The notes under the pieces: model-generated
What the model was told of the DNA's origin: nothing
Databases searched by the model: none
What the model saw: only the letters and a program-made list of their open reading frames with translations
Translations under genes and position numbers: made by a program
Part shown: one piece after another, positions 1 to 58,871 of the stretch
Position numbering within the stretch: the first letter of the stretch is position 1
Layout of the letters: each line of letters starts with the position of its first letter
NCBI GenBank assembly: GCA_024402405.1
Contig: JAKSTW010000008.1
Coordinates: forward strand, 1 to 58,871
Direction of reading: 5' to 3'
Origin: Spirochaetia bacterium
GTDB taxonomy: Bacteria > Spirochaetota > Spirochaetia > CADAEX01
DNA: 58,871 nt

Positions 1-2093
1 ACTCCATATTCTATAATGTGGATATCCTTCAGCTTTATTGCCGTGATCTTTTCTTCTTATTTTCAAATATTCCCAATAGTTATTTTCAACTGACACAGAC
101 CAGCAAGCAGGAAGTTCTGGCATTTATTCTGGTGGATATAGATGGAAGTGAGCTTTATCATAATTTTTCTGCCAACAGTGAGGGAAGGCAGGCACAGATG
201 CTGGTAAAGCTGTGGATGGAAAAATACCGTGATAAGACTGCCGGCGGTCTGAATTATATTCCTCCTCTGTACATCTCAAAAGATCTCCAGATGTTAGTTA
301 AGATACTTCCTGTCTGGCAGGATGGCCATAAAGTCGGTACCATGGGTGTCGGCATTGATATCGGAAGCATAATCAATAAATACAGCTTCGTGTCCAAGTT
401 GGGCTTTTCAGGAGCTGAGATATTCCTTGATGGAAATGGAACTGTCATAGCTGATATTGATAAGAAAAATATCGGCCGCAGCATATCTGAGATAAGGCTT
501 GAGAATATCAATTCGGACAGTTTCCCGGCTGCTGATATCCTTTCAAAATCATCTGGAAATAAAAAATACAAACTGTTCGATTCCAACAGAAATCCTCATC
601 AGGTGCTGGTGGCATGGGATTCTTTCAAAATAGGCGAGCAGCGGATAATTGCTGTCACTGGTGCTTCAGAAACTGTCATAAACAAGGCCATTCTGGAGTT
701 CCATACTCAGGCTGTGGTGCTGGGAATATTGGTGACACTCATAATAGGACTGCTTTCTCTGGCCATGATCTTCTCCAGACAGACTGTCATCACCAGAAGC
801 CTCAGGGTCATGAATGACACAATAAATGAAAGGACAAAAAAGCTGATGCTGAGCGAAAAAAAGTATCAGGCAGTATTCCATGGTGTCAATGATGGTCTGG
901 TCGTCATCAAAAACAAGAGGATCAGCTATTTTAATGGTAGTACTACGGAACTTCTGGGGTATTCTTCTGATGAGCTTTATGACAAGGATCCTTTTGCGTT
1001 TATATTTGATGCGTATGAGGAAGGGGAGGATTATACCCAGAAATACAGGGAACTTGCCAGAGAAGCCATGAAGGGAAAGTCTGTCATGTTCGAGACTATC
1101 CTGCTGAGAAAAGATGGTTCCCTGATGTATGCGGAAGTTGCACTGGCAGATCTGGAGGACGATTCCATAATTGCGACTCTCCGTAACATCACGCTCAGAA
1201 AGAAAGCTGAGAAGGAGCTCCGGGAGCTGAATGCCCAGCTGGAGCGCCGTGTGTCACAGCGTACTGAAGAACTGGAATCTGCCAACGGAGCACTGAAGGA
1301 ATCTCTTGTCAAGCTGAAAGAGACACAGCAGAGCCTGGTGGAGGCTGGGAAGATGGCTTCTCTTGGTGTGCTGGTGGCTGGAGTTGCTCATGAGGTTAAT
1401 ACTCCTGTGGGCATTGGTGTTACAGCCGCTTCACTTCTGCAGGAACAGACAAATATTTTTGAAAAGAAATATAAGGCCAATCAGATGAAGCGGTCTGATC
1501 TTGAGAATTATCTTGCCACTGCAAAAGATTCTGCCAATGTCATACTGGAAAATCTCCGCAGGGCTTCTGAGCGAATATCCAGCTTCAAGCAGGTGGCCGT
1601 GGATCAGACCAGCCAGGATATCCGTAAGTTTAATCTGAAGGAATATGTGGCTGAGATCCTTGTCAGCATAAAGCCTGCATATAAGAAGACAAAGCATACC
1701 GTAGTTCTGAATGGCGATGATGATGTGAATATAATCAGTGCCCCGGGAGCCTTTTCCCAGATATTCACCAATCTGGTCATGAACTCACTTAAGCATGGCT
1801 TTGAGGGCGTTGAAGCCGGGATCATGAGCATAGATATTTCAAAGCGCAGTGATTGTGTGGAGATAATTTATGCGGATAATGGAGTCGGAATGAGCCGTGA
1901 AATTGTGGAAAAAATATTTGACCCATTCTTCACCACAAAGCGCGGATTGGGGGGCAGCGGTCTTGGAATGAATATTGTCTATAATCTTGTGACCAGGACT
2001 CTTGGCGGTGACATACGGTGCGAAAGCAGTGTCGGCGGCGGTTCCCGTTTTTATATCAGACTTCCTTATGAGATCAAATTGGATCAGAAGTAA
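1..2093 (+). CDS. Sensor histidine kinase, 5' end outside window
   Basis: The reading frame is open to the left edge (first full codon at 3), so the GTG at 18 is probably internal and the protein is N-terminally truncated. In order it shows an extracytoplasmic Cache-like sensor region (to about residue 225 counted from 18), one membrane segment (about 230-252), a PAS domain (about 280-395), a coiled-coil linker, and a HisKA/HATPase core. The H-box is AHEVNTPVG with the phosphoacceptor His at 1389-1391. The N-box is FTNLVMNSLKHGF, G1 is YADNGVGMS, and G2 is GGSGLGMNIV. It should sense an external small molecule and autophosphorylate. No response regulator is in view, so the partner and the ligand are unknown. 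It ends about 65 bases before the tRNA-Thr gene. Confidence 0.9.
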   Translation, partial: SIFYNVDILQLYCRDLFFLFSNIPNSYFQLTQTSKQEVLAFILVDIDGSELYHNFSANSEGRQAQMLVKLWMEKYRDKTAGGLNYIPPLYISKDLQMLVKILPVWQDGHKVGTMGVGIDIGSIINKYSFVSKLGFSGAEIFLDGNGTVIADIDKKNIGRSISEIRLENINSDSFPAADILSKSSGNKKYKLFDSNRNPHQVLVAWDSFKIGEQRIIAVTGASETVINKAILEFHTQAVVLGILVTLIIGLLSLAMIFSRQTVITRSLRVMNDTINERTKKLMLSEKKYQAVFHGVNDGLVVIKNKRISYFNGSTTELLGYSSDELYDKDPFAFIFDAYEEGEDYTQKYRELAREAMKGKSVMFETILLRKDGSLMYAEVALADLEDDSIIATLRNITLRKKAEKELRELNAQLERRVSQRTEELESANGALKESLVKLKETQQSLVEAGKMASLGVLVAGVAHEVNTPVGIGVTAASLLQEQTNIFEKKYKANQMKRSDLENYLATAKDSANVILENLRRASERISSFKQVAVDQTSQDIRKFNLKEYVAEILVSIKPAYKKTKHTVVLNGDDDVNIISAPGAFSQIFTNLVMNSLKHGFEGVEAGIMSIDISKRSDCVEIIYADNGVGMSREIVEKIFDPFFTTKRGLGGSGLGMNIVYNLVTRTLGGDIRCESSVGGGSRFYIRLPYEIKLDQK

Positions 2094-2102
2094 AAAGAAT
2101 AC

Positions 2103-2131
2103 TTGACAAAACGTTTTATATCTGTTAATTT
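2103..2131 (+). promoter_or_regulatory. Candidate promoter for tRNA-Thr/rpmG/secE/nusG
   Basis: A perfect -35 hexamer TTGACA is at 2103-2108. The only possible -10 at 17 nt spacing is the weak TAATTT at 2126-2131. Transcription would start about 20 nt before the tRNA. A second possible pair, TTTACA (2130-2135) and TTAGAT (2152-2157), would start inside the tRNA and is less likely. Confidence 0.4.
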
Positions 2132-2159
2132 TACACATTGTTTAAGATGTGTTAGATAT

Positions 2160-2232
2160 GCCTTTGTAGCTCAGTCGGTAGAGCGCTTCCATGGTAAGGA
2201 AGAGGTCGCCGGTTCGATTCCGACCGAAGGCT
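2160..2232 (+). tRNA. tRNA-Thr (anticodon GGT)
   Basis: All four arms fold. The acceptor stem is GCCTTTG with CGAAGGC, and the anticodon stem is CTTCC/GGAAG around the loop ATGGTAA, so the anticodon is GGT. The T-stem GCCGG/CCGAC has one C-A mismatch. The 3' CCA is not encoded. It starts the cluster tRNA-Thr, rpmG, tRNA-Trp, secE, nusG. Confidence 0.95.
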
Positions 2233-2267
2233 TTATTGCTGAGTAGTTATTTTATAGGAGGATTACT

Positions 2268-2444
2268 ATGGCTTCAAAGAAAAAGGGAAATATAGAACTC
2301 ATTGCTCTTCAGTGCACAGAATGCAAGAGAAGAAATTATACAACATCAAAGAACAGAAAGAATATCCAGGGAAAGATGGAATTCAGCAAGTACTGTCCGT
2401 TTGATAAGAAACATACAATTCATAAAGAAACAAAAATTAAATAA
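2268..2444 (+). CDS. rpmG: 50S ribosomal protein L33
   Basis: A 58-residue protein starting at ATG 2268 behind the Shine-Dalgarno sequence AGGAGG. It matches L33, a small protein of the large subunit near the tRNA exit site: [17 protein letters not shown] followed by [16 protein letters not shown]. The first CxxC pair of the zinc-binding (C+) type is intact, but the second pair reads C-P-F-D, so only three of the four usual cysteines remain. It lies between tRNA-Thr and tRNA-Trp, the common bacterial arrangement upstream of secE-nusG, so it is probably cut out of a mixed tRNA-mRNA transcript. Confidence 0.95.
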
Positions 2445-2456
2445 TTTTATGTTTAT

Positions 2457-2530
2457 AGGGCAGTAGCTCCAACGGCTAGAGCGCCGGTCTCCAAAACCGG
2501 ATGTTGTAGGTTCGAATCCTACTTGCCCTG
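2457..2530 (+). tRNA. tRNA-Trp (anticodon CCA)
   Basis: The cloverleaf is perfectly paired: acceptor AGGGCAG with TTGCCCT, anticodon stem CCGGT/ACCGG around CTCCAAA (anticodon CCA), T-stem GTAGG/CCTAC. It sits 12 nt after the rpmG stop and 48 nt before secE, a position kept in many bacteria. Confidence 0.97.
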
Positions 2531-2578
2531 TTTATTTTATTATTTTAAAGCGGAATTGTTGTACCTTAAGGAGAAATT

Positions 2579-2758
2579 ATGAATAAAGTTTTGACTTTTT
2601 TTAAGGAAAGCTATGCGGAACTTAAGAAAGTTGTGTGGCCGAGCCGTCAGGAAGTTGTATCCTCAACATGGGTTGTAATAATCTCAATAACAATTTTTGC
2701 GATTGTATTAGGTCTCGTTGACTTTTTGCTTATTCTTGGAATGGATTTGATTTTCTGA
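2579..2758 (+). CDS. secE: Preprotein translocase subunit SecE
   Basis: A 59-residue single-span SecE of the short bacterial type. It has a cytoplasmic amphipathic helix with the family signature ELKKVVWPSRQEV (about residues 14-26), then one membrane helix from about residue 30 to 55. SecE clamps SecY in the SecYEG export channel of the inner membrane. The start ATG at 2579 follows AAGGAG at good spacing. It is followed after 15 nt by nusG, its near-universal neighbour; its partner SecY is encoded at 25091 in the same block. Confidence 0.95.
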   Translation: MNKVLTFFKESYAELKKVVWPSRQEVVSSTWVVIISITIFAIVLGLVDFLLILGMDLIF

Positions 2759-2773
2759 AACGGAGTTTGTTGA

Positions 2774-3331
2774 ATGGCTAGAGAATGGTATATTCTTCAT
2801 ACTTACTCCGGGTATGAAAATAAAATTGAGAAATTTATCCGCAAATTCATGGAAGACAGCCCTGTGTTCGCAGAGATGGTGCTGGATGTCAAGATTCCTA
2901 CTGAGGAAGTCACAGAAATCAGAAATGGCAAGAAAAGGACTGTCAGCCGTAAGTTCCTTCCTGGATATATACTTCTTGAAATGGACTTGGAAGACAGGGA
3001 TTGGAAGCTGCCATGCTCCAAGATTCGCAGTGTGGAGGGAGTTTCAGGATTTGTAGGGTCTGTGGGCAATACAAAGCCTACACCTATATCTGCTGATGAG
3101 GCAAAGGATATACTCCAGAAATGTGGAGATATTAAAGCCGGACGTCATGTCAAGATGAAGCAGTCTTTTGATATCGGAGAGACTGTCAAGATCGTGGGCG
3201 GTCCTTTTGACACATTCAGCGGAAAAATAGAAGAAGTCAACCTTGAAAAAGGCAAGCTGAAAGTTATGGTCAGTATTTTCGGTCGTCTTACACCTGTTGA
3301 ACTTGATTTCGGACAGGTTGAGAAGATCTGA
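2774..3331 (+). CDS. nusG: Transcription termination/antitermination factor NusG
   Basis: A 185-residue NusG. The N-terminal NGN domain starts [17 protein letters not shown] and includes [12 protein letters not shown] (about residues 62-73). The C-terminal KOW domain (about 128-185) includes [19 protein letters not shown]. NusG binds RNA polymerase, suppresses pausing, and links polymerase to Rho or ribosomal protein S10. The length is normal, and there is no extra inserted domain as seen in some other phyla. GGAG lies 9 nt before the ATG. It follows secE and precedes the L11 gene after a 75 nt spacer. Confidence 0.96.
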
Positions 3332-3339
3332 ATATAAAT

Positions 3340-3406
3340 CGGTAAGTTTTACCGTTTGATGGGAGTTTCCCTGCCTGGGGAGACGTTTACCACAAAGGAG
3401 AAAAAA
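3340..3406 (+). promoter_or_regulatory. Structured nusG-rplK spacer, possible L1 control site
   Basis: The 75 nt spacer holds a perfect 6-bp hairpin CGGTAA/TTACCG (3340-3354) and a second small hairpin GGGA/TCCC (3361-3371), with further G/C-rich pairing before the rplK ribosome binding site. In E. coli, L1 represses the L11-L1 mRNA by binding this leader. A similar role here is inference; I could not match a specific L1 motif. Confidence 0.3.
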
Positions 3407-3838
3407 ATGGCAAAGAAAAAAATTGTTGCTTATATTAAATTGCAGATTCCTGCTGGAAAAGCAACTCCTGCACCTCCGGTCGGTCCGGCCCTTGGTCCTC
3501 ATGGAGTAAGCGCACCGCAGTTTGTCAAACAGTTTAATGATGAGACAAAAAAGATGGAACCAGGTCTTATTGTGCCTGTTGTCATCACTGTTTATGCTGA
3601 CAAAACATTCAGTTTTGTTATTAAGACTCCTCCTGCAGCTGTTCTTATTAAGAAAGCCTGCGGAATTGAGACAGGATCAGCAGCACCTCATAAAAATAAG
3701 GTTGCAAAGCTTTCTAAAGCTGATCTCAAGAAGATTGCAGAAACAAAGATGCCTGATATCAATGCAAATGATATCGATGCTGCAATGAAAATTATTGCTG
3801 GTACAGCACGCAGTATGGGTGTTGAGGTGGAGAAATAA
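3407..3838 (+). CDS. rplK: 50S ribosomal protein L11
   Basis: The start is ATG 3407, directly after AAAGGAG. The frame can be extended upstream to 3356, but that lacks a ribosome binding site and the conserved protein begins [17 protein letters not shown]. It is 143 residues, the normal length. The Pro-rich linker [16 protein letters not shown] (about 19-34) and the C-terminal rRNA-binding domain ending in [12 protein letters not shown] are intact. L11 forms the GTPase-associated centre with 23S rRNA and is the target of thiostrepton. Only 2 nt separate it from rplA. Confidence 0.97.
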
Positions 3839-3840
3839 GC

Positions 3841-4512
3841 ATGAAAAGAGGAAAGAAATTTCAGGAAGCTGTAAAGAAATACAACAAACAGGAAGTTATG
3901 TCTTTTGACGATGCGGCAAAACTTGTCAAGGAACTTGCATATGCAAAGTTTGATGAGACAGTAGATTTTTCCATCAGAGTCAACCTTAAAAAAGGTCAGA
4001 GTGTAAGAGATACACTGGTTCTTCCTTATCAGTTCAAGGGTGAGAAGAAGATCCTCGTATTCGCAAAGGGTGCCAAGGCTGAGGAGGCTAAAGCTGCCGG
4101 TGCTGCATACGTAGGTGATTCCGATCTGGTTGATAAGATCAAGGGCGGATGGCTTGATTTTGATATCGCAGTAGCTACACCGGATATGATGAAAGATGTA
4201 GGAAAGCTTGGTCCTATTCTTGGAAGAAGAGGACTTATGCCAAACCCTAAGACTCATACTGTGACTTTCGATGTTAAGGAAGCTATTGCTGAACTTAAGA
4301 AAGGTCGTACAGAGTACAGATCTGATAAGACAGGTATTGTATGTGTCTCTGTCGGAAAGGTTTCAATGGATGCTGAAAAAATCGCTGAGAACATGAAAGT
4401 GGTTGCAGCAGAAATTGCTAGAAAAAGACCTGCTGATGCGAAAGGTGATTTCATCCTTTCTCTCTGTGTTTCTTCAACAATGGGTCCAGGCGTAAAAGTT
4501 CGTCAGGCTTGA
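3841..4512 (+). CDS. rplA: 50S ribosomal protein L1
   Basis: A 223-residue L1 with the family signature around [18 protein letters not shown] (about residues 122-139). L1 builds the mobile L1 stalk that helps deacylated tRNA leave the E site, and in E. coli it represses its own operon. The ATG at 3841 comes 2 nt after the rplK stop, so translation is probably coupled. The protein ends [13 protein letters not shown]. Only 12 nt separate it from rplJ, too little for the long L10-binding leader found in other bacteria. Confidence 0.97.
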
Positions 4513-4524
4513 GTGAGGTAGATT

Positions 4525-5031
4525 ATGGCTGAATATATTGCAAAGGTACAGGAAAATAAAAAAGAGGCAGTTGCAAGCCTCAAAGAAAAATTCAACGGAA
4601 TCTCCAGCTTCATTTTTGCTGATTACAGAGGACTTACTGTTGCTCAGATCACTGAGATCAGAAAGAAGCTTCGTGAGACAGATACTGAATTCAAGGTAGT
4701 AAAAAACAGATTTGCAAAAATTGCTATGAAGGACATGGGAATCAACAATGCTGATGATTTCCTTAAGGGGCCTACAGTTGTTGCTGCAATTCCTGGCGAG
4801 TCAAATGTTGTTGCAAAGGCACTCTTCGATTTTGCCAATGGCGGAATGCCACTGGTCATCAAGGGAGGAGTTGTTGATGGAACACTGTTTGATGCAAAAC
4901 AGATCGAGGCATTCTCAAAGCTGCCATCAAGAGCACAGCTCATCGCAATGTTGATGGGTATGATGAAGGCACCTGTTCAGAAACTGGCTGGTACACTTCA
5001 GGCTGTTGCAGATCAGAAAGAGGGAAAATAA
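4525..5031 (+). CDS. rplJ: 50S ribosomal protein L10
   Basis: A 168-residue L10, the base of the L7/L12 stalk. The N-terminal rRNA-binding domain includes FADYRGLTVAQITEIRKKLR and VVKNRFAKIA. The C-terminal helix (about 130-168) that holds L12 dimers is intact. GAGG precedes the ATG by 8 nt. The stop codon lies at the foot of a terminator-like hairpin (5030-5051), so transcription into rplL may be reduced or supplemented there. Confidence 0.97.
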   Translation: MAEYIAKVQENKKEAVASLKEKFNGISSFIFADYRGLTVAQITEIRKKLRETDTEFKVVKNRFAKIAMKDMGINNADDFLKGPTVVAAIPGESNVVAKALFDFANGGMPLVIKGGVVDGTLFDAKQIEAFSKLPSRAQLIAMLMGMMKAPVQKLAGTLQAVADQKEGK

Positions 5032-5051
5032 CCGGTTTCCGGTTTTTTTAT
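5030..5051 (+). terminator. Terminator-like hairpin between rplJ and rplL
   Basis: AACCGG (5030-5035), a TTT loop, and CCGGTT (5039-5044) are followed by a run of T residues to 5050. The stem begins on the last two bases of the rplJ stop codon. Because rplL and rpoBC follow, this is probably a partial attenuator rather than a full stop. No convincing separate promoter was found in the 93 nt before rplL. Confidence 0.6.
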
Positions 5052-5124
5052 AACCAGACGGCTTTAGTCTTAATGTTTAAGTCATGCTATGGCCGTGAAA
5101 TTTATTTTAAGGAGATAAGATAAT

Positions 5125-5505
5125 ATGGCTACAAAAGATGAAATTCTTGAATCAATCGCTAACATGACCGTTATGGAAATCAACGAGCTTGTTAAGGCAA
5201 TGGAAGAAAAATTCGGAGTATCCGCAGCAGCACCAGTTGCAGTTGCAGGAGCAGGTGCAGCAGCTGCAGCAGCACCAGCAGAAGAAGAAAAGACAGAATT
5301 TGATGTAATTCTGGCTGAAGTTCCTGCTGCAAAGAAGATTCCTTGTATCAAAGTTGTAAGAGAGCTTACAGGTCTCGGACTTAAGGAAGCAAAGGAAATG
5401 GTTGAAGGCGCTCCAAAGGCTATCAAAGAGGGTGCTTCAAAAGAAGATGCAGAGGCTATCAAGAAAAAACTTGAGGAAGCTGGTGCAAAAGTTGAGATCA
5501 AATAA
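5125..5505 (+). CDS. rplL: 50S ribosomal protein L7/L12
   Basis: A 126-residue stalk protein with its three usual parts. The N-terminal dimerisation helix (about 1-33) is [20 protein letters not shown]. The Ala/Pro-rich flexible hinge covers about 34-55. The globular C-terminal domain includes [20 protein letters not shown], which recruits EF-Tu, EF-G and other translational GTPases. AAGGAG lies at good distance from ATG 5125. L12 is needed in several copies per ribosome, so its separation from rplJ by a hairpin may be a point where the amounts diverge. Confidence 0.97.
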
Positions 5506-5550
5506 TCTCATTCCGAGTTTTAGCTAATATTTTATAATTTTTTCTGTGAC

Positions 5551-5576
5551 GGGGGTTGGGCTTTCAGCTTACCCCC
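5551..5576 (+). promoter_or_regulatory. Hairpin in rplL-rpoB spacer
   Basis: GGGGGT (5551-5556) pairs with ACCCCC (5571-5576), and an inner GCT/AGC extends the stem. There is no T-run directly after it, so it looks more like an attenuator or RNA-processing site than an intrinsic terminator. In E. coli the same spacer holds an attenuator and an RNase III site; equivalence here is inference. Confidence 0.45.
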
Positions 5577-5636
5577 TATTTATCCATAAGGACGTTATCA
5601 GTGAGAGATTCTGTCTGTAAGAGGGAGGTATAAGGA

Positions 5637-8600
5637 ATGCTTGATAGAAAAAAAGCTATTAAGCGTCAGTATGTTGGACGCGATTATCATGAGGTTATGG
5701 AAGTTCCTAATCTCATAGATATTCAGTTGTCTTCATATGAAAAGTTTTTGCAGCTTGACAAAATTAGAAAAGGCGAACCGCTGGAGAATCAGGGACTTGA
5801 AGAAGTTTTTCAGAGTATTTTCCCTATTGAGAGCCCTAACGGTGATATGGTTCTGGAATATCTTAATTATACACTTGATGAGAGCAGCATAAAACTTGAT
5901 GAATATGAATGCAAACTGAAGGGTGTTTCCTATTCCGTTCCTCTGAAAGCTTTGATCAGTCTTAATTTTCATGAGACCGGTGAGCTTCGCCGGAAGATGA
6001 TTTATATCGGTGACATTCCTCTGATGACTGACAGAGGAACATTCATCATTAATGGTGCCGAGAGAGTTGTTGTCAGCCAGATCCACAGATCCCCTGGAGT
6101 TGTTTTTTCTGATGATAAGGGTGTGTTCTCATCACGTATCATACCGTACAGAGGCTCCTGGCTGGAATTCGAAATTGATAAGAAGAAAGATCTTATCTAT
6201 ACAAAGATAGATAGAAAAAAAAGAATCCTGGGAACTATGTTCCTGAGAGCTCTTGGATATGATTCAAGAGAGAGTATCATTGAACTTTTCTATGAGACCA
6301 AGAAGGTCCAGATTTCAGAAAGTTCTGAAGAAAATGAAAATTTGGTCGGCAAGGTTCTTGCCAAGGCTATATATGCGGACGAAGAAGTTGACGGTAAGAA
6401 AAAGAAACTTTTCAGGGCCGGAGACAAAGTCCAGATTCATGACCTGGATGAGCTCAGACATTCAGGCATTACAGAGATTGAAATCATAGACGAGGATAAT
6501 CCGCTGTCACTTCATTCAAAAATGATCCTCAACTGTTTTGACATTGAGGATGTTAAATATGTGAAGGATGATTCAGAAGGTGATGAGCCGACAAAGTATG
6601 ATGCTCTGGCCGCTGTTTATTCCGTTCTGCTTCCTGGTGAGCCTATCACTATGGAGAATGCTGAGAAAGATCTCAAGGCCATGTTCTTCACTTTCAGGAG
6701 ATATGATCTCGGAAAGGTCGGACGTTATAAGCTCAATAAGAAATTTTATATTGCTGAGAAAACTGATGAGAGTGCGATTGTCAGCGGTGATGCTGATGAC
6801 GCTGAGAGGATCCTGTCTGCTGAGGAACTTCAGGCCAAGGAACTTGAGGAACTTCAGAAAGCCAGAGATAAACGTCTGTTCGGCGATGATCTGATTTTCG
6901 ATTCTGACAAGCCGGAGGACGCTCAGGTCCTGAGAAAAAGTGATATCATCAAGACCATGACTTATCTTATTAAGGTCTTCATTGAGGAGGCTCCTAAGGA
7001 TGATATTGATCACCTTGGAAACAGAAGAGTCAGATCTGTAGGTGAGCTTCTTGCCAATCAGCTGAAGATCGCATTCACACGTATGGAGAGAATTGCCAAG
7101 GAGAGAATGTGCCTCAAAGAGACTGACACACTCAAACCTCAGGATCTTATTTCCATAAAACCTATCGGAGCTGCCATCAAAGAATTTTTTGGTTCCAGCC
7201 AGCTCTCACAGTTCATGGATCAGGTAAACCCTCTTTCTGAACTGACACACAAGAGAAGACTCAATGCCCTGGGACCTGGCGGTCTTTCAAGAGACCGGGC
7301 AGGATTTGAGGTCAGAGATGTCCATTACACACATTATGGAAGAATGTGTCCTATCGAGACCCCAGAAGGTCCGAACATCGGACTTATTGTATCTCTCTCC
7401 AATTACACAAGAGTTAATGAATACGGCTTCCTTGAGACTCCTTACCGCGAGGTCGTGAACGGAAAGGCAACAAAGAAAGTTCGGTATATGGATGCTATGG
7501 ATGAGGATAAATATGTTATTGCTCAGGCCAATGCATCACTGGACAAAAATGGAAAGTTCCTTGATGACCAGGTTTCTGTAAGAAAACAGGGTGATTATAC
7601 TGCTGTTGCTCCTGAGAAGATCCAGTATATGGATGTCTCTCCAAAACAGGTAATTTCTGTATCTGCATCTCTTGTCCCTTTCATTGAGCATGATGATGCC
7701 AACAGAGCACTCATGGGCTGTAACATGATGCGTCAGGCCGTTCCTCTGCTGTTCCCTGAATCACCTATTCTTGGTACAGGTATGGAGGGGCGTACCGCAT
7801 ATGACTCAGGTGTAGTCATCAAGGCAAAAAGAGATGGTAAAGTAACATTTGTATCTTCAACAAGGATTGAGATCACTCCTGATGAGGAGCCTGATAAGAT
7901 TGATTCCTACAGACTTCTTAAATATCAGAGAACTAACCAGGATACATGTTTTACACAGCGTCCTGTTGTATCGCTGAATCAGAAAGTCACCAAGGGTGAT
8001 GTTATTGCTGATGGTCCGGCAACTGATCATGGTGAGCTGGCTCTGGGAAGAAATATTCTGGTATGTTTCATACCTTGGAACGGATATAACTATGAGGATG
8101 CTATCCTTATTTCCGAGAAAGTTGTCAAGGAAGATACATTCACATCAATTCATATCAAGGAGCTGACAGTTGAGGTCAGAGAGACCAAGCTCGGTTCTGA
8201 AAAGCTTACAAGGGATATTCCTAATACAAGTGAGAAAGCCTTGGAACAGCTGGATGAGGAAGGTATTGTAAGAATCGGTGCCAAAGTGAATTCCAATGAT
8301 ATTCTGGTCGGGAAAGTCACACCTAAGTCAGAGACCGAGACCACACCTGAATTCAGACTGCTGAACTCAATTTTCGGTGAGAAGGCTAAAGAAGTCCGCG
8401 ATACATCATTGAAAGTTCCGCATGGAACCAGTGGTGTTGTCATTGATGTGCAGAGACTCAAGAGAACTGAGGGTGATGACCTGAGCCCAGGAGTTGATGA
8501 GGTTGTAAAGATTCTTATTGCAACCAAGAGAAAACTGAGAGAGGGCGACAAGATGGCAGGACGTCATGGAAACAAAGGTGTTGTTGCCAGAGTTCTCCCA

Positions 8601-9290
8601 GAAGAGGATATGCCATATCTTGCAGACGGTACTCCGATGGATATATGTCTGAATCCGCTTGGTGTCCCTTCACGTATGAACCTGGGACAGCTCATGGAGG
8701 TCAGTCTCGGACTTGCCGGATATGCTCTTGGCGAAAAATATGCAGTCCCTGTATTCCAGTCAGCTACAAATGAGATGATTTCTGAAAAGCTGAAAGAGGC
8801 AGGATTGCCTGAGAATTCCAAGGCGATTCTGTATGATGGACTCACAGGCGAGCCATTTGAGAATCCTCTTATGATCGGTTGTGTTTATATGCTGAAACTT
8901 CACCATTTGGTTGATGACAAGATGCATGCAAGATCTACAGGTCCTTATTCGCTGGTTACACAGCAGCCTCTTGGAGGTAAAGCTCAGTTCGGTGGTCAGC
9001 GTCTTGGAGAGATGGAGGTTTGGGCACTGGAAGCTTATGGTGCTGCAAACACACTTCAGGAGTTCCTTACAATCAAATCTGATGATATGAACGGAAGGAC
9101 AAAGACTTACGAGAATATTGTCAAAGGTGAGCCTACCACACAGGCAGGTGTTCCTGAATCATTCAATGTACTTGTTCAGGAATTGAGAGGCTTGGGCCTG
9201 GATATGACAATCTGGGATGCAAGAGGCAGACAGATTCCTCTTACAGAGAAGGATGAGGAATCACTCAAACGTCAGGGAACCAATTTTTAA
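5637..9290 (+). CDS. rpoB: RNA polymerase beta subunit RpoB
   Basis: A 1217-residue beta subunit, complete from the N-terminal lobes to the C-terminal clamp (ending KRQGTNF). The rifampicin pocket reads [20 protein letters not shown], followed by [18 protein letters not shown]. Residue 543 (codon 7263-7265) is Asn where E. coli has Ser531, and E. coli Asn518 is Val here. The catalytic-centre segment [19 protein letters not shown] and the flap are intact. The start ATG 5637 has GAGGGAGG upstream. It is followed after 15 nt by rpoC. Asn at this position is known from spirochaetes that are naturally resistant to rifampicin, so this enzyme is probably rifamycin-insensitive. Confidence 0.98.
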
Positions 9291-9305
9291 CGGAAGGGTG
9301 TGTTT

Positions 9306-12300
9306 ATGATGAGAGATATGCAGGATTTTGATAATATATTGATTAAACTTGCTTCACCGGACAAGATCAGAGAGTGGTCTTATGGTGAGGTTAAGAAACC
9401 TGAGACAATTAACTACAGAACACTCCGTCCGGAAAGAGATGGTCTTTTCTGTGAGAAGATTTTCGGAACCACAAAGGAGTGGGAATGTTACTGCGGAAAG
9501 TTCAAGTCTATCCGTTATAAGGGTGTGATCTGTGACAGATGCGGTGTCGAGGTGACTCACTTCAAGGTCAGAAGAGAGAGAATGGGACATATTGAGCTTG
9601 CCTCTCCTGTCTCACATATCTGGTACTATAAGACAGTTCCTTCAAGAATCGGTCTGCTTCTTGATCTTACACAGCAGGAATTGCGTTCCATCCTTTATTA
9701 TGAGAAATATATTGTTATTGATGCCGGTGATACTGATCTGAAGAAAAAACAGCTTCTCAGCGAGGATGAATATACACAGGCATTGGATAAATATGGACCT
9801 GCATTTACAGCACAGATGGGTGCTGAGGCAATCAGGACATTGCTGGAGCAGATGGATCTTGATGAGCTTTCTGCTGAACTCCGCTCAAAGATGCTTGATA
9901 AGGGTGCCAAGTCAGATAAGAGATTTCTCAAGAGAGTTGAGATAGTTGAGAATTTCAGAGGATCCGGAAACAGACCTGAATGGATGATCCTCGATGTTAT
10001 TCCTGTCATTCCTCCAGAGTTGCGTCCTATGGTCCAGCTTGAGGGCGGAAGATTTGCGACATCTGACCTGAATGATCTTTACAGAAGAGTCATCAACAGA
10101 AATAACAGACTTAAGAGACTTATGGGACTGAATGCTCCTGACATTATCATCAGAAATGAGAAGAGAATGCTTCAGGAAGCTGTTGACGCCCTTTTTGATA
10201 ATTCGAAGAAGAAAAAAGTGGTGAAGGGTTCTGCTAACAGACCTTTGAAATCACTTTCTGATATGCTTAAGGGAAAGCAGGGACGTTTCCGTCAGAATCT
10301 GCTGGGTAAAAGAGTTGACTATTCAGGACGTTCAGTAATCGTTGTCGGTCCTGAGCTGAAGCTGCACCAGTGCGGTCTTCCTACAAAGATGGCACTTGAG
10401 CTTTATAAGCCTTTTATCATCAAGAAGCTTGTTGAAAAAGAGATAGTTTATAATATAAAGAAAGCCAAGACACTGGTGGAAGAAGAGGCAGATGAAGTTT
10501 GGGGTGTACTGGATGAGGTCGTTAAAGAGCATCCTGTAATGCTGAACCGTGCCCCTACACTGCACAGACTGGGTATTCAGGCCTTTGAGCCTGTCCTGGT
10601 GCAGAGCAAGGCCATAAAACTGCATCCTCTTGCATGTCGTGCATTCAATGCCGACTTCGATGGTGACCAGATGGCAGTGCATCTGCCGCTGACACAGGCT
10701 GCGCAGATCGAGTGCTGGACTCTTATGATGTCCATCAATAACCTGCTGAACCCAGCTGATGGAAAACCTATTGTATATCCTTCACTTGATATGGTTCTCG
10801 GTATCTATCAGCTTACAGTAGTGAAACCTGGTGCCAAGGGAACAGGCAAGTATTTCTCTTCCATGGATGAAGTCATCATGGCTCTTGATGCCAGATCAGT
10901 TGAGTATCAGGCTCTGATTCATATCAAGGTCGATGGTAAATATATTGAGACCACACCTGGAAGACTTCTCTTCAATGAGCCTCTTCCTTCTGTTGTAGGT
11001 TACCAGAACAAAGTGTTCAAATCTGAGGATATCAAGAATCTTATCTCTGACTGTTACAGGGATCATGGTCCTGCAGTTACAGTAGAGCTTCTTGATGCAG
11101 TAAAATCTCTTGGATTTAAATATGCCACAAAATTCGGATCAACGATCAGTATGGCTGATATTCTTGTTCCGGATGAGAAAAAGAATCTCATTGAGACTTC
11201 CAATAAGAAGATCGAGGATATAGTTGAGCAGTCTGCTGCAGGTCATATTACCGCAGATGAGCGCCATAACAGAGTTCTTGAGGTATGGGATAAGGCCAGC
11301 GAAGATCTGACCAAATTGCTTATGACCAACCTGAAGGAAGACAGACAGGGATTTAACCCTGTTTATATGATGACAGAATCAGGTGCCAGAGGTAGTAAGA
11401 CACAGCTCAGACAGCTGGCCGGAATGAGAGGTCTTATGGCTAAGCCATCAGGCGATATCATTGAGCTTCCTATCAGATCTAACTTTAAGGAAGGTCTTTC
11501 TATCATCGAGTTCTTTATTTCTACCAACGGTGCAAGAAAAGGACTTTCTGATACAGCCCTGAAGACAGCCGATGCAGGTTACCTGACAAGACGTCTGGTC
11601 GATATTGCTCAGGATGTTGTCATCAATGAGGATGACTGTGGAACCATCAACGGTATGAATATCTGTGCCCTGAAGAACGGTGATGATGTTGTTGAGTCAC
11701 TGTCTGACAGAATAGTGGGCAGATTTACTCTGGAACGTGTAAAACACCCTATCACAGGAGAGCTGATCATTGATGTTAATGAGGAGATAACCGAGGAGAA
11801 GGCAAAAGAGATCGAGAATGCCGGAATCGAGGAAGTCAGAATCAGAAGTGTACTCACCTGTGGCTCAAAATATGGTGTATGCCGTAAATGTTATGGAAGA
11901 AACCTTGCGAACAACAGGACTGTTGAGATCGGTGAGGCTGTTGGAATCATTGCTGCCCAGTCAATCGGACAGCCTGGTACACAGCTGACAATGAGAACAT
12001 TCCATACAGGTGGTACAGCCCAGAAGACCAGTGATAACAACAGTGTATCTTTTAAATATCCTATTTATATCCGCAGTATGTATGGAAATACTGTGAAGCT
12101 TGATAACGGTATAATTCTGTTCACAAGAAAGGGATATCTTATTGTCAATAAAGTGCTTATTGCCAGAGATATACAGGAAGGCGACAAACTGCTGGTGGAA
12201 GACGGAGAGATGGTAATTCCTGGCAAACCTCTCATTCAGAGGGGCGCGGAGACCGTCTGTGCCACAAACAAGGCATATATCCATGTTTATGGCGACAAAC

Positions 12301-13538
12301 TGCTGTCACTTGCTCATGAACAGAAAGTCGAGATCAGAAATGGTTCTGAACTGCTTGTCACACCTGAGACAATGGTTGAGGCAGGAAAGACAGTTGCTAA
12401 ATTTGACCCATTCTCTGAGCCTATTATCGCTGAATACAGCGGTATCATAAAATTCCATGATATTATTCCTGGAACTACATACAAGGAAGAGTTCCATGAA
12501 GATACAGGCAACAAGGACAGAAAGATCATGGAGACAACACTGGAGACACTCCAGCCTAGAGTTGCCATAGTCGACAGAAAAGGTGTTGAGCTTGGTGTTT
12601 ATTACCTGCCTGGAAACTCTTATCTGAATGTTACCGATGGTGAGAAGGTAAAGGCCGGTAAGATAATTGCAAAGCTGAGTAAGGAGAGTGCAAAGCAGGA
12701 GGATATCACAGGAGGTCTTCCTAGAGTCAGTGAGCTCTTCGAGGCAAGATGTCCTAAGAATGCGGCAGTTCTGGCACAGATTTCAGGAAAGGTTAAATTC
12801 GGAGCCATTGTCAAGGGCAAGAGAAATATCAGCATCACAGATGACAATAACAGAGAGTTCAAACATCAGGTTCCAATCGGAAAACACCTGCTGGTAAGAG
12901 ATGGAGATGATGTTGTTGCAGGCGAGGAGCTTTGTGACGGCGAGAAGGATCCGCATGAGATTCTGAATATTCTTGGTGAGAATGCTCTCCAGTCATTCCT
13001 TATGAATGAGGTTCAGCATGTGTACAGACTCCAGGGTGTAGGAATCAATGATAAGCATATTGGTGTGATCATTCGCCAGATGATGCGTAAAGTTGAGATC
13101 ACTCATGTCGGTGATACCAAGTTCATCCAAGGACATCAGGTCGATAAATTCAAGTTCAATGAGGAGAATAACAGGGTTGTTGCTGAGGGTGGTGAGCCTG
13201 CAATAGCAAAACCATTGCTGCTTGGTATAACCAGGGCTTCTCTGACGATTGATTCATTCCTGTCTGCTGCTTCATTCCAGGAGACCACAAGGGTTCTGAC
13301 AAATGCTGCAATTGCAGGTAAGACTGACTATCTGAGAGGTCTTAAGGAGAATCTTCTTATCGGACATCTGATTCCTGCCGGAACAGGTAATAAGGCTTAC
13401 CGTAACATCAAGCTTTATGATGATCACAATGAGGATCTTGATATTACTGTGCAGAATATCATTGATGCCCGGAAGAAAGAGGAGCAGGCTGCTGCAGAAT
13501 CTGAGCCGAAGATGCACAGTGTTGATGAACTGGAGTAA
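9306..13538 (+). CDS. rpoC: RNA polymerase beta' subunit RpoC
   Basis: A 1410-residue beta' subunit. I place the start at ATG 9306, 8 nt after GGAAGG; an in-frame GTG at 9300 lies too close to it, and ATG 9309 is an alternative. The catalytic motif [12 protein letters not shown] has its Mg-binding Asp residues at 450, 452 and 454. The N-terminal zinc site [20 protein letters not shown] and the second zinc site (Cys of EDDCGTING plus [15 protein letters not shown]) are complete. The trigger-loop region [20 protein letters not shown] is intact. The insertions and split genes seen in cyanobacteria are absent. A strong hairpin follows the stop codon. Confidence 0.98.
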
Positions 13539-13544
13539 GTTTAA

Positions 13545-13585
13545 TCCGGCAGAGAAATCTGCCGGAGAATTTATAATTTTTAGGG
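13545..13585 (+). terminator. Hairpin after rpoC, probable terminator
   Basis: A perfect 9-bp stem, TCCGGCAGA (13545-13553) with TCTGCCGGA (13558-13566), closes on a GAAA tetraloop. It starts 6 nt after the rpoC stop. The following tract (AGAATTTATAATTTTTA) is T-rich but interrupted. It separates rpoBC from the rpsL promoter. Confidence 0.7.
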
Positions 13586-13600
13586 CGGATATTCCCCCAC

Positions 13601-13629
13601 TTGACTTTTTCAAGGCAGATTGTTAATCT
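13601..13629 (+). promoter_or_regulatory. Promoter for rpsL-rpsG
   Basis: TTGACT (13601-13606) and TAATCT (13624-13629) are separated by exactly 17 nt and lie between the rpoC hairpin and rpsL. Transcription would begin near 13636, about 57 nt before the rpsL ATG. A second TTGACA at 13645 has no -10 that would leave room for the rpsL ribosome binding site. Confidence 0.65.
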
Positions 13630-13692
13630 AAAGTTCTGAAAAAGTTGACAGTTAATGGCTGTTAAAAAATATATTAGGAGAATTGTTGTTAA

Positions 13693-14067
13693 ATGCCTAC
13701 AATCAATCAGTTAATAAGAAAAGGTAGAAAGATGGTCACAAAAAAGACCAAGTCTCCTGCTCTCGAAAGCTGCCCTCAGAAGAGAGGTGTATGTACAAGA
13801 GTTATGACTGTAACTCCAAAGAAACCTAACTCAGCTTTGAGAAAGGTTGCCAGAGTAAGACTTTCAAACGGTATTGAGGTTACAGCTTACATCCCGGGTA
13901 TCGGACATAACCTGCAGGAGCACTCAGTTATCCTGCTCAGAGGTGGAAGAGTCAAGGACCTCCCTGGTGTAAGATACCATATTATCAGAGGTGCAAAAGA
14001 TACTCTTGGTGTTGAGGACAGAAAGAGATCACGTTCTAAATATGGAACAAAGAAGCCAAAGGCTTGA
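13693..14067 (+). CDS. rpsL: 30S ribosomal protein S12
   Basis: A 124-residue S12, normal for the short bacterial form. S12 sits at the decoding centre and affects accuracy. [11 protein letters not shown] carries Lys43 and [13 protein letters not shown] carries Lys88, the two positions changed in many streptomycin-resistant mutants; both are wild type here. AGGAG lies 12 nt before ATG 13693, a rather long gap. rpsG follows after 15 nt. fusA, which follows rpsG in most bacteria, is not present. Confidence 0.97.
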
Positions 14068-14082
14068 TAAAGGAATTTATAA

Positions 14083-14553
14083 ATGTCTAGAAGAAATGGT
14101 GCTGCAAAGCGTGAATTTAACCCGGATCCAAGATACGGAAGTACTGTTGTTGAGAAATTCATCACACGCATGATGTTTGATGGAAAGAAATCTATCAGCA
14201 CAAAGATTATGTATGATGCAATTGATTTTCTGAGTAAGAAGACTGACAAGGCTCCTATGGAAGCATTGAATGCCGCTCTGGAGAATGTTAAACCTGTGGT
14301 TGAGGTAAAATCAAGAAGAGTCGGTGGTTCTACTTATCAGGTTCCAATGGAAATCAGAGAGTCAAGAAGAGAAGCTCTGGCTATGAGATGGATTATCCAG
14401 GCTTCCAGGTCAAGAAATGGAAAGACAATGGGTGAAAAACTCGGTGCTGAACTCCTTGACGCTTTTAATTCAACAGGAACTGCATTTAAGAAAAAGGAAG
14501 ATACACATAAAATGGCTGAAGCCAACAAGGCTTTCTCCCATTACAGATGGTAA
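14083..14553 (+). CDS. rpsG: 30S ribosomal protein S7
   Basis: A 156-residue S7 that organises the 3' domain of 16S rRNA and contacts the E-site tRNA. The signature [20 protein letters not shown] (about residues 13-32) and the loop region [14 protein letters not shown] are intact. It ends with a Trp after KAFSHYR, the usual C-terminus of this family. It is the last gene of its unit: a strong terminator begins 13 nt after the stop codon, and a long non-coding leader for tuf follows. Confidence 0.97.
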
Positions 14554-14566
14554 TTTTTACCCTGTG

Positions 14567-14600
14567 AAAGCCCCTTTCGTATGCAAAGGGGCTTTTGTCT
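14567..14600 (+). terminator. Intrinsic terminator after rpsG
   Basis: An 11-bp stem AAAGCCCCTTT/AAAGGGGCTTT with the loop CGTATGC is followed by TGTCTATT. It is the strongest GC stem in this region and ends the rpsL-rpsG unit. The T-run is short, so some read-through is possible. Confidence 0.8.
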
Positions 14601-14888
14601 ATTAATTACCTGATTATTGTTTGCTTATTTTGCCATGTTGGTATTGTCAAAACTTGCCAAGTATGGTAAAAATATATAAATGCCGTATAGGCATATAATA
14701 TGCATTTGGTTGAGCCAAACCAATTGCTCGAAACTATGTGAATATAGTTTAAGAGTGGTAAGGTGGTGAAACGTCTAATCCTTCCTTGTGAATTAGCTGT
14801 TACATCATCAATACACCTCTAATTATACCAATTTTATTCCGGTAAAATTGGATTTATAGTTTTTAAAATTCTTTTAAGGAGGAATCTA
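14601..14888 (+). promoter_or_regulatory. Long non-coding tuf promoter and leader region
   Basis: No open reading frame of note lies here. A perfect -10 TATAAT is at 14694-14699, but no good -35 sits at the right distance. Other options are TTGCCA (14654) with TATAAA (14675) at 15 nt, and TTGTCA (14644) with TAAAAA (14667) at 17 nt. Downstream are AAACTAT/ATAGTTT (14731-14750) and a perfect 9-bp stem CCAATTTTA/TAAAATTGG with loop TTCCGG (14828-14851). The element AATTAG (14791-14796) can pair either with CTAAT at 14775-14779 or with CTAATT at 14819-14824. The leader of up to about 190 nt therefore looks structured and could regulate EF-Tu; no known riboswitch was recognised. Confidence 0.45.
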
Positions 14889-16073
14889 ATGGCTAAAGAG
14901 AAGTTTGAACGGTCAAAACCACATATCAATGTTGGTACAATCGGACACGTAGACCATGGTAAGACCACTCTTACAGCAGCAATCTCAGCTTATTGCACAA
15001 AAAAACAGGGTGGAAAATTAATGAAATATGATGATATCGATAATGCGCCAGAGGAAAAGGCTAGAGGTATCACCATCAACACAAGACATATTGAGTATCA
15101 GACAGAAAACAGACACTACGCACACGTAGACTGCCCGGGCCATGCTGACTATGTAAAGAACATGATCACAGGTGCTGCACAGATGGATGGAGCTATCATT
15201 CTGGTAGCTGCAGATTCTGGTCCAGAGCCACAGACAAGAGAGCACATCCTTCTTGCAAGACAGGTTGGCGTTCCAAAGCTGATCGTATTCCTTAATAAGA
15301 TGGACCTTGCAGACCCAGAGCTGGTTGAACTGGTAGAAGTAGAAGTTCAGGAACTTCTCGAAAAATATGGATTTGATCCTAACTGTCCTATCATCAAGGG
15401 TTCTGCATTTGAAGCTCTCAACAATCCTGACGATGAAGCAAAGACAGCTTGTATCAAAGAGCTCCTCGATGCAATGGATGCATACTTCCCTCTTCCTGAG
15501 AGAGATATCGATAAGCCTTTCCTTATGCCTGTTGAGGATATCTTCTCAATTTCCGGTAGAGGTACAGTTGCTACAGGAAGAATTGAAAGAGGTATCGTAA
15601 AAGTAGGCGATGAAGTTGAAATCGTCGGAATTAAGGATACAAAGAAGTCTGTTGTTACTGGTGTTGAAATGTTCAATAAGACATTGGATCAGGGCGAGGC
15701 TGGAGACAACGTTGGTATCCTTCTCAGAGGTGTTGAGAAGAAAGATGTTGAGAGAGGTCAGGTTATCGCAAAACCAGGTTCAATCACACCACATAAGAAG
15801 TTTAAGGGAACTATCTATTGCTTGACAAAAGAAGAGGGTGGACGTCATAACCCATTCTTCACAGGTTATAGACCACAGTTCTATTTCAGAACAACTGATA
15901 TTACTGGTACAGTAACACTTCCAGCAGACAAACAGATGATCATGCCTGGAGATAATACTGAACTTACAGTTGAACTTATCTACCCAATCGCTATGGAGAA
16001 GGGACTCAGATTCGCTATCCGTGAGGGCGGTAAGACTGTAGCCAGCGGCCAGGTAACTGAAATTATTGAGTAA
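14889..16073 (+). CDS. tuf: Translation elongation factor EF-Tu
   Basis: A 394-residue EF-Tu that carries aminoacyl-tRNA to the ribosome as a GTP complex. The P-loop GHVDHGKT occupies residues 19-26. Switch and guanine motifs [19 protein letters not shown] and NKMD are present, with domains 2 and 3 complete to [18 protein letters not shown] lies close to ATG 14889. It is the only EF-Tu gene in view. It stands between rpsG and rpsJ without fusA, separated from each neighbour by a terminator, so it probably forms a highly expressed unit of its own with partial read-through into the S10 operon. Confidence 0.98.
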
Positions 16074-16082
16074 TTAAATTGC

Positions 16083-16111
16083 CCCTCCGCAATGTCGGAG
16101 GGACATTTTTT
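16083..16111 (+). terminator. Intrinsic terminator between tuf and rpsJ
   Basis: CCCTCCG (16083-16089) and CGGAGGG (16096-16102) form a perfect 7-bp stem followed by ACATTTTTTT. The rpsJ Shine-Dalgarno GGAG begins immediately after the T-run. With no promoter visible before rpsJ, the S10 operon must be fed by read-through or by a promoter I cannot recognise. Confidence 0.8.
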
Positions 16112-16123
16112 TGGAGTAATATA

Positions 16124-16432
16124 ATGGCTGAAGAAAGGATTAGAGTAAGACTTAGAGGATTTGACGTTGAGCTGATTGATCAGAGCGCAAAATCTATTGT
16201 TCAGACAGTAGTGAACGCCGGTGCAAAGGTTGCGGGTCCAATTCCTCTGCCTACAAAAATCAACAAGTATACTGTTCTTAAGTCTCCGTTTGTTAACAAA
16301 AAATCAAGAGAACAGTTTGAAATGAGAACACATAAAAGATTGATCGATATTTTCAACCCTGCAGCTCCTGTTATGGATGCTCTTATGAAGCTGGAACTCC
16401 CAGCAGGCGTTGATGTTGAGATCAAACAGTGA
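16124..16432 (+). CDS. rpsJ: 30S ribosomal protein S10
   Basis: A 102-residue S10, first gene of the S10 operon. I start it at ATG 16124 ([19 protein letters not shown]), which has GGAG 8 nt upstream; an extended frame from 16079 runs through the terminator and is rejected. The signature [20 protein letters not shown] is intact. S10 packs in the 30S head and also binds the NusG KOW domain and NusB during antitermination. rplC follows after 14 nt. Confidence 0.97.
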
Positions 16433-16446
16433 TGGGGTGATGAGAG

Positions 16447-17064
16447 ATGATCGGGTTGATAGCAGAAAAAGTTGGAATGACTCAGGTATTTGATGCGAAC
16501 GGAGTACTCACACCTGTAACAGTTCTTAAAGTCGGCGATAATGTGGTTGTCGGCGAAAAAACAGCAGAAAAGAATGGCTATAATGCAGTCGTGATTGGTT
16601 ACGGAACAATCAAGAAGAAAAATGTCACAAAGCCTTATGCCGGACAGTTTGCTGAGGGTATTGAACCAACAAGAAAGCTTGTTGAGTTCAGGGATTTTGA
16701 AGTTGAGTGCAAAGCCGGAGATAAGCTCGGTATTGAGGTGCTTGAAGGTATCGATTCAGTGGACGTAATCGGTACTTCTAAAGGTAAAGGATACGCCGGT
16801 GTAATGAAACGCCACAACTTTGGTGGTGGTAGAGCAACTCATGGTTCAAAGTTCCACAGACAGAATGGTGGAGTCGGTATGTCATCTACCCCTGGAAAGC
16901 TTATGAAGGGTTTGAAGATGGCAGGAAGACTGGGCAGTGACAGAGTTACTGTTCAGAATCTGAAAGTTGTTAAATATGATGCTGAAAAGAAAGTGATTCT
17001 TATTGCAGGTGCTGTTCCGGGTACTGCAAAAAGTTTGGTACTTGTCAGAAAAGCAATAAAATAA
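16447..17064 (+). CDS. rplC: 50S ribosomal protein L3
   Basis: A 205-residue L3 of the bacterial length class, starting MIGLIAEKVGMTQVFD. The signature region around HNFGGGRATHGSKFHRQNGG, followed by GVGMSSTPGKLMKG, contains the loop that reaches towards the peptidyl-transferase centre. L3 is one of the two proteins that initiate 50S assembly. It is 14 nt from both rpsJ and rplD. Confidence 0.97.
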   Translation: MIGLIAEKVGMTQVFDANGVLTPVTVLKVGDNVVVGEKTAEKNGYNAVVIGYGTIKKKNVTKPYAGQFAEGIEPTRKLVEFRDFEVECKAGDKLGIEVLEGIDSVDVIGTSKGKGYAGVMKRHNFGGGRATHGSKFHRQNGGVGMSSTPGKLMKGLKMAGRLGSDRVTVQNLKVVKYDAEKKVILIAGAVPGTAKSLVLVRKAIK

Positions 17065-17078
17065 CGAAGAGGAAATAA

Positions 17079-17702
17079 ATGGAAGCTAAGGTCTTCTCAG
17101 TTAAAGGTGAAGAATTACGGACAATTGAACTCAATGACAGTGTTTTTAAGTGCGAAATAAGTGACGGAACTATTTATTACGCAATCAATAATGAACTTGC
17201 CAATTTGAGAGTCGGCACAGCTTGTACAAAAGACAGAGACGAGGTGAGCGGAAGCACTGCAAAGCCTTGGGCTCAGAAAGGTACTGGTCGTGCAAGAGCA
17301 GGTCGTAAAAGAAGTCCGTTGTGGGTTGGCGGTGGTGTAGTATTTGGACCAAAACCAAGGGATTACAGCTACAAGATGCCAAAAAAGATGAAGAGACTTG
17401 CTATGAAATCTATCCTGAGCCTCAAGGTGCTCAATAATAGATTTAAAGTTGTTGAAGATTTTACTGTAGAAAGCGGAAAGACAAAGGATATCGTTTCAAT
17501 TCTTAAGAATCTTGTTCCAGAAGAAAGAACAGTCATTATCCTCAAAGATGATGATGCTATGATTAAGAGAGCTGGAAAGAATCTTCCTTGGGTTTCTTTT
17601 CTTTCATATAACAGATTGAGAGCACATGATCTTTTCTATGGAAAGAATGTTCTTGCTTTGGAAACAGCAGCTCTTAAACTGAATGAATTTTACGGAGAAT
17701 AA
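17079..17702 (+). CDS. rplD: 50S ribosomal protein L4
   Basis: A 207-residue L4. The long internal loop that lines the exit tunnel reads KPWAQKGTGRARAGRKRSPL followed by WVGGGVVFGPKPRDYSYKMP (about residues 62-101), a normal length and sequence. In E. coli, L4 also represses the S10 operon through the leader; no such leader is evident upstream of rpsJ here. GAGG lies 7 nt before ATG 17079, and 2 nt separate its stop from rplW. Confidence 0.97.
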   Translation: MEAKVFSVKGEELRTIELNDSVFKCEISDGTIYYAINNELANLRVGTACTKDRDEVSGSTAKPWAQKGTGRARAGRKRSPLWVGGGVVFGPKPRDYSYKMPKKMKRLAMKSILSLKVLNNRFKVVEDFTVESGKTKDIVSILKNLVPEERTVIILKDDDAMIKRAGKNLPWVSFLSYNRLRAHDLFYGKNVLALETAALKLNEFYGE

Positions 17703-17704
17703 TT

Positions 17705-18007
17705 ATGGTTTTAGAGAATGTTCTTATTGAACCGGTTGTAACTGAAAAAACCAATATTCTGAAAGAAGAGAAAGCAGTTAAATATGCTTTTAAAGTTCTC
17801 CCTGAAGCAAATAAATTTCAGATTATGGAGGCTGTGGAAAAGGTTTTTGGTGTTAAGCCTGCGGCTTGCAATGTTATGTGGGTCAGAGGTAAACAGAAGG
17901 CAACAAGAACTAGATCCGGTTACAGAATGGGCGAAAAATCATCATGGAAAAAAGCAATCATAACTTTGGCTCCTGGTGACAAAATAGATATTTTTGATGG
18001 TGTGTGA
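17705..18007 (+). CDS. rplW: 50S ribosomal protein L23
   Basis: A 100-residue L23, located at the tunnel exit where trigger factor and SRP dock. It shows the family pattern VLIEPVVTEKTNIL near the N-terminus, then KYAFKVLPEANKFQIMEAVE and a basic loop WVRGKQKATRTRSGYRMG. The ATG at 17705 is 2 nt after the rplD stop and is preceded by GGAG within the end of rplD, so translation is coupled. Confidence 0.96.
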   Translation: MVLENVLIEPVVTEKTNILKEEKAVKYAFKVLPEANKFQIMEAVEKVFGVKPAACNVMWVRGKQKATRTRSGYRMGEKSSWKKAIITLAPGDKIDIFDGV

Positions 18008-18021
18008 CAAGGGGGCTATAG

Positions 18022-18846
18022 GTGGGAATTAAGAGATATAAACCTAATACACCAGGTTTGCGTTTAAAGGCAACACTTGATTTTTCCGAGCTTACAACAG
18101 ACAGACCTGAGAAATCACTGACATCAGGTATTACACTGAAAGCTGGAAGAGGCGCATCAGGCAGAATCAGCGTAAGACGCAGAGGCGGCGGACACAAAAG
18201 AAAATACAGAGTTATTGATTTCAGACGTGATAAATTTGATGTTCCTGGCAAGGTTGCTACAATTGAATATGATCCTAACAGAAGCGCTAATATCGCTCTG
18301 ATTAACTATGCTGATGGTGAGAAGAGATATATTCTGGCTCCTAAGGGTCTTGCTTGCGGAGATACAGTACTGAGTGGAAGCACAGCTCCTATCAAAGCTG
18401 GAAATGCACTTCCTCTTGAGAATATTCCTCTGGGCGTTGCAATTCACAATGTTGAGCTTGTTCTTGGAAAAGGCGGACAGCTTGTAAGATCTGCTGGAAT
18501 GAGCGCAATGGTTGTTGCAAAAGAAGGTGACTATGTAACACTGAGACTTCCTTCTTCTGAAATGAGAATGGTATTCAAAAAATGTTTCGCTACAATCGGC
18601 GAAGTCGGAAATGAAGATTTCATGAATATCTCTCTTGGAAAGGCAGGAAGAAGCAGATGGCTTGGAAGAAGACCAAAGGTCAGAGGTGTTGTAATGAACC
18701 CTGTAGACCATCCACATGGAGGTGGTGAAGGTAAAACAGCTGCTGGACGTAACCCTGTTACACCTTGGGGTCTTCCTCCTAAGGGATATAAGACACGGAA
18801 GAAGAGAAAGCTTTCCGGCAAATTCATAGTTAACAGACGTAAGTAG
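18022..18846 (+). CDS. rplB: 50S ribosomal protein L2
   Basis: A 274-residue L2 with a GTG start at 18022 behind AAGGGGG. It begins [14 protein letters not shown] and keeps the conserved C-terminal region [22 protein letters not shown], whose His-containing loop lies near the peptidyl-transferase centre, and the basic tail [18 protein letters not shown]2 is required for subunit association. It is followed after 9 nt by rpsS, also with a GTG start. Confidence 0.97.
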
Positions 18847-18855
18847 GAGTAAATT

Positions 18856-19131
18856 GTGTCTAGATCAATTAAGAAAGGGCCATTTATTGAGGCTAAACTT
18901 TTAAAAAGGATACGTGAATCTGCTAAAACACCTGATAAGAAGATGCTCAAGACATACTCTAGATGTTCAACAATTATTCCTGAGATGGTTGGTTTTACAG
19001 TTTCAGTTTACAATGGAAAAACATGGGTTCCTGTTTATGTTACAGAAAACCTTGTTGGTCATAAGCTGGGAGAATTTTCTCCTACAAGAATCTTCAGAGG
19101 ACATTCCTCTGATAGCAAAGCAAAGAAATAA
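18856..19131 (+). CDS. rpsS: 30S ribosomal protein S19
   Basis: A 91-residue S19 with a GTG start at 18856 behind TAGGAG. It begins [19 protein letters not shown] and has the signature around [16 protein letters not shown] (about residues 69-84). S19 is in the 30S head and contacts the 50S through bridge B1. It precedes rplV in the standard S10-operon order. Confidence 0.97.
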
Positions 19132-19147
19132 GCGGCTGTGGAGATAG

Positions 19148-19516
19148 ATGGTTATGGAAGAAAATAAAGGATACAAAGCTATTGGCAAGTATTTGATGTA
19201 TTCACCAAAGAAACTTCGCCCTATAGCTAACCTTGTTAGAAGAAAACCTTATACTGATGCTGTGGCACAGCTTGATGTTATTCCTAACAGAGGAGCCGAA
19301 CTGCTCAAGAAAGTCATTATGTCTGCAGCTGCAAATGCGCTGAATCAGAATAAGAAGCTTGATGAGGAAATGCTCTATGTTAAAGAGATACAGGTAAATG
19401 AAGGACCACGACTCAAGAGAGTATGGGCAAGAGCAAAAGGCAAGAGAGATATACTTTTGAGAAGAATGAGTCATATATCTGTTATAGTTGACGAATTAGC
19501 TAAGGTGGGGGAATAA
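19148..19516 (+). CDS. rplV: 50S ribosomal protein L22
   Basis: A 122-residue L22, whose beta-hairpin lines the exit tunnel beside L4. The hairpin region reads KEIQVNEGPRLKRVWARAKG followed by KRDILLRRMSHISVIV. The start is uncertain: ATG 19148 gives MVMEENKG, while ATG 19154 gives MEENKG. GGAG at 19140-19143 is 4 nt from the first and 10 nt from the second. The stop is separated by a single nucleotide from the TTG start of rpsC. Confidence 0.95.
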   Translation: MVMEENKGYKAIGKYLMYSPKKLRPIANLVRRKPYTDAVAQLDVIPNRGAELLKKVIMSAAANALNQNKKLDEEMLYVKEIQVNEGPRLKRVWARAKGKRDILLRRMSHISVIVDELAKVGE

Positions 19517-19517
19517 G

Positions 19518-20222
19518 TTGGGACAGAAAGTTAATCCAGTAGGCTTAAGACTTGGAGTAAATAAAACCTGGAAGTCTAAATGGTATGTTGATCCTCGTGA
19601 ATATGCTGATACACTTCATGAAGATCTTATTTTGAGAAAAGAGCTTGAAAAATGTCCTGAAACTAAAGGAGCTGAAATATCAGAAGTTGAAATTATTAGA
19701 CAGCCACAGAGAATTACAGTTGTCATTGAAACTTCAAAACCTGGTGTTCTTATTGGCGCAAAAGGAGCTACAATTGAGAAAATCGGTGAAAGGCTTCAGA
19801 AAGTTGCAGGTAAGAAAATTCAGCTTAAAATTAAAGAGCTTAAAAAGCCTGAAGTTAATGCTCAGCTTATTGCACTGAATGTTGCCAGACAGCTCAAATC
19901 AAAGAGTTCTTTCAGAAAGGTTCTGAAGCAGTGTGTCAGCGGTGCTATGAGAGGCGGTGCCCAGGGTATTAAGATTAGAATCGCAGGAAGACTTGCAGGT
20001 GCTGAAATGGCCAGAGTCCAGCAGCACAAGGAAGGTCGTATTCCACTGCATACTTTCAGAGCTGATATTGATTATGGATTTGCTGAGGCAAATACAACTT
20101 TCGGTCTTATCGGAGTAAAAGTTTGGGTTTTCAACGGTGAAATACTCAAGAAAGATATGAAAGAAGATGCAGGACAGCTTCTTGTTAAGAAAAGAAAGAA
20201 AGCTGCGGTTCAAGGAGAGTAA
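19518..20222 (+). CDS. rpsC: 30S ribosomal protein S3
   Basis: A 234-residue S3 starting with TTG at 19518, 1 nt after the rplV stop, with GTGGGGG upstream. It begins [20 protein letters not shown]. The KH domain carries [20 protein letters not shown]; the C-terminal domain carries [20 protein letters not shown]3 forms part of the mRNA entry channel. No ATG is available near the conserved N-terminus, so the TTG start is well supported. Confidence 0.97.
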
Positions 20223-20224
20223 TC

Positions 20225-20647
20225 ATGCTTAGTCCTAAACGTACTAAATATAGAAAAAGAAATAGAAGCAGCGGAAGCCTTAATGGAAATGCACACAGAG
20301 GAAATACAATCTCCTTTGGCGATTACGGACTGGTTGCGTTGGAACCAAAATGGATCACCAACAGACAGATTGAAGCTGCCCGTGTTGCAATGACCAGAAA
20401 GATTAAAAGAGGTGGAAAGGTTTGGATCAGACTTTTCCCTGATATGCCTTATACAAAGAAACCTGCTGAAACCAGAATGGGTAAAGGTAAGGGAGCTCCT
20501 GAGTATTGGGTAGCTGTAGTAAAGCCGGGACTGGTTATGTTCGAAATGGCTGGAGTTACAGAAGAACTGGCTCGCGAGGCAATGACACTTGCTGGTGATA
20601 AGCTTCCGATTAAAACAAAATTCGTTGAAAGAAGGGACATGGAGTAA
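20225..20647 (+). CDS. rplP: 50S ribosomal protein L16
   Basis: A 140-residue L16 starting [16 protein letters not shown], 2 nt after rpsC, using GGAG inside the end of rpsC. Conserved segments are [20 protein letters not shown] and [20 protein letters not shown]16 helps position A-site tRNA and is a late-assembling 50S protein. Three nt separate it from rpmC. Confidence 0.97.
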
Positions 20648-20650
20648 AAA

Positions 20651-20845
20651 ATGAAAAATAGCTTTAAAGAACTTACACATGAGGAACTTCTTGCAAAATA
20701 TGAAGAGCTTAAGAAAAAGTATATGGATTTGAGATTCAAGACAGTTCTTGGTCATCTTGATAATCCTCTTGAGAAGAGAACTATCAGAAGACAAATTGCC
20801 AGAGTAAAGACACTTATCCATGAAAAGAATCTTGGAATAAGGTAA
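20651..20845 (+). CDS. rpmC: 50S ribosomal protein L29
   Basis: A 64-residue two-helix L29 starting [20 protein letters not shown]. The second helix has the family motif around [20 protein letters not shown]29 sits next to L23 at the tunnel exit. GGAG of the rplP end provides the ribosome binding site. The order rplP-rpmC-rpsQ is standard. Confidence 0.95.
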
Positions 20846-20858
20846 TTAGGAGACTGAT

Positions 20859-21137
20859 GTGGAAAATAATCTCACAGAAACAAATAAAATCATCGGCAAA
20901 AAAATATATACAGGTCTTGTAGTGAGCGATAAGATGGAAAAAACAATTGTTGTTTCCATCGTAAACAAAACTCTTCACAGATTGTATAAAAAATATGTCA
21001 TTAGAACTAAAAAAGTGAAGGCTCACGATGAGCTGAATGAAGCTCATATCGGAGATACTGTCAGAGTTATCCAGTGCAGACCGCTCAGCAAGGAAAAATG
21101 CTGGAAGCTGCTTGAAATTGTTGAACGGGCTAGATAA
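20859..21137 (+). CDS. rpsQ: 30S ribosomal protein S17
   Basis: A 92-residue S17 with a GTG start at 20859 behind TAGGAG; the ATG two bases upstream is out of frame. The core is GLVVSDKMEKTIVVSIVNK (about residues 19-37) and the motif HDELNEAHIGDTVRVIQCRP followed by LSKEKCWKLLEI. S17 is a primary 16S rRNA binder with an OB fold. The N-terminus has about 10 extra polar residues compared with E. coli. rplN follows after 31 nt. Confidence 0.96.
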   Translation: MENNLTETNKIIGKKIYTGLVVSDKMEKTIVVSIVNKTLHRLYKKYVIRTKKVKAHDELNEAHIGDTVRVIQCRPLSKEKCWKLLEIVERAR

Positions 21138-21168
21138 GGCTGATTTGTAAGAGGAGAGTGGTTAAGAT

Positions 21169-21537
21169 ATGATACAGATGCAGACATATCTGAATGTAGC
21201 AGATAATAGCGGTGCAAAAATTGTGCAGTGTATCAAGGTGCTCGGTGGTAGCCATAAGACTTCTGCCGGTATCGGAGAGATCATTGTAGTCGCTGTAAAA
21301 GATGCTATTCCTAACGCCCCTGTTAAAAAGGGTGATGTGCAGAAGGCAGTCATTGTCAGAACAAAGAATAGGATTAAGAGAACCGATGGTACTTATATCA
21401 GATTCGATGATAATGCCTGCGTAATTTTGGATGCAAGTCTCAGCCCTAAGGGTAAGAGAATTTTTGGGCCAGTTGCTAGAGAGTTGAGAGATGTTGATCA
21501 GATGAAAATCATTTCTCTTGCTCCAGAGGTACTTTGA
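21169..21537 (+). CDS. rplN: 50S ribosomal protein L14
   Basis: A 122-residue L14, exactly the usual bacterial length, starting [20 protein letters not shown] and ending [14 protein letters not shown]. It contains the signature [21 protein letters not shown]14 contributes to intersubunit bridges and is where RsfS binds. It opens the spc gene order. GAGGAGAG lies 10-17 nt before the ATG. Confidence 0.97.
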
Positions 21538-21546
21538 GGGATTTGT

Positions 21547-21864
21547 ATGGAGACTGTTAAATATAAACTTAAAAAAGATGATCAGGTAACAGTTATTGCT
21601 GGAAAGGAAAAAGGAAAATCCGGTAAGATACTTAAGATAGATCGTGAGAAAGGAAAGGTTGTTGTTGCTGGTTTGAATATGGTCAAAAAGGCCAAAAAAC
21701 CAAGAAAACAGGGAGATAAAGGTGGTATCGTAGATATCGAGGCTCCAATTGATATTTCCAATGTTATGATCGTTTGTAAAAAGTGTGGACCAACAAGAGT
21801 CGGAATTGAAGGTGACGGCGATCAGAAAGTCCGCAAATGCAAAAAATGTGGGGAAGTACTGTAA
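21547..21864 (+). CDS. rplX: 50S ribosomal protein L24
   Basis: A 105-residue L24. The N-terminal KOW motif is [20 protein letters not shown]. The C-terminal half ends with two CxxC pairs, [11 protein letters not shown] and KCKKCGEVL, which suggests a zinc ribbon. L24 is one of the two assembly-initiator proteins of the 50S. The stop TAA shares its last base with the rplE start (TAATG), so translation is coupled. Confidence 0.97.
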
Positions 21865-22412
21865 TGAGCAATAAAGAACCGAATCTTAAGATTAAATATA
21901 AAAAAGTTGCAGAAGAACTTAATAAAGAATTCGGCTTTAAGACGGTTATGCAGATTCCTAGAATCGAAAAAGTTGTTGTAAGCGTTGGTTGTGGCGATGC
22001 AGTTGATAACAAAAAGCTGCTTGACGCATCTGTGCAGGAACTTGGTTTGATTACAGGACAGAAACCTCTTAGAACCAGAGCTAAAAAGTCTATTGCAAAC
22101 TTTAAGTTGAGAGAAGGCTACGAAATCGGTGCTAAGGTTACTCTGAGAAATGATATTATGTGGGAATTCCTTGACAGACTTATCAATGTGGCTCTTCCAC
22201 GTGTAAAGGACTTCAGGGGTGTAAATCCTAATGCTTTTGATGGACGTGGCAATTACTCTTTGGGAATTAAAGAGCAGATAATTTTCCCTGAGATCGATTT
22301 CGATAAGATCGAGAGAATCAGTGGATTGAATGTTGCCATCGTAACAACAACAAACAGCGATCAGGAAGCTAAGAGTCTGCTGGCAAAACTTGGTATGCCT
22401 TTTAGAAAGTAA
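21864..22412 (+). CDS. rplE: 50S ribosomal protein L5
   Basis: A 182-residue L5 that binds 5S rRNA and contacts P-site tRNA. I use ATG 21864 in the TAATG overlap with rplX; an earlier in-frame ATG at 21837 would run through the rplX zinc motif. Conserved segments are [40 protein letters not shown] and [20 protein letters not shown]. It ends AKLGMPFRK, as in most bacterial L5 proteins. Confidence 0.97.
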
Positions 22413-22422
22413 GGGGTAATGA

Positions 22423-22608
22423 ATGGCTAAGAAATCAATGATTATCAAGGCTCTTAGAAAGCCTAAGTTTAGTACTCGGAAAGTTTATAGATGCCGTGTG
22501 TGTGGAAGACCACGCGGATATATGAGAGATTTCCAGATGTGTAGAATTTGCTTCAGAAAACTGGCAAGCCAAGGCTTAATCCCTGGCGTAACTAAATCAA
22601 GTTGGTAG
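22423..22608 (+). CDS. rpsN: 30S ribosomal protein S14, zinc-binding type
   Basis: A 61-residue S14 of the short zinc-containing type (often called type Z). It starts [20 protein letters not shown] and has the zinc ligands [20 protein letters not shown]. The tail [15 protein letters not shown] is the usual end of this type. S14 belongs to the 30S head. Its short form fits the C+ zinc types of L24 and L36 in the same cluster. Confidence 0.97.
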
Positions 22609-22619
22609 GAGAAAATTAA

Positions 22620-23018
22620 ATGGCAGTATCGGATCCTGTTGCAGATATGCTTACAAAAATAAGGAATGCCAGTCGTGCAGGTTTTGAAAAAGTTGACGTT
22701 GTTCCTTCAAAGCTCAAACTCGAAATCGTTAAGGTTTTGAAGAATGAGGGATATGTCAAAAACTTCAAAAAAGTGCAGCAAGATGGCAAAAATTTTATCA
22801 GACTGTTTCTTAAATATGATGATATGGAAAATCCAATCATCCATGATATTGAGAAAATTTCAAAGCCTGGTAGAAGAATTTATTCTGGCTATAAGAAAAT
22901 GCCAAGAATTAAGAATGGCTATGGAACTATTGTAGTATCTACTTCTGCTGGTGTTACAACTGGAAAGAAGGCTACAGAGAAAAAGGTCGGTGGCGAACTG
23001 ATCTGTTCAATTTGGTAG
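22620..23018 (+). CDS. rpsH: 30S ribosomal protein S8
   Basis: A 132-residue S8 starting [20 protein letters not shown], with the C-terminal signature [20 protein letters not shown] and ending LICSIW. S8 binds the central domain of 16S rRNA and, in E. coli, represses the spc operon by binding the rplE mRNA start region. TAGGAG precedes the ATG. rplF starts 12 nt after its stop. Confidence 0.97.
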
Positions 23019-23029
23019 GAGTTGGGGAT

Positions 23030-23569
23030 ATGTCACGTATTGGAAGATTGCCGATTCAGGTACCTGCAGGAGTTAAGGTTTCAGTTGCCGAGGGTCTTAT
23101 CACAGTTGAGGGACCTAAGGGAAAACTGACACAGAGTTTTGCTCCACAGATTACTGTAACTGAAAACAACAATGTGATCACTGTTGAAAGAAAAGACGAC
23201 CTTAGAGAGACCAGAGCTTATCATGGACTCTATCGCAGTCTTATTAAAAATATGGTTAAGGGTGTTTCCGAAGGTTTCTCCAAAACTCTTATAATCACAG
23301 GTGTTGGTTATAAAGCTGAAGTTGCTGGAAAAGAACTTCTTCTGAGCCTCGGTTATTCAACTCAGATTCAGTACCAGATCGCTGATGGTCTTCAGATTAA
23401 GGTCGATGGCCCTAATAAGATCATTGTATCTGGAATTGATAAGCAGCTGGTTGGTCAGACTTGTGTTGAGATCAAGTCATTAAGACCTGTTGAGCCTTAC
23501 AAAGGAAAGGGAATTAAGTTCGAAAATGAATTTGTAAGACGCAAAGTTGGTAAATCTGGAACAAAATAA
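23030..23569 (+). CDS. rplF: 50S ribosomal protein L6
   Basis: A 179-residue L6 with two related domains. I take ATG 23030 (MSRIGRLPIQVPAGVKVSVA) as the start rather than the overlapping extension from 23012, because TAGGAG and GGGG lie just upstream of it and the protein then matches the usual length. The C-terminal signature is PYKGKGIKFENEFVRRKVGK. L6 sits near the sarcin-ricin loop. Confidence 0.97.
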   Translation: MSRIGRLPIQVPAGVKVSVAEGLITVEGPKGKLTQSFAPQITVTENNNVITVERKDDLRETRAYHGLYRSLIKNMVKGVSEGFSKTLIITGVGYKAEVAGKELLLSLGYSTQIQYQIADGLQIKVDGPNKIIVSGIDKQLVGQTCVEIKSLRPVEPYKGKGIKFENEFVRRKVGKSGTK

Positions 23570-23580
23570 GGTAGTTTGAG

Positions 23581-23940
23581 ATGAAGAAGTTAATTGAAGG
23601 AAATAAAAGACGCGACAGGCGCAGAAAGAGTATTCGTGCCAAAATCAGCGGAACTTCAGAAAGACCAAGACTTTCAGTTTTTAAGAGCAATTGCCATATT
23701 TATATTCAGGCTATTGATGATATCGCTGGAAAGACATTGGTTGCTGTATCTAACCTTGAGAAAGATCTGCGGGATGTTAAATCCACAGTTGAAGGCGCTG
23801 AAAAGCTTGGACAGATTGCCGGTGAAAGATTGAAGGCTATTAATATTGAAGCAGTAGTTTTTGACAGAGGTGGTTATATTTATCACGGAAAGGTAAAGGC
23901 TATTGCAGACGGTGCTAGAAAGGCCGGCATCAAGTTCTGA
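23581..23940 (+). CDS. rplR: 50S ribosomal protein L18
   Basis: A 119-residue L18 that binds 5S rRNA with L5 and L25. It has the basic N-terminus KRRDRRRKSIRAKISGTSER, then PRLSVFKSNCHIYIQAIDD, and ends VFDRGGYIYHGKVKAIADGA plus RKAGIKF, all typical. No strong ribosome binding site is seen apart from GGTAG. rpsE starts 10 nt downstream. Confidence 0.97.
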   Translation: MKKLIEGNKRRDRRRKSIRAKISGTSERPRLSVFKSNCHIYIQAIDDIAGKTLVAVSNLEKDLRDVKSTVEGAEKLGQIAGERLKAINIEAVVFDRGGYIYHGKVKAIADGARKAGIKF

Positions 23941-23950
23941 GGGGGAAGTT

Positions 23951-24439
23951 GTGGAACAGGAAAAAGAATATGTTGAAAAACTTATAAAGCTTAACAGAGT
24001 TGCCAAAGTCGTTAAGGGTGGTAGAAGATTCTCATTTTCTGCTCTCGTAGTAGTAGGCGATAAGAAAGGATCTGTTGGTTACGGATTCGGAAAGGCTAAT
24101 GATGTTACAGATGCTATAAGAAAAGCTGTTGATAAGGCAAAGAAGAACCTTATTACAGTTCCGCTTAAAAACAGTACAATTCCTCACTCAGAATATTGTG
24201 TATTCAAAAGTGCGGCAGTTGTCCTTAAGCCTGCAGCTCCTGGTACTGGTGTAATTGCCGGCGGTCCTGTAAGAGCGATCATGGATGCTGTTGGAATCAG
24301 TGATATCCTGAGCAAGTCTTTGGGTGCAAAGAACAGTATCAATATTGTTAAGGCTGTTTTCAGTGGATTTGAGAACCTTATGGATGCAAAGAAAATTGCA
24401 ACAAGCAGAGGTAAGACTCTGAAGGATATGTGGGGTTGA
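23951..24439 (+). CDS. rpsE: 30S ribosomal protein S5
   Basis: A 162-residue S5. I choose the GTG at 23951, which has GAGGGGGAAG just upstream; the longer ATG-started frame from 23903 would overlap rplR by 38 nt. The double-stranded RNA-binding-like domain has RVAKVVKGGRRFSFSALVVV, and the second domain has APGTGVIAGGPVRAIMDAVG. S5 affects decoding accuracy and mRNA unwinding at the entry channel. The loop residues changed in spectinomycin resistance (around VVKGGRR) look normal. Confidence 0.96.
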   Translation: MEQEKEYVEKLIKLNRVAKVVKGGRRFSFSALVVVGDKKGSVGYGFGKANDVTDAIRKAVDKAKKNLITVPLKNSTIPHSEYCVFKSAAVVLKPAAPGTGVIAGGPVRAIMDAVGISDILSKSLGAKNSINIVKAVFSGFENLMDAKKIATSRGKTLKDMWG

Positions 24440-24441
24440 TT

Positions 24442-24624
24442 ATGGCTGGAAAAATCAGAGTAGAATTGATTAAGAGCACAATTGGCAGAAAGCCTGATCA
24501 GGTCAAGACTGTCAAAGCTCTTGGATTGGGTAAGATTAATTCTTACGTTGAACTCGAGGGAACACCTGCTATTCTGGGTATGGTTAGGACAGTTAGGCAT
24601 CTCGTGAAGGTTGAGGAGATTTAA
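24442..24624 (+). CDS. rpmD: 50S ribosomal protein L30
   Basis: A 60-residue L30 starting MAGKIRVELIKSTIGRKPDQ with the core TVKALGLGKINSYVELEGTP. The ATG at 24442 is 2 nt after the rpsE stop; the apparent upstream ATG at 24430 lies inside rpsE and would add four residues. L30 is absent from some bacterial lineages, so its presence here is of taxonomic use. rplO follows after 5 nt. Confidence 0.95.
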   Translation: MAGKIRVELIKSTIGRKPDQVKTVKALGLGKINSYVELEGTPAILGMVRTVRHLVKVEEI

Positions 24625-24629
24625 TAGCT

Positions 24630-25088
24630 ATGTCTGATATGATTTTAAAAGTACCTTATAAGGCAAACAGATCGATCAAGAAAGTCGGACGTGGTCCAGG
24701 TTCCGGTCTTGGAAAGACTTCTGGAAAAGGTCACAAAGGACAGAATGCTAGATCTGGTGGTGGTGTTCGTCCTGGTTTTGAGGGTGGACAGCTTCCATTG
24801 TTCAGAAGAATTGCAAGAAGAGGTTTTTCAAATTACCCTTTCAAGTATTCATTTGCAGTAGTGAATGTTGCTGAACTGGATGCAAAGTTTAATGATGGCG
24901 ATGTTGTATCTTGGGAAGCTCTTGTTGAAAAAAGAATTATAAAGGCATCTGATGTACTGGTAAAAATTCTTGGAGATGGTGATCTGACAAAGAAACTCAC
25001 AATTGAATTGTTGGATATGTCTGCTTCTGCAAAAGAGAAAATTGAAAAAGCAGGCGGCACTATCATTCAGGAAGAAATAGGTAGTTAA
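24630..25088 (+). CDS. rplO: 50S ribosomal protein L15
   Basis: A 152-residue L15. The Gly-rich rRNA-binding N-terminus is VGRGPGSGLGKTSGKGHKGQ followed by NARSGGGVRPGFEGGQLPL. The globular C-terminal half includes the end motif SASAKEKIEKAGGTI. L15 is a late-assembly protein of the 50S. GAGG within the end of rpmD probably serves as the ribosome binding site. Two nt separate it from secY. Confidence 0.97.
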   Translation: MSDMILKVPYKANRSIKKVGRGPGSGLGKTSGKGHKGQNARSGGGVRPGFEGGQLPLFRRIARRGFSNYPFKYSFAVVNVAELDAKFNDGDVVSWEALVEKRIIKASDVLVKILGDGDLTKKLTIELLDMSASAKEKIEKAGGTIIQEEIGS

Positions 25089-25090
25089 AT

Positions 25091-26419
25091 ATGGCTGGCA
25101 ATCCGCTTATTGATGTTTTCAGAATAAAAGATTTACGTCAGAGACTGATTTTCACCTTTGCTGTTCTGGTAGTGTTCAGAATCGGTGCAACAATTCCAAT
25201 TCCTGGAATTAATGTTAATGCACTGAAGCTGTACTACCTGACAGCTCAGAGCAGCTCCAGCGGAGCAATCGGTTTTGCTGATTATATCGATTTTTTTGCC
25301 GGTGGAGGTTTTAAGAACTTTTCTGTATTTATGCTTGGAATTATGCCATATATTTCCATGTCTATCATTATGCAGTTGCTTATTCTTGTTTTCCCGAAAC
25401 TGAAAAAGATTTCTGAACAGGAAGGTGGAAGAAAGAAAATTGCTAGATATACTAGATACGGAACAGTTATTGTTTGTTTGATTCAGTCTTATGCTGTCAC
25501 TGTTTATGCAAGAACTATTCCTGATGCAGTAACAATGTCACGGTGGGCTTATTGCCTTGTTGCTATTATTACTGTAACTACAGGAAGTATGCTTCTTGTG
25601 TGGATGGGAGAGCAGATTACTCAGCGTGGTGTGGGTAATGGTATTTCGCTGATTATTTTCGCAGGTATCGTGGCTAGAATGCCTGAGGCATTCATTGTAC
25701 TTTCCGGAAAGGTCAAGGCAAAGGATATCAACCCAGTATTTATGATCATTGTATTGCTTCTTTTCATAGTTGTAATCGCACTGGTCATTTATGAGCAGCA
25801 GGGTCAGAGAAAGATACCTGTTCACTATGCTAAGAGAGTTGTGGGCAGAAAAATGTATGGTGGGCAGAATACTTATATTCCATTTAAGATCAACCCATCA
25901 GGCGTTATTCCGGTTATATTTGCATCTTCAGTAATGACATTCCCTCTCCAGATTCTCGGAGGTATGGGTGCAAAAGTAAGGTGGATGGGCACACTGGCTT
26001 ACTGGTTCAGACCATCCGGATGGCTGTATCTTACTATTTACACTCTGCTTATTATCTTCTTTGCTTATTTCTATACTCAGGTAACACTGAATCCTATAGA
26101 AATTTCCAGACAGATAAGAGAGAACGGAGGTTCTATTCCAGGTATCAGATCTGAAAAGATGGAAGCTTATTTACAGCGAATTTTGAACAGGATCGTTCTG
26201 GCCGGTTCTATATTCCTGGCATTCATTGCACTCATTCCTACAATAGTGCAGATTGTTTTTAACTTCCCTAGTCAGGTGGCAATGCTTATGGGTGGAACAT
26301 CATTGTTGATCATGGTTGGAGTTGATCTTGACTTCATGTCTCAGATTGAGGGTCATCTTAAGATGCACCATCATGACGGACTGGTGAAGAAGGGCAGGAT
26401 CAGATCCAGGAACTTATAA
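25091..26419 (+). CDS. secY: Preprotein translocase channel SecY
   Basis: A 442-residue SecY with ten predicted membrane helices, the pore of the Sec export channel. Early conserved segments are LIFTFAVLVVFRIGATIPIPG and GIMPYISMSIIMQL; mid-region motifs are TQRGVGNGISLIIFAGIV and INPSGVIPVIFASS; the C-terminal part has NPIEISRQIRENGGSIPGIR. It follows rplO by 2 nt. Unlike E. coli or Bacillus, no adk, map or infA lies between secY and the alpha-operon genes; only rpmJ does. Confidence 0.97.
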   Translation: MAGNPLIDVFRIKDLRQRLIFTFAVLVVFRIGATIPIPGINVNALKLYYLTAQSSSSGAIGFADYIDFFAGGGFKNFSVFMLGIMPYISMSIIMQLLILVFPKLKKISEQEGGRKKIARYTRYGTVIVCLIQSYAVTVYARTIPDAVTMSRWAYCLVAIITVTTGSMLLVWMGEQITQRGVGNGISLIIFAGIVARMPEAFIVLSGKVKAKDINPVFMIIVLLLFIVVIALVIYEQQGQRKIPVHYAKRVVGRKMYGGQNTYIPFKINPSGVIPVIFASSVMTFPLQILGGMGAKVRWMGTLAYWFRPSGWLYLTIYTLLIIFFAYFYTQVTLNPIEISRQIRENGGSIPGIRSEKMEAYLQRILNRIVLAGSIFLAFIALIPTIVQIVFNFPSQVAMLMGGTSLLIMVGVDLDFMSQIEGHLKMHHHDGLVKKGRIRSRNL

Positions 26420-26455
26420 ATGGTAAATAAATAAGGGTATTACAAGAGGAGTGAT

Positions 26456-26569
26456 ATGAAAGTCAGAGTCAGTGTGAAACCTTTGTGTGAAAAATGCAAA
26501 GTAATTAGAAGAAAGGGAGTTCTGAGAATCGTTTGTCAGAACCCAAAACATAAACAAAGGCAGCGGTAA
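26456..26569 (+). CDS. rpmJ: 50S ribosomal protein L36
   Basis: A 37-residue L36 starting at ATG 26456 behind GAGGAG. It reads [20 protein letters not shown] followed by [17 protein letters not shown], so the CxxC...C...H zinc site of the C+ type is complete. It is the smallest gene in the cluster. It sits 36 nt after secY and 2 nt before rpsM, as in many bacteria. Confidence 0.97.
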
Positions 26570-26571
26570 TT

Positions 26572-26937
26572 ATGGCAAGAATTGCGGGTATTGACCTTCC
26601 TAATAAAAGTGCAAAAATTGCATTAACATATATTTATGGAATTGGCAGAACTTCAGCATGTGATATTTGCGAGAAGACTGGAATTGATAAAGAGAAAAAG
26701 ATTAATGATCTTACACCAGAAGAAGTTAACAGCCTGAGAAAGGTTATTGAGACAGAGTACAAGGTGGAAGGTCATCTGAGAACAGAGATCTCTCTTAATA
26801 TTAAGCGGTTGATGGATATCGGCTGTTATCGTGGATTGAGACATAGAAAAGGACTTCCTGTAAGAGGTCAGAGAACTAAGACCAATGCACGTACCAGAAA
26901 AGGTAAGAAGAAGACCGTTGCTGCAAAGAAGAAGTAA
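26572..26937 (+). CDS. rpsM: 30S ribosomal protein S13
   Basis: A 121-residue S13 with the start [20 protein letters not shown], a helix-two-turn-helix core, and the C-terminal signature [20 protein letters not shown] followed by a Lys-rich tail. S13 bridges to the 50S and contacts P-site tRNA. It is the first gene of the alpha-operon order rpsM-rpsK-rpsD-rpoA-rplQ, with 13 nt to rpsK. Confidence 0.97.
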
Positions 26938-26950
26938 TAGGAGGTATTAG

Positions 26951-27331
26951 ATGGCTACTGCAAAGAAAAAGAAAGATAAAGTTTCAGTATATAGCGGAAA
27001 TGTTTACATCAAAGCCAGCTTTAATAATACAATTGTTACTGTTACTGATTTGATGGGTAATGCTATTTCCTGGGCAAGCGCCGGTGGACTGTCATTCAGA
27101 GGTGCAAAGAAATCTACACCTTATGCAGCTCAGACAACATGTGAGACAGCTGCTAAGAAGGCAATGGATTTAGGCCTTAAGGAAGTTAATGTTTATATCA
27201 GCGGACCTGGTGTCGGCAGAGAGTCTGCAATCAGATCTTTAGGCGGTTTGGGACTTAAAGTGTTGTCTATCAGAGATGTCACTCCGATTCCACACAATGG
27301 ATGTCGTCCAAAGAAAACCAGAAGAGTGTAA
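26951..27331 (+). CDS. rpsK: 30S ribosomal protein S11
   Basis: A 126-residue S11 on the 30S platform near the mRNA exit. The core is [20 protein letters not shown], then [20 protein letters not shown]. The end motif is [18 protein letters not shown], conserved in nearly all bacteria. TAGGAGG precedes ATG 26951. rpsD follows after 13 nt. Confidence 0.97.
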
Positions 27332-27344
27332 TTGAGGTAAACAG

Positions 27345-27980
27345 ATGGGAAGATATTTAGGACCAACCTGCAGATTGTGCAGAACTGAGAAAAGAAAACT
27401 TATGCTGAAGGGTGAGCGCTGTAATTCTGCTAAATGCCCTATCGCAAAGAAGAAAGAGGCTCCAGGAAAGGCAGCCAAGGCCAGAAGTGCAAAACTTTCA
27501 GACTACGGACTGCAGCTGAGGGAGAAACAGAAGCTCAGAAAGATTTATGGGCTTATGGAAAAACAGTTTAAGCTTACTTTTAATGAAGCAAAAAGAATGA
27601 AAGGTCTTACAGGTGAGAACCTGATCGTGCTTCTTGAAAGCAGACTTGATAATATTGTTTACAGACTTAGATTCGCTACTTCAAGAAATCAGGCAAGACA
27701 GCTGGTTAACCATGGTCATGTTTATGTTAACGGAAATAGAGTGGACATTCCATCATACCGTGTCAAAGCTAATGATGTGGTTGAGCTTGGTGAAGATAGC
27801 AAGAAGTTTGTAATTGTAAAAGAAAGTCTTAAGGAATTTACAAAATCAGGCGTTATGCCTTGGCTGGATGTAGATCCTGATAACATGAAGGGTGTTGTGA
27901 AGGCACTGCCACTGAGAAGCGAGGTTGCTGACCTGGCTGATATCAATGAGCAGTTGATTGTCGAACTTTATTCGAGGTAA
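27345..27980 (+). CDS. rpsD: 30S ribosomal protein S4
   Basis: A 211-residue S4, a primary assembly protein that binds the 5' domain of 16S rRNA. The N-terminus GRYLGPTCRLCRTEKRK and GERCNSAKCP carry four cysteines (9, 12, 26 and 31) suited to a zinc site. The S4 RNA-binding domain includes RLDNIVYRLRFATSRNQARQ followed by LVNHGHVYVNG. In E. coli, S4 represses the alpha operon. Four nt separate its stop from rpoA. Confidence 0.97.
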   Translation: MGRYLGPTCRLCRTEKRKLMLKGERCNSAKCPIAKKKEAPGKAAKARSAKLSDYGLQLREKQKLRKIYGLMEKQFKLTFNEAKRMKGLTGENLIVLLESRLDNIVYRLRFATSRNQARQLVNHGHVYVNGNRVDIPSYRVKANDVVELGEDSKKFVIVKESLKEFTKSGVMPWLDVDPDNMKGVVKALPLRSEVADLADINEQLIVELYSR

Positions 27981-27984
27981 TTAG

Positions 27985-29037
27985 ATGGCAAGAAAGAACC
28001 TTTTGAAGGGGTTTAAAAGACCTGCAGGTCTGTCCTTGGAACAAGGTGAGATTACCAGAGACTACGGTAAGTTTATAGCTTCACCGTTTGAGAGAGGATA
28101 TGGCACAACGATTGGTAATACCATGAGACGTGTACTCCTCTCTTCAATTCAGGGTTATGCTGTGGTTTCAGTGTGCATCACTTCCTATGACGAGAATATG
28201 ACTCCTCATATTATTTCCAGTGAGTTTGAGTCTATTCCTGGCGTGGTTGAGGATACACCTGAGATCATCAATAATCTTAAGTCTCTGTGTGTTACTCTGA
28301 CTGATGATTCTGAAGACAGAGTGATTGTTCTTGAGAACTTGTCTGGCTGTGAGATTACTGGTAAGGATTTTGAGGTTGATACTGGCATCAGAGTTGAGAA
28401 CAAAGACCTGAAAATCGCTACTTTGATGAAAAGTGCTCATGTTGATCTGGAAGTTCAGATTTCTCTGGGAAGAGGTTACATCCCTGCAGAGATCAACGAA
28501 AAGTACATTGAGCGTATCGGCACGATTCCAATTGATGGAATTTTCTCACCTGTTAAAAGAGTGAAATATTCTATCGAGCCTTGCAGAGTCGGTAACAGAA
28601 ATGATTATGACAAGCTTATACTTGAGGTTTGGACAGATGGTACTGTTACACCTGTAGATGCTGTTGCAGAAGCTGCTAAGATAGCTAAAGATCATTTTAC
28701 AATTTTCATCAATTTTGATGAGAAGGATGTCGGTTATGAAGAAGAAATCGACGAAAATGAGGAAAAGGTAAGACAATTCCTTGAGACACCTGTCAGCGAG
28801 CTGGAGCTTTCTGTCAGAGCAAGCAATTGTCTTAATAAGGCGAAAATAGCCACACTTGGTGAATTGACTGCAAAATCTGAAGATGATATTCTGAAGACAA
28901 GAAACTTTGGAAGAAAGTCTCTTATGGAGATCAAGAGCAAACTCAGTGAATGGGGATTAAGCCTTGGTATGACTGATTACAGCAGTTTGAAAATAATACC
29001 AAAAACACCACAGAAGGAAAACAAAGATGAAGCATAA
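27985..29037 (+). CDS. rpoA: RNA polymerase alpha subunit RpoA
   Basis: A 350-residue alpha subunit. The N-terminal assembly domain starts ARKNLLKGFKRPAGLSLEQG and has SPFERGYGTTIGNTMRRVLL. The C-terminal DNA- and activator-binding domain (about residues 265-330) has LSVRASNCLNKAKIATLGEL and RNFGRKSLMEIKSKL. A charged tail ends at KENKDEA. The last 11 nt overlap the rplQ start, so the two are translationally coupled. The beta and beta' genes lie in the same block. Confidence 0.98.
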   Translation: MARKNLLKGFKRPAGLSLEQGEITRDYGKFIASPFERGYGTTIGNTMRRVLLSSIQGYAVVSVCITSYDENMTPHIISSEFESIPGVVEDTPEIINNLKSLCVTLTDDSEDRVIVLENLSGCEITGKDFEVDTGIRVENKDLKIATLMKSAHVDLEVQISLGRGYIPAEINEKYIERIGTIPIDGIFSPVKRVKYSIEPCRVGNRNDYDKLILEVWTDGTVTPVDAVAEAAKIAKDHFTIFINFDEKDVGYEEEIDENEEKVRQFLETPVSELELSVRASNCLNKAKIATLGELTAKSEDDILKTRNFGRKSLMEIKSKLSEWGLSLGMTDYSSLKIIPKTPQKENKDEA

Positions 29038-29458
29038 ATCAGGTTTTAATACGCTTAATATGAAAAGCGGCCGCAGAAAAGCGGTAAAAAGAAGCATGGT
29101 TACCTCTGTTTTTAAATACGAAAGAATTAAAACTACAAAGGCCAGAGCTCTTGAAGTCAGAAGAATGGCTGAAAAGATGATTACCAGAGCAAAGACTGAT
29201 TCTGTTCATAACCGCAGAATTATTGCAGCATATATCAACGATGAGGCAGTGCTGGCAAAACTCTTTACAGAAATTGCTCCAAGATATGCTACCAGAAATG
29301 GTGGTTATACAAGAATTCTGAAACTTGGCAGAAGAGGCAACGATGCTGCTGAAGTAGTTTTTCTTGAGCTTGTAGACAGAAAAGTAAAAGAAAAGAAAGT
29401 TAAGAAAGACAAGGCAGCAAAAGAGGAAGAAGCAAAAGCACCTGCAAAAGAGGCTTAA
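29027..29458 (+). CDS. rplQ: 50S ribosomal protein L17
   Basis: A 143-residue L17 starting MKHKSGFNTLNMKSGRRKAV, with the core SVFKYERIKTTKARALEVRR and TRNGGYTRILKLGRRGNDAA. The last 25 residues form a Lys/Glu/Ala-rich extension that E. coli lacks. It is the last gene of the ribosomal block. It overlaps rpoA by 11 nt and is followed by a strong terminator 23 nt later. Confidence 0.96.
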   Translation: MKHKSGFNTLNMKSGRRKAVKRSMVTSVFKYERIKTTKARALEVRRMAEKMITRAKTDSVHNRRIIAAYINDEAVLAKLFTEIAPRYATRNGGYTRILKLGRRGNDAAEVVFLELVDRKVKEKKVKKDKAAKEEEAKAPAKEA

Positions 29459-29481
29459 GCTTTAAATTCTGATGTTTTGTT

Positions 29482-29513
29482 ATAGGGGAAGTATTTATGC
29501 TTCCCCTATTTTT
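29482..29513 (+). terminator. Intrinsic terminator ending the ribosomal block
   Basis: A perfect 10-bp stem, ATAGGGGAAG (29482-29491) with CTTCCCCTAT (29500-29509), has an 8-nt loop and is followed by TTTTATTTA. It closes the long rpsJ-rplQ unit. Confidence 0.88.
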
Positions 29514-29536
29514 ATTTAATGATATATTATAAGTAT

Positions 29537-30310
29537 ATGGTCAATTATTCATTGCTGCGGAAAAGCAGAGCTGAAAAAATAAGGGAGCAGATCCGTCCTT
29601 CAGCAAATCTGTCTGTGAGCATTCCTGAAGAATACAGATCTATTTCCCAATATGATTTCTGCCAGAGACTCAAAGTCATGGGGGCTGACGGTTTTATACG
29701 GCTGCTGGAATTTGCTGAGATTGGAGGAAGTGGCAATGTCATAGGATTCAATGATGGCGTTTTTCAGATAAAGGAGGAGCTGTATTCCAGACCTTCTACT
29801 CCTGTGAATCCTGAGCTGAAACGGCTGATTGATGAGATCACATGGAACTCTTCTACTGAAATCAATGCCACTGAAAATGTGTCATATATGGCAAAACAGT
29901 TTACAATGCCTGAGCATCAGTTCCAGTCCATGGAGTTGGCTGAGCTGCTTAAAAAAGCCGATTCCATGTTTGCCGCTGTCCTTAAATGTGATGCTGATAA
30001 TTTTTATACAGCCTTTTCTATGGGTTTTTCAAATATAAAGTCTGACCCGGTTTTTGGCTTTTTTTCTGGCAGTCAGCCTTACAGTCAAATCTTTTCACAA
30101 CGCAGGGCACTTATCATCTATTCTTATCCTGAGCTGCTGCCTGAGCTGTGGAATAATGTACCGGACATTAATATCAGAAATCTGACCAGCTGCTGTTTCC
30201 TTCCAGTGGACAGAGAGAGGCAAATGTATCTTTTTTTCACATTTGACAGGACAAAATTTCATAGTGATGATATCATCACCATTTTTAAATTAATAAACAA
30301 TCTGAAATGA
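29537..30310 (+). CDS. Unknown cytosolic protein before rny
   Basis: A 257-residue protein of unrecognised family, with no signal peptide or membrane segment. An ATG at 29519 would add six residues but lies in the terminator tail. I prefer ATG 29537 because TATTAT sits 6 nt upstream (29525-29530); neither has a Shine-Dalgarno sequence. The N-terminus is basic (LLRKSRAEKIREQIRPSANL). The C-terminal half has an alternating pattern ending LPVDRERQMYLFFTFDRTKF and DDIITIFKLINNL, which resembles the end of a GAF-type domain, but no ligand residues can be named. It lies directly before rny without a shared operon: rny has its own promoter. Function unknown. Confidence 0.7.
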   Translation: MVNYSLLRKSRAEKIREQIRPSANLSVSIPEEYRSISQYDFCQRLKVMGADGFIRLLEFAEIGGSGNVIGFNDGVFQIKEELYSRPSTPVNPELKRLIDEITWNSSTEINATENVSYMAKQFTMPEHQFQSMELAELLKKADSMFAAVLKCDADNFYTAFSMGFSNIKSDPVFGFFSGSQPYSQIFSQRRALIIYSYPELLPELWNNVPDINIRNLTSCCFLPVDRERQMYLFFTFDRTKFHSDDIITIFKLINNLK

Positions 30311-30312
30311 AC

Positions 30313-30342
30313 TTGACAGCTCCGAAAAAATATTAGTATTAT
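30313..30342 (+). promoter_or_regulatory. Promoter for rny
   Basis: TTGACA (30313-30318) and TATTAT (30337-30342) are separated by 18 nt. Transcription would start near 30349, leaving a leader of about 70 nt before rny that includes an A/T-rich stretch and the ribosome binding site AGGAGG. The promoter begins just after the preceding stop codon. Confidence 0.75.
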
Positions 30343-30417
30343 AACTAGAAATGTTTTTTTGTATAAAAAATTGTGTTTTATTTCACAAATATGTGAAAAA
30401 CATTTATAGGAGGAAGT

Positions 30418-31944
30418 ATGATACTTTTATTATGTGTTCTTCCTCTCGTTGGTTTGATATTAGGTTGGACTGTACGTTGGGTCTATGCTAAATTTCAGCT
30501 TTCCTCTTCTGAGCAGAAGGCTGAAAGGATAAAACAGGATGCTGTCAAAGAGGCAGAAGCCATAAAAAAAGAGCTGGTGCTTGAGACTAAAGATCAGCTT
30601 CTTAAAGAGCGTAATCAGCAGGAACGTGAATTCCGTGACAGACGTGGTGAGCTTCAGAAGCAGGAACGAAGGCTTATTCAGAAGGAAGATAACCTAGATA
30701 ATAAATTAGCAGTCTTGGAAAAACAGACTCAGGCTATTGCAGACCGGGAGAGAGGTTTAAACGACAGGGAAGCTGTTCTGGGAGAACAGGAGAATATCTG
30801 GAAGCAGAAGCTGGAGGAAATATCCCAGCTGACAGCTGAGCAGGCAAAGCAGCTTATCATTCAGTCAATGGAAGATGAGGCAAAGCATGATGCCCAGGTC
30901 CTTCTGAACAAAATAGAGCAGGAAGCGCAGCTTAATGCGGAGAAGAAAGCCAGGGAGATTCTGGTGACAACCATCCAGCGGATCGCAACTGAGGTGACAT
31001 CTGATGTGACTGTTACTTCTGTGAGCCTTCCTACTGATGAGATGAAGGGACGTATCATAGGGCGTGAAGGAAGGAATATCCGTACATTGGAGACCCTTAC
31101 TGGCGTTGATATTATTATTGACGATACTCCTGAGGCTGTTGTAATTTCATGTTTTGATCCTGTCAAGAAAGAAATTGCCAAGGAGGCCATGGAGCGGCTG
31201 ATCATGGACGGCAGGATCCATCCTGCGCGGATTGAGGATGTTGTCCAGAAAGTAACCAAGGATATCAATCAGGTTATTTTTGATGAAGGTGAGAAAGTTC
31301 TCTTTGATGTGGGTATTCACAATATGTCACAGGAGGGAATCAGAGCTCTTGGTCGTCTCCACTTCAGAACAAGTTACGGACAGAATGTGCTGCAGCATTC
31401 AAAAGAAGTTGCAATTATTGCAGGACTTATTGCTGCGGAGATAGGTGCCAACAAGGCTATTGCACACAGAGCCGCACTGCTTCATGATATCGGTAAGGGA
31501 ATTGAGTCTGATGGTGAGGGTAATCATGCAGAGATCGGTATGGAGGTTGCCCGCAAGATGGGTGAGGATCCAAGAGTCGTCAATGCCATTGGTGCACACC
31601 ATAATGATATTGAGCCATGCTGCATAGAGTCAATTATTGTTCAGATCGCAGATGCTATTTCTGCTGCCAGACCTGGTGCCAGAAAGGAGACAATTGACAA
31701 TTATATCAAGCGTCTTGAAAATCTCGAGAATATTGCGCTTCAGTTTGAGGGAATCGAGAAGGCTTATGCTATTCAGGCCGGCCGTGAGCTCCGTATCTTA
31801 GTGAACAGCGAGCAGGTCAGCGATGATCGTGCAGTTGAGCTGAGCCGTCTTATAACAAAGAAAATTGAATCTGAATTAAGATATCCTGGAAGGATTCGTG
31901 TGACTATCATCCGGGAGACCAGAGTAGTGGAATATGCCCGCTGA
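30418..31944 (+). CDS. rny: Ribonuclease Y
   Basis: A 508-residue membrane-anchored endoribonuclease that starts mRNA decay in bacteria lacking RNase E. Domains in order: one N-terminal membrane helix (about 1-22), a long charged coiled coil (about 30-190), a KH RNA-binding domain (around GRIIGREGRNIRTLETLTGV, about 212-231), and an HD metal-dependent phosphodiesterase domain with His356-Asp357 in LLHDIGKGIE. The length is typical. AGGAGG precedes ATG 30418. It overlaps ymdB by 11 nt, the widespread rny-ymdB arrangement. Confidence 0.97.
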   Translation: MILLLCVLPLVGLILGWTVRWVYAKFQLSSSEQKAERIKQDAVKEAEAIKKELVLETKDQLLKERNQQEREFRDRRGELQKQERRLIQKEDNLDNKLAVLEKQTQAIADRERGLNDREAVLGEQENIWKQKLEEISQLTAEQAKQLIIQSMEDEAKHDAQVLLNKIEQEAQLNAEKKAREILVTTIQRIATEVTSDVTVTSVSLPTDEMKGRIIGREGRNIRTLETLTGVDIIIDDTPEAVVISCFDPVKKEIAKEAMERLIMDGRIHPARIEDVVQKVTKDINQVIFDEGEKVLFDVGIHNMSQEGIRALGRLHFRTSYGQNVLQHSKEVAIIAGLIAAEIGANKAIAHRAALLHDIGKGIESDGEGNHAEIGMEVARKMGEDPRVVNAIGAHHNDIEPCCIESIIVQIADAISAARPGARKETIDNYIKRLENLENIALQFEGIEKAYAIQAGRELRILVNSEQVSDDRAVELSRLITKKIESELRYPGRIRVTIIRETRVVEYAR

Positions 31945-32725
31945 TTCTGTCAGAATCCTGTTCCTGGGAGATGTTGTTGGACAGCCTGGGAACAGGGCTA
32001 TTTTTTTCAATCTAAAGAATCTTATAAAAAAATTTGATGCTGATTTCACCATAATCAATGGTGAGAATTCTGCTGATGGTTTCGGAATCATTCCATCCAT
32101 TGCAGATCAGTTTTTCCTTAATGGTGCGGATGTGGTTACTACAGGAAACCATGTCTGGCAGAAGAATGATATTTATCCTTATCTCGATGAGCATGATAAT
32201 ATTCTCAGACCTGCAAACTTTCCACCTGATGTACCTGGACATGGCAGTTGCATCGTGGAGAAAAAAGGTATACGGCTTGGGGTCATAAATCTTCAGGGAC
32301 GTGAGAATATGAGTACTATTGACTGCCCTTTCAGATGTGGCAGGGAACTTGTCAAAAAATTAAGGAAAGAGACAAACTTGATCTTTGTGGACTTTCATGC
32401 AGAGGTGCCTTCTGAAAAAGAAGCTCTGTGCAGTTATCTGGACGGACAGGTCACCGTTCTGGCCGGAACACATACTCATGTGCAGACAGCCGATGAGCGT
32501 ATATGGAAGAAAGGTACAGCTTATATCACAGATGTTGGTATGACCGGACCTGTTGATACTGTTATAGGTACCATAAAAGAAATTGCTGTCCAGCGGGTGC
32601 TGACTCAGATGCCTCTTAAGATGGAGATAGCTGATAATAGTGCTGAGATATGCGGTATCTTGGTTGAGGCTGATGCGGCATCTGGAAAGGCGCTGAGTAT
32701 CCGCAGGATCTGTGAATCTGTATGA
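31934..32725 (+). CDS. ymdB: YmdB-family metallophosphoesterase
   Basis: A 263-residue calcineurin-like phosphoesterase of the YmdB family (TIGR00282 type). Metal-binding motifs are FLGDVVGQPGN, INGENSADG, TTGNHVWQK, DFHAE and AGTHTHVQTAD. In Bacillus, YmdB hydrolyses 2',3'-cyclic nucleotides and affects biofilm and motility choices. It overlaps the 3' end of rny by 11 nt and overlaps tlyA by ATGA, so the three genes form a coupled operon. A role in RNA turnover alongside RNase Y is an inference from this linkage. Confidence 0.93.
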   Translation: MPADSVRILFLGDVVGQPGNRAIFFNLKNLIKKFDADFTIINGENSADGFGIIPSIADQFFLNGADVVTTGNHVWQKNDIYPYLDEHDNILRPANFPPDVPGHGSCIVEKKGIRLGVINLQGRENMSTIDCPFRCGRELVKKLRKETNLIFVDFHAEVPSEKEALCSYLDGQVTVLAGTHTHVQTADERIWKKGTAYITDVGMTGPVDTVIGTIKEIAVQRVLTQMPLKMEIADNSAEICGILVEADAASGKALSIRRICESV

Positions 32726-33507
32726 AGAAAATTCCTCTTCTGGAAATCCTTAAAAAAAAATATCCTGATATAATGCCTGAGCGGCTCTATTCTTATATCA
32801 TGTGCGGAGAAGTTCTTGTGGATGGCGGCAGAGTGCGGGATCCTAAGATCCTTTTCCAGTCTGATATTCCTGTTTTCATATCTGAGAAAAAATATGTTTC
32901 CCGCGGCGGATTCAAACTTGAGAAGGCTCTCAGCCAGTGGAAACTTGATGTGAGCGGTAAAGTGATGCTGGATGCCGGTTCATCCACCGGAGGATTTACA
33001 GACTGTCTGCTTCAGCATGGTGCGTCACTGGTTCATGCGGTAGACTCTGGTTTTAACCAGCTGTCTTCCAGACTCAGGAATGATTCACGTGTGATTTCCC
33101 ATGAAAAGACCAATATAATGGAACTTGGATCTCTGGATCCTGTGCCTGATATGGCTGTGGCTGATCTTTCATTTCGGTCTATCGTAAAGGCTGCTTCGCA
33201 GATTATCTCACTGACCGGGGACAGAGTTCTTATTGCTCTGGTGAAACCGCAGTTCGAGGAAAGGGGACTGATCAGTGGTTTTGATGGTGTCATACGCAGC
33301 AGCCAGGATCTGAAGACTGTATTGCAGGAAACTGTGAGGCTTCTGTTTGATGACAGAACTTTTGTGCTGGATATTATTGAATCACCTATACATGGAACCA
33401 AGGGAAACCGTGAGTTTCTGTGCCGCATAGCAGCAGATATTCCTGATAGTATTTCTGAGGCTGCATTGTTTGAGCGAATCATTTCAGAGATCGATAAGAT
33501 CTGCTAG
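32722..33507 (+). CDS. tlyA: TlyA-type rRNA 2'-O-methyltransferase
   Basis: A 261-residue protein with an N-terminal S4 RNA-binding domain (about residues 5-60) and an RrmJ/FtsJ-like methyltransferase domain. The SAM motif is LDAGSSTGGFTDCLLQ, with the hinge YVSRGGFKLEKAL before it and LVKPQFE later. Relatives methylate ribose in 16S and/or 23S rRNA and confer capreomycin sensitivity; some were first called haemolysins. It starts within the ymdB stop (ATGA overlap). Its last 24 nt overlap the convergent HAD gene. Confidence 0.92.
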   Translation: MKKIPLLEILKKKYPDIMPERLYSYIMCGEVLVDGGRVRDPKILFQSDIPVFISEKKYVSRGGFKLEKALSQWKLDVSGKVMLDAGSSTGGFTDCLLQHGASLVHAVDSGFNQLSSRLRNDSRVISHEKTNIMELGSLDPVPDMAVADLSFRSIVKAASQIISLTGDRVLIALVKPQFEERGLISGFDGVIRSSQDLKTVLQETVRLLFDDRTFVLDIIESPIHGTKGNREFLCRIAADIPDSISEAALFERIISEIDKIC

Positions 33508-34107
33508 ATTTTCTATTACTTTAAGCCCAGTGGATGCCAGTTTTGCCTGATGCTGGTGTCCGTTTGCATAAAGCACGCATTCTGCACCCAGAATGGCTGC
33601 TGCATCTGAATCATGAGTGGTATCTCCTATCAGCAGCATATTTCCATATCCTTTTTCAGTGAAATATTTCTTGGCTCTTTTTATCTTGTCTCCTACCTGA
33701 AAATCATCGGCACCAAGTATGTCCGTGAAATATTCTGATATTCCTAACCTATTGATATAGTTCTTTATATCTGCTGTATTGGCGGAGGAGAGGATGATCT
33801 GGCTGCATCCTGAGTCTCTGAAATGACTCAGGATATCGACTGCATGAGGGGACAGAGCAGCCATGAAAAAATTTTTCTTATAAAAATCATAGAATTCATC
33901 AGCAATGACATCGAATGTGATTTTGCTGAAGTCAAACAGATGCTCATAAAATCTGATTATCGGTGTATCGACAAAATCTCTGTACTGCTGTATGTCGATC
34001 AGCGGCATATTCCGTTTATTAAGTATGTTGTTTACGCACATGAGACTCAGATCAACATCATCCAGAAGAGTTCCGTTCCAGTCCCATATTATATGCGAAA
34101 AATTCAT
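33484..34107 (-). CDS. HAD-family hydrolase, phosphoglycolate phosphatase-like
   Basis: A 207-residue HAD-superfamily protein with the nucleophile motif WDWNGTLLDD (Asp9), an alpha-helical cap (about 20-85), the Ser of motif II in IILSSAN, a motif-III Lys in the GDKIKRAKKYF region, and motif IV GDTTHDSDAA. The second Asp of the usual DxD motif is Asn11, which may weaken or change phosphatase activity. The substrate is unknown. There is no Shine-Dalgarno sequence; a -10-like TAAAAT ends 6 nt before the ATG, suggesting a leaderless mRNA. The 3' end overlaps tlyA by 24 nt, tail to tail. Confidence 0.85.
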   Translation of the reverse strand: MNFSHIIWDWNGTLLDDVDLSLMCVNNILNKRNMPLIDIQQYRDFVDTPIIRFYEHLFDFSKITFDVIADEFYDFYKKNFFMAALSPHAVDILSHFRDSGCSQIILSSANTADIKNYINRLGISEYFTDILGADDFQVGDKIKRAKKYFTEKGYGNMLLIGDTTHDSDAAAILGAECVLYANGHQHQAKLASTGLKVIENLADLIDL

Positions 34108-34113
34108 GTATTC

Positions 34114-34142
34114 ATTTTATCTGAAACTTTTTCTATTGTAAA
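34114..34142 (-). promoter_or_regulatory. Promoter for HAD gene (leaderless type)
   Basis: On the minus strand TTTACA (34137-34142) and TAAAAT (34114-34119) are spaced by exactly 17 nt. Only 6 nt separate the -10 from the ATG at 34107, so transcription should begin at or beside the start codon. The -35 overlaps that of the divergent exbD promoter. Confidence 0.6.
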
Positions 34143-34164
34143 TTACAGTGTTTGAATTTATTAT
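34136..34164 (+). promoter_or_regulatory. Promoter for exbD-like gene (leaderless type)
   Basis: TTGTAA (34136-34141) and TATTAT (34159-34164) are 17 nt apart and the ATG follows after 6 nt. There is no Shine-Dalgarno sequence. The -35 shares five bases with the -35 of the opposite promoter. Confidence 0.55.
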
Positions 34165-34170
34165 TCTGTT

Positions 34171-34566
34171 ATGCGAATTGCCAGACGCAGATCCAGATTT
34201 ATTTCCATGCCTATGAATGCCATGTGTGACATTGCTTTCCTCCTTTTTATTTTTATTATGGTGGTGTCATCTGCCAATGTCAGAATGCCGGAGGATTTCA
34301 GGCTGGCTGAGAGCGACGGGGCGGAATCTCTGAAGACTGATATGGAGATCTTTGTCTCTGAGAACGGCGGTTTGTTTCTGGATGGAGAGGCTGTCAGTCC
34401 GGAAGCTCTGTCTGCTGCAGTATCTGGGCATATGACGGTTTGTGATGATATGCATGTTGGTGTCGCTGCCCATAAAAACTGTGAATTCAGGAAAGTTCAT
34501 GAGGTTATAGCAATGCTTGAAGAATTGAATTGTCAGTATGTTGTTTTAATTCTTAAGAAAAATTGA
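34171..34566 (+). CDS. ExbD/TolR-family membrane protein, orphan
   Basis: A 131-residue protein with a basic N-terminus (RIARRRSRF), one membrane helix (about 17-35) and a periplasmic domain of about 95 residues. The helix carries the conserved Asp20 in MCDIAFLLFIFIMV, the proton-pathway residue of ExbD, TolR and MotB-like proteins. Relatives work with ExbB/TolQ to energise outer-membrane processes. No exbB, tolQ or tonB gene lies nearby, so its partner must be elsewhere. It is single and is followed by a tRNA promoter. Confidence 0.85.
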   Translation: MRIARRRSRFISMPMNAMCDIAFLLFIFIMVVSSANVRMPEDFRLAESDGAESLKTDMEIFVSENGGLFLDGEAVSPEALSAAVSGHMTVCDDMHVGVAAHKNCEFRKVHEVIAMLEELNCQYVVLILKKN

Positions 34567-34574
34567 AAAATATA

Positions 34575-34603
34575 TTGACTTTCCTGTGCAGTTTTAATAT
34601 TCT
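34575..34603 (+). promoter_or_regulatory. Promoter for tRNA-Thr/tRNA-Tyr
   Basis: TTGACT (34575-34580) and TATTCT (34598-34603) are spaced by 17 nt. Transcription would begin about 7 nt before tRNA-Thr. It lies directly after the exbD-like stop codon. Confidence 0.75.
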
Positions 34604-34616
34604 AAGAACATCATTT

Positions 34617-34690
34617 GCCACCTTAGCTCAGCTGGCCAGAGCACGTGACTTGTAATCTCGGGGTCGTCCGTTCGAATCGGACAGGTGGCT
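34617..34690 (+). tRNA. tRNA-Thr (anticodon TGT)
   Basis: Acceptor GCCACCT/AGGTGGC and T-stem GTCCG/CGGAC pair perfectly. The anticodon loop CTTGTAA gives TGT. The anticodon stem CGTGA/TCTCG has one T-T mismatch. CCA is not encoded. It is the second tRNA-Thr isoacceptor of the window. Confidence 0.95.
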
Positions 34691-34713
34691 GTACCAATTG
34701 AATAAATTGGTCT

Positions 34714-34795
34714 GGGGAGATTCCCGAGCGGTCAAAGGGGGCAGACTGTAAATCTGTTGACTCAGTCTTCACAGGTCCGAATCCTGTTCTCCCCA
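34714..34795 (+). tRNA. tRNA-Tyr (anticodon GTA)
   Basis: A type II tRNA with a long variable arm: acceptor GGGGAGA/TCTCCCC, anticodon stem-loop GCAGA-CTGTAAA-TCTGT, T-stem ACAGG/CCTGT. It is 23 nt from tRNA-Thr. That spacer contains a small hairpin CCAATT/AATTGG (34694-34710), perhaps a processing signal. Confidence 0.96.
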
Positions 34796-34802
34796 TTAAA
34801 GG

Positions 34803-34833
34803 TTGCCTTCTGATTTCAGAAGGCAATTTTTTT
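34803..34833 (+). terminator. Intrinsic terminator after tRNA-Tyr
   Basis: TTGCCTTCTG pairs with CAGAAGGCAA (34803-34826) and is followed by seven T residues. It ends the two-tRNA unit just before the YkgJ-type gene. Confidence 0.9.
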
Positions 34834-34846
34834 ATATGGGTACAAA

Positions 34847-35287
34847 ATGAAAGAGCCTTTCTATAAAAATGGTCTTAAATTTCAATGTCAGAGATGTTCA
34901 GGCTGCTGCAGATTTGAGCCTGGCTATGTTTTCCTTACAGAAGATGATGTGACCTCCTTGCTTGATGTGCTTAAAATGGAGCGGGATGCTTTTCTGGAAA
35001 AGTACTGTGTCAAAGTTGATATCGGCGGTTCTTACAGGCTGAGTCTTGCAGAGAAAGAGAATTATGACTGCATTTTCTGGGAGAATGGCGGGTGTAGTGT
35101 TTATGAAGGACGTCCCCTGCAGTGCCGCAGTTATCCGTTCTGGGCGTCAAACCTTGAAAGTCCCGAGGATTGGGATGCACTGGGATGTTCCTGTCCTGGT
35201 GTCAACAAGGGATGCATACATACCAGGGAGGAGATCGAGGATTGGTTATACCAGCGTAAGGCTCACAGACTTATTGAATGGAGATGA
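34847..35287 (+). CDS. YkgJ-family cysteine-cluster protein
   Basis: A 146-residue protein with the cluster CQRCSGCCRFEPG (Cys14, 17, 20, 21), a middle Cys in NYDCIFWENGGCSVYEG, and CRSYPFW plus GCSCPG later. This is the pattern of the YkgJ / UPF0153 family, thought to bind a zinc or iron-sulphur centre; no biochemical role is established. There is no clear ribosome binding site and the ATG lies 14 nt after the tRNA terminator. It ends 2 nt before the next gene, so the two are likely co-transcribed. Confidence 0.85.
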   Translation: MKEPFYKNGLKFQCQRCSGCCRFEPGYVFLTEDDVTSLLDVLKMERDAFLEKYCVKVDIGGSYRLSLAEKENYDCIFWENGGCSVYEGRPLQCRSYPFWASNLESPEDWDALGCSCPGVNKGCIHTREEIEDWLYQRKAHRLIEWR

Positions 35288-35289
35288 GT

Positions 35290-36219
35290 ATGAGGGTAAA
35301 ATTCTGGGGTGTCCGCGGTTCTATCCCTTCTCCTATGACAGTTGAGAAATTCCAGGGAAAAGTATCGGCTATAATACAGAGGATCACTCCTGCCGATCTT
35401 AAATCAGCTGAGAACCGTGAGAAATTTATGGCTGGACTGCCTGAATATATTTTCTCCAGAATCGGCGGTAATACCACATGTATTGAAATAAGCCACGAAG
35501 AAAATTCTGCCATTATTGTGGATGCTGGCACAGGGCTGAGAGTCCTGGGAAAACAGGTTTCAGATTCTGTCAGGGAATTTCATATTTTTCTGACCCATTT
35601 CCACTGGGATCATATCCAGGGATTTCCTTTTTTCGCACCTGCATATGATCCTGACTGCAGGATAACATTTTACAGTCCTGTGGAAGATTTTCATAAGCTT
35701 CTTGATATGCAGATGATGCAGCCGTTTTTTCCTGTGAGGATGGAGAATCTGAAAGCCAGGATCAATTTTGTCACATTGCGGGAACCGTTCACATTGGGAA
35801 ATACCGAGATTTCCTTCAGAAAAGTTCTTCATCCGGGTGGATGCTTCTCCTATAAATTTGTTCAGAATGGAAAGAGTCTCATTGTCTCAACTGATACTGA
35901 GCTGAAAGAGAATGATTTTCAGGATACTGATGAGAACATGAATTTCTATCAGGACAGTGATATGATCGTTTTGGATGCCCAGTATACCATGGATGAGGCT
36001 GTGGAGAAAAGAAACTGGGGGCATTCATCAGGATGTCTGGGCGCTGATTTTGTGGGAAAATGGAATATAGGAAAGTTTGTCCTTTTTCATTTTGATCCTG
36101 ATTATGATGACCGTAAGATTTATGATATGCTGGAATCTGTCAGATGGTATTCCGCACATGTGGCAGGTTTTAATTCTCAGCTGGTTCTGGCCCGTGAGGG
36201 ACTGGTACTGGAGGTCTGA
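35290..36219 (+). CDS. Metallo-beta-lactamase-fold hydrolase
   Basis: A 309-residue hydrolase. I choose ATG 35290, which has GGAG 6 nt upstream, over in-frame ATGs at 35278 and 35284. It begins RVKFWGVRGSIPSP, then GGNTTCIEI, DAGTGLRVLG and the metal motif THFHWDHIQGFPFF, with later ligands in STDTE, DAQYT and GHSSG. This matches the phosphodiesterase-like branch related to PhnP and RNase Z; the real substrate is unknown. It is followed without a gap by a 60-residue gene and mltG. Confidence 0.88.
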   Translation: MRVKFWGVRGSIPSPMTVEKFQGKVSAIIQRITPADLKSAENREKFMAGLPEYIFSRIGGNTTCIEISHEENSAIIVDAGTGLRVLGKQVSDSVREFHIFLTHFHWDHIQGFPFFAPAYDPDCRITFYSPVEDFHKLLDMQMMQPFFPVRMENLKARINFVTLREPFTLGNTEISFRKVLHPGGCFSYKFVQNGKSLIVSTDTELKENDFQDTDENMNFYQDSDMIVLDAQYTMDEAVEKRNWGHSSGCLGADFVGKWNIGKFVLFHFDPDYDDRKIYDMLESVRWYSAHVAGFNSQLVLAREGLVLEV

Positions 36220-36402
36220 TTGGAACTGGACGATGATGAGTGCCGGGAACTTTATATTTTTCTGGCTGAGAATGAGGACCGGCTTTCAGATATTCTTTAT
36301 TCGCTGAATCTGCGTCTTGAGAAAAAAATGTTCCAGAAGTTCACTATAGGTGAGATCGAGATGATGAAAAACCGAGGAAAGTCTGACAGTGAGAAATGTT
36401 AA
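36220..36402 (+). CDS. Small unknown acidic protein (60 residues)
   Basis: A TTG start at 36220 directly follows the previous stop codon and has a strong GGAGG 5 nt upstream, so I believe it is translated. The product is 60 residues, helical and acidic at the N-terminus (ELDDDECRELYIFLAENEDR), with no signal peptide. It overlaps the mltG start by 14 nt, which suggests coupling. No family was recognised. Confidence 0.6.
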   Translation: MELDDDECRELYIFLAENEDRLSDILYSLNLRLEKKMFQKFTIGEIEMMKNRGKSDSEKC

Positions 36403-37411
36403 GATTCTGGTGACCGTACTGATAATCCTTTTTGTAGTGTTTCCTTTATCATGTCTGACTGGTTTCTGGCTGCTTGGTAAGCCTGTTGCACCGGGAACCG
36501 TGACAGAACATATATTTCAGGTGGAACGTGGTGATGGATTCAATGCAGTTGCTGTCAGGCTGAAAAAAGACGGACTGATCCGTTCTTCGCTTTATATGAG
36601 AGTGCTGGATAAGCTTGACAAAAGTGGCGACACACTGAAGGCTGGCCAGTACAGCCTTAATCCTGCTATGTCTGCCAGAGAGATCCGTGATATGTTGCTG
36701 TCAGGAGCTGGCATACTGTATAAGGTTACTGTCCCTGAGGGTGCAACACTGAAAAAAATAGCCTCTATAATGGAGCTTAACGGTCTGGCTTCCAGTGATG
36801 ATTTCATACTTGCCGCATCTTCTCCTGATATTCTCAGCAGATATGATATTCCAGGGGATACGGCTGAGGGTTTTCTTTTTCCTGATTCTTATTTCTTTCA
36901 GAAGGGTCTGGATGTTCAGGTCATTGTGACGACTATGATCGATAATTTCTTTGCCAGACTGTCCGGATCTTTGTCTGATTATAAGAAACTGGCTGCTGAT
37001 GAATTATATGATAAGGTGATAATGGCTTCCATAATTGAGAGGGAATACAGAGTTGCTGAGGAAGCACCTGTCATTGCATCAGTCTTTTATAACCGGCTGG
37101 AGAACCGTATTCCGCTGGCTTCATGTGCTACCGTGGAATATGTGCTGACAGAGATCATGGGGCATACCCATCCCGGATATCTGACATACGATGATATAGC
37201 TGTGGATTCACCATATAACACTTATATCCACCGTGGGCTGCCTCCCGGACCTGTGTCGAATCCTGGATTAGTATCACTGAATGCGGCGTTTAGTCCGGCT
37301 GAGACAGATTATCTTTTTTTTCTGCTGAAGGACAGCAGCACAGGTGAGCATTATTTCTCAAGGGAATTTTCTGAGCATAAACATGCCCGTCAAATATACC
37401 TGAAACACTGA
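36389..37411 (+). CDS. mltG: Endolytic murein transglycosylase MltG
   Basis: A 340-residue YceG-family enzyme with an N-terminal membrane anchor (about residues 5-29) and a periplasmic catalytic domain. MltG cuts nascent glycan strands and so ends their growth. The catalytic Glu is Glu217 in ASIIEREYRVAEEAPVIASV, followed by FYNRLENRIPLASCATVEY and SPYNTYIHRGLPPGPVSNPG. It starts with GTG at 36389, with GAGGA about 10 nt upstream. It implies that the organism makes peptidoglycan, unlike some Sphaerochaeta relatives. Confidence 0.94.
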   Translation: MRNVKILVTVLIILFVVFPLSCLTGFWLLGKPVAPGTVTEHIFQVERGDGFNAVAVRLKKDGLIRSSLYMRVLDKLDKSGDTLKAGQYSLNPAMSAREIRDMLLSGAGILYKVTVPEGATLKKIASIMELNGLASSDDFILAASSPDILSRYDIPGDTAEGFLFPDSYFFQKGLDVQVIVTTMIDNFFARLSGSLSDYKKLAADELYDKVIMASIIEREYRVAEEAPVIASVFYNRLENRIPLASCATVEYVLTEIMGHTHPGYLTYDDIAVDSPYNTYIHRGLPPGPVSNPGLVSLNAAFSPAETDYLFFLLKDSSTGEHYFSREFSEHKHARQIYLKH

Positions 37412-37417
37412 TACCAT

Positions 37418-37446
37418 TTGTCTGTTTCATCACCTTGTGTTATATT
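37418..37446 (+). promoter_or_regulatory. Promoter for M16 protease gene (leaderless type)
   Basis: TTGTCT (37418-37423) and TATATT (37441-37446) are 17 nt apart, with only 7 nt from the -10 to the ATG at 37454. No Shine-Dalgarno sequence is present. Confidence 0.5.
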
Positions 37447-37453
37447 CATACTC

Positions 37454-40240
37454 ATGAACAATATATTGGATGATTATGAATTTATTTCTTCTGAAGATCT
37501 GGAAGAATATGATTCTGAATGCATACTTTACAGCCATAAGAAAACAGGATGCCAGATCTGTCATATAAAGAATGAGGATAGGGATAATCTGTTTGCATTT
37601 ATTTTTATGACACCTCCGGAGAACAGCAGGGGAGTGGCCCACATCATTGAACATTCAGTACTGTCTGGATCTGAGCGATTTCCAGTGAAGGATCCTTTCA
37701 TACAGCTTCTGAAGACCAGTGTCAATACGTATCTGAATGCTGCCACATATCCAGACCGCACTGTATATCCAGGTTCCAGCACTGTCCCCAAGGATTATTT
37801 CAATCTTATGGAAGTATATGGTGATGCTGTATTTTTTCCTCTTCTGAGAAAAGAGACATTCATGCAGGAAAGCTCCATTGTCTTCAATGAGATGAAAGGT
37901 GCATACAGCGATCAGGCTTCAGTATTGGATGAATATTCTTACCGGATTCTGTTTCCTGATACGGCTTTCAAATATGATTCAGGCGGCGTGCCGGATGATA
38001 TACATGAGCTTTCGTATGATGAGTTCGCTGCTTTTCATAAGAAATATTATCACCCGTCCAACTGCAGGATTTTCCTCTATGGAAATATTGATACTGAGAA
38101 GCAGCTGGAATTTCTTGATACCCATTTTCTGAGCCGTTTTGACAAGGGAAGACGGATGTCACCTGTGCCAGTGCAGAAAAAATACCGGCAGCTTTTTACT
38201 GCTGATGCTGTGTATCCGGCCCAGAATGACGAGAAGCTTGGAAGCATATCACTGAACTGGCTGGGAGGTGAGTCAGCAGATATATCTTATGTGATGAAAT
38301 CTCAGATCCTTTCCAAACTTGTCCTTTCCATGCCGTCTTCACTTCTGTACCGCCGGCTGGTTGAGTCAGGCATTGCTGAGGATATTTCTTCTGTCACAGG
38401 AGCTTCTGTGTCTATACGACAGGTGGTGTTTTCTGTTGGTGTCAGAGGAATCAGCCGGGACAAGGCCGGAGAATTCAGAAAACTGGTGCTGTCTGAGCTT
38501 GAGGATATAGCATCAAAGCCTATAGATGAAGATCTGGTGAGAGGTATTTTCCACAGAATGGAGTTCAGTGATCAGGAGATAAGGACAGGCAACGGAAGAC
38601 TTCTGATGAACAGGATCATGCCCGGATGGCTGTATGCCGATTCTTTTTCTGCAATTCTGCACCGAAGAAAGGCATTGAGGAAGATCATGGATGAATATGA
38701 GCAGGACAGATATCTGTTCAACCGGATGATCCGCAGTGAGTTTCTGGATAACGGACATTCCAGCCTGGTGACAGTATCTCCTGGCAATGTTCCTGAACCA
38801 GCAGAACCTGAAAAGGATGATGCGGCATTTGAGAAATATAAGAACAGCCAGGATTCTCCTGAGGACATAAAGAAGATTCCTGTTCTGTGCCGTCAGGATA
38901 TTCCTCTTGAGGTCGAGAAACCCGGATTCAGCAGAAAAGTATGCGGCGGCAATATCTGGTATACGAACCGTATTTTTACTGGTGGAATAGTGTATGCGGA
39001 TATTTTCTTTGAGCTTTCAGGACTGGATGAGAGATCGCTGCTATATATGCCTTTGCTGTGTAATCTGCTGAAAGAGACTGGTGTGGGAGATATTCCATTC
39101 TATAAGGTATCGGCAGGGCTGGATATGCTGGTTGGCGGATGGAGCCTTGATCCGTATTGTATAACAGCAGGGGATATGTCCTGTCCCAATATTCTGCTGA
39201 GATTTGCGGCACTGGATAAGGATGCTGATACCGGATTTTCCGCAGTTATGGATGTTCTGCAGAATGGAAATCTGGATGACCGTGAACGAATCAAAGCCGT
39301 GGCGACCAACATGAAGAACACCTTCAGGGAGATGCTGCTGGACTGTGGGAACAGCGTGGCTATGGCTGAGGCTGGTGGAATGCTGCGGAAACAGTTCTGG
39401 GTAGAATGTCACTGGCAGGGGATTGCCCAGCTGGAATTTTTGGAAAGGCTGGATTGCCAGAATGAAGATATGCTGAATGACCTGATCCAGCATCTTGAGA
39501 GCCTGAGGACATCATTGCTTCATGGACGGAAGACAGTGACAGTGAGCTGCGGTGAATCTTTTAATGCAGATACCCTGGGAAAATATATTGGAGAATATTC
39601 TGGACCTGAAACAGCAGAGCAGAACATTGAGTTTGAGGCAGAGACTGGTGCCAGATGTTTTGTGACCGGTTCTATGGTGAATTTTGATGCCATGTGCATT
39701 GATTTTCCAGGATATGGCCAGATGGATTATGTTCCTGAGGGTGTTCTGGCACATATTCTGTCCACAGGTTATCTGTGGGAGAAGATCAGGATGGAAGCAG
39801 GTGCCTATGGTGCCTCGGCTATGGCTGACGGAGTGGCACATCTGTTCTCATTCTCATCATACAGAGATCCTGAGATCGAATCGACTTATAAGATTTTCAG
39901 AAGATCTCTGGAGTTCATTGCCGATGGAAATCTGGATGATGATACGCTGGAACAGGCTGTGATAACACTGGCAGGACAGGAACTTTATCCTGTGGCACCT
40001 GGCCGTAAAGGCTTCAGGTTCGTTCTGATGGAACTGGACGGACGCAGTTATGAAGTCAGAAAAAAAAGGCTGGAGATACTTCTAAAACTTTCTGTAAATG
40101 ATATAATCAACACAGCCAGAGAGCTTTTGTCATATCTTGATAAGTCGGCACTGGCAGTTGTGGCAGGTAGATCTTCAGCCGAAAAAGAGAAAATTTTCCT
40201 GCAGCAGCACAATTACATATATACATATTTATCAATTTGA
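37454..40240 (+). CDS. M16C zinc metalloprotease, PreP-like
   Basis: A 928-residue insulinase-superfamily protease of the presequence-protease (M16C) type. The inverted zinc motif is HIIEH (His63, Glu66, His67) in [20 protein letters not shown], with the third ligand region [14 protein letters not shown]. Four homologous domains and the M16C-associated middle region fit the length. I start at ATG 37454 because a TTG-started extension from 37418 would begin inside the -35 region. It lacks a signal peptide and so should act in the cytosol on short unstructured peptides. ettA follows after 13 nt. Confidence 0.92.
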
Positions 40241-40253
40241 ACTGGAGAGACAG

Positions 40254-41939
40254 ATGGCAACTGAAGAGAACAAAATCATATATTCCATGGTCAGAGTAAG
40301 CAAGTCTTACAACCAGAAGAAAATTCTTGAGGATATTTATCTTTCATATTTTTATGGGGCTAAGATCGGTGTTCTTGGTCTGAATGGCGCCGGAAAATCA
40401 TCGCTTCTGAAGATTCTAGCAGGTGTCGATAAGGAATTCAACGGTGAGACCATAATTGCACCTGGCTATACCATCGGATATCTGGAGCAGGAGCCGCAGC
40501 TGGATCCTGAAAAGACAGTCCGTCAGGTCGTAGAAGAGGGAGTGGCTGACACAGTTGCCCTGCTGAAAGAATACGATGAGATCAATGAGTCTTTCGGAAA
40601 TCCTATGTCTGATGAGGAGATGGATAAGCTTCTGGCACGTCAGGGTGCAGTTCAGGAGAAGCTGGATTCTATAAATGCATGGGATCTGGATTCCCAGCTG
40701 GAAATGGCTATGGAGGCTCTCAGATGTCCTCCTGAGGATACCAAGACAAAAGTCCTTTCCGGAGGTGAGAAGAGAAGAGTGGCGCTGTGCCGTCTGCTGC
40801 TGCAGAAACCTGATATTCTGCTGCTGGATGAGCCTACGAACCATCTGGATGCAGAGACTGTTGCATGGCTGGAGCACCATCTCCAGCAGTATGCAGGAAC
40901 TGTAATTGCAGTTACTCATGACCGTTATTTCCTGGACAATGTGGCTGGCTGGATCCTGGAGCTGGATCGTGGAAAGGGAATTCCATGGAAGGGAAATTAC
41001 TCATCCTGGCTGGAGCAGAAAGAGAAACGGCTGGCTTTGGAGGAGAAGCAGGAAAGTGAGCGCCAGAAGACTCTGAAAAGGGAGCTGGAATGGATCCACA
41101 TGAGTCCTAAGGGACGCCATGACAAGTCAAAGGCCAGGATCAATGCCTATGAGAATCTGCTGAAGCAGGAGACAGAAAAGCGTGACAAGGATCTTCAGAT
41201 CTATATTCCTGCAGGTCCAAGGCTGGGTAACAAAGTGATCGTGGCTGAAAATGTGACAAAGAGTTTCGGTGACAGAGTGCTGGTGGAGAACATGAGTTTC
41301 AATCTCCCTGCCGGAGGAATCATCGGAGTCATTGGTCCTAACGGTGCAGGTAAGACTACACTTTTCAAGATGATAACAGGACTGGAGAAACCTGACTCAG
41401 GTACGATCACCATCGGCGAAACAGTGAAGCTGGCTTATGTTGATCAGATGCGTGAGAAGGTTGATCCTGACAAGACAATATATGATGTGATCTCCGGTGG
41501 CAGTGAGATGATAAAACTGGGCAGCAGGGAGATAAATGCCAGGGCTTATGTAGCCAGGTTCAATTTCTCCGGTGCAGACCAGCAGAAGAAGACAGGCGTT
41601 CTGTCAGGCGGTGAAAGGAACAGGGTGCATCTGGCCATGATGCTGAAAGAGGGTGCAAATGTTCTGCTGCTGGACGAGCCTACCAATGATCTGGATGTAA
41701 ACACAATGCGGGCTCTGGAGGAAGGAATACTGAATTTTGCGGGCTGTGTCATTGTAGTCAGCCATGACCGTTGGTTCCTGGATAGAATAGCCACTCATAT
41801 TCTGGCTTTTGAGGGCGACAGCAAGGTGTTCTGGTTTGAGGGGAACTATTCTGAGTATGAGGAGAACAAGAAGAAACGTCTGGGACTGGATGCCGACCAG
41901 CCTCACCGGATCAAATACAGGAGTCTGACAAGAGACTGA
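40254..41939 (+). CDS. ettA: ABC-F translation factor EttA
   Basis: A 561-residue ABC-F protein, soluble, with two ATPase domains. Walker A motifs are GLNGAGKSS (from residue 42) and GPNGAGKTT (from 361). Signature motifs are [16 protein letters not shown] and [15 protein letters not shown], and both domains have LLLDEPTN-type Walker B motifs. The linker (about 240-320) is [20 protein letters not shown]. EttA binds the ribosomal E site and gates the first elongation step according to ATP/ADP level. I use ATG 40254 behind GGAGAG; a longer frame from 40137 overlaps the M16 gene and is rejected. Its 3' end overlaps the convergent Nudix gene. Confidence 0.95.
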
Positions 41940-42549
41940 TACTGACGATTTCATATAATATGGCGGCGGTGAGTCCCCATATTATTGTTCCGTTGTAATT
42001 ATAAACGTATATGTTGCTTCTGCCTGCGGTCCATGGTTTATGGTATTTTGCAGGCAGTTTCAGCTCGGCTGCGGGGAAATTCTCAGGAATGACCTGCCGT
42101 ATGGATGTGTATATCTCAGGTCTGGCTGTGAAGAAAAATTCTGCCGGAACTGAGATTATTTTTTCTACCTCTTCTTTATTCGGCTTTAATTCTGACAGAT
42201 CATCTATTCTCAGCTTTCCCAGATAGACATGTATCAGTGCTCCTGAATTGGCGATGAGATCTCCAAGATATGAGCTGATCATGATTTTATCATTGGAAAT
42301 TCCAAGTTCCTCGGCAGTCTCCCTGCGTGCGGCGGCTTCCGGAGAAATATCTTCTGACTCGATCTCGCCACCAGGGAAGCATATCTCACCCCGTTGCCTT
42401 ATGCTTTGGGATCTCAGTTCAAACAATATATTCTCTTTCTGGTTTTTTGTGTTGATGAATGGTATGAGTACTGAAAATTCTTTCTGCCATCTTTTTCCCA
42501 GAAATACAGGAGATGGAATGGCAGAAAGGATCTTATTGTGGAAATACAT
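41911..42549 (-). CDS. Nudix hydrolase, probable CoA pyrophosphatase
   Basis: A 212-residue Nudix protein. The CoA-specific signature [19 protein letters not shown] precedes the Nudix box [18 protein letters not shown], which carries Asp at the first acidic position and the 8-residue spacing seen in the NudL/CoA branch. Such enzymes cleave CoA or oxidised CoA to phosphopantetheine and 3',5'-ADP. There is no Shine-Dalgarno sequence. It lies 9 nt after the Lys-rich exported protein gene on the same strand, so it is probably co-transcribed. It overlaps the ettA 3' end by 29 nt. Confidence 0.87.
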
Positions 42550-42558
42550 TAAAAGATA

Positions 42559-42945
42559 TTATTTGCTGAAAGCTTCCTTGACTTTATCTGTCTTTTCCTT
42601 TACAGCTTTCTTGGCTTTTTTTGTATCTTTCTTAGCTTCTTTTTTTACTTTCTTTGTGTCTTTCTTCACTTCTTTCTTTACATTGTTATAATCTTTGCTG
42701 ATCTCTTTCTTTGCCTTGTCTTTCTCTTTCTTGAAAGTTGTGCTGACTTCTTTTCCTACTTCTTTTGCTGTGTCTTTTGTCTCGGCCCAGACTTCTCCTG
42801 TACCTTCTTTCACATTTTCCCAAGCCTTGCCTGTACCTTCTTTCACATCATTCCATTTTTCAGCGACTTTGCCCTCTGCAAAAACAGGTGAGCATAAAGA
42901 TATCAAAAATGCAAAAATAGTGATCTGAAGAATTGTTTTTTTCAT
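42559..42945 (-). CDS. Exported Lys-rich LEA-like repeat protein
   Basis: A 128-residue protein with a signal peptide (residues 1-23, ending SPVFA before EGK). The mature part is almost wholly helical, made of irregular 11-residue-like units such as WNDVKEGTGKAWENVKEGTG, then long KKE/KKD runs to the end. There are no cysteines in the mature part. The composition resembles LEA or apolipoprotein-like amphipathic proteins, which act in stress or bind membranes; this is an analogy, not a family match. AGGAG precedes the ATG and a good promoter lies upstream. Confidence 0.75.
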   Translation of the reverse strand: MKKTILQITIFAFLISLCSPVFAEGKVAEKWNDVKEGTGKAWENVKEGTGEVWAETKDTAKEVGKEVSTTFKKEKDKAKKEISKDYNNVKKEVKKDTKKVKKEAKKDTKKAKKAVKEKTDKVKEAFSK

Positions 42946-42978
42946 AATAAAACTCCTGAATTGAATTAACTTAACTTA

Positions 42979-43007
42979 ATTTAATATTGTAAACTGATAA
43001 GAGTCAA
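42979..43007 (-). promoter_or_regulatory. Promoter for Lys-rich protein/Nudix genes
   Basis: On the minus strand TTGACT (43002-43007) and TTAAAT (42979-42984) have 17 nt between them. Transcription would start about 27 nt before the ATG, leaving room for AGGAG. It lies only about 20 nt downstream of tRNA-Glu. Confidence 0.6.
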
Positions 43008-43026
43008 TAGAAAAGAAATTAAAAAT

Positions 43027-43098
43027 TAGTCCCTACGGGAGTCGAACCCGTCTTTGAAGAATGAGAATCTCCTGTCCTAACCAATAGACGAAAGGACC
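43027..43098 (-). tRNA. tRNA-Glu (anticodon CTC)
   Basis: Minus-strand fold: acceptor GGTCCTT/AGGGACT (two G-T pairs, including position 1-72), D-arm GTC/GAC, anticodon stem GGAGA/TCTTC around TTCTCAT (anticodon CTC), T-stem ACGGG/CCCGT. It is the second gene of a tRNA-Gln-tRNA-Glu pair. No clear terminator follows. Confidence 0.93.
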
Positions 43099-43108
43099 AA
43101 CTTAAAAA

Positions 43109-43180
43109 CTGCCCGAAGAGGACTTGAACCCCTAATACAAGAGCCAGAATCTCGTGTGTTGCCAATTACACCATCGGGCA
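43109..43180 (-). tRNA. tRNA-Gln (anticodon CTG)
   Basis: Minus-strand fold: acceptor TGCCCGA/TCGGGCA, anticodon stem CGAGA/TCTTG around TTCTGGC (anticodon CTG), T-stem AGGGG/CCTCT with one G-T pair. The discriminator base is G, as is common for tRNA-Gln. It lies 10 nt upstream of tRNA-Glu. Confidence 0.94.
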
Positions 43181-43195
43181 TCAAAAAGATGATTT

Positions 43196-43224
43196 ACTTT
43201 ACAAAATTGACGGATAAATGTCAA
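43196..43224 (-). promoter_or_regulatory. Promoter for tRNA-Gln/tRNA-Glu
   Basis: On the minus strand a perfect TTGACA (43219-43224) and TAAAGT (43196-43201) are spaced by 17 nt. Transcription would begin about 9 nt before tRNA-Gln. The -35 overlaps the last bases of the upstream cimA gene. Confidence 0.75.
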
Positions 43225-44795
43225 CTGTTTTTTTTGCGCAAAATGTTGTAATAATAGTCCATGCTGTCGACAAGGGCTTCCCAGGATGCCTCTATGATAT
43301 TTTCAGAAACTCCTATGGTATCCCATTCCTGGATGCCGTCTGATGTACGGATGAGTACCCTTACTTTGGCGGCTGTGGCTGACTGCGGGTCAAATATCCT
43401 TACCTTGTAGTCCACCAGGTTTATTTCCTTCAGGAAAGGATACAGCGGCAGAAGTGCTCCTCGCATGGCCACATTGAGGGCATCTACAGGTCCTATGCTG
43501 ATTCCTGCTCCCATGATATTTTTCTGCTCTGACATCATGAAGATCCTGGCTACAGTTTTGGCCGGTGCCTCTCCTGTCTTGAACGTCTCCAGATGATAGT
43601 TGTTCAGTTCCAGAAACTGTCTGTATTTGCCCAGTGATTTGAGGATCAGCAGCTGGAATGATGCCTCTGCTGCCTCGTATTCATAGCCTGCATTCTCTTT
43701 TTCTTTCAGCAGCTTCAAAATTTTTTTCACCTCGCGGCTGTCCTTGGTGAAATGTCCGAATCTGTTCATTTTTGCCAGAACTGTGGATTTTCCTGACAGC
43801 TCAGAAAGGAGTATTTTCCTGTAATTTCCTACTGCGGAAGAAGATACATGTTCTATGAGATTTTCAGCTTTCAGCACTGCATCGGTATGGAGACCTGCTT
43901 TATGGCTGAATGCCGCCTCTCCCACATAGGGCTGCCTCTTGTCCGGCCTTATGTTGGCTACCTCGAAGAAGTACCTGGACAGATGTGTCAGGTTTTCCAG
44001 CTTTTCTGCAATATCTGCTGTGTTTTCTGTCTTCAGGCAGATATCAGGGATCAGTGCGCACAGGTTTGTGTTGCCGCAGCGTTCACCCCAGCCGTTTACA
44101 GTTCCCTGAACCTGGATGATATTGTCATATTCCAGAGCGATCAGGGAGTTTGCCACAGCAGTGCCGCAGTCATTATGAAAATGCACTCCCATGGGAGCAT
44201 AGGAAGATGTGTTCATCTGGCTGAGTATTTTTGATACCTGACCTGGCAGTGTTCCGCCGTTGGTATCACACAGGATCAGTCTGTCTGCTCCTGCTTCTGA
44301 GGCTGTCTTAAGGACTTTCTCAGTATATGCCTTATCACAGAGCCACCCGTCAAAAAAATGCTCAAGGTCAAAGAAAACTTTTCTCCCCTGGGATTTCATG
44401 AATGATATGGAATCGAAGATCAGCTCAAGATTCTGCTCCGGTGTGATATGGAGGATTTTCTCCACATGGGCTTTCCAGGCTTTTCCTACTATAGAAACGT
44501 ATTCAGTCTCGGTGTTGAGCAGTGCCATGATGTGAGGATCAGAGGATGCCTGTGTGTCAGGACATCTGGTGAATCCGAATGATACTATTTTTGAATGGCT
44601 GAGATGCTCTTTCTTTATTTTATTGAAAAAATATTCATCTTTTTTGTTGGAGAACGGAAATCCGCCTTCTATAAAGTCAATGTTCATCTCATCCAGTTTC
44701 TTGGCCGCATGAAGTTTGTCTGCCAGATTGAAATTTATATCCATTCCCTGGGTGCCGTCCCGGAGGGTAGTGTCAAATATTTCAATTCTCTTCAT
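43221..44795 (-). CDS. cimA: Citramalate synthase
   Basis: A 524-residue enzyme of the LeuA/HMGL-like family that condenses pyruvate and acetyl-CoA to citramalate, the first step of the threonine-independent route to 2-oxobutanoate and isoleucine. I choose ATG 44795 (MKRIEIFDTTLRDGTQG), which has CGGAGA 5 nt upstream; the longer frame to 44831 is unlikely. Motifs: FDTTLRDG (metal and catalytic), HFHNDCG, VQGTVNGWGERCGNTNL, and a C-terminal regulatory domain starting about residue 400. The architecture matches the bacterial citramalate synthase class rather than homocitrate synthase. It overlaps the leuA 3' end by 14 nt, so the two form an operon. Confidence 0.92.
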   Translation of the reverse strand: MKRIEIFDTTLRDGTQGMDINFNLADKLHAAKKLDEMNIDFIEGGFPFSNKKDEYFFNKIKKEHLSHSKIVSFGFTRCPDTQASSDPHIMALLNTETEYVSIVGKAWKAHVEKILHITPEQNLELIFDSISFMKSQGRKVFFDLEHFFDGWLCDKAYTEKVLKTASEAGADRLILCDTNGGTLPGQVSKILSQMNTSSYAPMGVHFHNDCGTAVANSLIALEYDNIIQVQGTVNGWGERCGNTNLCALIPDICLKTENTADIAEKLENLTHLSRYFFEVANIRPDKRQPYVGEAAFSHKAGLHTDAVLKAENLIEHVSSSAVGNYRKILLSELSGKSTVLAKMNRFGHFTKDSREVKKILKLLKEKENAGYEYEAAEASFQLLILKSLGKYRQFLELNNYHLETFKTGEAPAKTVARIFMMSEQKNIMGAGISIGPVDALNVAMRGALLPLYPFLKEINLVDYKVRIFDPQSATAAKVRVLIRTSDGIQEWDTIGVSENIIEASWEALVDSMDYYYNILRKKNS

Positions 44796-46308
44796 TGTTT
44801 TCTCCGATGATCTTAGATTTGTTGAGGGCATTCAGATAAGCCTTGGCACTGGCCTCCATGATATTGGTGGAAGCACCTTTGCCTGAGAATTTTCTGCCGT
44901 TTATGCTGATTATGACAGATGCCTCTCCGATCGCCTGACGTCCAGGACTTACAGCCTGTATGTGGAACTCTTCCAGCACGGCATGCATTCCTGTGGCACG
45001 GTCTATGGCGTTGAATATGGCTGATATCGGGCCGTCTCCTGTGGCTGCCTCCTGCATTACCATATTGTTGGACTCTATTCTGACTGTAGATGTGGATATG
45101 CCTGAATTTCCGGAAAGAATATTGAAAAAATCCATACGCATAGTGTCCGTCTTCTTCCCAAGCTCATCATTGACCATGGCGATTATATCTTCGTCAAAGA
45201 TCTCTGATTTCTGGTCTGCAATATTAAGGAATACCGGGTATATTTTCTTGAACTCTTCTTTTGTAAGGCTGAATCCAAGCTGTTTCACTCTTTTCTTGAA
45301 ACCGCTTATTCCTGAGTGGCGGCCCAGCACAATATCATTGTGTTCCCTGCCGATGGTCTCAGGAGACATGATCTCATAAGTCTCACGGTTCTTGATGACG
45401 CCGTCCTGATGTATGCCTGACTCATGGGCAAATATATTCTCACCTACGATTGCCTTGTTCTTTGGAATAGGATAATTGATGGCATTGGCCACCATTCTGG
45501 ATGTGGTGAAGATCTGTCTGGTGTTGATGCCTGTTGAGAAGCTGAAAGTATCCTTTCTCAGATTCAGTATCATAGCCAGTTCTTCCAGTGCTGCATTTCC
45601 TGCCCGTTCTCCTATTCCGTTGACTGTGACCTCTGCCTGTCTGGCACCGGCCTGCAGTCCTGATATTGTGTTGGCTATGGCCAGTCCCATATCATTGTGA
45701 CAATGGACTGATACCGTGGTCCTGTCGATTCCCGACACTTCTGTCATTATTCTTTTTATAAGTGAATAGAATTCCGAAGGAGTTGTGTATCCTACAGTAT
45801 CTGGAATATTGATTATCGTGGCACCTGCATCTATGACACCTTCCAGTACTCTCATAAGAAAGGCCGGATTGCTTCTGGTGGCATCTTCGGGAGAGAACTC
45901 CACCTGTGCTGACAGGTTCCTGGCATGGCGTACTGCCTGGACTGCCATGGAATAGACTTCATCCTCGTCTTTTTTCAGCTTGTACTGCATATGGATAGGT
46001 GATGTGGCCAGAAAAACATGGATAAGTGGATGCTCCGCACCTTTAAGTGCCTCAGCTGCCACATCGATATCTTCGTCTATTGCTCTGGCCAGGGCAGACA
46101 CTCCTGTAGTCTTTATATTCTGTGCGATAAGTCTGACTGCCTTCATCTGGGCAGGGGATGATACAGGAAATCCGGCTTCAATATTGTCCACACCCAGCTT
46201 TGCCAGCTGCATTGCAATGTCCAGCTTGAGTTCTGCGGACATGGATGCACCCGGTGCCTGCTCTCCGTCCCTGAGCGTCGTGTCAAATATTTTAATTCTA
46301 TCCATCAT
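44782..46308 (-). CDS. leuA: 2-isopropylmalate synthase
   Basis: A 508-residue LeuA that condenses 2-oxoisovalerate and acetyl-CoA, the committed step to leucine. Motifs: DTTLRDGEQAPGASM, EFSPEDATRS, SVHCHNDMGLAIANTISG, NGIGERAGNAALEE. A LeuA C-terminal allosteric domain covers about residues 360-508, so feedback by leucine is expected. The start is ATG 46308 or the adjacent 46305. No Shine-Dalgarno sequence is present; a perfect minus-strand TATAAT ends 8 nt before the ATG. No T-box, leader peptide or attenuator was seen. Confidence 0.95.
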   Translation of the reverse strand: MMDRIKIFDTTLRDGEQAPGASMSAELKLDIAMQLAKLGVDNIEAGFPVSSPAQMKAVRLIAQNIKTTGVSALARAIDEDIDVAAEALKGAEHPLIHVFLATSPIHMQYKLKKDEDEVYSMAVQAVRHARNLSAQVEFSPEDATRSNPAFLMRVLEGVIDAGATIINIPDTVGYTTPSEFYSLIKRIMTEVSGIDRTTVSVHCHNDMGLAIANTISGLQAGARQAEVTVNGIGERAGNAALEELAMILNLRKDTFSFSTGINTRQIFTTSRMVANAINYPIPKNKAIVGENIFAHESGIHQDGVIKNRETYEIMSPETIGREHNDIVLGRHSGISGFKKRVKQLGFSLTKEEFKKIYPVFLNIADQKSEIFDEDIIAMVNDELGKKTDTMRMDFFNILSGNSGISTSTVRIESNNMVMQEAATGDGPISAIFNAIDRATGMHAVLEEFHIQAVSPGRQAIGEASVIISINGRKFSGKGASTNIMEASAKAYLNALNKSKIIGENNEEN

Positions 46309-46315
46309 ATCTTTA

Positions 46316-46322
46316 TATTATA
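46316..46322. promoter_or_regulatory. Overlapping divergent -10 elements, leuA and SPOR gene
   Basis: The 7 bases hold TATAAT on the minus strand (46317-46322, towards leuA) and TATTAT on the plus strand (46316-46321, towards the SPOR gene). -35 elements are weak on both sides (TTTTCG at 17 nt on the minus strand). If both are used, polymerases would exclude each other. The leuA transcript would start within 1-2 nt of its ATG. Confidence 0.4.
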
Positions 46323-46351
46323 GGAAAAAGTAATTGTGCCGAAAAGATAGT

Positions 46352-47119
46352 ATGAGATATTTTACCAAACTTTTTATTTTGAGTGTATTATTTTTTTCTG
46401 CATCTGTAATTTTTGCAGATATGTCAGGTACTGTTGCCGTCAGATCTGAGGATTTTCCGGCACGTGGTTATTATTGTGCTACCAATGCATTTTCAGAGAA
46501 CAGCATTGTCAGACTGGAAAATACTGCCAGTGGTAAGGCTGTTGAGGTTTATATAATATCAGGACTGACCGACTACAGCGCAACTTTTGTAATTTCTGCT
46601 GAAGCTGCTGATGCGCTCGGTATGGGACATAATGAGATTGCCACCGTTGATGCTTCTCTGATCAGAGTCATGAATCCTGTTTCTGCTCAGAAAGAGACTG
46701 TGAATGCGGCGGAGATTGTGGAGAGCAAGACTGGAAGCACAAAGAAGATTTATCCTGTTTATCCTGATAAGTCTATGGCTGCATCTTCTGTTCCTGTTGA
46801 TGTTCCTGTCGCTGTTGATGAAAACGCTCCTGGAACTGGTATTATTTCTGAGCCTGCTGCTCCTGCACCTCTGGAAGATAATGCTGCAGATACAGCCGGT
46901 AAAAATTATATCCAGATCGGTTCTTTCAACACTTATGAGAATGCCGAAGCTTTTATCTCAGACCTTGTATCATCTTATCCTCTGATCATCTCACGTGATG
47001 CTGTGCATGGCAATTTCAAGGTTCTGGCTGGTCCTGTGGAATATAACGAGCTGGATGAGGCTCTGGCAGAATTCAGGGAAGCTGGCTTTGTTGATGCATT
47101 TAAAAATATAAATGAGTGA
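46352..47119 (+). CDS. Exported RlpA-like protein with SPOR domain
   Basis: A 255-residue exported protein. I choose ATG 46352 over a TTG extension at 46334. The signal peptide covers residues 1-22 (ends SVIFA before DMSG). Next is a double-psi-barrel-like region: NSIVRLENTASGKAVEVYII and ISAEAADALGMGHNEIATVD parallel RlpA, but the catalytic DRGP segment is replaced by SGLTD and the active His is missing, so lytic activity is doubtful. A Pro/Val/Ala-rich linker leads to a C-terminal SPOR domain (about 185-253, YIQIGSFNTYENAEAFISDL) that should bind denuded septal glycan. It overlaps ligA by 8 nt. Confidence 0.82.
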   Translation: MRYFTKLFILSVLFFSASVIFADMSGTVAVRSEDFPARGYYCATNAFSENSIVRLENTASGKAVEVYIISGLTDYSATFVISAEAADALGMGHNEIATVDASLIRVMNPVSAQKETVNAAEIVESKTGSTKKIYPVYPDKSMAASSVPVDVPVAVDENAPGTGIISEPAAPAPLEDNAADTAGKNYIQIGSFNTYENAEAFISDLVSSYPLIISRDAVHGNFKVLAGPVEYNELDEALAEFREAGFVDAFKNINE

Positions 47120-49133
47120 ATTTCTTTTTGATTTTGATATGAAGACCCCCGGAGAGCGGATAGCTGAGCTGTCTGCTCTTCTCAGAAAATATCAGTATGA
47201 ATATTATGTCCAGTCCCGGCCATCTGTATCTGATGCAGAGTATGACCGGGTTTTTGACGAGTTGCAGGAACTGGAGCGTCAGTATCCTGAACTGATGCTG
47301 AAAGATTCTCCCACACAGCGTGTAGGATCTGACCTGGAGACTGATTTTGCTGAGGTGGTGCATGATATTCCTGTCCTGAGCCTTGACAAGACCCATTCAG
47401 AGGAAGAGCTTCTGAACTGGGTGCTGAAGACACAGCGTAACTGCGGCGGAAGTGAGTTCATTGCTGAGGAAAAAATAGACGGTGTATCGATCGTGCTGAC
47501 TTATGAGGATGGTATTCTTGTCAGAGGTGCTACCAGAGGCAACGGTTTTGTTGGCAATGATGTCACAGCCAATGTAAAGACAGTTGGGAGCATTCCGCTG
47601 AAACTTACAGAGCCTGTGGATATAACGGTGCGGGGAGAGATTTTTCTTCCTCTGGCAGCTTTTGCCGAGATAAATGACAGGCTGGATGTTCCTTATGCCA
47701 ATCCGAGAAATCTGGCCTCCGGTACTTTGCGCAGGATAAAAAGCAGGGATGCCGGTGAAATACCGCTGGACAGTTTCATATACGAAGGATTTTTCACAGG
47801 ACAGGAGAAACTCAAGACCCACCGTGAGATTCTGGATTATCTGAAGAAACTTGGATTCAAGGTGAACAGTCGTATAGCCATGTTTTCCACCGGTGATCCT
47901 GAAGAGATAAAAAAATATATAGAGTGTGAGCGCAGGGACAGAGCCAGCCTGGAATATGAGATCGACGGTCTGGTTATCAAGCTTGATGATATAGAGAAAA
48001 GGGTCGGGCTGGGATATACCGGACATCATCCGAGATGGGCCATAGCATTTAAGTTTGATGCTCCTGAGGGTGTTTCCGTGGTGAAAGGTATTGATATCCA
48101 GGTGGGGCGCACTGGGCGTATAACTCCGGTAGCCAGAATTGAACCTGTTGTGGTCAGCGGTTCTACTGTTTCCAATGTTACTCTGCACAATCAGGATTAT
48201 GTGGATATGCTGGAGCTGGCAGTTGGTGACAGAGTCTGCATATCCAAACGCGGAGATGTTATTCCTGCTGTGGAAGGTGTCGTAGAGAAGAATGAGTCTG
48301 GAAACACTGTATGGAAAATGCCTTCTGAATGTCCTGTGTGCGGTTCTGTTCTGGTGCAGGATGGTTCTCATACTTTCTGCCGCAACACAGAATGCAGAGC
48401 CAGGGTGAAAGGACAGCTTATATTCTTTGCATCTGTGGGACAGATGGATATAGAGACTCTTGGCAGTGAGACAATTGAATTTCTGGTGGATAAGGGATTC
48501 GTAAAAAGGATTTCTGATTTATATACTTTTGATTTTAATATTCTTAAGGATTATCCTGGTTATGGCGACAAGAAAGTTGATCTTATAATCAGGGGGCTTG
48601 AGAAAAGCCGCGGCACTGAATATGCGAAAGTGCTTTCATCTCTTGGTATTCCTGAGATAGGAAACAAAGTCAGCGAGACACTTATCAGAAACGGGGTGGA
48701 CAGCATAGACAAGCTTTTCACTTTGGTCGATGATAAGAATTATGACGCACTGACTGCCATGGAAGGAATAGGAGAGAAGACAGCCTCGATCATCATGCGG
48801 GAATTTTCATCTCCTGAGCTCCGTGATGAGATCAGAATGCTGAGAGATGCCGGTCTTAAGTTCGCTCAGGTGAGTGTACCTGGTGTGCCGCAGATAAGCG
48901 ATTCATTCCATGGACAGAGCTGGTGCATCACTGGCAGCTTCGTTAATTTCAGGCCAAGAACATTGGCTGGAAAGGAAATTGAGGCAAGGGGCGGACGTGT
49001 GGTCACATCGGTGTCAGGTAAGACGACTCATCTGCTGGCAGGTATGGAGCCAGGCAGCAAGCTGGAAAAAGCTCTGGCAAACAATGTCACAGTAGTATCT
49101 GAGGAAGAATTCCTGGAACTGCTGAAAAAATAG
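47112..49133 (+). CDS. ligA: NAD+-dependent DNA ligase
   Basis: A 673-residue LigA, complete. In order: Ia NAD+-binding domain (YQYEYYVQSRPSVSDAEYD), adenylation domain with nucleophile Lys121 in AEEKIDGVS, OB fold (VGRTGRITPVARIEPVVVSG), zinc finger Cys407, 410, 423 and 428 (CPVCG...CRNTEC), helix-hairpin-helix repeats, and a C-terminal BRCT domain (from about residue 597). It joins nicks during replication and repair. The start ATG overlaps the end of the SPOR gene (ATGAGTGA), so they are probably co-transcribed. Confidence 0.97.
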   Translation: MSEFLFDFDMKTPGERIAELSALLRKYQYEYYVQSRPSVSDAEYDRVFDELQELERQYPELMLKDSPTQRVGSDLETDFAEVVHDIPVLSLDKTHSEEELLNWVLKTQRNCGGSEFIAEEKIDGVSIVLTYEDGILVRGATRGNGFVGNDVTANVKTVGSIPLKLTEPVDITVRGEIFLPLAAFAEINDRLDVPYANPRNLASGTLRRIKSRDAGEIPLDSFIYEGFFTGQEKLKTHREILDYLKKLGFKVNSRIAMFSTGDPEEIKKYIECERRDRASLEYEIDGLVIKLDDIEKRVGLGYTGHHPRWAIAFKFDAPEGVSVVKGIDIQVGRTGRITPVARIEPVVVSGSTVSNVTLHNQDYVDMLELAVGDRVCISKRGDVIPAVEGVVEKNESGNTVWKMPSECPVCGSVLVQDGSHTFCRNTECRARVKGQLIFFASVGQMDIETLGSETIEFLVDKGFVKRISDLYTFDFNILKDYPGYGDKKVDLIIRGLEKSRGTEYAKVLSSLGIPEIGNKVSETLIRNGVDSIDKLFTLVDDKNYDALTAMEGIGEKTASIIMREFSSPELRDEIRMLRDAGLKFAQVSVPGVPQISDSFHGQSWCITGSFVNFRPRTLAGKEIEARGGRVVTSVSGKTTHLLAGMEPGSKLEKALANNVTVVSEEEFLELLKK

Positions 49134-49154
49134 GATAATTACCTGTATATCCAC

Positions 49155-49183
49155 TTGATTATGCTGTCATAAGGGCATAAAAT
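49155..49183 (+). promoter_or_regulatory. Promoter for yggS (leaderless type)
   Basis: TTGATT (49155-49160) and TAAAAT (49178-49183) are spaced by 17 nt, and the ATG at 49191 follows after 7 nt. No Shine-Dalgarno sequence is present. Confidence 0.65.
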
Positions 49184-49190
49184 TATTGTT

Positions 49191-49907
49191 ATGGATAACG
49201 AACTTTTCAACCAGATAAAAAATAATATAGATCAGGTTATGGAAGAGCTTGCCGCAGCCGCTGCAAAGGCTGGCAGAAAAGAGAGCGAGATCAGGCTAAT
49301 GTCCGTGACCAAGACAAAGCCTTATGATTATGTTGAGGCAGCATATCAGTCAGGATCACGCCTTTTCGGTGAGAACAGGGTGAATGAGCTGTCTGAGAAA
49401 TTCTCTGATTTCTATCCTGACGGAGAGGTGCATCTTATCGGACATCTTCAGCGGAACAAGGCAAAAGAAGCTGTTAAATACGCATCTTCCATTGATTCCA
49501 TCGATAAGTTTGAGACAGCCCAGGCTGTGAATAAATATTGTGCTGAACTTGGCAAGACAATAGATATTCTTCTGGAATATAATACTTCTGGTGAGGCTTC
49601 CAAAAGCGGTTTCCAGAATGAGGATGAATTTTTCCGGACTGTGGACAGGATCCGTGAGCTGGAGAATGTCAGGATCCGCGGACTGATGACTGTAGGTCCT
49701 CTTACCGGTGACAGAGATGAGATACGCAGTGCATTCCGTCATCTGGTGGCATTGTTCAGAAGAGTGGATGAACTTCATCCTGATCTGAAGATATGTGAGC
49801 TTTCCATGGGAATGTCATCTGATTTTGATATAGCCATTGAGGAAGGTTCTACCATAATCCGTATCGGCACAAGACTTTTCGGAGCACGGCAGTATCCTAC
49901 TGTTTGA
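49191..49907 (+). CDS. yggS: PLP homeostasis protein YggS/PLPBP
   Basis: A 238-residue PLP-binding protein with an alanine-racemase-like TIM barrel and no C-terminal racemase domain. The PLP Lys is in LMSVTKTKPYDYV (Lys41). Other motifs are FGENRVNEL, LIGHLQRNKAKEAV, and SMGMSSDFDIAIEEGSTIIR followed by IGTRLFGAR. The family balances pyridoxal phosphate and amino-acid pools. It has its own likely promoter and heads a run with an exported protein and an RluD-type enzyme; its stop codon lies 3 nt before the next ATG. Confidence 0.94.
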   Translation: MDNELFNQIKNNIDQVMEELAAAAAKAGRKESEIRLMSVTKTKPYDYVEAAYQSGSRLFGENRVNELSEKFSDFYPDGEVHLIGHLQRNKAKEAVKYASSIDSIDKFETAQAVNKYCAELGKTIDILLEYNTSGEASKSGFQNEDEFFRTVDRIRELENVRIRGLMTVGPLTGDRDEIRSAFRHLVALFRRVDELHPDLKICELSMGMSSDFDIAIEEGSTIIRIGTRLFGARQYPTV

Positions 49908-49910
49908 TAA

Positions 49911-50519
49911 ATGAAAAAAATACTGGCTGTACTTCTTCTGTTACTGATATCTCTTTCCTGCTTTGCTGATGAAGATACTGCGGCTGAGACTGATATTTAT
50001 CCTGATCTTCTTCCGGAACCTTATGATGCCAGCGAATATCCTGAGTGGACTATCAAGGCCAGACGGGCTGCTGTCGTTTTTGTCGGAAGTTATCCTCTTT
50101 CCGTGTTTTTTACAAAACTTGGCAAAGACTTCTATGATTATGCGGCGCATAATTTTGACTCTGAACATTCTCCGGCCATATTAGGTGGCGGCGGATCATC
50201 CAGCAGATCAGTATCAAAGCGTGAGATCAAGGAGGTCACACTGGCGGCACTTGCTGTATCGGGAGCTGTAACTGTGGCTGACTTCATAATCCAGCAGATA
50301 AAAGAAAAAAAGCATCCAGAGCGGTTTCAGGAACAGAAGATGAAGCGGGCTGCCAAACTGAAAGAAAAAAAACTGAAAAAAGAGGCCAGAAAAGCTGAGC
50401 GGGATGAGGTCAGGGCTGAGAAGGCTGCCTTGAAAGCAGCAGATAAAGCTCAGAAGAAGGCTGCCGGAGAGGATGTTTCTGCCGAGATTCCTACGGATGG
50501 AGTTCCAGAGGTACAGTGA
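49911..50519 (+). CDS. Unknown exported or membrane protein with charged helical tail
   Basis: A 202-residue protein. The N-terminal signal (KKILAVLLLLLISLSCFADE) could be cleaved after CFA or lipidated at Cys17 in a relaxed spirochaetal lipobox; I cannot decide. Two further hydrophobic stretches follow (about 53-65 and 105-120), the second after a Gly/Ser-rich loop GGGGSSSRS. The last 75 residues are a highly charged Lys/Ala/Glu helix. The stop overlaps the next gene (TGATG). No family was recognised. Confidence 0.7.
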   Translation: MKKILAVLLLLLISLSCFADEDTAAETDIYPDLLPEPYDASEYPEWTIKARRAAVVFVGSYPLSVFFTKLGKDFYDYAAHNFDSEHSPAILGGGGSSSRSVSKREIKEVTLAALAVSGAVTVADFIIQQIKEKKHPERFQEQKMKRAAKLKEKKLKKEARKAERDEVRAEKAALKAADKAQKKAAGEDVSAEIPTDGVPEVQ

Positions 50520-51436
50520 TGCAGAAGCTGATTCTGACAGTGGAGGATCTGGAGTCATCCAGACGTGCTGACTGCTATATTGCTGAAAATTCCGACCTTA
50601 CCAGAAGCAGACTGAAAGCTGATGGATGCACAGTGCGGATCAATGGCACTGAAGCCAAGCTGTCAAAGAATGTATGCAATGGTGATGAAATAACAGTTGA
50701 GATACCTGATCCCAGAAATATGGATGAAATTGTCTCGGAACCGATGGATCTGGATATAATATATGAAGATGACAATGTGATAGTCCTGAACAAGCAGCAG
50801 GGTGTGGTCGTTCATCCTGCCGCAGGCAATTTCACCGGGACTCTGGTGAACGGGCTTCTTTATCACAGCCATGAACTGGAGGAAGAGTTTGAGGAAGATA
50901 CGGTCCGTCCAGGTATAGTGCACAGACTGGACAAGGATACTTCCGGAGTTCTCATTGTGGCAAAAAATGCAGCTGCCCATGAATTTCTGTCCAGACAGTT
51001 CAGGGACAGAGTTACATGCAAGACTTATGTGGCCATTGTCAGAGGAAAACTTCCCAGCCGGCATGACATGATAGAGACTTACCTGACCAGGGACAGACAG
51101 AACAGGAAGAAGTTTACTGTGCCGTCAGGTGAGAAAGGCAAATTTGCCAGCACTGAATATACTGTCATAAAAGAATTTGACAGATATACATATTGCAGCC
51201 TTCAGCCGCATACCGGCCGCACCCATCAGCTCCGTGTACACATGCAGTATCTGAATGTTCCTATCCTGGGTGATCCTCTGTATTCCAGAAAAGACAGCAG
51301 ATTTCCTGATGCTGCATTGATGCTTCATGCCAGAAGACTGGAGATATTTATTCCTGGTGTCGAAGAGAAACAGGTATTTGAGGCTCCTGTGCCGCAGAGA
51401 TTTCTTGATATATTGTCAGAACTGGAAAAATACTGA
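50519..51436 (+). CDS. rluD: RluD-type 23S rRNA pseudouridine synthase
   Basis: A 305-residue RluA-family enzyme with an N-terminal S4 domain (about 15-75) and catalytic domain. The catalytic Asp is Asp138 in HRLDKDTSGVLIVAKN; later motifs are YVAIVRG and LQPHTGRTHQLRVHMQYLN. The S4 domain points to the RluC/RluD group, but the exact rRNA site cannot be told from sequence, so the symbol is tentative. I use ATG 50519 (TGATG overlap); an in-frame GTG at 50516 is less likely. Its 3' end abuts the convergent gene with no spacer. Confidence 0.88.
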   Translation: MQKLILTVEDLESSRRADCYIAENSDLTRSRLKADGCTVRINGTEAKLSKNVCNGDEITVEIPDPRNMDEIVSEPMDLDIIYEDDNVIVLNKQQGVVVHPAAGNFTGTLVNGLLYHSHELEEEFEEDTVRPGIVHRLDKDTSGVLIVAKNAAAHEFLSRQFRDRVTCKTYVAIVRGKLPSRHDMIETYLTRDRQNRKKFTVPSGEKGKFASTEYTVIKEFDRYTYCSLQPHTGRTHQLRVHMQYLNVPILGDPLYSRKDSRFPDAALMLHARRLEIFIPGVEEKQVFEAPVPQRFLDILSELEKY

Positions 51437-52000
51437 TTATTTCTGCAGCAGAAGGTTTGTCTTTTTTTCTGCTGCCAAGGTGGATGGGGATCCATGTCCT
51501 GGAAATATAAGATAGTCACTTTTCAGGCTGAAGAACTTTTTCCTTATCAGACCGGTCATCTCTTTCTGTTGTTTCAGCCCCTCTGTCTCCCCTGTATATC
51601 CTGCTTTTATGGTGTCCCCCGTGAACAGCATGTTTCCTATCTTGAATATCACAGAATCATCTGTATGACCGGATATTGGAATGGCAGTGATCTTGAATCC
51701 ACCGGCATGAATCTCTGATTCTCCTGTTATCTGCACTGTTTTTATTCCATGTATCACATTTTTCATGCTGTGGATCTTGGCATCATATATTTTCAGCAAT
51801 GTAGGGATTCCCTTGGTATGGTTTATGTGGGAATGGGTGAGAAAGATATGTGAGATATAAAAATGGTTGCTCTCTATCAGATCAAGAAGCGTTATGTCAA
51901 ACCGTCCTGGATCTATGAGAATAGCCTCATGACAGTTCTTTTTTCCTATGAGATATGTGTTGGTGAATTCATAGGGCTGAAAAATTGTAAAGACTTTCAT
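51437..52000 (-). CDS. Metallo-beta-lactamase-fold protein with altered metal motif
   Basis: A 187-residue small MBL-fold protein of the glyoxalase II-like type. The metal motif is THSHINHTKG: His56, His58, Asn60, His61, so the Asp of HxHxDH is Asn. The later ligands GH (ISGHTDDS), D (FTGDTI) and H (FPGHGSPS) are present. Loss of the Asp should weaken the second metal site; the substrate is unknown. It lacks a Shine-Dalgarno sequence and has TATTCT 7 nt before its ATG. It is divergent from pflB. Confidence 0.82.
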   Translation of the reverse strand: MKVFTIFQPYEFTNTYLIGKKNCHEAILIDPGRFDITLLDLIESNHFYISHIFLTHSHINHTKGIPTLLKIYDAKIHSMKNVIHGIKTVQITGESEIHAGGFKITAIPISGHTDDSVIFKIGNMLFTGDTIKAGYTGETEGLKQQKEMTGLIRKKFFSLKSDYLIFPGHGSPSTLAAEKKTNLLLQK

Positions 52001-52007
52001 CTGTTAA

Positions 52008-52036
52008 AGAATATGCCAAAAACAGCCATAAGGCAA
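52008..52036 (-). promoter_or_regulatory. Promoter for MBL gene (leaderless type)
   Basis: On the minus strand TTGCCT (52031-52036) and TATTCT (52008-52013) are spaced by 17 nt, with 7 nt from the -10 to the ATG at 52000. The region up to the pflB promoter (52037-52093) is A/T-rich and holds nothing else I can name. Confidence 0.5.
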
Positions 52037-52093
52037 TAATTTTATTAAAATCATAAAGAAATAAAATTCCTAAATCCTTTTTCCGTAAATAAT

Positions 52094-52123
52094 TTGTCAG
52101 ATGCTGTCTTCGGGATTTATAAC
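52094..52123 (+). promoter_or_regulatory. Promoter for pflB-pflA
   Basis: TTGTCA (52094-52099) and TATAAC (52118-52123) are separated by 18 nt. Transcription would begin near 52130, giving a leader of about 34 nt with GAGG before the ATG. No clear FNR-type palindrome (TTGAT-N4-ATCAA) was found nearby. Confidence 0.65.
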
Positions 52124-52163
52124 AGAACCATCAGATCGATAAAATAAATTCAACGAGGCTTTA

Positions 52164-54461
52164 ATGATGACGCAACAAGATGCTTGGAACGGTTTTAAAG
52201 GTAAAAATTGGAAAAATGAAGTTAATGTAAGAGATTTTATTCAGTGCAATTATGTCCCTTATGATGGTGACGGCAGTTTTCTTGCCGGCCCTACTTATGC
52301 TACCAGTACTTTGTGGAAAAGACTCCAGGAACTGCAGAAGGAAGAGTATTGCAGGATTTCTGTGGGAAAAGACGGTAAGAAACGGCGCGGCGTGCTGGAT
52401 ATGGAGACAAAAGTTGTCTCTGATATCACAGCTTACGGACCAGGTTATATAGATGAGAGTCTGAAAGAGCTGGAACAGGTGGTCGGACTCCAGACTGACA
52501 GACCGCTGAAGAGGGCATTCATGCCTTTCGGCGGTATAAAAATGGCGGAGGAAGCTTTGGAACAGTATGGATATACACCGGATGAGAAACTGCATAAGAT
52601 TTTCAAGGAGTACAGAACTACACATTCGGATGCTGTTTTTTCCTGCTATACACCTGAGATTCTCAGAGCCAGAAAATCCCACCTTCTGACCGGACTTCCT
52701 GACACTTACGGCAGAGGAAGGATCGTGGGAGATTACCGCCGTATTGCTCTTTATGGAATTGATTTCCTTATAGATGAGAAGAAAAAAGATTTTGACGGCA
52801 TCGGCGACGGTACCATGACTGAAGATGTGATCCGGCTCCGTGAGGAAGTGGCTATGCAGATAAAAGCCCTGAAAGATATGAAAGTGATGGCTGCCGGTTA
52901 CGGATTTGATATCTCAGGACCTGCAAAGACTGCCAGGGAAGCATTCCAGTGGCTTTATTTCGGATATCTGGCTGCCATAAAGACTCAGAACGGAGCGGCC
53001 ATGTCAGTGGGAAGAATAACCACTTTCCTTGATATTTATCTGGAAAGGGATCTCCGTAAAGGCATACTGGACGAGGCTCATGCCCAGGAACTGGTGGGAC
53101 ATTTTGTCATGAAGTGCAGGATGGTGAGATTTGCCAGGATCGAGTCATACAACCAGCTGTTCTCAGGTGATCCTGTATGGGCTACCATAGCTCTGGGAGG
53201 TCTGGGACTGGATGGAAGATCCATGGTGACAAAGACTGATTTCAGATTTCTGCATACACTGGAAAATATGGGACCTTCTCCTGAGCCTAATCTGACAGTG
53301 CTTTACTCAAAGCGGCTTCCTGAGAATTTTAAGAAATATGCGGCTGCTATTTCGGTGAAGACTTCTTCCATACAGTATGAAAATGATGAGATAATGCGCC
53401 CGGTGTGGGGTGATGATTATTCGATATGCTGCTGTGTCTCAGCCACACAGACTGGAAAGGAAATGCAGTTTTTCGGAGCCCGGGCAAATCTGGCCAAAGC
53501 CTTGCTGTTTGCCATAAACGGCGGAAAGGATGAAGGGGCGGGACTGACCCCGTATGCTCAGGTGGGACCTGTATGCGAGCCTATAACCTCTGAATATCTG
53601 GATTATGATGAGGTTATGAGGAAATATGATATATTTATGGAATATCTGGCAGGCATATATGTCAATTCTCTCAATCTTATCCACTATATGCATGACAAAT
53701 ATTATTATGAGGCTGCTGAGATGGCATTGATCGATACAGATGTGAGACGTACTTTTGCCACAGGTATCGCAGGGTTCAGCCATGTGGTGGATTCACTTTC
53801 TGCAATCAAGTATGCCAGAGTCAGAGTCATAAGAGATGATCATGGACTGGCCAAAGATTTTGAGATCGAAGGTGAGTTCCCGCGGTATGGACAGGATGAT
53901 GACCGTGCAGATGATATTGCTGTATGGCTGCTCAAGACTTTCATAGGGAAGATAAAGAAACATTCCACTTATAGGAACGCTGAGCCTTCAACATCGATTC
54001 TGACAATCACTTCCAATGTGGTTTACGGCAAGGCCACAGGTGCGCTGCCTGACGGACGCAAAGCCCATGAGCCTTTCTCTCCCGGTGCCAATCCTGCCTA
54101 CGGAGCTGAGACCAAAGGACTGCTGAAATCCCTTAACTCAGTGGCAAAGGTTCCTTATGAATATGCGCTGGATGGAATCTCCAACACCCAGACTATAAAT
54201 CCTGATGCTTTGGGACACAGTACAGATGAGCAGGTATGCAATCTTGTGAATATTCTTGACGGATATTTCTCCCAGGGATCCCACCATCTGAATGTGAATG
54301 TCTTCGGTGTGGATAAGCTGAAAGATTGCCAGGCCCATCCGGAGAAGCCCGAATATGCCAATTTCACTGTACGTGTCTCAGGTTATGCTGTCAGATTCAT
54401 AAATCTGACCAGAGAACAGCAGGACGATGTTATTGCCCGTACCTGCCATTCAGTTATCTGA
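52164..54461 (+). CDS. pflB: Pyruvate formate-lyase (formate C-acetyltransferase)
   Basis: A 765-residue glycyl-radical enzyme that converts pyruvate and CoA to acetyl-CoA and formate under anaerobic conditions. The active-site cysteines are in [12 protein letters not shown] (pair Cys423-Cys424, with an extra Cys422). The radical Gly is Gly740 in RVSGYAVRF, 26 residues from the end as expected. The N-terminus [19 protein letters not shown] is typical of true PFL rather than glycerol or choline lyases. The start ATG 52164 (or 52167) follows GAGG. pflA lies 2 nt downstream. Confidence 0.97.
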
Positions 54462-54463
54462 AT

Positions 54464-55195
54464 ATGAATTATGGGTTTGTTCATAAGCTGGAGAGTTTCG
54501 GAGCTGTTGATGGTCCGGGTGTCAGATTTGTGGTGTTTCTGGCAGGATGCAGCATGAGATGCCTTTACTGTCATAATCCTGATGCCTGGAAAATGGAATC
54601 CGGATATCGTATGACAGCTGATGATGTCATGGCCGAGGCTCTTCCATGCTCATGTTACTGGGGAAAAGATGGGGGGATCACTGTCAGCGGAGGTGAACCG
54701 CTTCTACAGATTGATTTTCTGACAGAACTTTTTTCCAGGTGTCATGAGCATGGTATAAATACATGTATTGATACCGCCGGAGGTCCGTTTACTGACAAAG
54801 GTCCGTGGTTTGAGAAATTCCAGACTCTTATGAAACTGACGGATCTCCTGCTGGTGGATGTAAAGCATATAGATCAGGAGGCACATATACATCTGACAGG
54901 TCAGGGACGGGAAAATATATGCTGTATGTTCCGTTATCTGGATAAGATACAGAAGCCTGTCTGGATCAGATATGTGCTGGTTCCCGGACTGACAGACAGC
55001 ACTGACTGCCTGTACCGGACGGGAAAATTTATAAGAAGCCTTTCCAATGTGAAAAAAGTGGAGGTGCTTCCTTATCATGATATGGCAGTGTCAAAATACA
55101 GAGAGCTGGGAATTGAATATCCTATTCCTGATATAAAGCCTCCGTCACATGAAGAAGTTGTCAGGGCATCGGAATTGCTGACCCCCACCTTCTGA
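54464..55195 (+). CDS. pflA: Pyruvate formate-lyase activating enzyme
   Basis: A 243-residue radical-SAM enzyme that installs the glycyl radical on PFL. The iron-sulphur motif is Cys29, Cys33 and Cys36 (GCSMRCLYCHNPDAW), after the family start GFVHKLESFGAVDGPGVRFV. The SAM-binding GGEPLL segment and LVDVKHI follow. I take ATG 54464, 2 nt after the pflB stop; the longer frame from 54326 lies within pflB. No Shine-Dalgarno sequence is evident, so it probably depends on translational coupling. Confidence 0.95.
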   Translation: MNYGFVHKLESFGAVDGPGVRFVVFLAGCSMRCLYCHNPDAWKMESGYRMTADDVMAEALPCSCYWGKDGGITVSGGEPLLQIDFLTELFSRCHEHGINTCIDTAGGPFTDKGPWFEKFQTLMKLTDLLLVDVKHIDQEAHIHLTGQGRENICCMFRYLDKIQKPVWIRYVLVPGLTDSTDCLYRTGKFIRSLSNVKKVEVLPYHDMAVSKYRELGIEYPIPDIKPPSHEEVVRASELLTPTF

Positions 55196-55196
55196 C

Positions 55197-55216
55197 TTTC
55201 TGCCTTCCGGCAGAAA
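55197..55216. terminator. Hairpin between pflA and convergent aminotransferase gene
   Basis: TTTCTGCC/GGCAGAAA with a TTCC loop forms a perfect 8-bp stem just after the pflA stop. There is no T-run directly on either side, so efficient intrinsic termination is uncertain. It may serve both converging units. Confidence 0.45.
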
Positions 55217-55241
55217 ATCAGAAATTGCATCCGGTGTCCTT

Positions 55242-56606
55242 TTATTTTTTTTCCACCTGGGAGATGGCTTTCTCTATCACATCCAGAGCGAAGTCCATCT
55301 CTTCCTGGGTGATCACAAGGGCTGGCGTAAGGGTGATGATATTTCCCATGGTCAGCTTGAAGCTGACTCCACCTGAGAGACATCTGTACATGACATCCTC
55401 AGCCTCTTCTATGGCTGGTTCCCTGGTCTCTCTGTCCTTGACCAGCTCTATGCCGATGAAAAGACCGATTCCACGTACAGAGCCGATGAGAGGATGCCTG
55501 GACATCATCTCCTTTGCACGGTTCAGGCTGTATTCTCCCAGGATCCTGGAATGTTCCACCAGATCGTGCTTCTCTATATAGTTGATGGTGGCCAGACCTG
55601 CGGCGCATCCTACTGAAGATTTTTCATGGGTAAAATGTCCCAGGGCTATGTCTCCTGCCACATCCAGCCTTTCGTCAGCTATCATGGCTGCAATAGGGAA
55701 CACACCTCCGCCAAGACCTTTTCCTATGACCAGAATATCAGGATTCACATCGAAATTCTGGCATGTGAACCATTTTCCTGTTCTGCCCAGAGCATGAGGA
55801 ACCTCGTCAAAGATCAGCAGTGCACCATATTTGTCGCAGGCCTTTCTGACGATCTGCCAGTATTCTTTTGACGGAATATAAGGGGTACTGCGCATAGGCT
55901 CTGATATGACGGCAGCTATGTCACCTTCTTTTTCCATAATATACTCGATATATTTTGCCCATAGAATTTCCCACTCCTCAGGCTTTCCGATATCCATGAA
56001 CCTTCTATGGATATCCGGAGGCGGAACATGCTCGGCTCCGCACATCAGCGGACCTATGCCCTTTCTGAACACAGTTTCTCCGCTGAGAGAGATCGTATCC
56101 AGTGTGGCACCGTGGAAAGAGTCCCACATGGAGATGGTCTTGTATTTTCCTGTGGCGATCCGTGCCAGCTTTATGGCCATGGAGTTTGCCTCAGCTCCGC
56201 CAGGGGCGAAAAGCATTTTGTTCAGGTTGCCCGGAGTGAGGGATGCCAGCTTTTTTGCAAATTCCACAGCTGTCCGGTTGGTGTAGCGGCGCGGACAGAA
56301 AGGAAGCTCATCCAGCTGTTTCTTCACAGCCGCAATGACATCAGGGTTGCCGAAACCTACCTGGTGGACATTGTTGCCGTGGAAATCTATATAGCGCCGT
56401 CCCTGTATATCCTCTATCCATGCTCCTTCAGCTTTCCGCAGTGCGTTCATGCATGGTGTGGACAGTGACTGCCTGAGAAAATATTTCTCATCTTCTGCCA
56501 GAATCTCAGCTGTCTCAGAATTTATATTCTCCTGCTGCCATCGGATCCTTCTGGGGGAGATATTCACATCTCCCTCATTTTTTAGAGAGTCATTTATCTT
56601 TTCCAT
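55242..56606 (-). CDS. Class III PLP aminotransferase-family enzyme, PbfA-like
   Basis: A 454-residue fold-type I PLP enzyme of the class III (omega-aminotransferase) family. I prefer the ATG at 56606, 6 nt after AGAGG, over 56612, which touches it. Motifs: DIQGRRYIDFHGNNVHQVGF, FAPGGAEANSMAIKLAR, SFHGATLDTISLSG, IFDEVPHALGRTG, and the PLP Lys in ILVIGKGLGGGVFP. The HGNNVHQVG...PFCPRRYTN pattern resembles proteins annotated as (R)-1-hydroxy-2-aminoethylphosphonate ammonia-lyase (PbfA); that is from memory and uncertain, and no phosphonate gene is nearby. A -10-like TATAAT lies at 56624-56629. A simple amino-acid or diamine transaminase is also possible. Confidence 0.78.
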   Translation of the reverse strand: MEKINDSLKNEGDVNISPRRIRWQQENINSETAEILAEDEKYFLRQSLSTPCMNALRKAEGAWIEDIQGRRYIDFHGNNVHQVGFGNPDVIAAVKKQLDELPFCPRRYTNRTAVEFAKKLASLTPGNLNKMLFAPGGAEANSMAIKLARIATGKYKTISMWDSFHGATLDTISLSGETVFRKGIGPLMCGAEHVPPPDIHRRFMDIGKPEEWEILWAKYIEYIMEKEGDIAAVISEPMRSTPYIPSKEYWQIVRKACDKYGALLIFDEVPHALGRTGKWFTCQNFDVNPDILVIGKGLGGGVFPIAAMIADERLDVAGDIALGHFTHEKSSVGCAAGLATINYIEKHDLVEHSRILGEYSLNRAKEMMSRHPLIGSVRGIGLFIGIELVKDRETREPAIEEAEDVMYRCLSGGVSFKLTMGNIITLTPALVITQEEMDFALDVIEKAISQVEKK

Positions 56607-56680
56607 TTTCATCCTCTGAGATGATTATATATCTTCAGGGCCTGAAATTATCATTTTTCTTTATCAGAAAGTCATAATCA

Positions 56681-56715
56681 ATCATAATATTTTATTATGG
56701 TAATCATAATATTTT
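56681..56715. repeat. Two 13-bp direct repeats, 22 bp apart
   Basis: ATCATAATATTTT occurs at 56681-56693 and again at 56703-56715. The repeats span the 3' end of the 70-residue ORF and lie about 65-100 bp upstream of the likely aminotransferase transcription start. A 22-bp period is about two helical turns, as in tandem protein-binding sites. Confidence 0.6.
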
Positions 56716-56894
56716 GTTGACATATCAGCAATCACAAAAGGACAGTAATTTATAAAACATATCTGCTTCAGTATGTTATCCAGACTTTTTTCCACGTCCT
56801 GCATGATCTGGGATTTTATTCTTTTTATAAGTTGATCTTTTGGCAGCTCATCAGGAGATGATCTGTCAGCACTTTCATTGTCAATGAACAGCAT
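56682..56894 (-). CDS. Small unknown protein after XRE regulator (70 residues)
   Basis: A 70-residue ORF that overlaps the 3' end of the XRE gene by 14 nt, starting just before its stop codon. It has an acidic start (LFIDNESADRSSPDELPKDQ), a helical middle with several Lys, and an aromatic C-terminus. No family, signal peptide or ribosome binding site was found. The overlap supports translation by coupling, but it could be a chance ORF. Confidence 0.4.
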   Translation of the reverse strand: MLFIDNESADRSSPDELPKDQLIKRIKSQIMQDVEKSLDNILKQICFINYCPFVIADMSTKYYDYHNKIL

Positions 56895-57219
56895 TGCAGG
56901 TGGAACATTTTTTCAGCAGTATCATGAATGCCTGCTGTTCTTCATGGGGCAGTGAATAAAAATATTTTATAAGCGTTTCAATCTGTGGCTGAGAATCCTG
57001 AGAATTATTTTTGGATGCGGTTTCACCTGTAACCAGAAATTCTACGGTGACGCCAAGGACATTTGCCAGTCGGACTGCCACATCTGCCGAGGGCATACAG
57101 CTCCTTGAACCTACATAGCTGTCAATAGCTCTTTTTGTTATTCCGGCTCTTTCTGCTACTTCTTTATCTAAAAGTCCTGAAAATTCGATTGCTTCTCTGA
57201 GTCTGCTTCTGAAATCCAT
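56881..57219 (-). CDS. XRE-family transcriptional regulator
   Basis: A 112-residue DNA-binding protein. The helix-turn-helix domain covers about residues 5-62 (LREAIEFSGLLDKEVAERAG, ITKRAIDSYVGSRSCMPSAD, VAVRLANVLGVTVEFLVTGE). The short C-terminal part (LIKYFYSLPHEEQQAFMILL) probably dimerises. It has no Shine-Dalgarno sequence; TATTTT on the minus strand ends 6 nt before the ATG. A near-palindrome lies just upstream, so autoregulation and control of the divergent lipoprotein are likely inferences. It does not look like a phage CI repressor, as no protease domain is present. Confidence 0.82.
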   Translation of the reverse strand: MDFRSRLREAIEFSGLLDKEVAERAGITKRAIDSYVGSRSCMPSADVAVRLANVLGVTVEFLVTGETASKNNSQDSQPQIETLIKYFYSLPHEEQQAFMILLKKCSTCNAVH

Positions 57220-57225
57220 TTCTAC

Positions 57226-57283
57226 AAAATATCACTAAAGTGTTATTCGTATGATTGACAATGACAATAAAGTGATATAAATA
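57226..57283. promoter_or_regulatory. Divergent promoter region with probable XRE operator
   Basis: A 16-bp near-palindrome TATCACTAAAGTGTTA lies at 57230-57245. A related half-site AGTGATA is at 57271-57277, inside the plus-strand promoter. That promoter has TTGACA (57255-57260) with overlapping -10 options: TATAAA (57276, 15 nt) or TAAATA (57278, 17 nt). The minus-strand -10 TATTTT (57226-57231) abuts the palindrome. A protein bound here could control both genes. Confidence 0.55.
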
Positions 57284-57340
57284 ATATTGTAATACTAAAA
57301 TTTTGGTATTCATGCGAATTCTTAAAAAAGGAGAAGAAAA

Positions 57341-58871
57341 ATGAAAAAGTATTTATTGCTGGCAGTGATGGCGCTGGCAGCAGTCGGCATGGTTCTGACA
57401 GGATGCTCCAACGGATCATCCGGCTGGGAGCCGTCAGATGACTACGGACAGGCCATAACCATCACATTCAATGCCAACGGTCACGGAACCGCACCGGAGC
57501 CTATAAAGGCCAGGGCAAACCAGGAGATCGAGATGCCTCAGATGGCGGCAGCCGACGGATATGTGAACACATCGTGGTACCTGGATGCCGCATGTCAGAC
57601 AGGCAGCAAGGCCGTAGGAACATGGCAGAAGTTCACCAGGAACACCACACTGTACGGCTACTGGACAAACCAGAAGTTCAACATCATCTGGAATGTGAAC
57701 GACCCTGATGTTGAGCCTATCGCCAACACACAGCCGTATGCCCACAGCGCAGTGGCATTCCCGGCTACACCTGTGCATCCTGATGGATATGAGTTCATGG
57801 GATGGTTCACCACAGCCAGCGGAGCTGAGAAGGTGGCAGCCGACTATGAGATCACAAAGGACGAGGAGTTCTTCGCCCAGTGGGGAAGACCGATAGAGGT
57901 CACATGGAGCGTTGACGGCAACACCAGCTACTACACACCGGCACAGTTGCCTGAGCAGAAGAACTGCGGATACCTGCAGTTCCCTGCAACTGATCCTGTA
58001 GGAGAGAAACCTTTCGCGGGCTGGTATGACGCAGAGGACAATGCGGCGACAGCAGAGACCATCGTGCATGACGGAGATGTTTACTATGCGAAGTGGGGAT
58101 ATGCCATAGTGCTGAGCGGCAACGGCGATGGCACTGACGGAAAGGCAGGAGTTGTGGACAACGGAACACAGCTGAGCATCAACCCTGCGCCTGCCAGGGC
58201 AGGATATGCTGTAATGGCATACTTCAAGGACAGCGGATGTGAGACAAAAATTGCCGGTGCGGACGGAAAGCTTGCGGCCAATGTAAGCGGTCTTACAGAT
58301 GCAGACGGAAAGTGGATCGCCGGAACAGACAGCACATTCTATGTCAAGTGGGGAAAGAAGCTGGGCGGAACCATCTACTATGTGGATGACAGAGATACAG
58401 CTGATTATAAGACCAATGCCGCAAGCTGCTACACATTCTACGATGCGGACGGAAACGAGCTGGAAGCGGCAGAGGATCTGACCAAGCACAGGATATCATT
58501 CACACTGGACGGCGAGAATGCCAAGGCAGTGTACTATGAGGTGACAGGCGCTGGAGACAAGGACAGATACTATGTTGCAGGAACCAAGCTTGCCACAACA
58601 TATCCATGGGCATTCGGACCAGCTGATGCTGCAATAAGCTCAACCAACTATAGACAAGAGAACCTCCAGGCAATCCTAGGAGGAGATCCATTACATCAGG
58701 GTTCAGGACATGCAGCAGACTATCAGGGAACAGCATACCTGGGAAGAGGAAAAGGTGATACAGAGACAATGCTGTACTATGATCCGGCTGATGAGAATGC
58801 TGATGGTGAGTACGGACCTTATGCAGGAGGAAAGTTCGGAGGTATGGCTAATGCAACCATGGATAAGTATC
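57341..58871 (+). CDS. Repeat lipoprotein (InlB B-type repeats), 3' end outside window
   Basis: The frame is open from ATG 57341 (behind AAGGAGAAG) to the right edge: 510 codons without a stop. A lipoprotein signal ends in the lipobox LTGC (Cys22). Four repeats of about 70-90 residues follow; they resemble the Listeria-Bacteroides repeat (Flg_new/InlB B-repeat), each ending in a Tyr/Phe-x-x-Trp pattern (LYGYWT, FFAQWG, YYAKWG, FYVKWG). A different region starts at KKLGGTIYYVDD (about residue 345). It is probably a surface-exposed adhesin-like protein. Codons for the first 400 residues strongly favour C-ending forms (AAC, ATC, TAC, TTC) unlike its neighbours, then change near 58590. Confidence 0.85.
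   Translation, partial: MKKYLLLAVMALAAVGMVLTGCSNGSSGWEPSDDYGQAITITFNANGHGTAPEPIKARANQEIEMPQMAAADGYVNTSWYLDAACQTGSKAVGTWQKFTRNTTLYGYWTNQKFNIIWNVNDPDVEPIANTQPYAHSAVAFPATPVHPDGYEFMGWFTTASGAEKVAADYEITKDEEFFAQWGRPIEVTWSVDGNTSYYTPAQLPEQKNCGYLQFPATDPVGEKPFAGWYDAEDNAATAETIVHDGDVYYAKWGYAIVLSGNGDGTDGKAGVVDNGTQLSINPAPARAGYAVMAYFKDSGCETKIAGADGKLAANVSGLTDADGKWIAGTDSTFYVKWGKKLGGTIYYVDDRDTADYKTNAASCYTFYDADGNELEAAEDLTKHRISFTLDGENAKAVYYEVTGAGDKDRYYVAGTKLATTYPWAFGPADAAISSTNYRQENLQAILGGDPLHQGSGHAADYQGTAYLGRGKGDTETMLYYDPADENADGEYGPYAGGKFGGMANATMDKY

Follow-up and report, generated by a model that had tools for sequence, protein, structure and literature searches.

A truncated repeat lipoprotein gene of a spirochaete as a probable member of a retroelement-diversified receptor family

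The last gene of the window (the whole 58,871-nucleotide stretch analysed, which is contig C52 in its entirety) most probably encodes a surface lipoprotein of a family diversified by a diversity-generating retroelement (DGR), and we put the probability of this reading at about 0.74. In this reading a lipid anchor holds a stalk built of Listeria-Bacteroides repeats, which carries a lectin-like (Lcl_C-like) head at its C-terminal end; a variable region (VR), rewritten by the DGR, would take up the last ~42 head codons. Targeted hypermutation by DGRs is known; here the reverse transcriptase (RT) would miscopy a template repeat (TR) at its adenines and the resulting cDNA would take the place of the VR, changing the binding surfaces but leaving stalk and anchor as they are. 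The proposed role of the TR/RT locus, on contig C23, is to act in trans on at least one unlinked target (on C40), and the window gene is probably another. We file the family with the DGR-diversified lipoproteins of the TvpA type.

The lipoprotein gene and its paralogues

The gene (57341-58870, + strand, in the ORF listing) starts with an ATG at 57341 and runs for 510 codons with its frame open to the contig end, which cuts it before any stop. Its signal peptide (57341-57406, +), read from the translation, has the lipobox LTGC (Cys22) at its end, and the lipobox residues T20, G21 and C22 are invariant in three paralogues; the product is predicted to be an outer-surface lipoprotein. The stalk contains a first Listeria-Bacteroides repeat unit (Flg_new, Pfam PF09479; 57458-57655, +) and a second (57680-57877, +) that taken alone scores just below the PF09479 cut-off. 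The N-terminal part of the head (58346-58870, +) starts at about codon 336-340 and aligns with the heads encoded on C40, C12, C5, C2 and C23. Lcl_C was found in five of the six heads scanned (E up to 0.1), below the Pfam cut-off wherever a score was shown; the window head part gave no Lcl_C match when taken alone, and a head profile gave no match against solved structures. Two more Lcl_C-like lipoproteins (L028 6143-7015 and L029 268-1239) have neither a repeat stalk nor a TR match, and an Lcl_C-like stretch on C2 (34469-34735; L025, within L030) has an in-frame TAG and is perhaps a decayed gene.

The nearest relative of the window gene over its whole length is the complete paralogue on C40, whose protein is 51% identical; the C12 paralogue, likewise complete, is more distant (40%). 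Since the C40 protein has 597 residues, about 86 C-terminal codons of the window gene are missing. The window sequence ends at a DKY motif; in C40, this motif lies about 44 codons ahead of the VR and 86 ahead of the stop. The contig thus ends ~44 codons ahead of the expected position, and a VR of the window gene's own is inferred. The C40 head is 67% identical to the window head part and 65% identical to the C23 tail, a family-member 3' end with which contig C23 begins about ten codons ahead of the DKY motif. Over its final ten bases C52 is identical to C23 and has two differences from C40; the C23 bases ahead of the DKY motif do not match C52. The C23 tail may be the continuation of the window gene, the continuation of a family gene at the edge of C7, or part of a further copy. 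Contigs break within the family at the end of C52, the start of C23 and the start of C7.

The retroelement and its targets

Contig C23 carries, in order, the family-member tail (first 302 bases), the TR (~553-690), an ORF of 145 residues, the RT gene (1082-2236), which overlaps that ORF, and an IS3-OrfA-like gene. The RT matches RVT_1 and phrog_1423 (reverse transcriptase, E 1e-78). Its best solved relative is a reverse transcriptase (entry 8ub7, E 6e-32), which we take to be that of the Bordetella phage DGR. It is 33-42% identical to the RTs of phage and bacterial DGR-like loci, three spirochaete contigs included. In the DGR-like loci L062 and L060 a lectin-like tail gene, a small gene and an N-rich template lie ahead of the RT, as judged by eye. 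Used as a single query, the C23 RT found no relative in a collection of genome contigs, and it was not found in six other genomes of the genus or in ten others of the family. The lipoprotein family was likewise not found in the six genus genomes, a lipoprotein alignment gave no match to viral contigs, and the C40 lipoprotein gave none in a phage collection.

Between TR positions 556-681 and the C23 tail there are 18 mismatches, all 18 at TR adenines (binomial p 1e-9), and between the same positions and the end of the C40 gene there are 27, 22 of them at TR adenines (p 1e-7), against a baseline of 40 adenines among the 126 TR bases. In the VR frame the TR encodes an Asn-rich peptide ending in NAVVPVRD. 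The mismatches are thus adenine-only at C23 and adenine-biased at C40; the five that fall elsewhere suggest that C40 may be an old target. The DGR is probably active now. A TR search of the genome, an assembly of 53 contigs, found VRs on C23 and C40, two contigs served by one TR, and no third; with only two VRs found, the assembly lacks one expected 3' end or has collapsed it. The C12 gene differs from the TR at 65 of 126 positions, 25 of them at adenines, and is no present target of the C23 TR.

These results bear on whether the window gene is a target or a lipoprotein relative whose C-terminal VR was never present or has been lost. The latter is unlikely. It draws on the absence of the window gene's VR from the assembly and on the genes of C12, C5 and C2, Lcl_C-like lipoproteins that have no TR match in the genome; however, C40, by far the closest relative, does have a VR, and the window head matches C40 right up to the contig end. 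We retain the window gene as a probable DGR target.

The 145-residue ORF between TR and RT lies where an accessory gene would be expected, but gave no library or profile match to an accessory protein, no HRDC match and no match to five Avd-like proteins of other DGR loci, which are presumably Avd. Neither it nor the lipoproteins had relatives among the 5479 open frames of 85 DGR loci (phmmer, E 1e-3). Hairpins follow the stop codons at C23, C40 and C12 and are stable at all three loci (z -9.3, -5.0 and -3.9). Their loops (CTGT, TTTC and one of 6 nt) lack the GRNA consensus; that loop rule was derived for phage-related elements and does not define DGR targets in general. The stems may be DGR cruciforms or, equally, transcription terminators.

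A common leader, divergent regulators and OrfA-like genes

A 33-base leader spanning the ribosome site and first codons (57326-57358, +, in the pattern scan of the window) occurs at four places in the genome only, on C52, C40, C7 and C12, and at none in the reversed control. The pattern is exact in C52, C40 and C7 and has one mismatch in C12. The fourth leader gene lies at the edge of C7 and is cut off after 26 bases. An alignment of the sequence upstream of the leader revealed nothing obvious common to the four loci.

Each of the four leader genes faces a divergent HTH gene, of 112 (C52), 118 (C40), 101 (C12) and 108 residues (C7), and HTH_3 is above the Pfam cut-off in all four products. The window copy (56881-57219, - strand) encodes an XRE-type regulator that also exceeds the cut-off for Phage_CI_repr. 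Among 1308 frames (162 kb of genome), a profile of the four regulators detected no others at E 0.1 or better. This profile was built from the same four proteins; when each was left out in turn, the missing one was recovered at E 2e-4 to 3e-13 with all others at 0.0084 or worse. In the interval between regulator and lipoprotein gene of the window lies an operator-like inverted repeat (57229-57278) with 19-nt arms that are 79% complementary, in a region whose best short palindrome is no better than in shuffles. Across the family, intergenic palindromes beat simple (not dinucleotide-preserving) shuffles at C40 and C7 and do not at C52 and C12.

The pairing of target and opposing XRE gene has so far been seen in this genome alone. 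When the regulators were compared with the 5479 frames of the 85 DGR loci (phmmer, E 1e-3), that of C40 had three relatives, that of C7 one and those of C52 and C12 none; an XRE-like gene facing a DGR target could be shown in none of the three XRE-bearing loci among the 85. No target was seen opposite the XRE-like gene in L101 and L119. In L118, from another genome and with a DGR-like RT nearby, an XRE-like gene (3303-3512, -) related to the C40 and C7 regulators (E 1e-11 and 1e-10) faces a gene (3580-4239, +) that by eye encodes a prepilin; no TR-like repeat to the latter was found in the first 260 bases.

IS3-OrfA-like HTH genes immediately follow the C12 and C40 genes, and one stands behind the RT gene of C23; the copies lie at L027 2251-2538, L017 10084-10356, L016 5995-6061 and the end of L131 (C27). 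The C40 copy is cut by the contig end but agrees with that of C23 in 66 of 67 bases, and the piece at the C27 edge does so in 87 of 90. The rest of an IS3 element was not seen after the C23 and C12 copies, where the next frames are housekeeping-like by eye. The OrfA-like proteins had no relatives among the 5479 frames of the DGR loci at the same threshold, and four weak matches in plasmids. The arrangement suggests that regulator, target and OrfA-like gene form modules that have been duplicated.

In the mechanism that we propose, each dispersed target, headed by the common leader, would probably be repressed by its own opposing XRE-type regulator, so that the displayed variable receptor is set gene by gene. 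More tentatively, the system may combine random diversification with choice of receptor, one DGR serving dispersed receptors that each have a dedicated repressor, in modules extending from the ribosome site to the orphan IS3-OrfA-like gene. To our knowledge it is not known how a cell picks which of several diversified proteins to make; if the proposal holds, target choice could be tested within a single genome, on four paralogues that share a leader but have different divergent regulators. Most of the parts are of known kinds; what the literature examined does not describe is a shared leader combined with a separate regulator for every target. In the literature searched we recognised no description of a DGR whose targets are individually matched with divergent XRE genes, which does not prove that none exists.

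Codon use and its shift

The initial annotation had singled the gene out as foreign-like in codon use, with a shift near 58590, and had drawn no connection to a DGR. The shift is real: a likelihood change-point test placed it at codon 410 (nt 58571, likelihood ratio 30.1, interval 58541-58601, +), an interval that includes the earlier position, and a change of this size was reached by none of 500 synonymous shuffles. From codons 1-416 to codons 417-510, GC3 falls from 0.60 to 0.29 and C/(C+T) from 0.67 to 0.33. Codon use along the gene is therefore not uniform, with a single change at codon 410, whereas none of the 22 other window genes of ~250 or more codons has a significant change point (lowest: 11 of 100 shuffles; 100 shuffles were made for each of these genes and 500 each for the C52, C40 and C12 genes). 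As the head starts at codon 336-340, the shift falls inside the head, ~70 codons in.

The strong preference for C-ending codons claimed for the first 400 or so codons holds for TTC (14 of 14), AAC (15 of 21) and ATC (10 of 16) of the window gene, and was overstated for TAC (14 of 28) and GCC (18 of 56), which show no C preference, GCA being the commoner alanine codon (22). The contrast with neighbouring genes was borne out, in that the C/(C+T) of the gene (0.61) is the highest among the 36 window genes listed. By strand, this ratio is 0.19-0.40 in the other plus-strand genes of the window and 0.40-0.58 in the minus-strand genes; the stalk resembles the minus-strand genes in codon use more than its plus-strand neighbours. 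The sets nearest to the stalk are the C40 stalk, a repeat protein of C38 and the C12 stalk. As to the label foreign-like, family and RT were not found in the six other genus genomes, but codon use places the stalk closest to other stalks and the C38 protein.

A preference for TTC, AAC and ATC is a usual sign of optimal codons, and its presence in the window gene would speak for selection for translation speed shaping the first 400 codons of a very highly expressed protein, as had been suggested. This account is highly improbable, and high-expression codon selection is contradicted by the codon use of the ribosomal-protein and EF-Tu genes. In codon use the five such genes of the window rank with the sets most distant from the stalk, with a GC3 of 0.31 against 0.60 and a C-ending fraction (two-fold codons and Ile) of 0.42 against 0.65, and hence do not share the bias; nor would such selection be expected to stop at codon 410. 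A long open frame on the opposite strand, also noted earlier, is present (57434-58489, -, in the ORF listing). Its 353 open codons were reached in 1 of 1000 whole-gene shuffles and 14 of 1000 within-segment shuffles; the latter is on the rare side, so that the frame is longer than synonymous shuffling usually yields. Since TTA, CTA and TCA codons are absent along it, codon bias explains most of its length, though not clearly all, and we regard it as largely a by-product of that bias.

The other suggestion, a mosaic formed by recombination with paralogues, is possible although we do not favour it. It would have the last hundred codons gene-converted from a family member, most likely of the C23 type, and concerns the account of the shift only, not the role of the protein. 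A search of the genome for paralogues sharing the ends of the gene gave the pattern that such exchange predicts: nucleotide identity between C52 and C40 is 0.87 over codons 1-40 and 0.82 over codons 454-495, with 0.44-0.60 over codons 41-326 and 0.70-0.73 over codons 327-453 between them. The sharp change point inside the head, away from the stalk/head border, points the same way, as do the agreement of the last ten bases of C52 with C23 rather than C40 and the breaking of contigs within the family. However, GC3 also falls at the same place in the paralogues when amino acids are matched, from 0.61 to 0.43 in C40 and from 0.61 to 0.38 in C12. At the identical residues C52 reaches 0.33 (in the comparison with C40) and 0.31 (with C12), an extra fall that is not significant (Fisher p 0.061 and 0.28); recombination specific to C52 is thus not shown. 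Same-residue synonymous identity with C40 is 41 of 58 over codons 414-495, not above the 34 of 45 over codons 327-413, and the presumed donor stretch is absent from the assembly. Taken alone, C40 has no significant change point (500 shuffles), and the change point of C12 is located elsewhere and runs in the opposite direction.

Most simply, the shift reflects a head composition inherited by the family, perhaps sharpened in C52 by exchange with a paralogue; inherited composition and gene conversion from a copy missing from the assembly explain it about equally well. Copying by the DGR was rejected as the cause, as the stretch shared by TR and VR is 126 bases long, lies at the extreme 3' end of the gene and stops short of codon 410. 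Unusual codon use at the edge of a contig can flag a diversified gene family broken up by assembly.

Comparison with known systems

The closest parallel is the DGR of Treponema denticola, for which the excerpted account describes several scattered target genes, many of them lipoproteins, served by one TR and RT, with a C-terminal VR in a lectin-like domain and a patchy distribution between strains (PMC4891356). The present system resembles this TvpA type, as excerpted there, in having unlinked targets of one TR (C23 and C40) and a lipoprotein signal peptide (LTGC), and in the patchiness of RT and lipoprotein, neither of which was found here in six other genomes of the genus (PMC4891356). Set against the same excerpts, it differs from TvpA in carrying the Lcl_C-like head on a Listeria-Bacteroides repeat stalk, and from the T. 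denticola system in the XRE gene that faces each target, in the orphan IS3-OrfA-like genes after targets and in an ORF between TR and RT that lacks an HRDC match.

A surface lipoprotein is also the DGR target in Legionella according to an excerpted report (PMC10907252), a likeness drawn from that description. In the excerpted text on Bordetella phage BPP-1, TR-to-VR change is adenine-specific and hairpins lie downstream of the VR (PMC3240598). As in that text, adenine-specific changes occur at the present loci and hairpins follow the VR; unlike the GRNA loops given there, the loops here are CTGT, TTTC and one of 6 nt (PMC3240598).

In its PF09479 repeats the window gene resembles other Listeria-Bacteroides repeat surface proteins, and it differs from other PF09479 proteins in that the repeats form the stalk beneath a DGR-type head. 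Near another contig end (L019 5464-8325), a 953-residue protein has Listeria-Bacteroides repeats and a C-terminal domain that by eye resembles a Gram-positive pilin. An ORF in L030 (7225-7698) resembles, again by eye, a REP-associated Y1 transposase.
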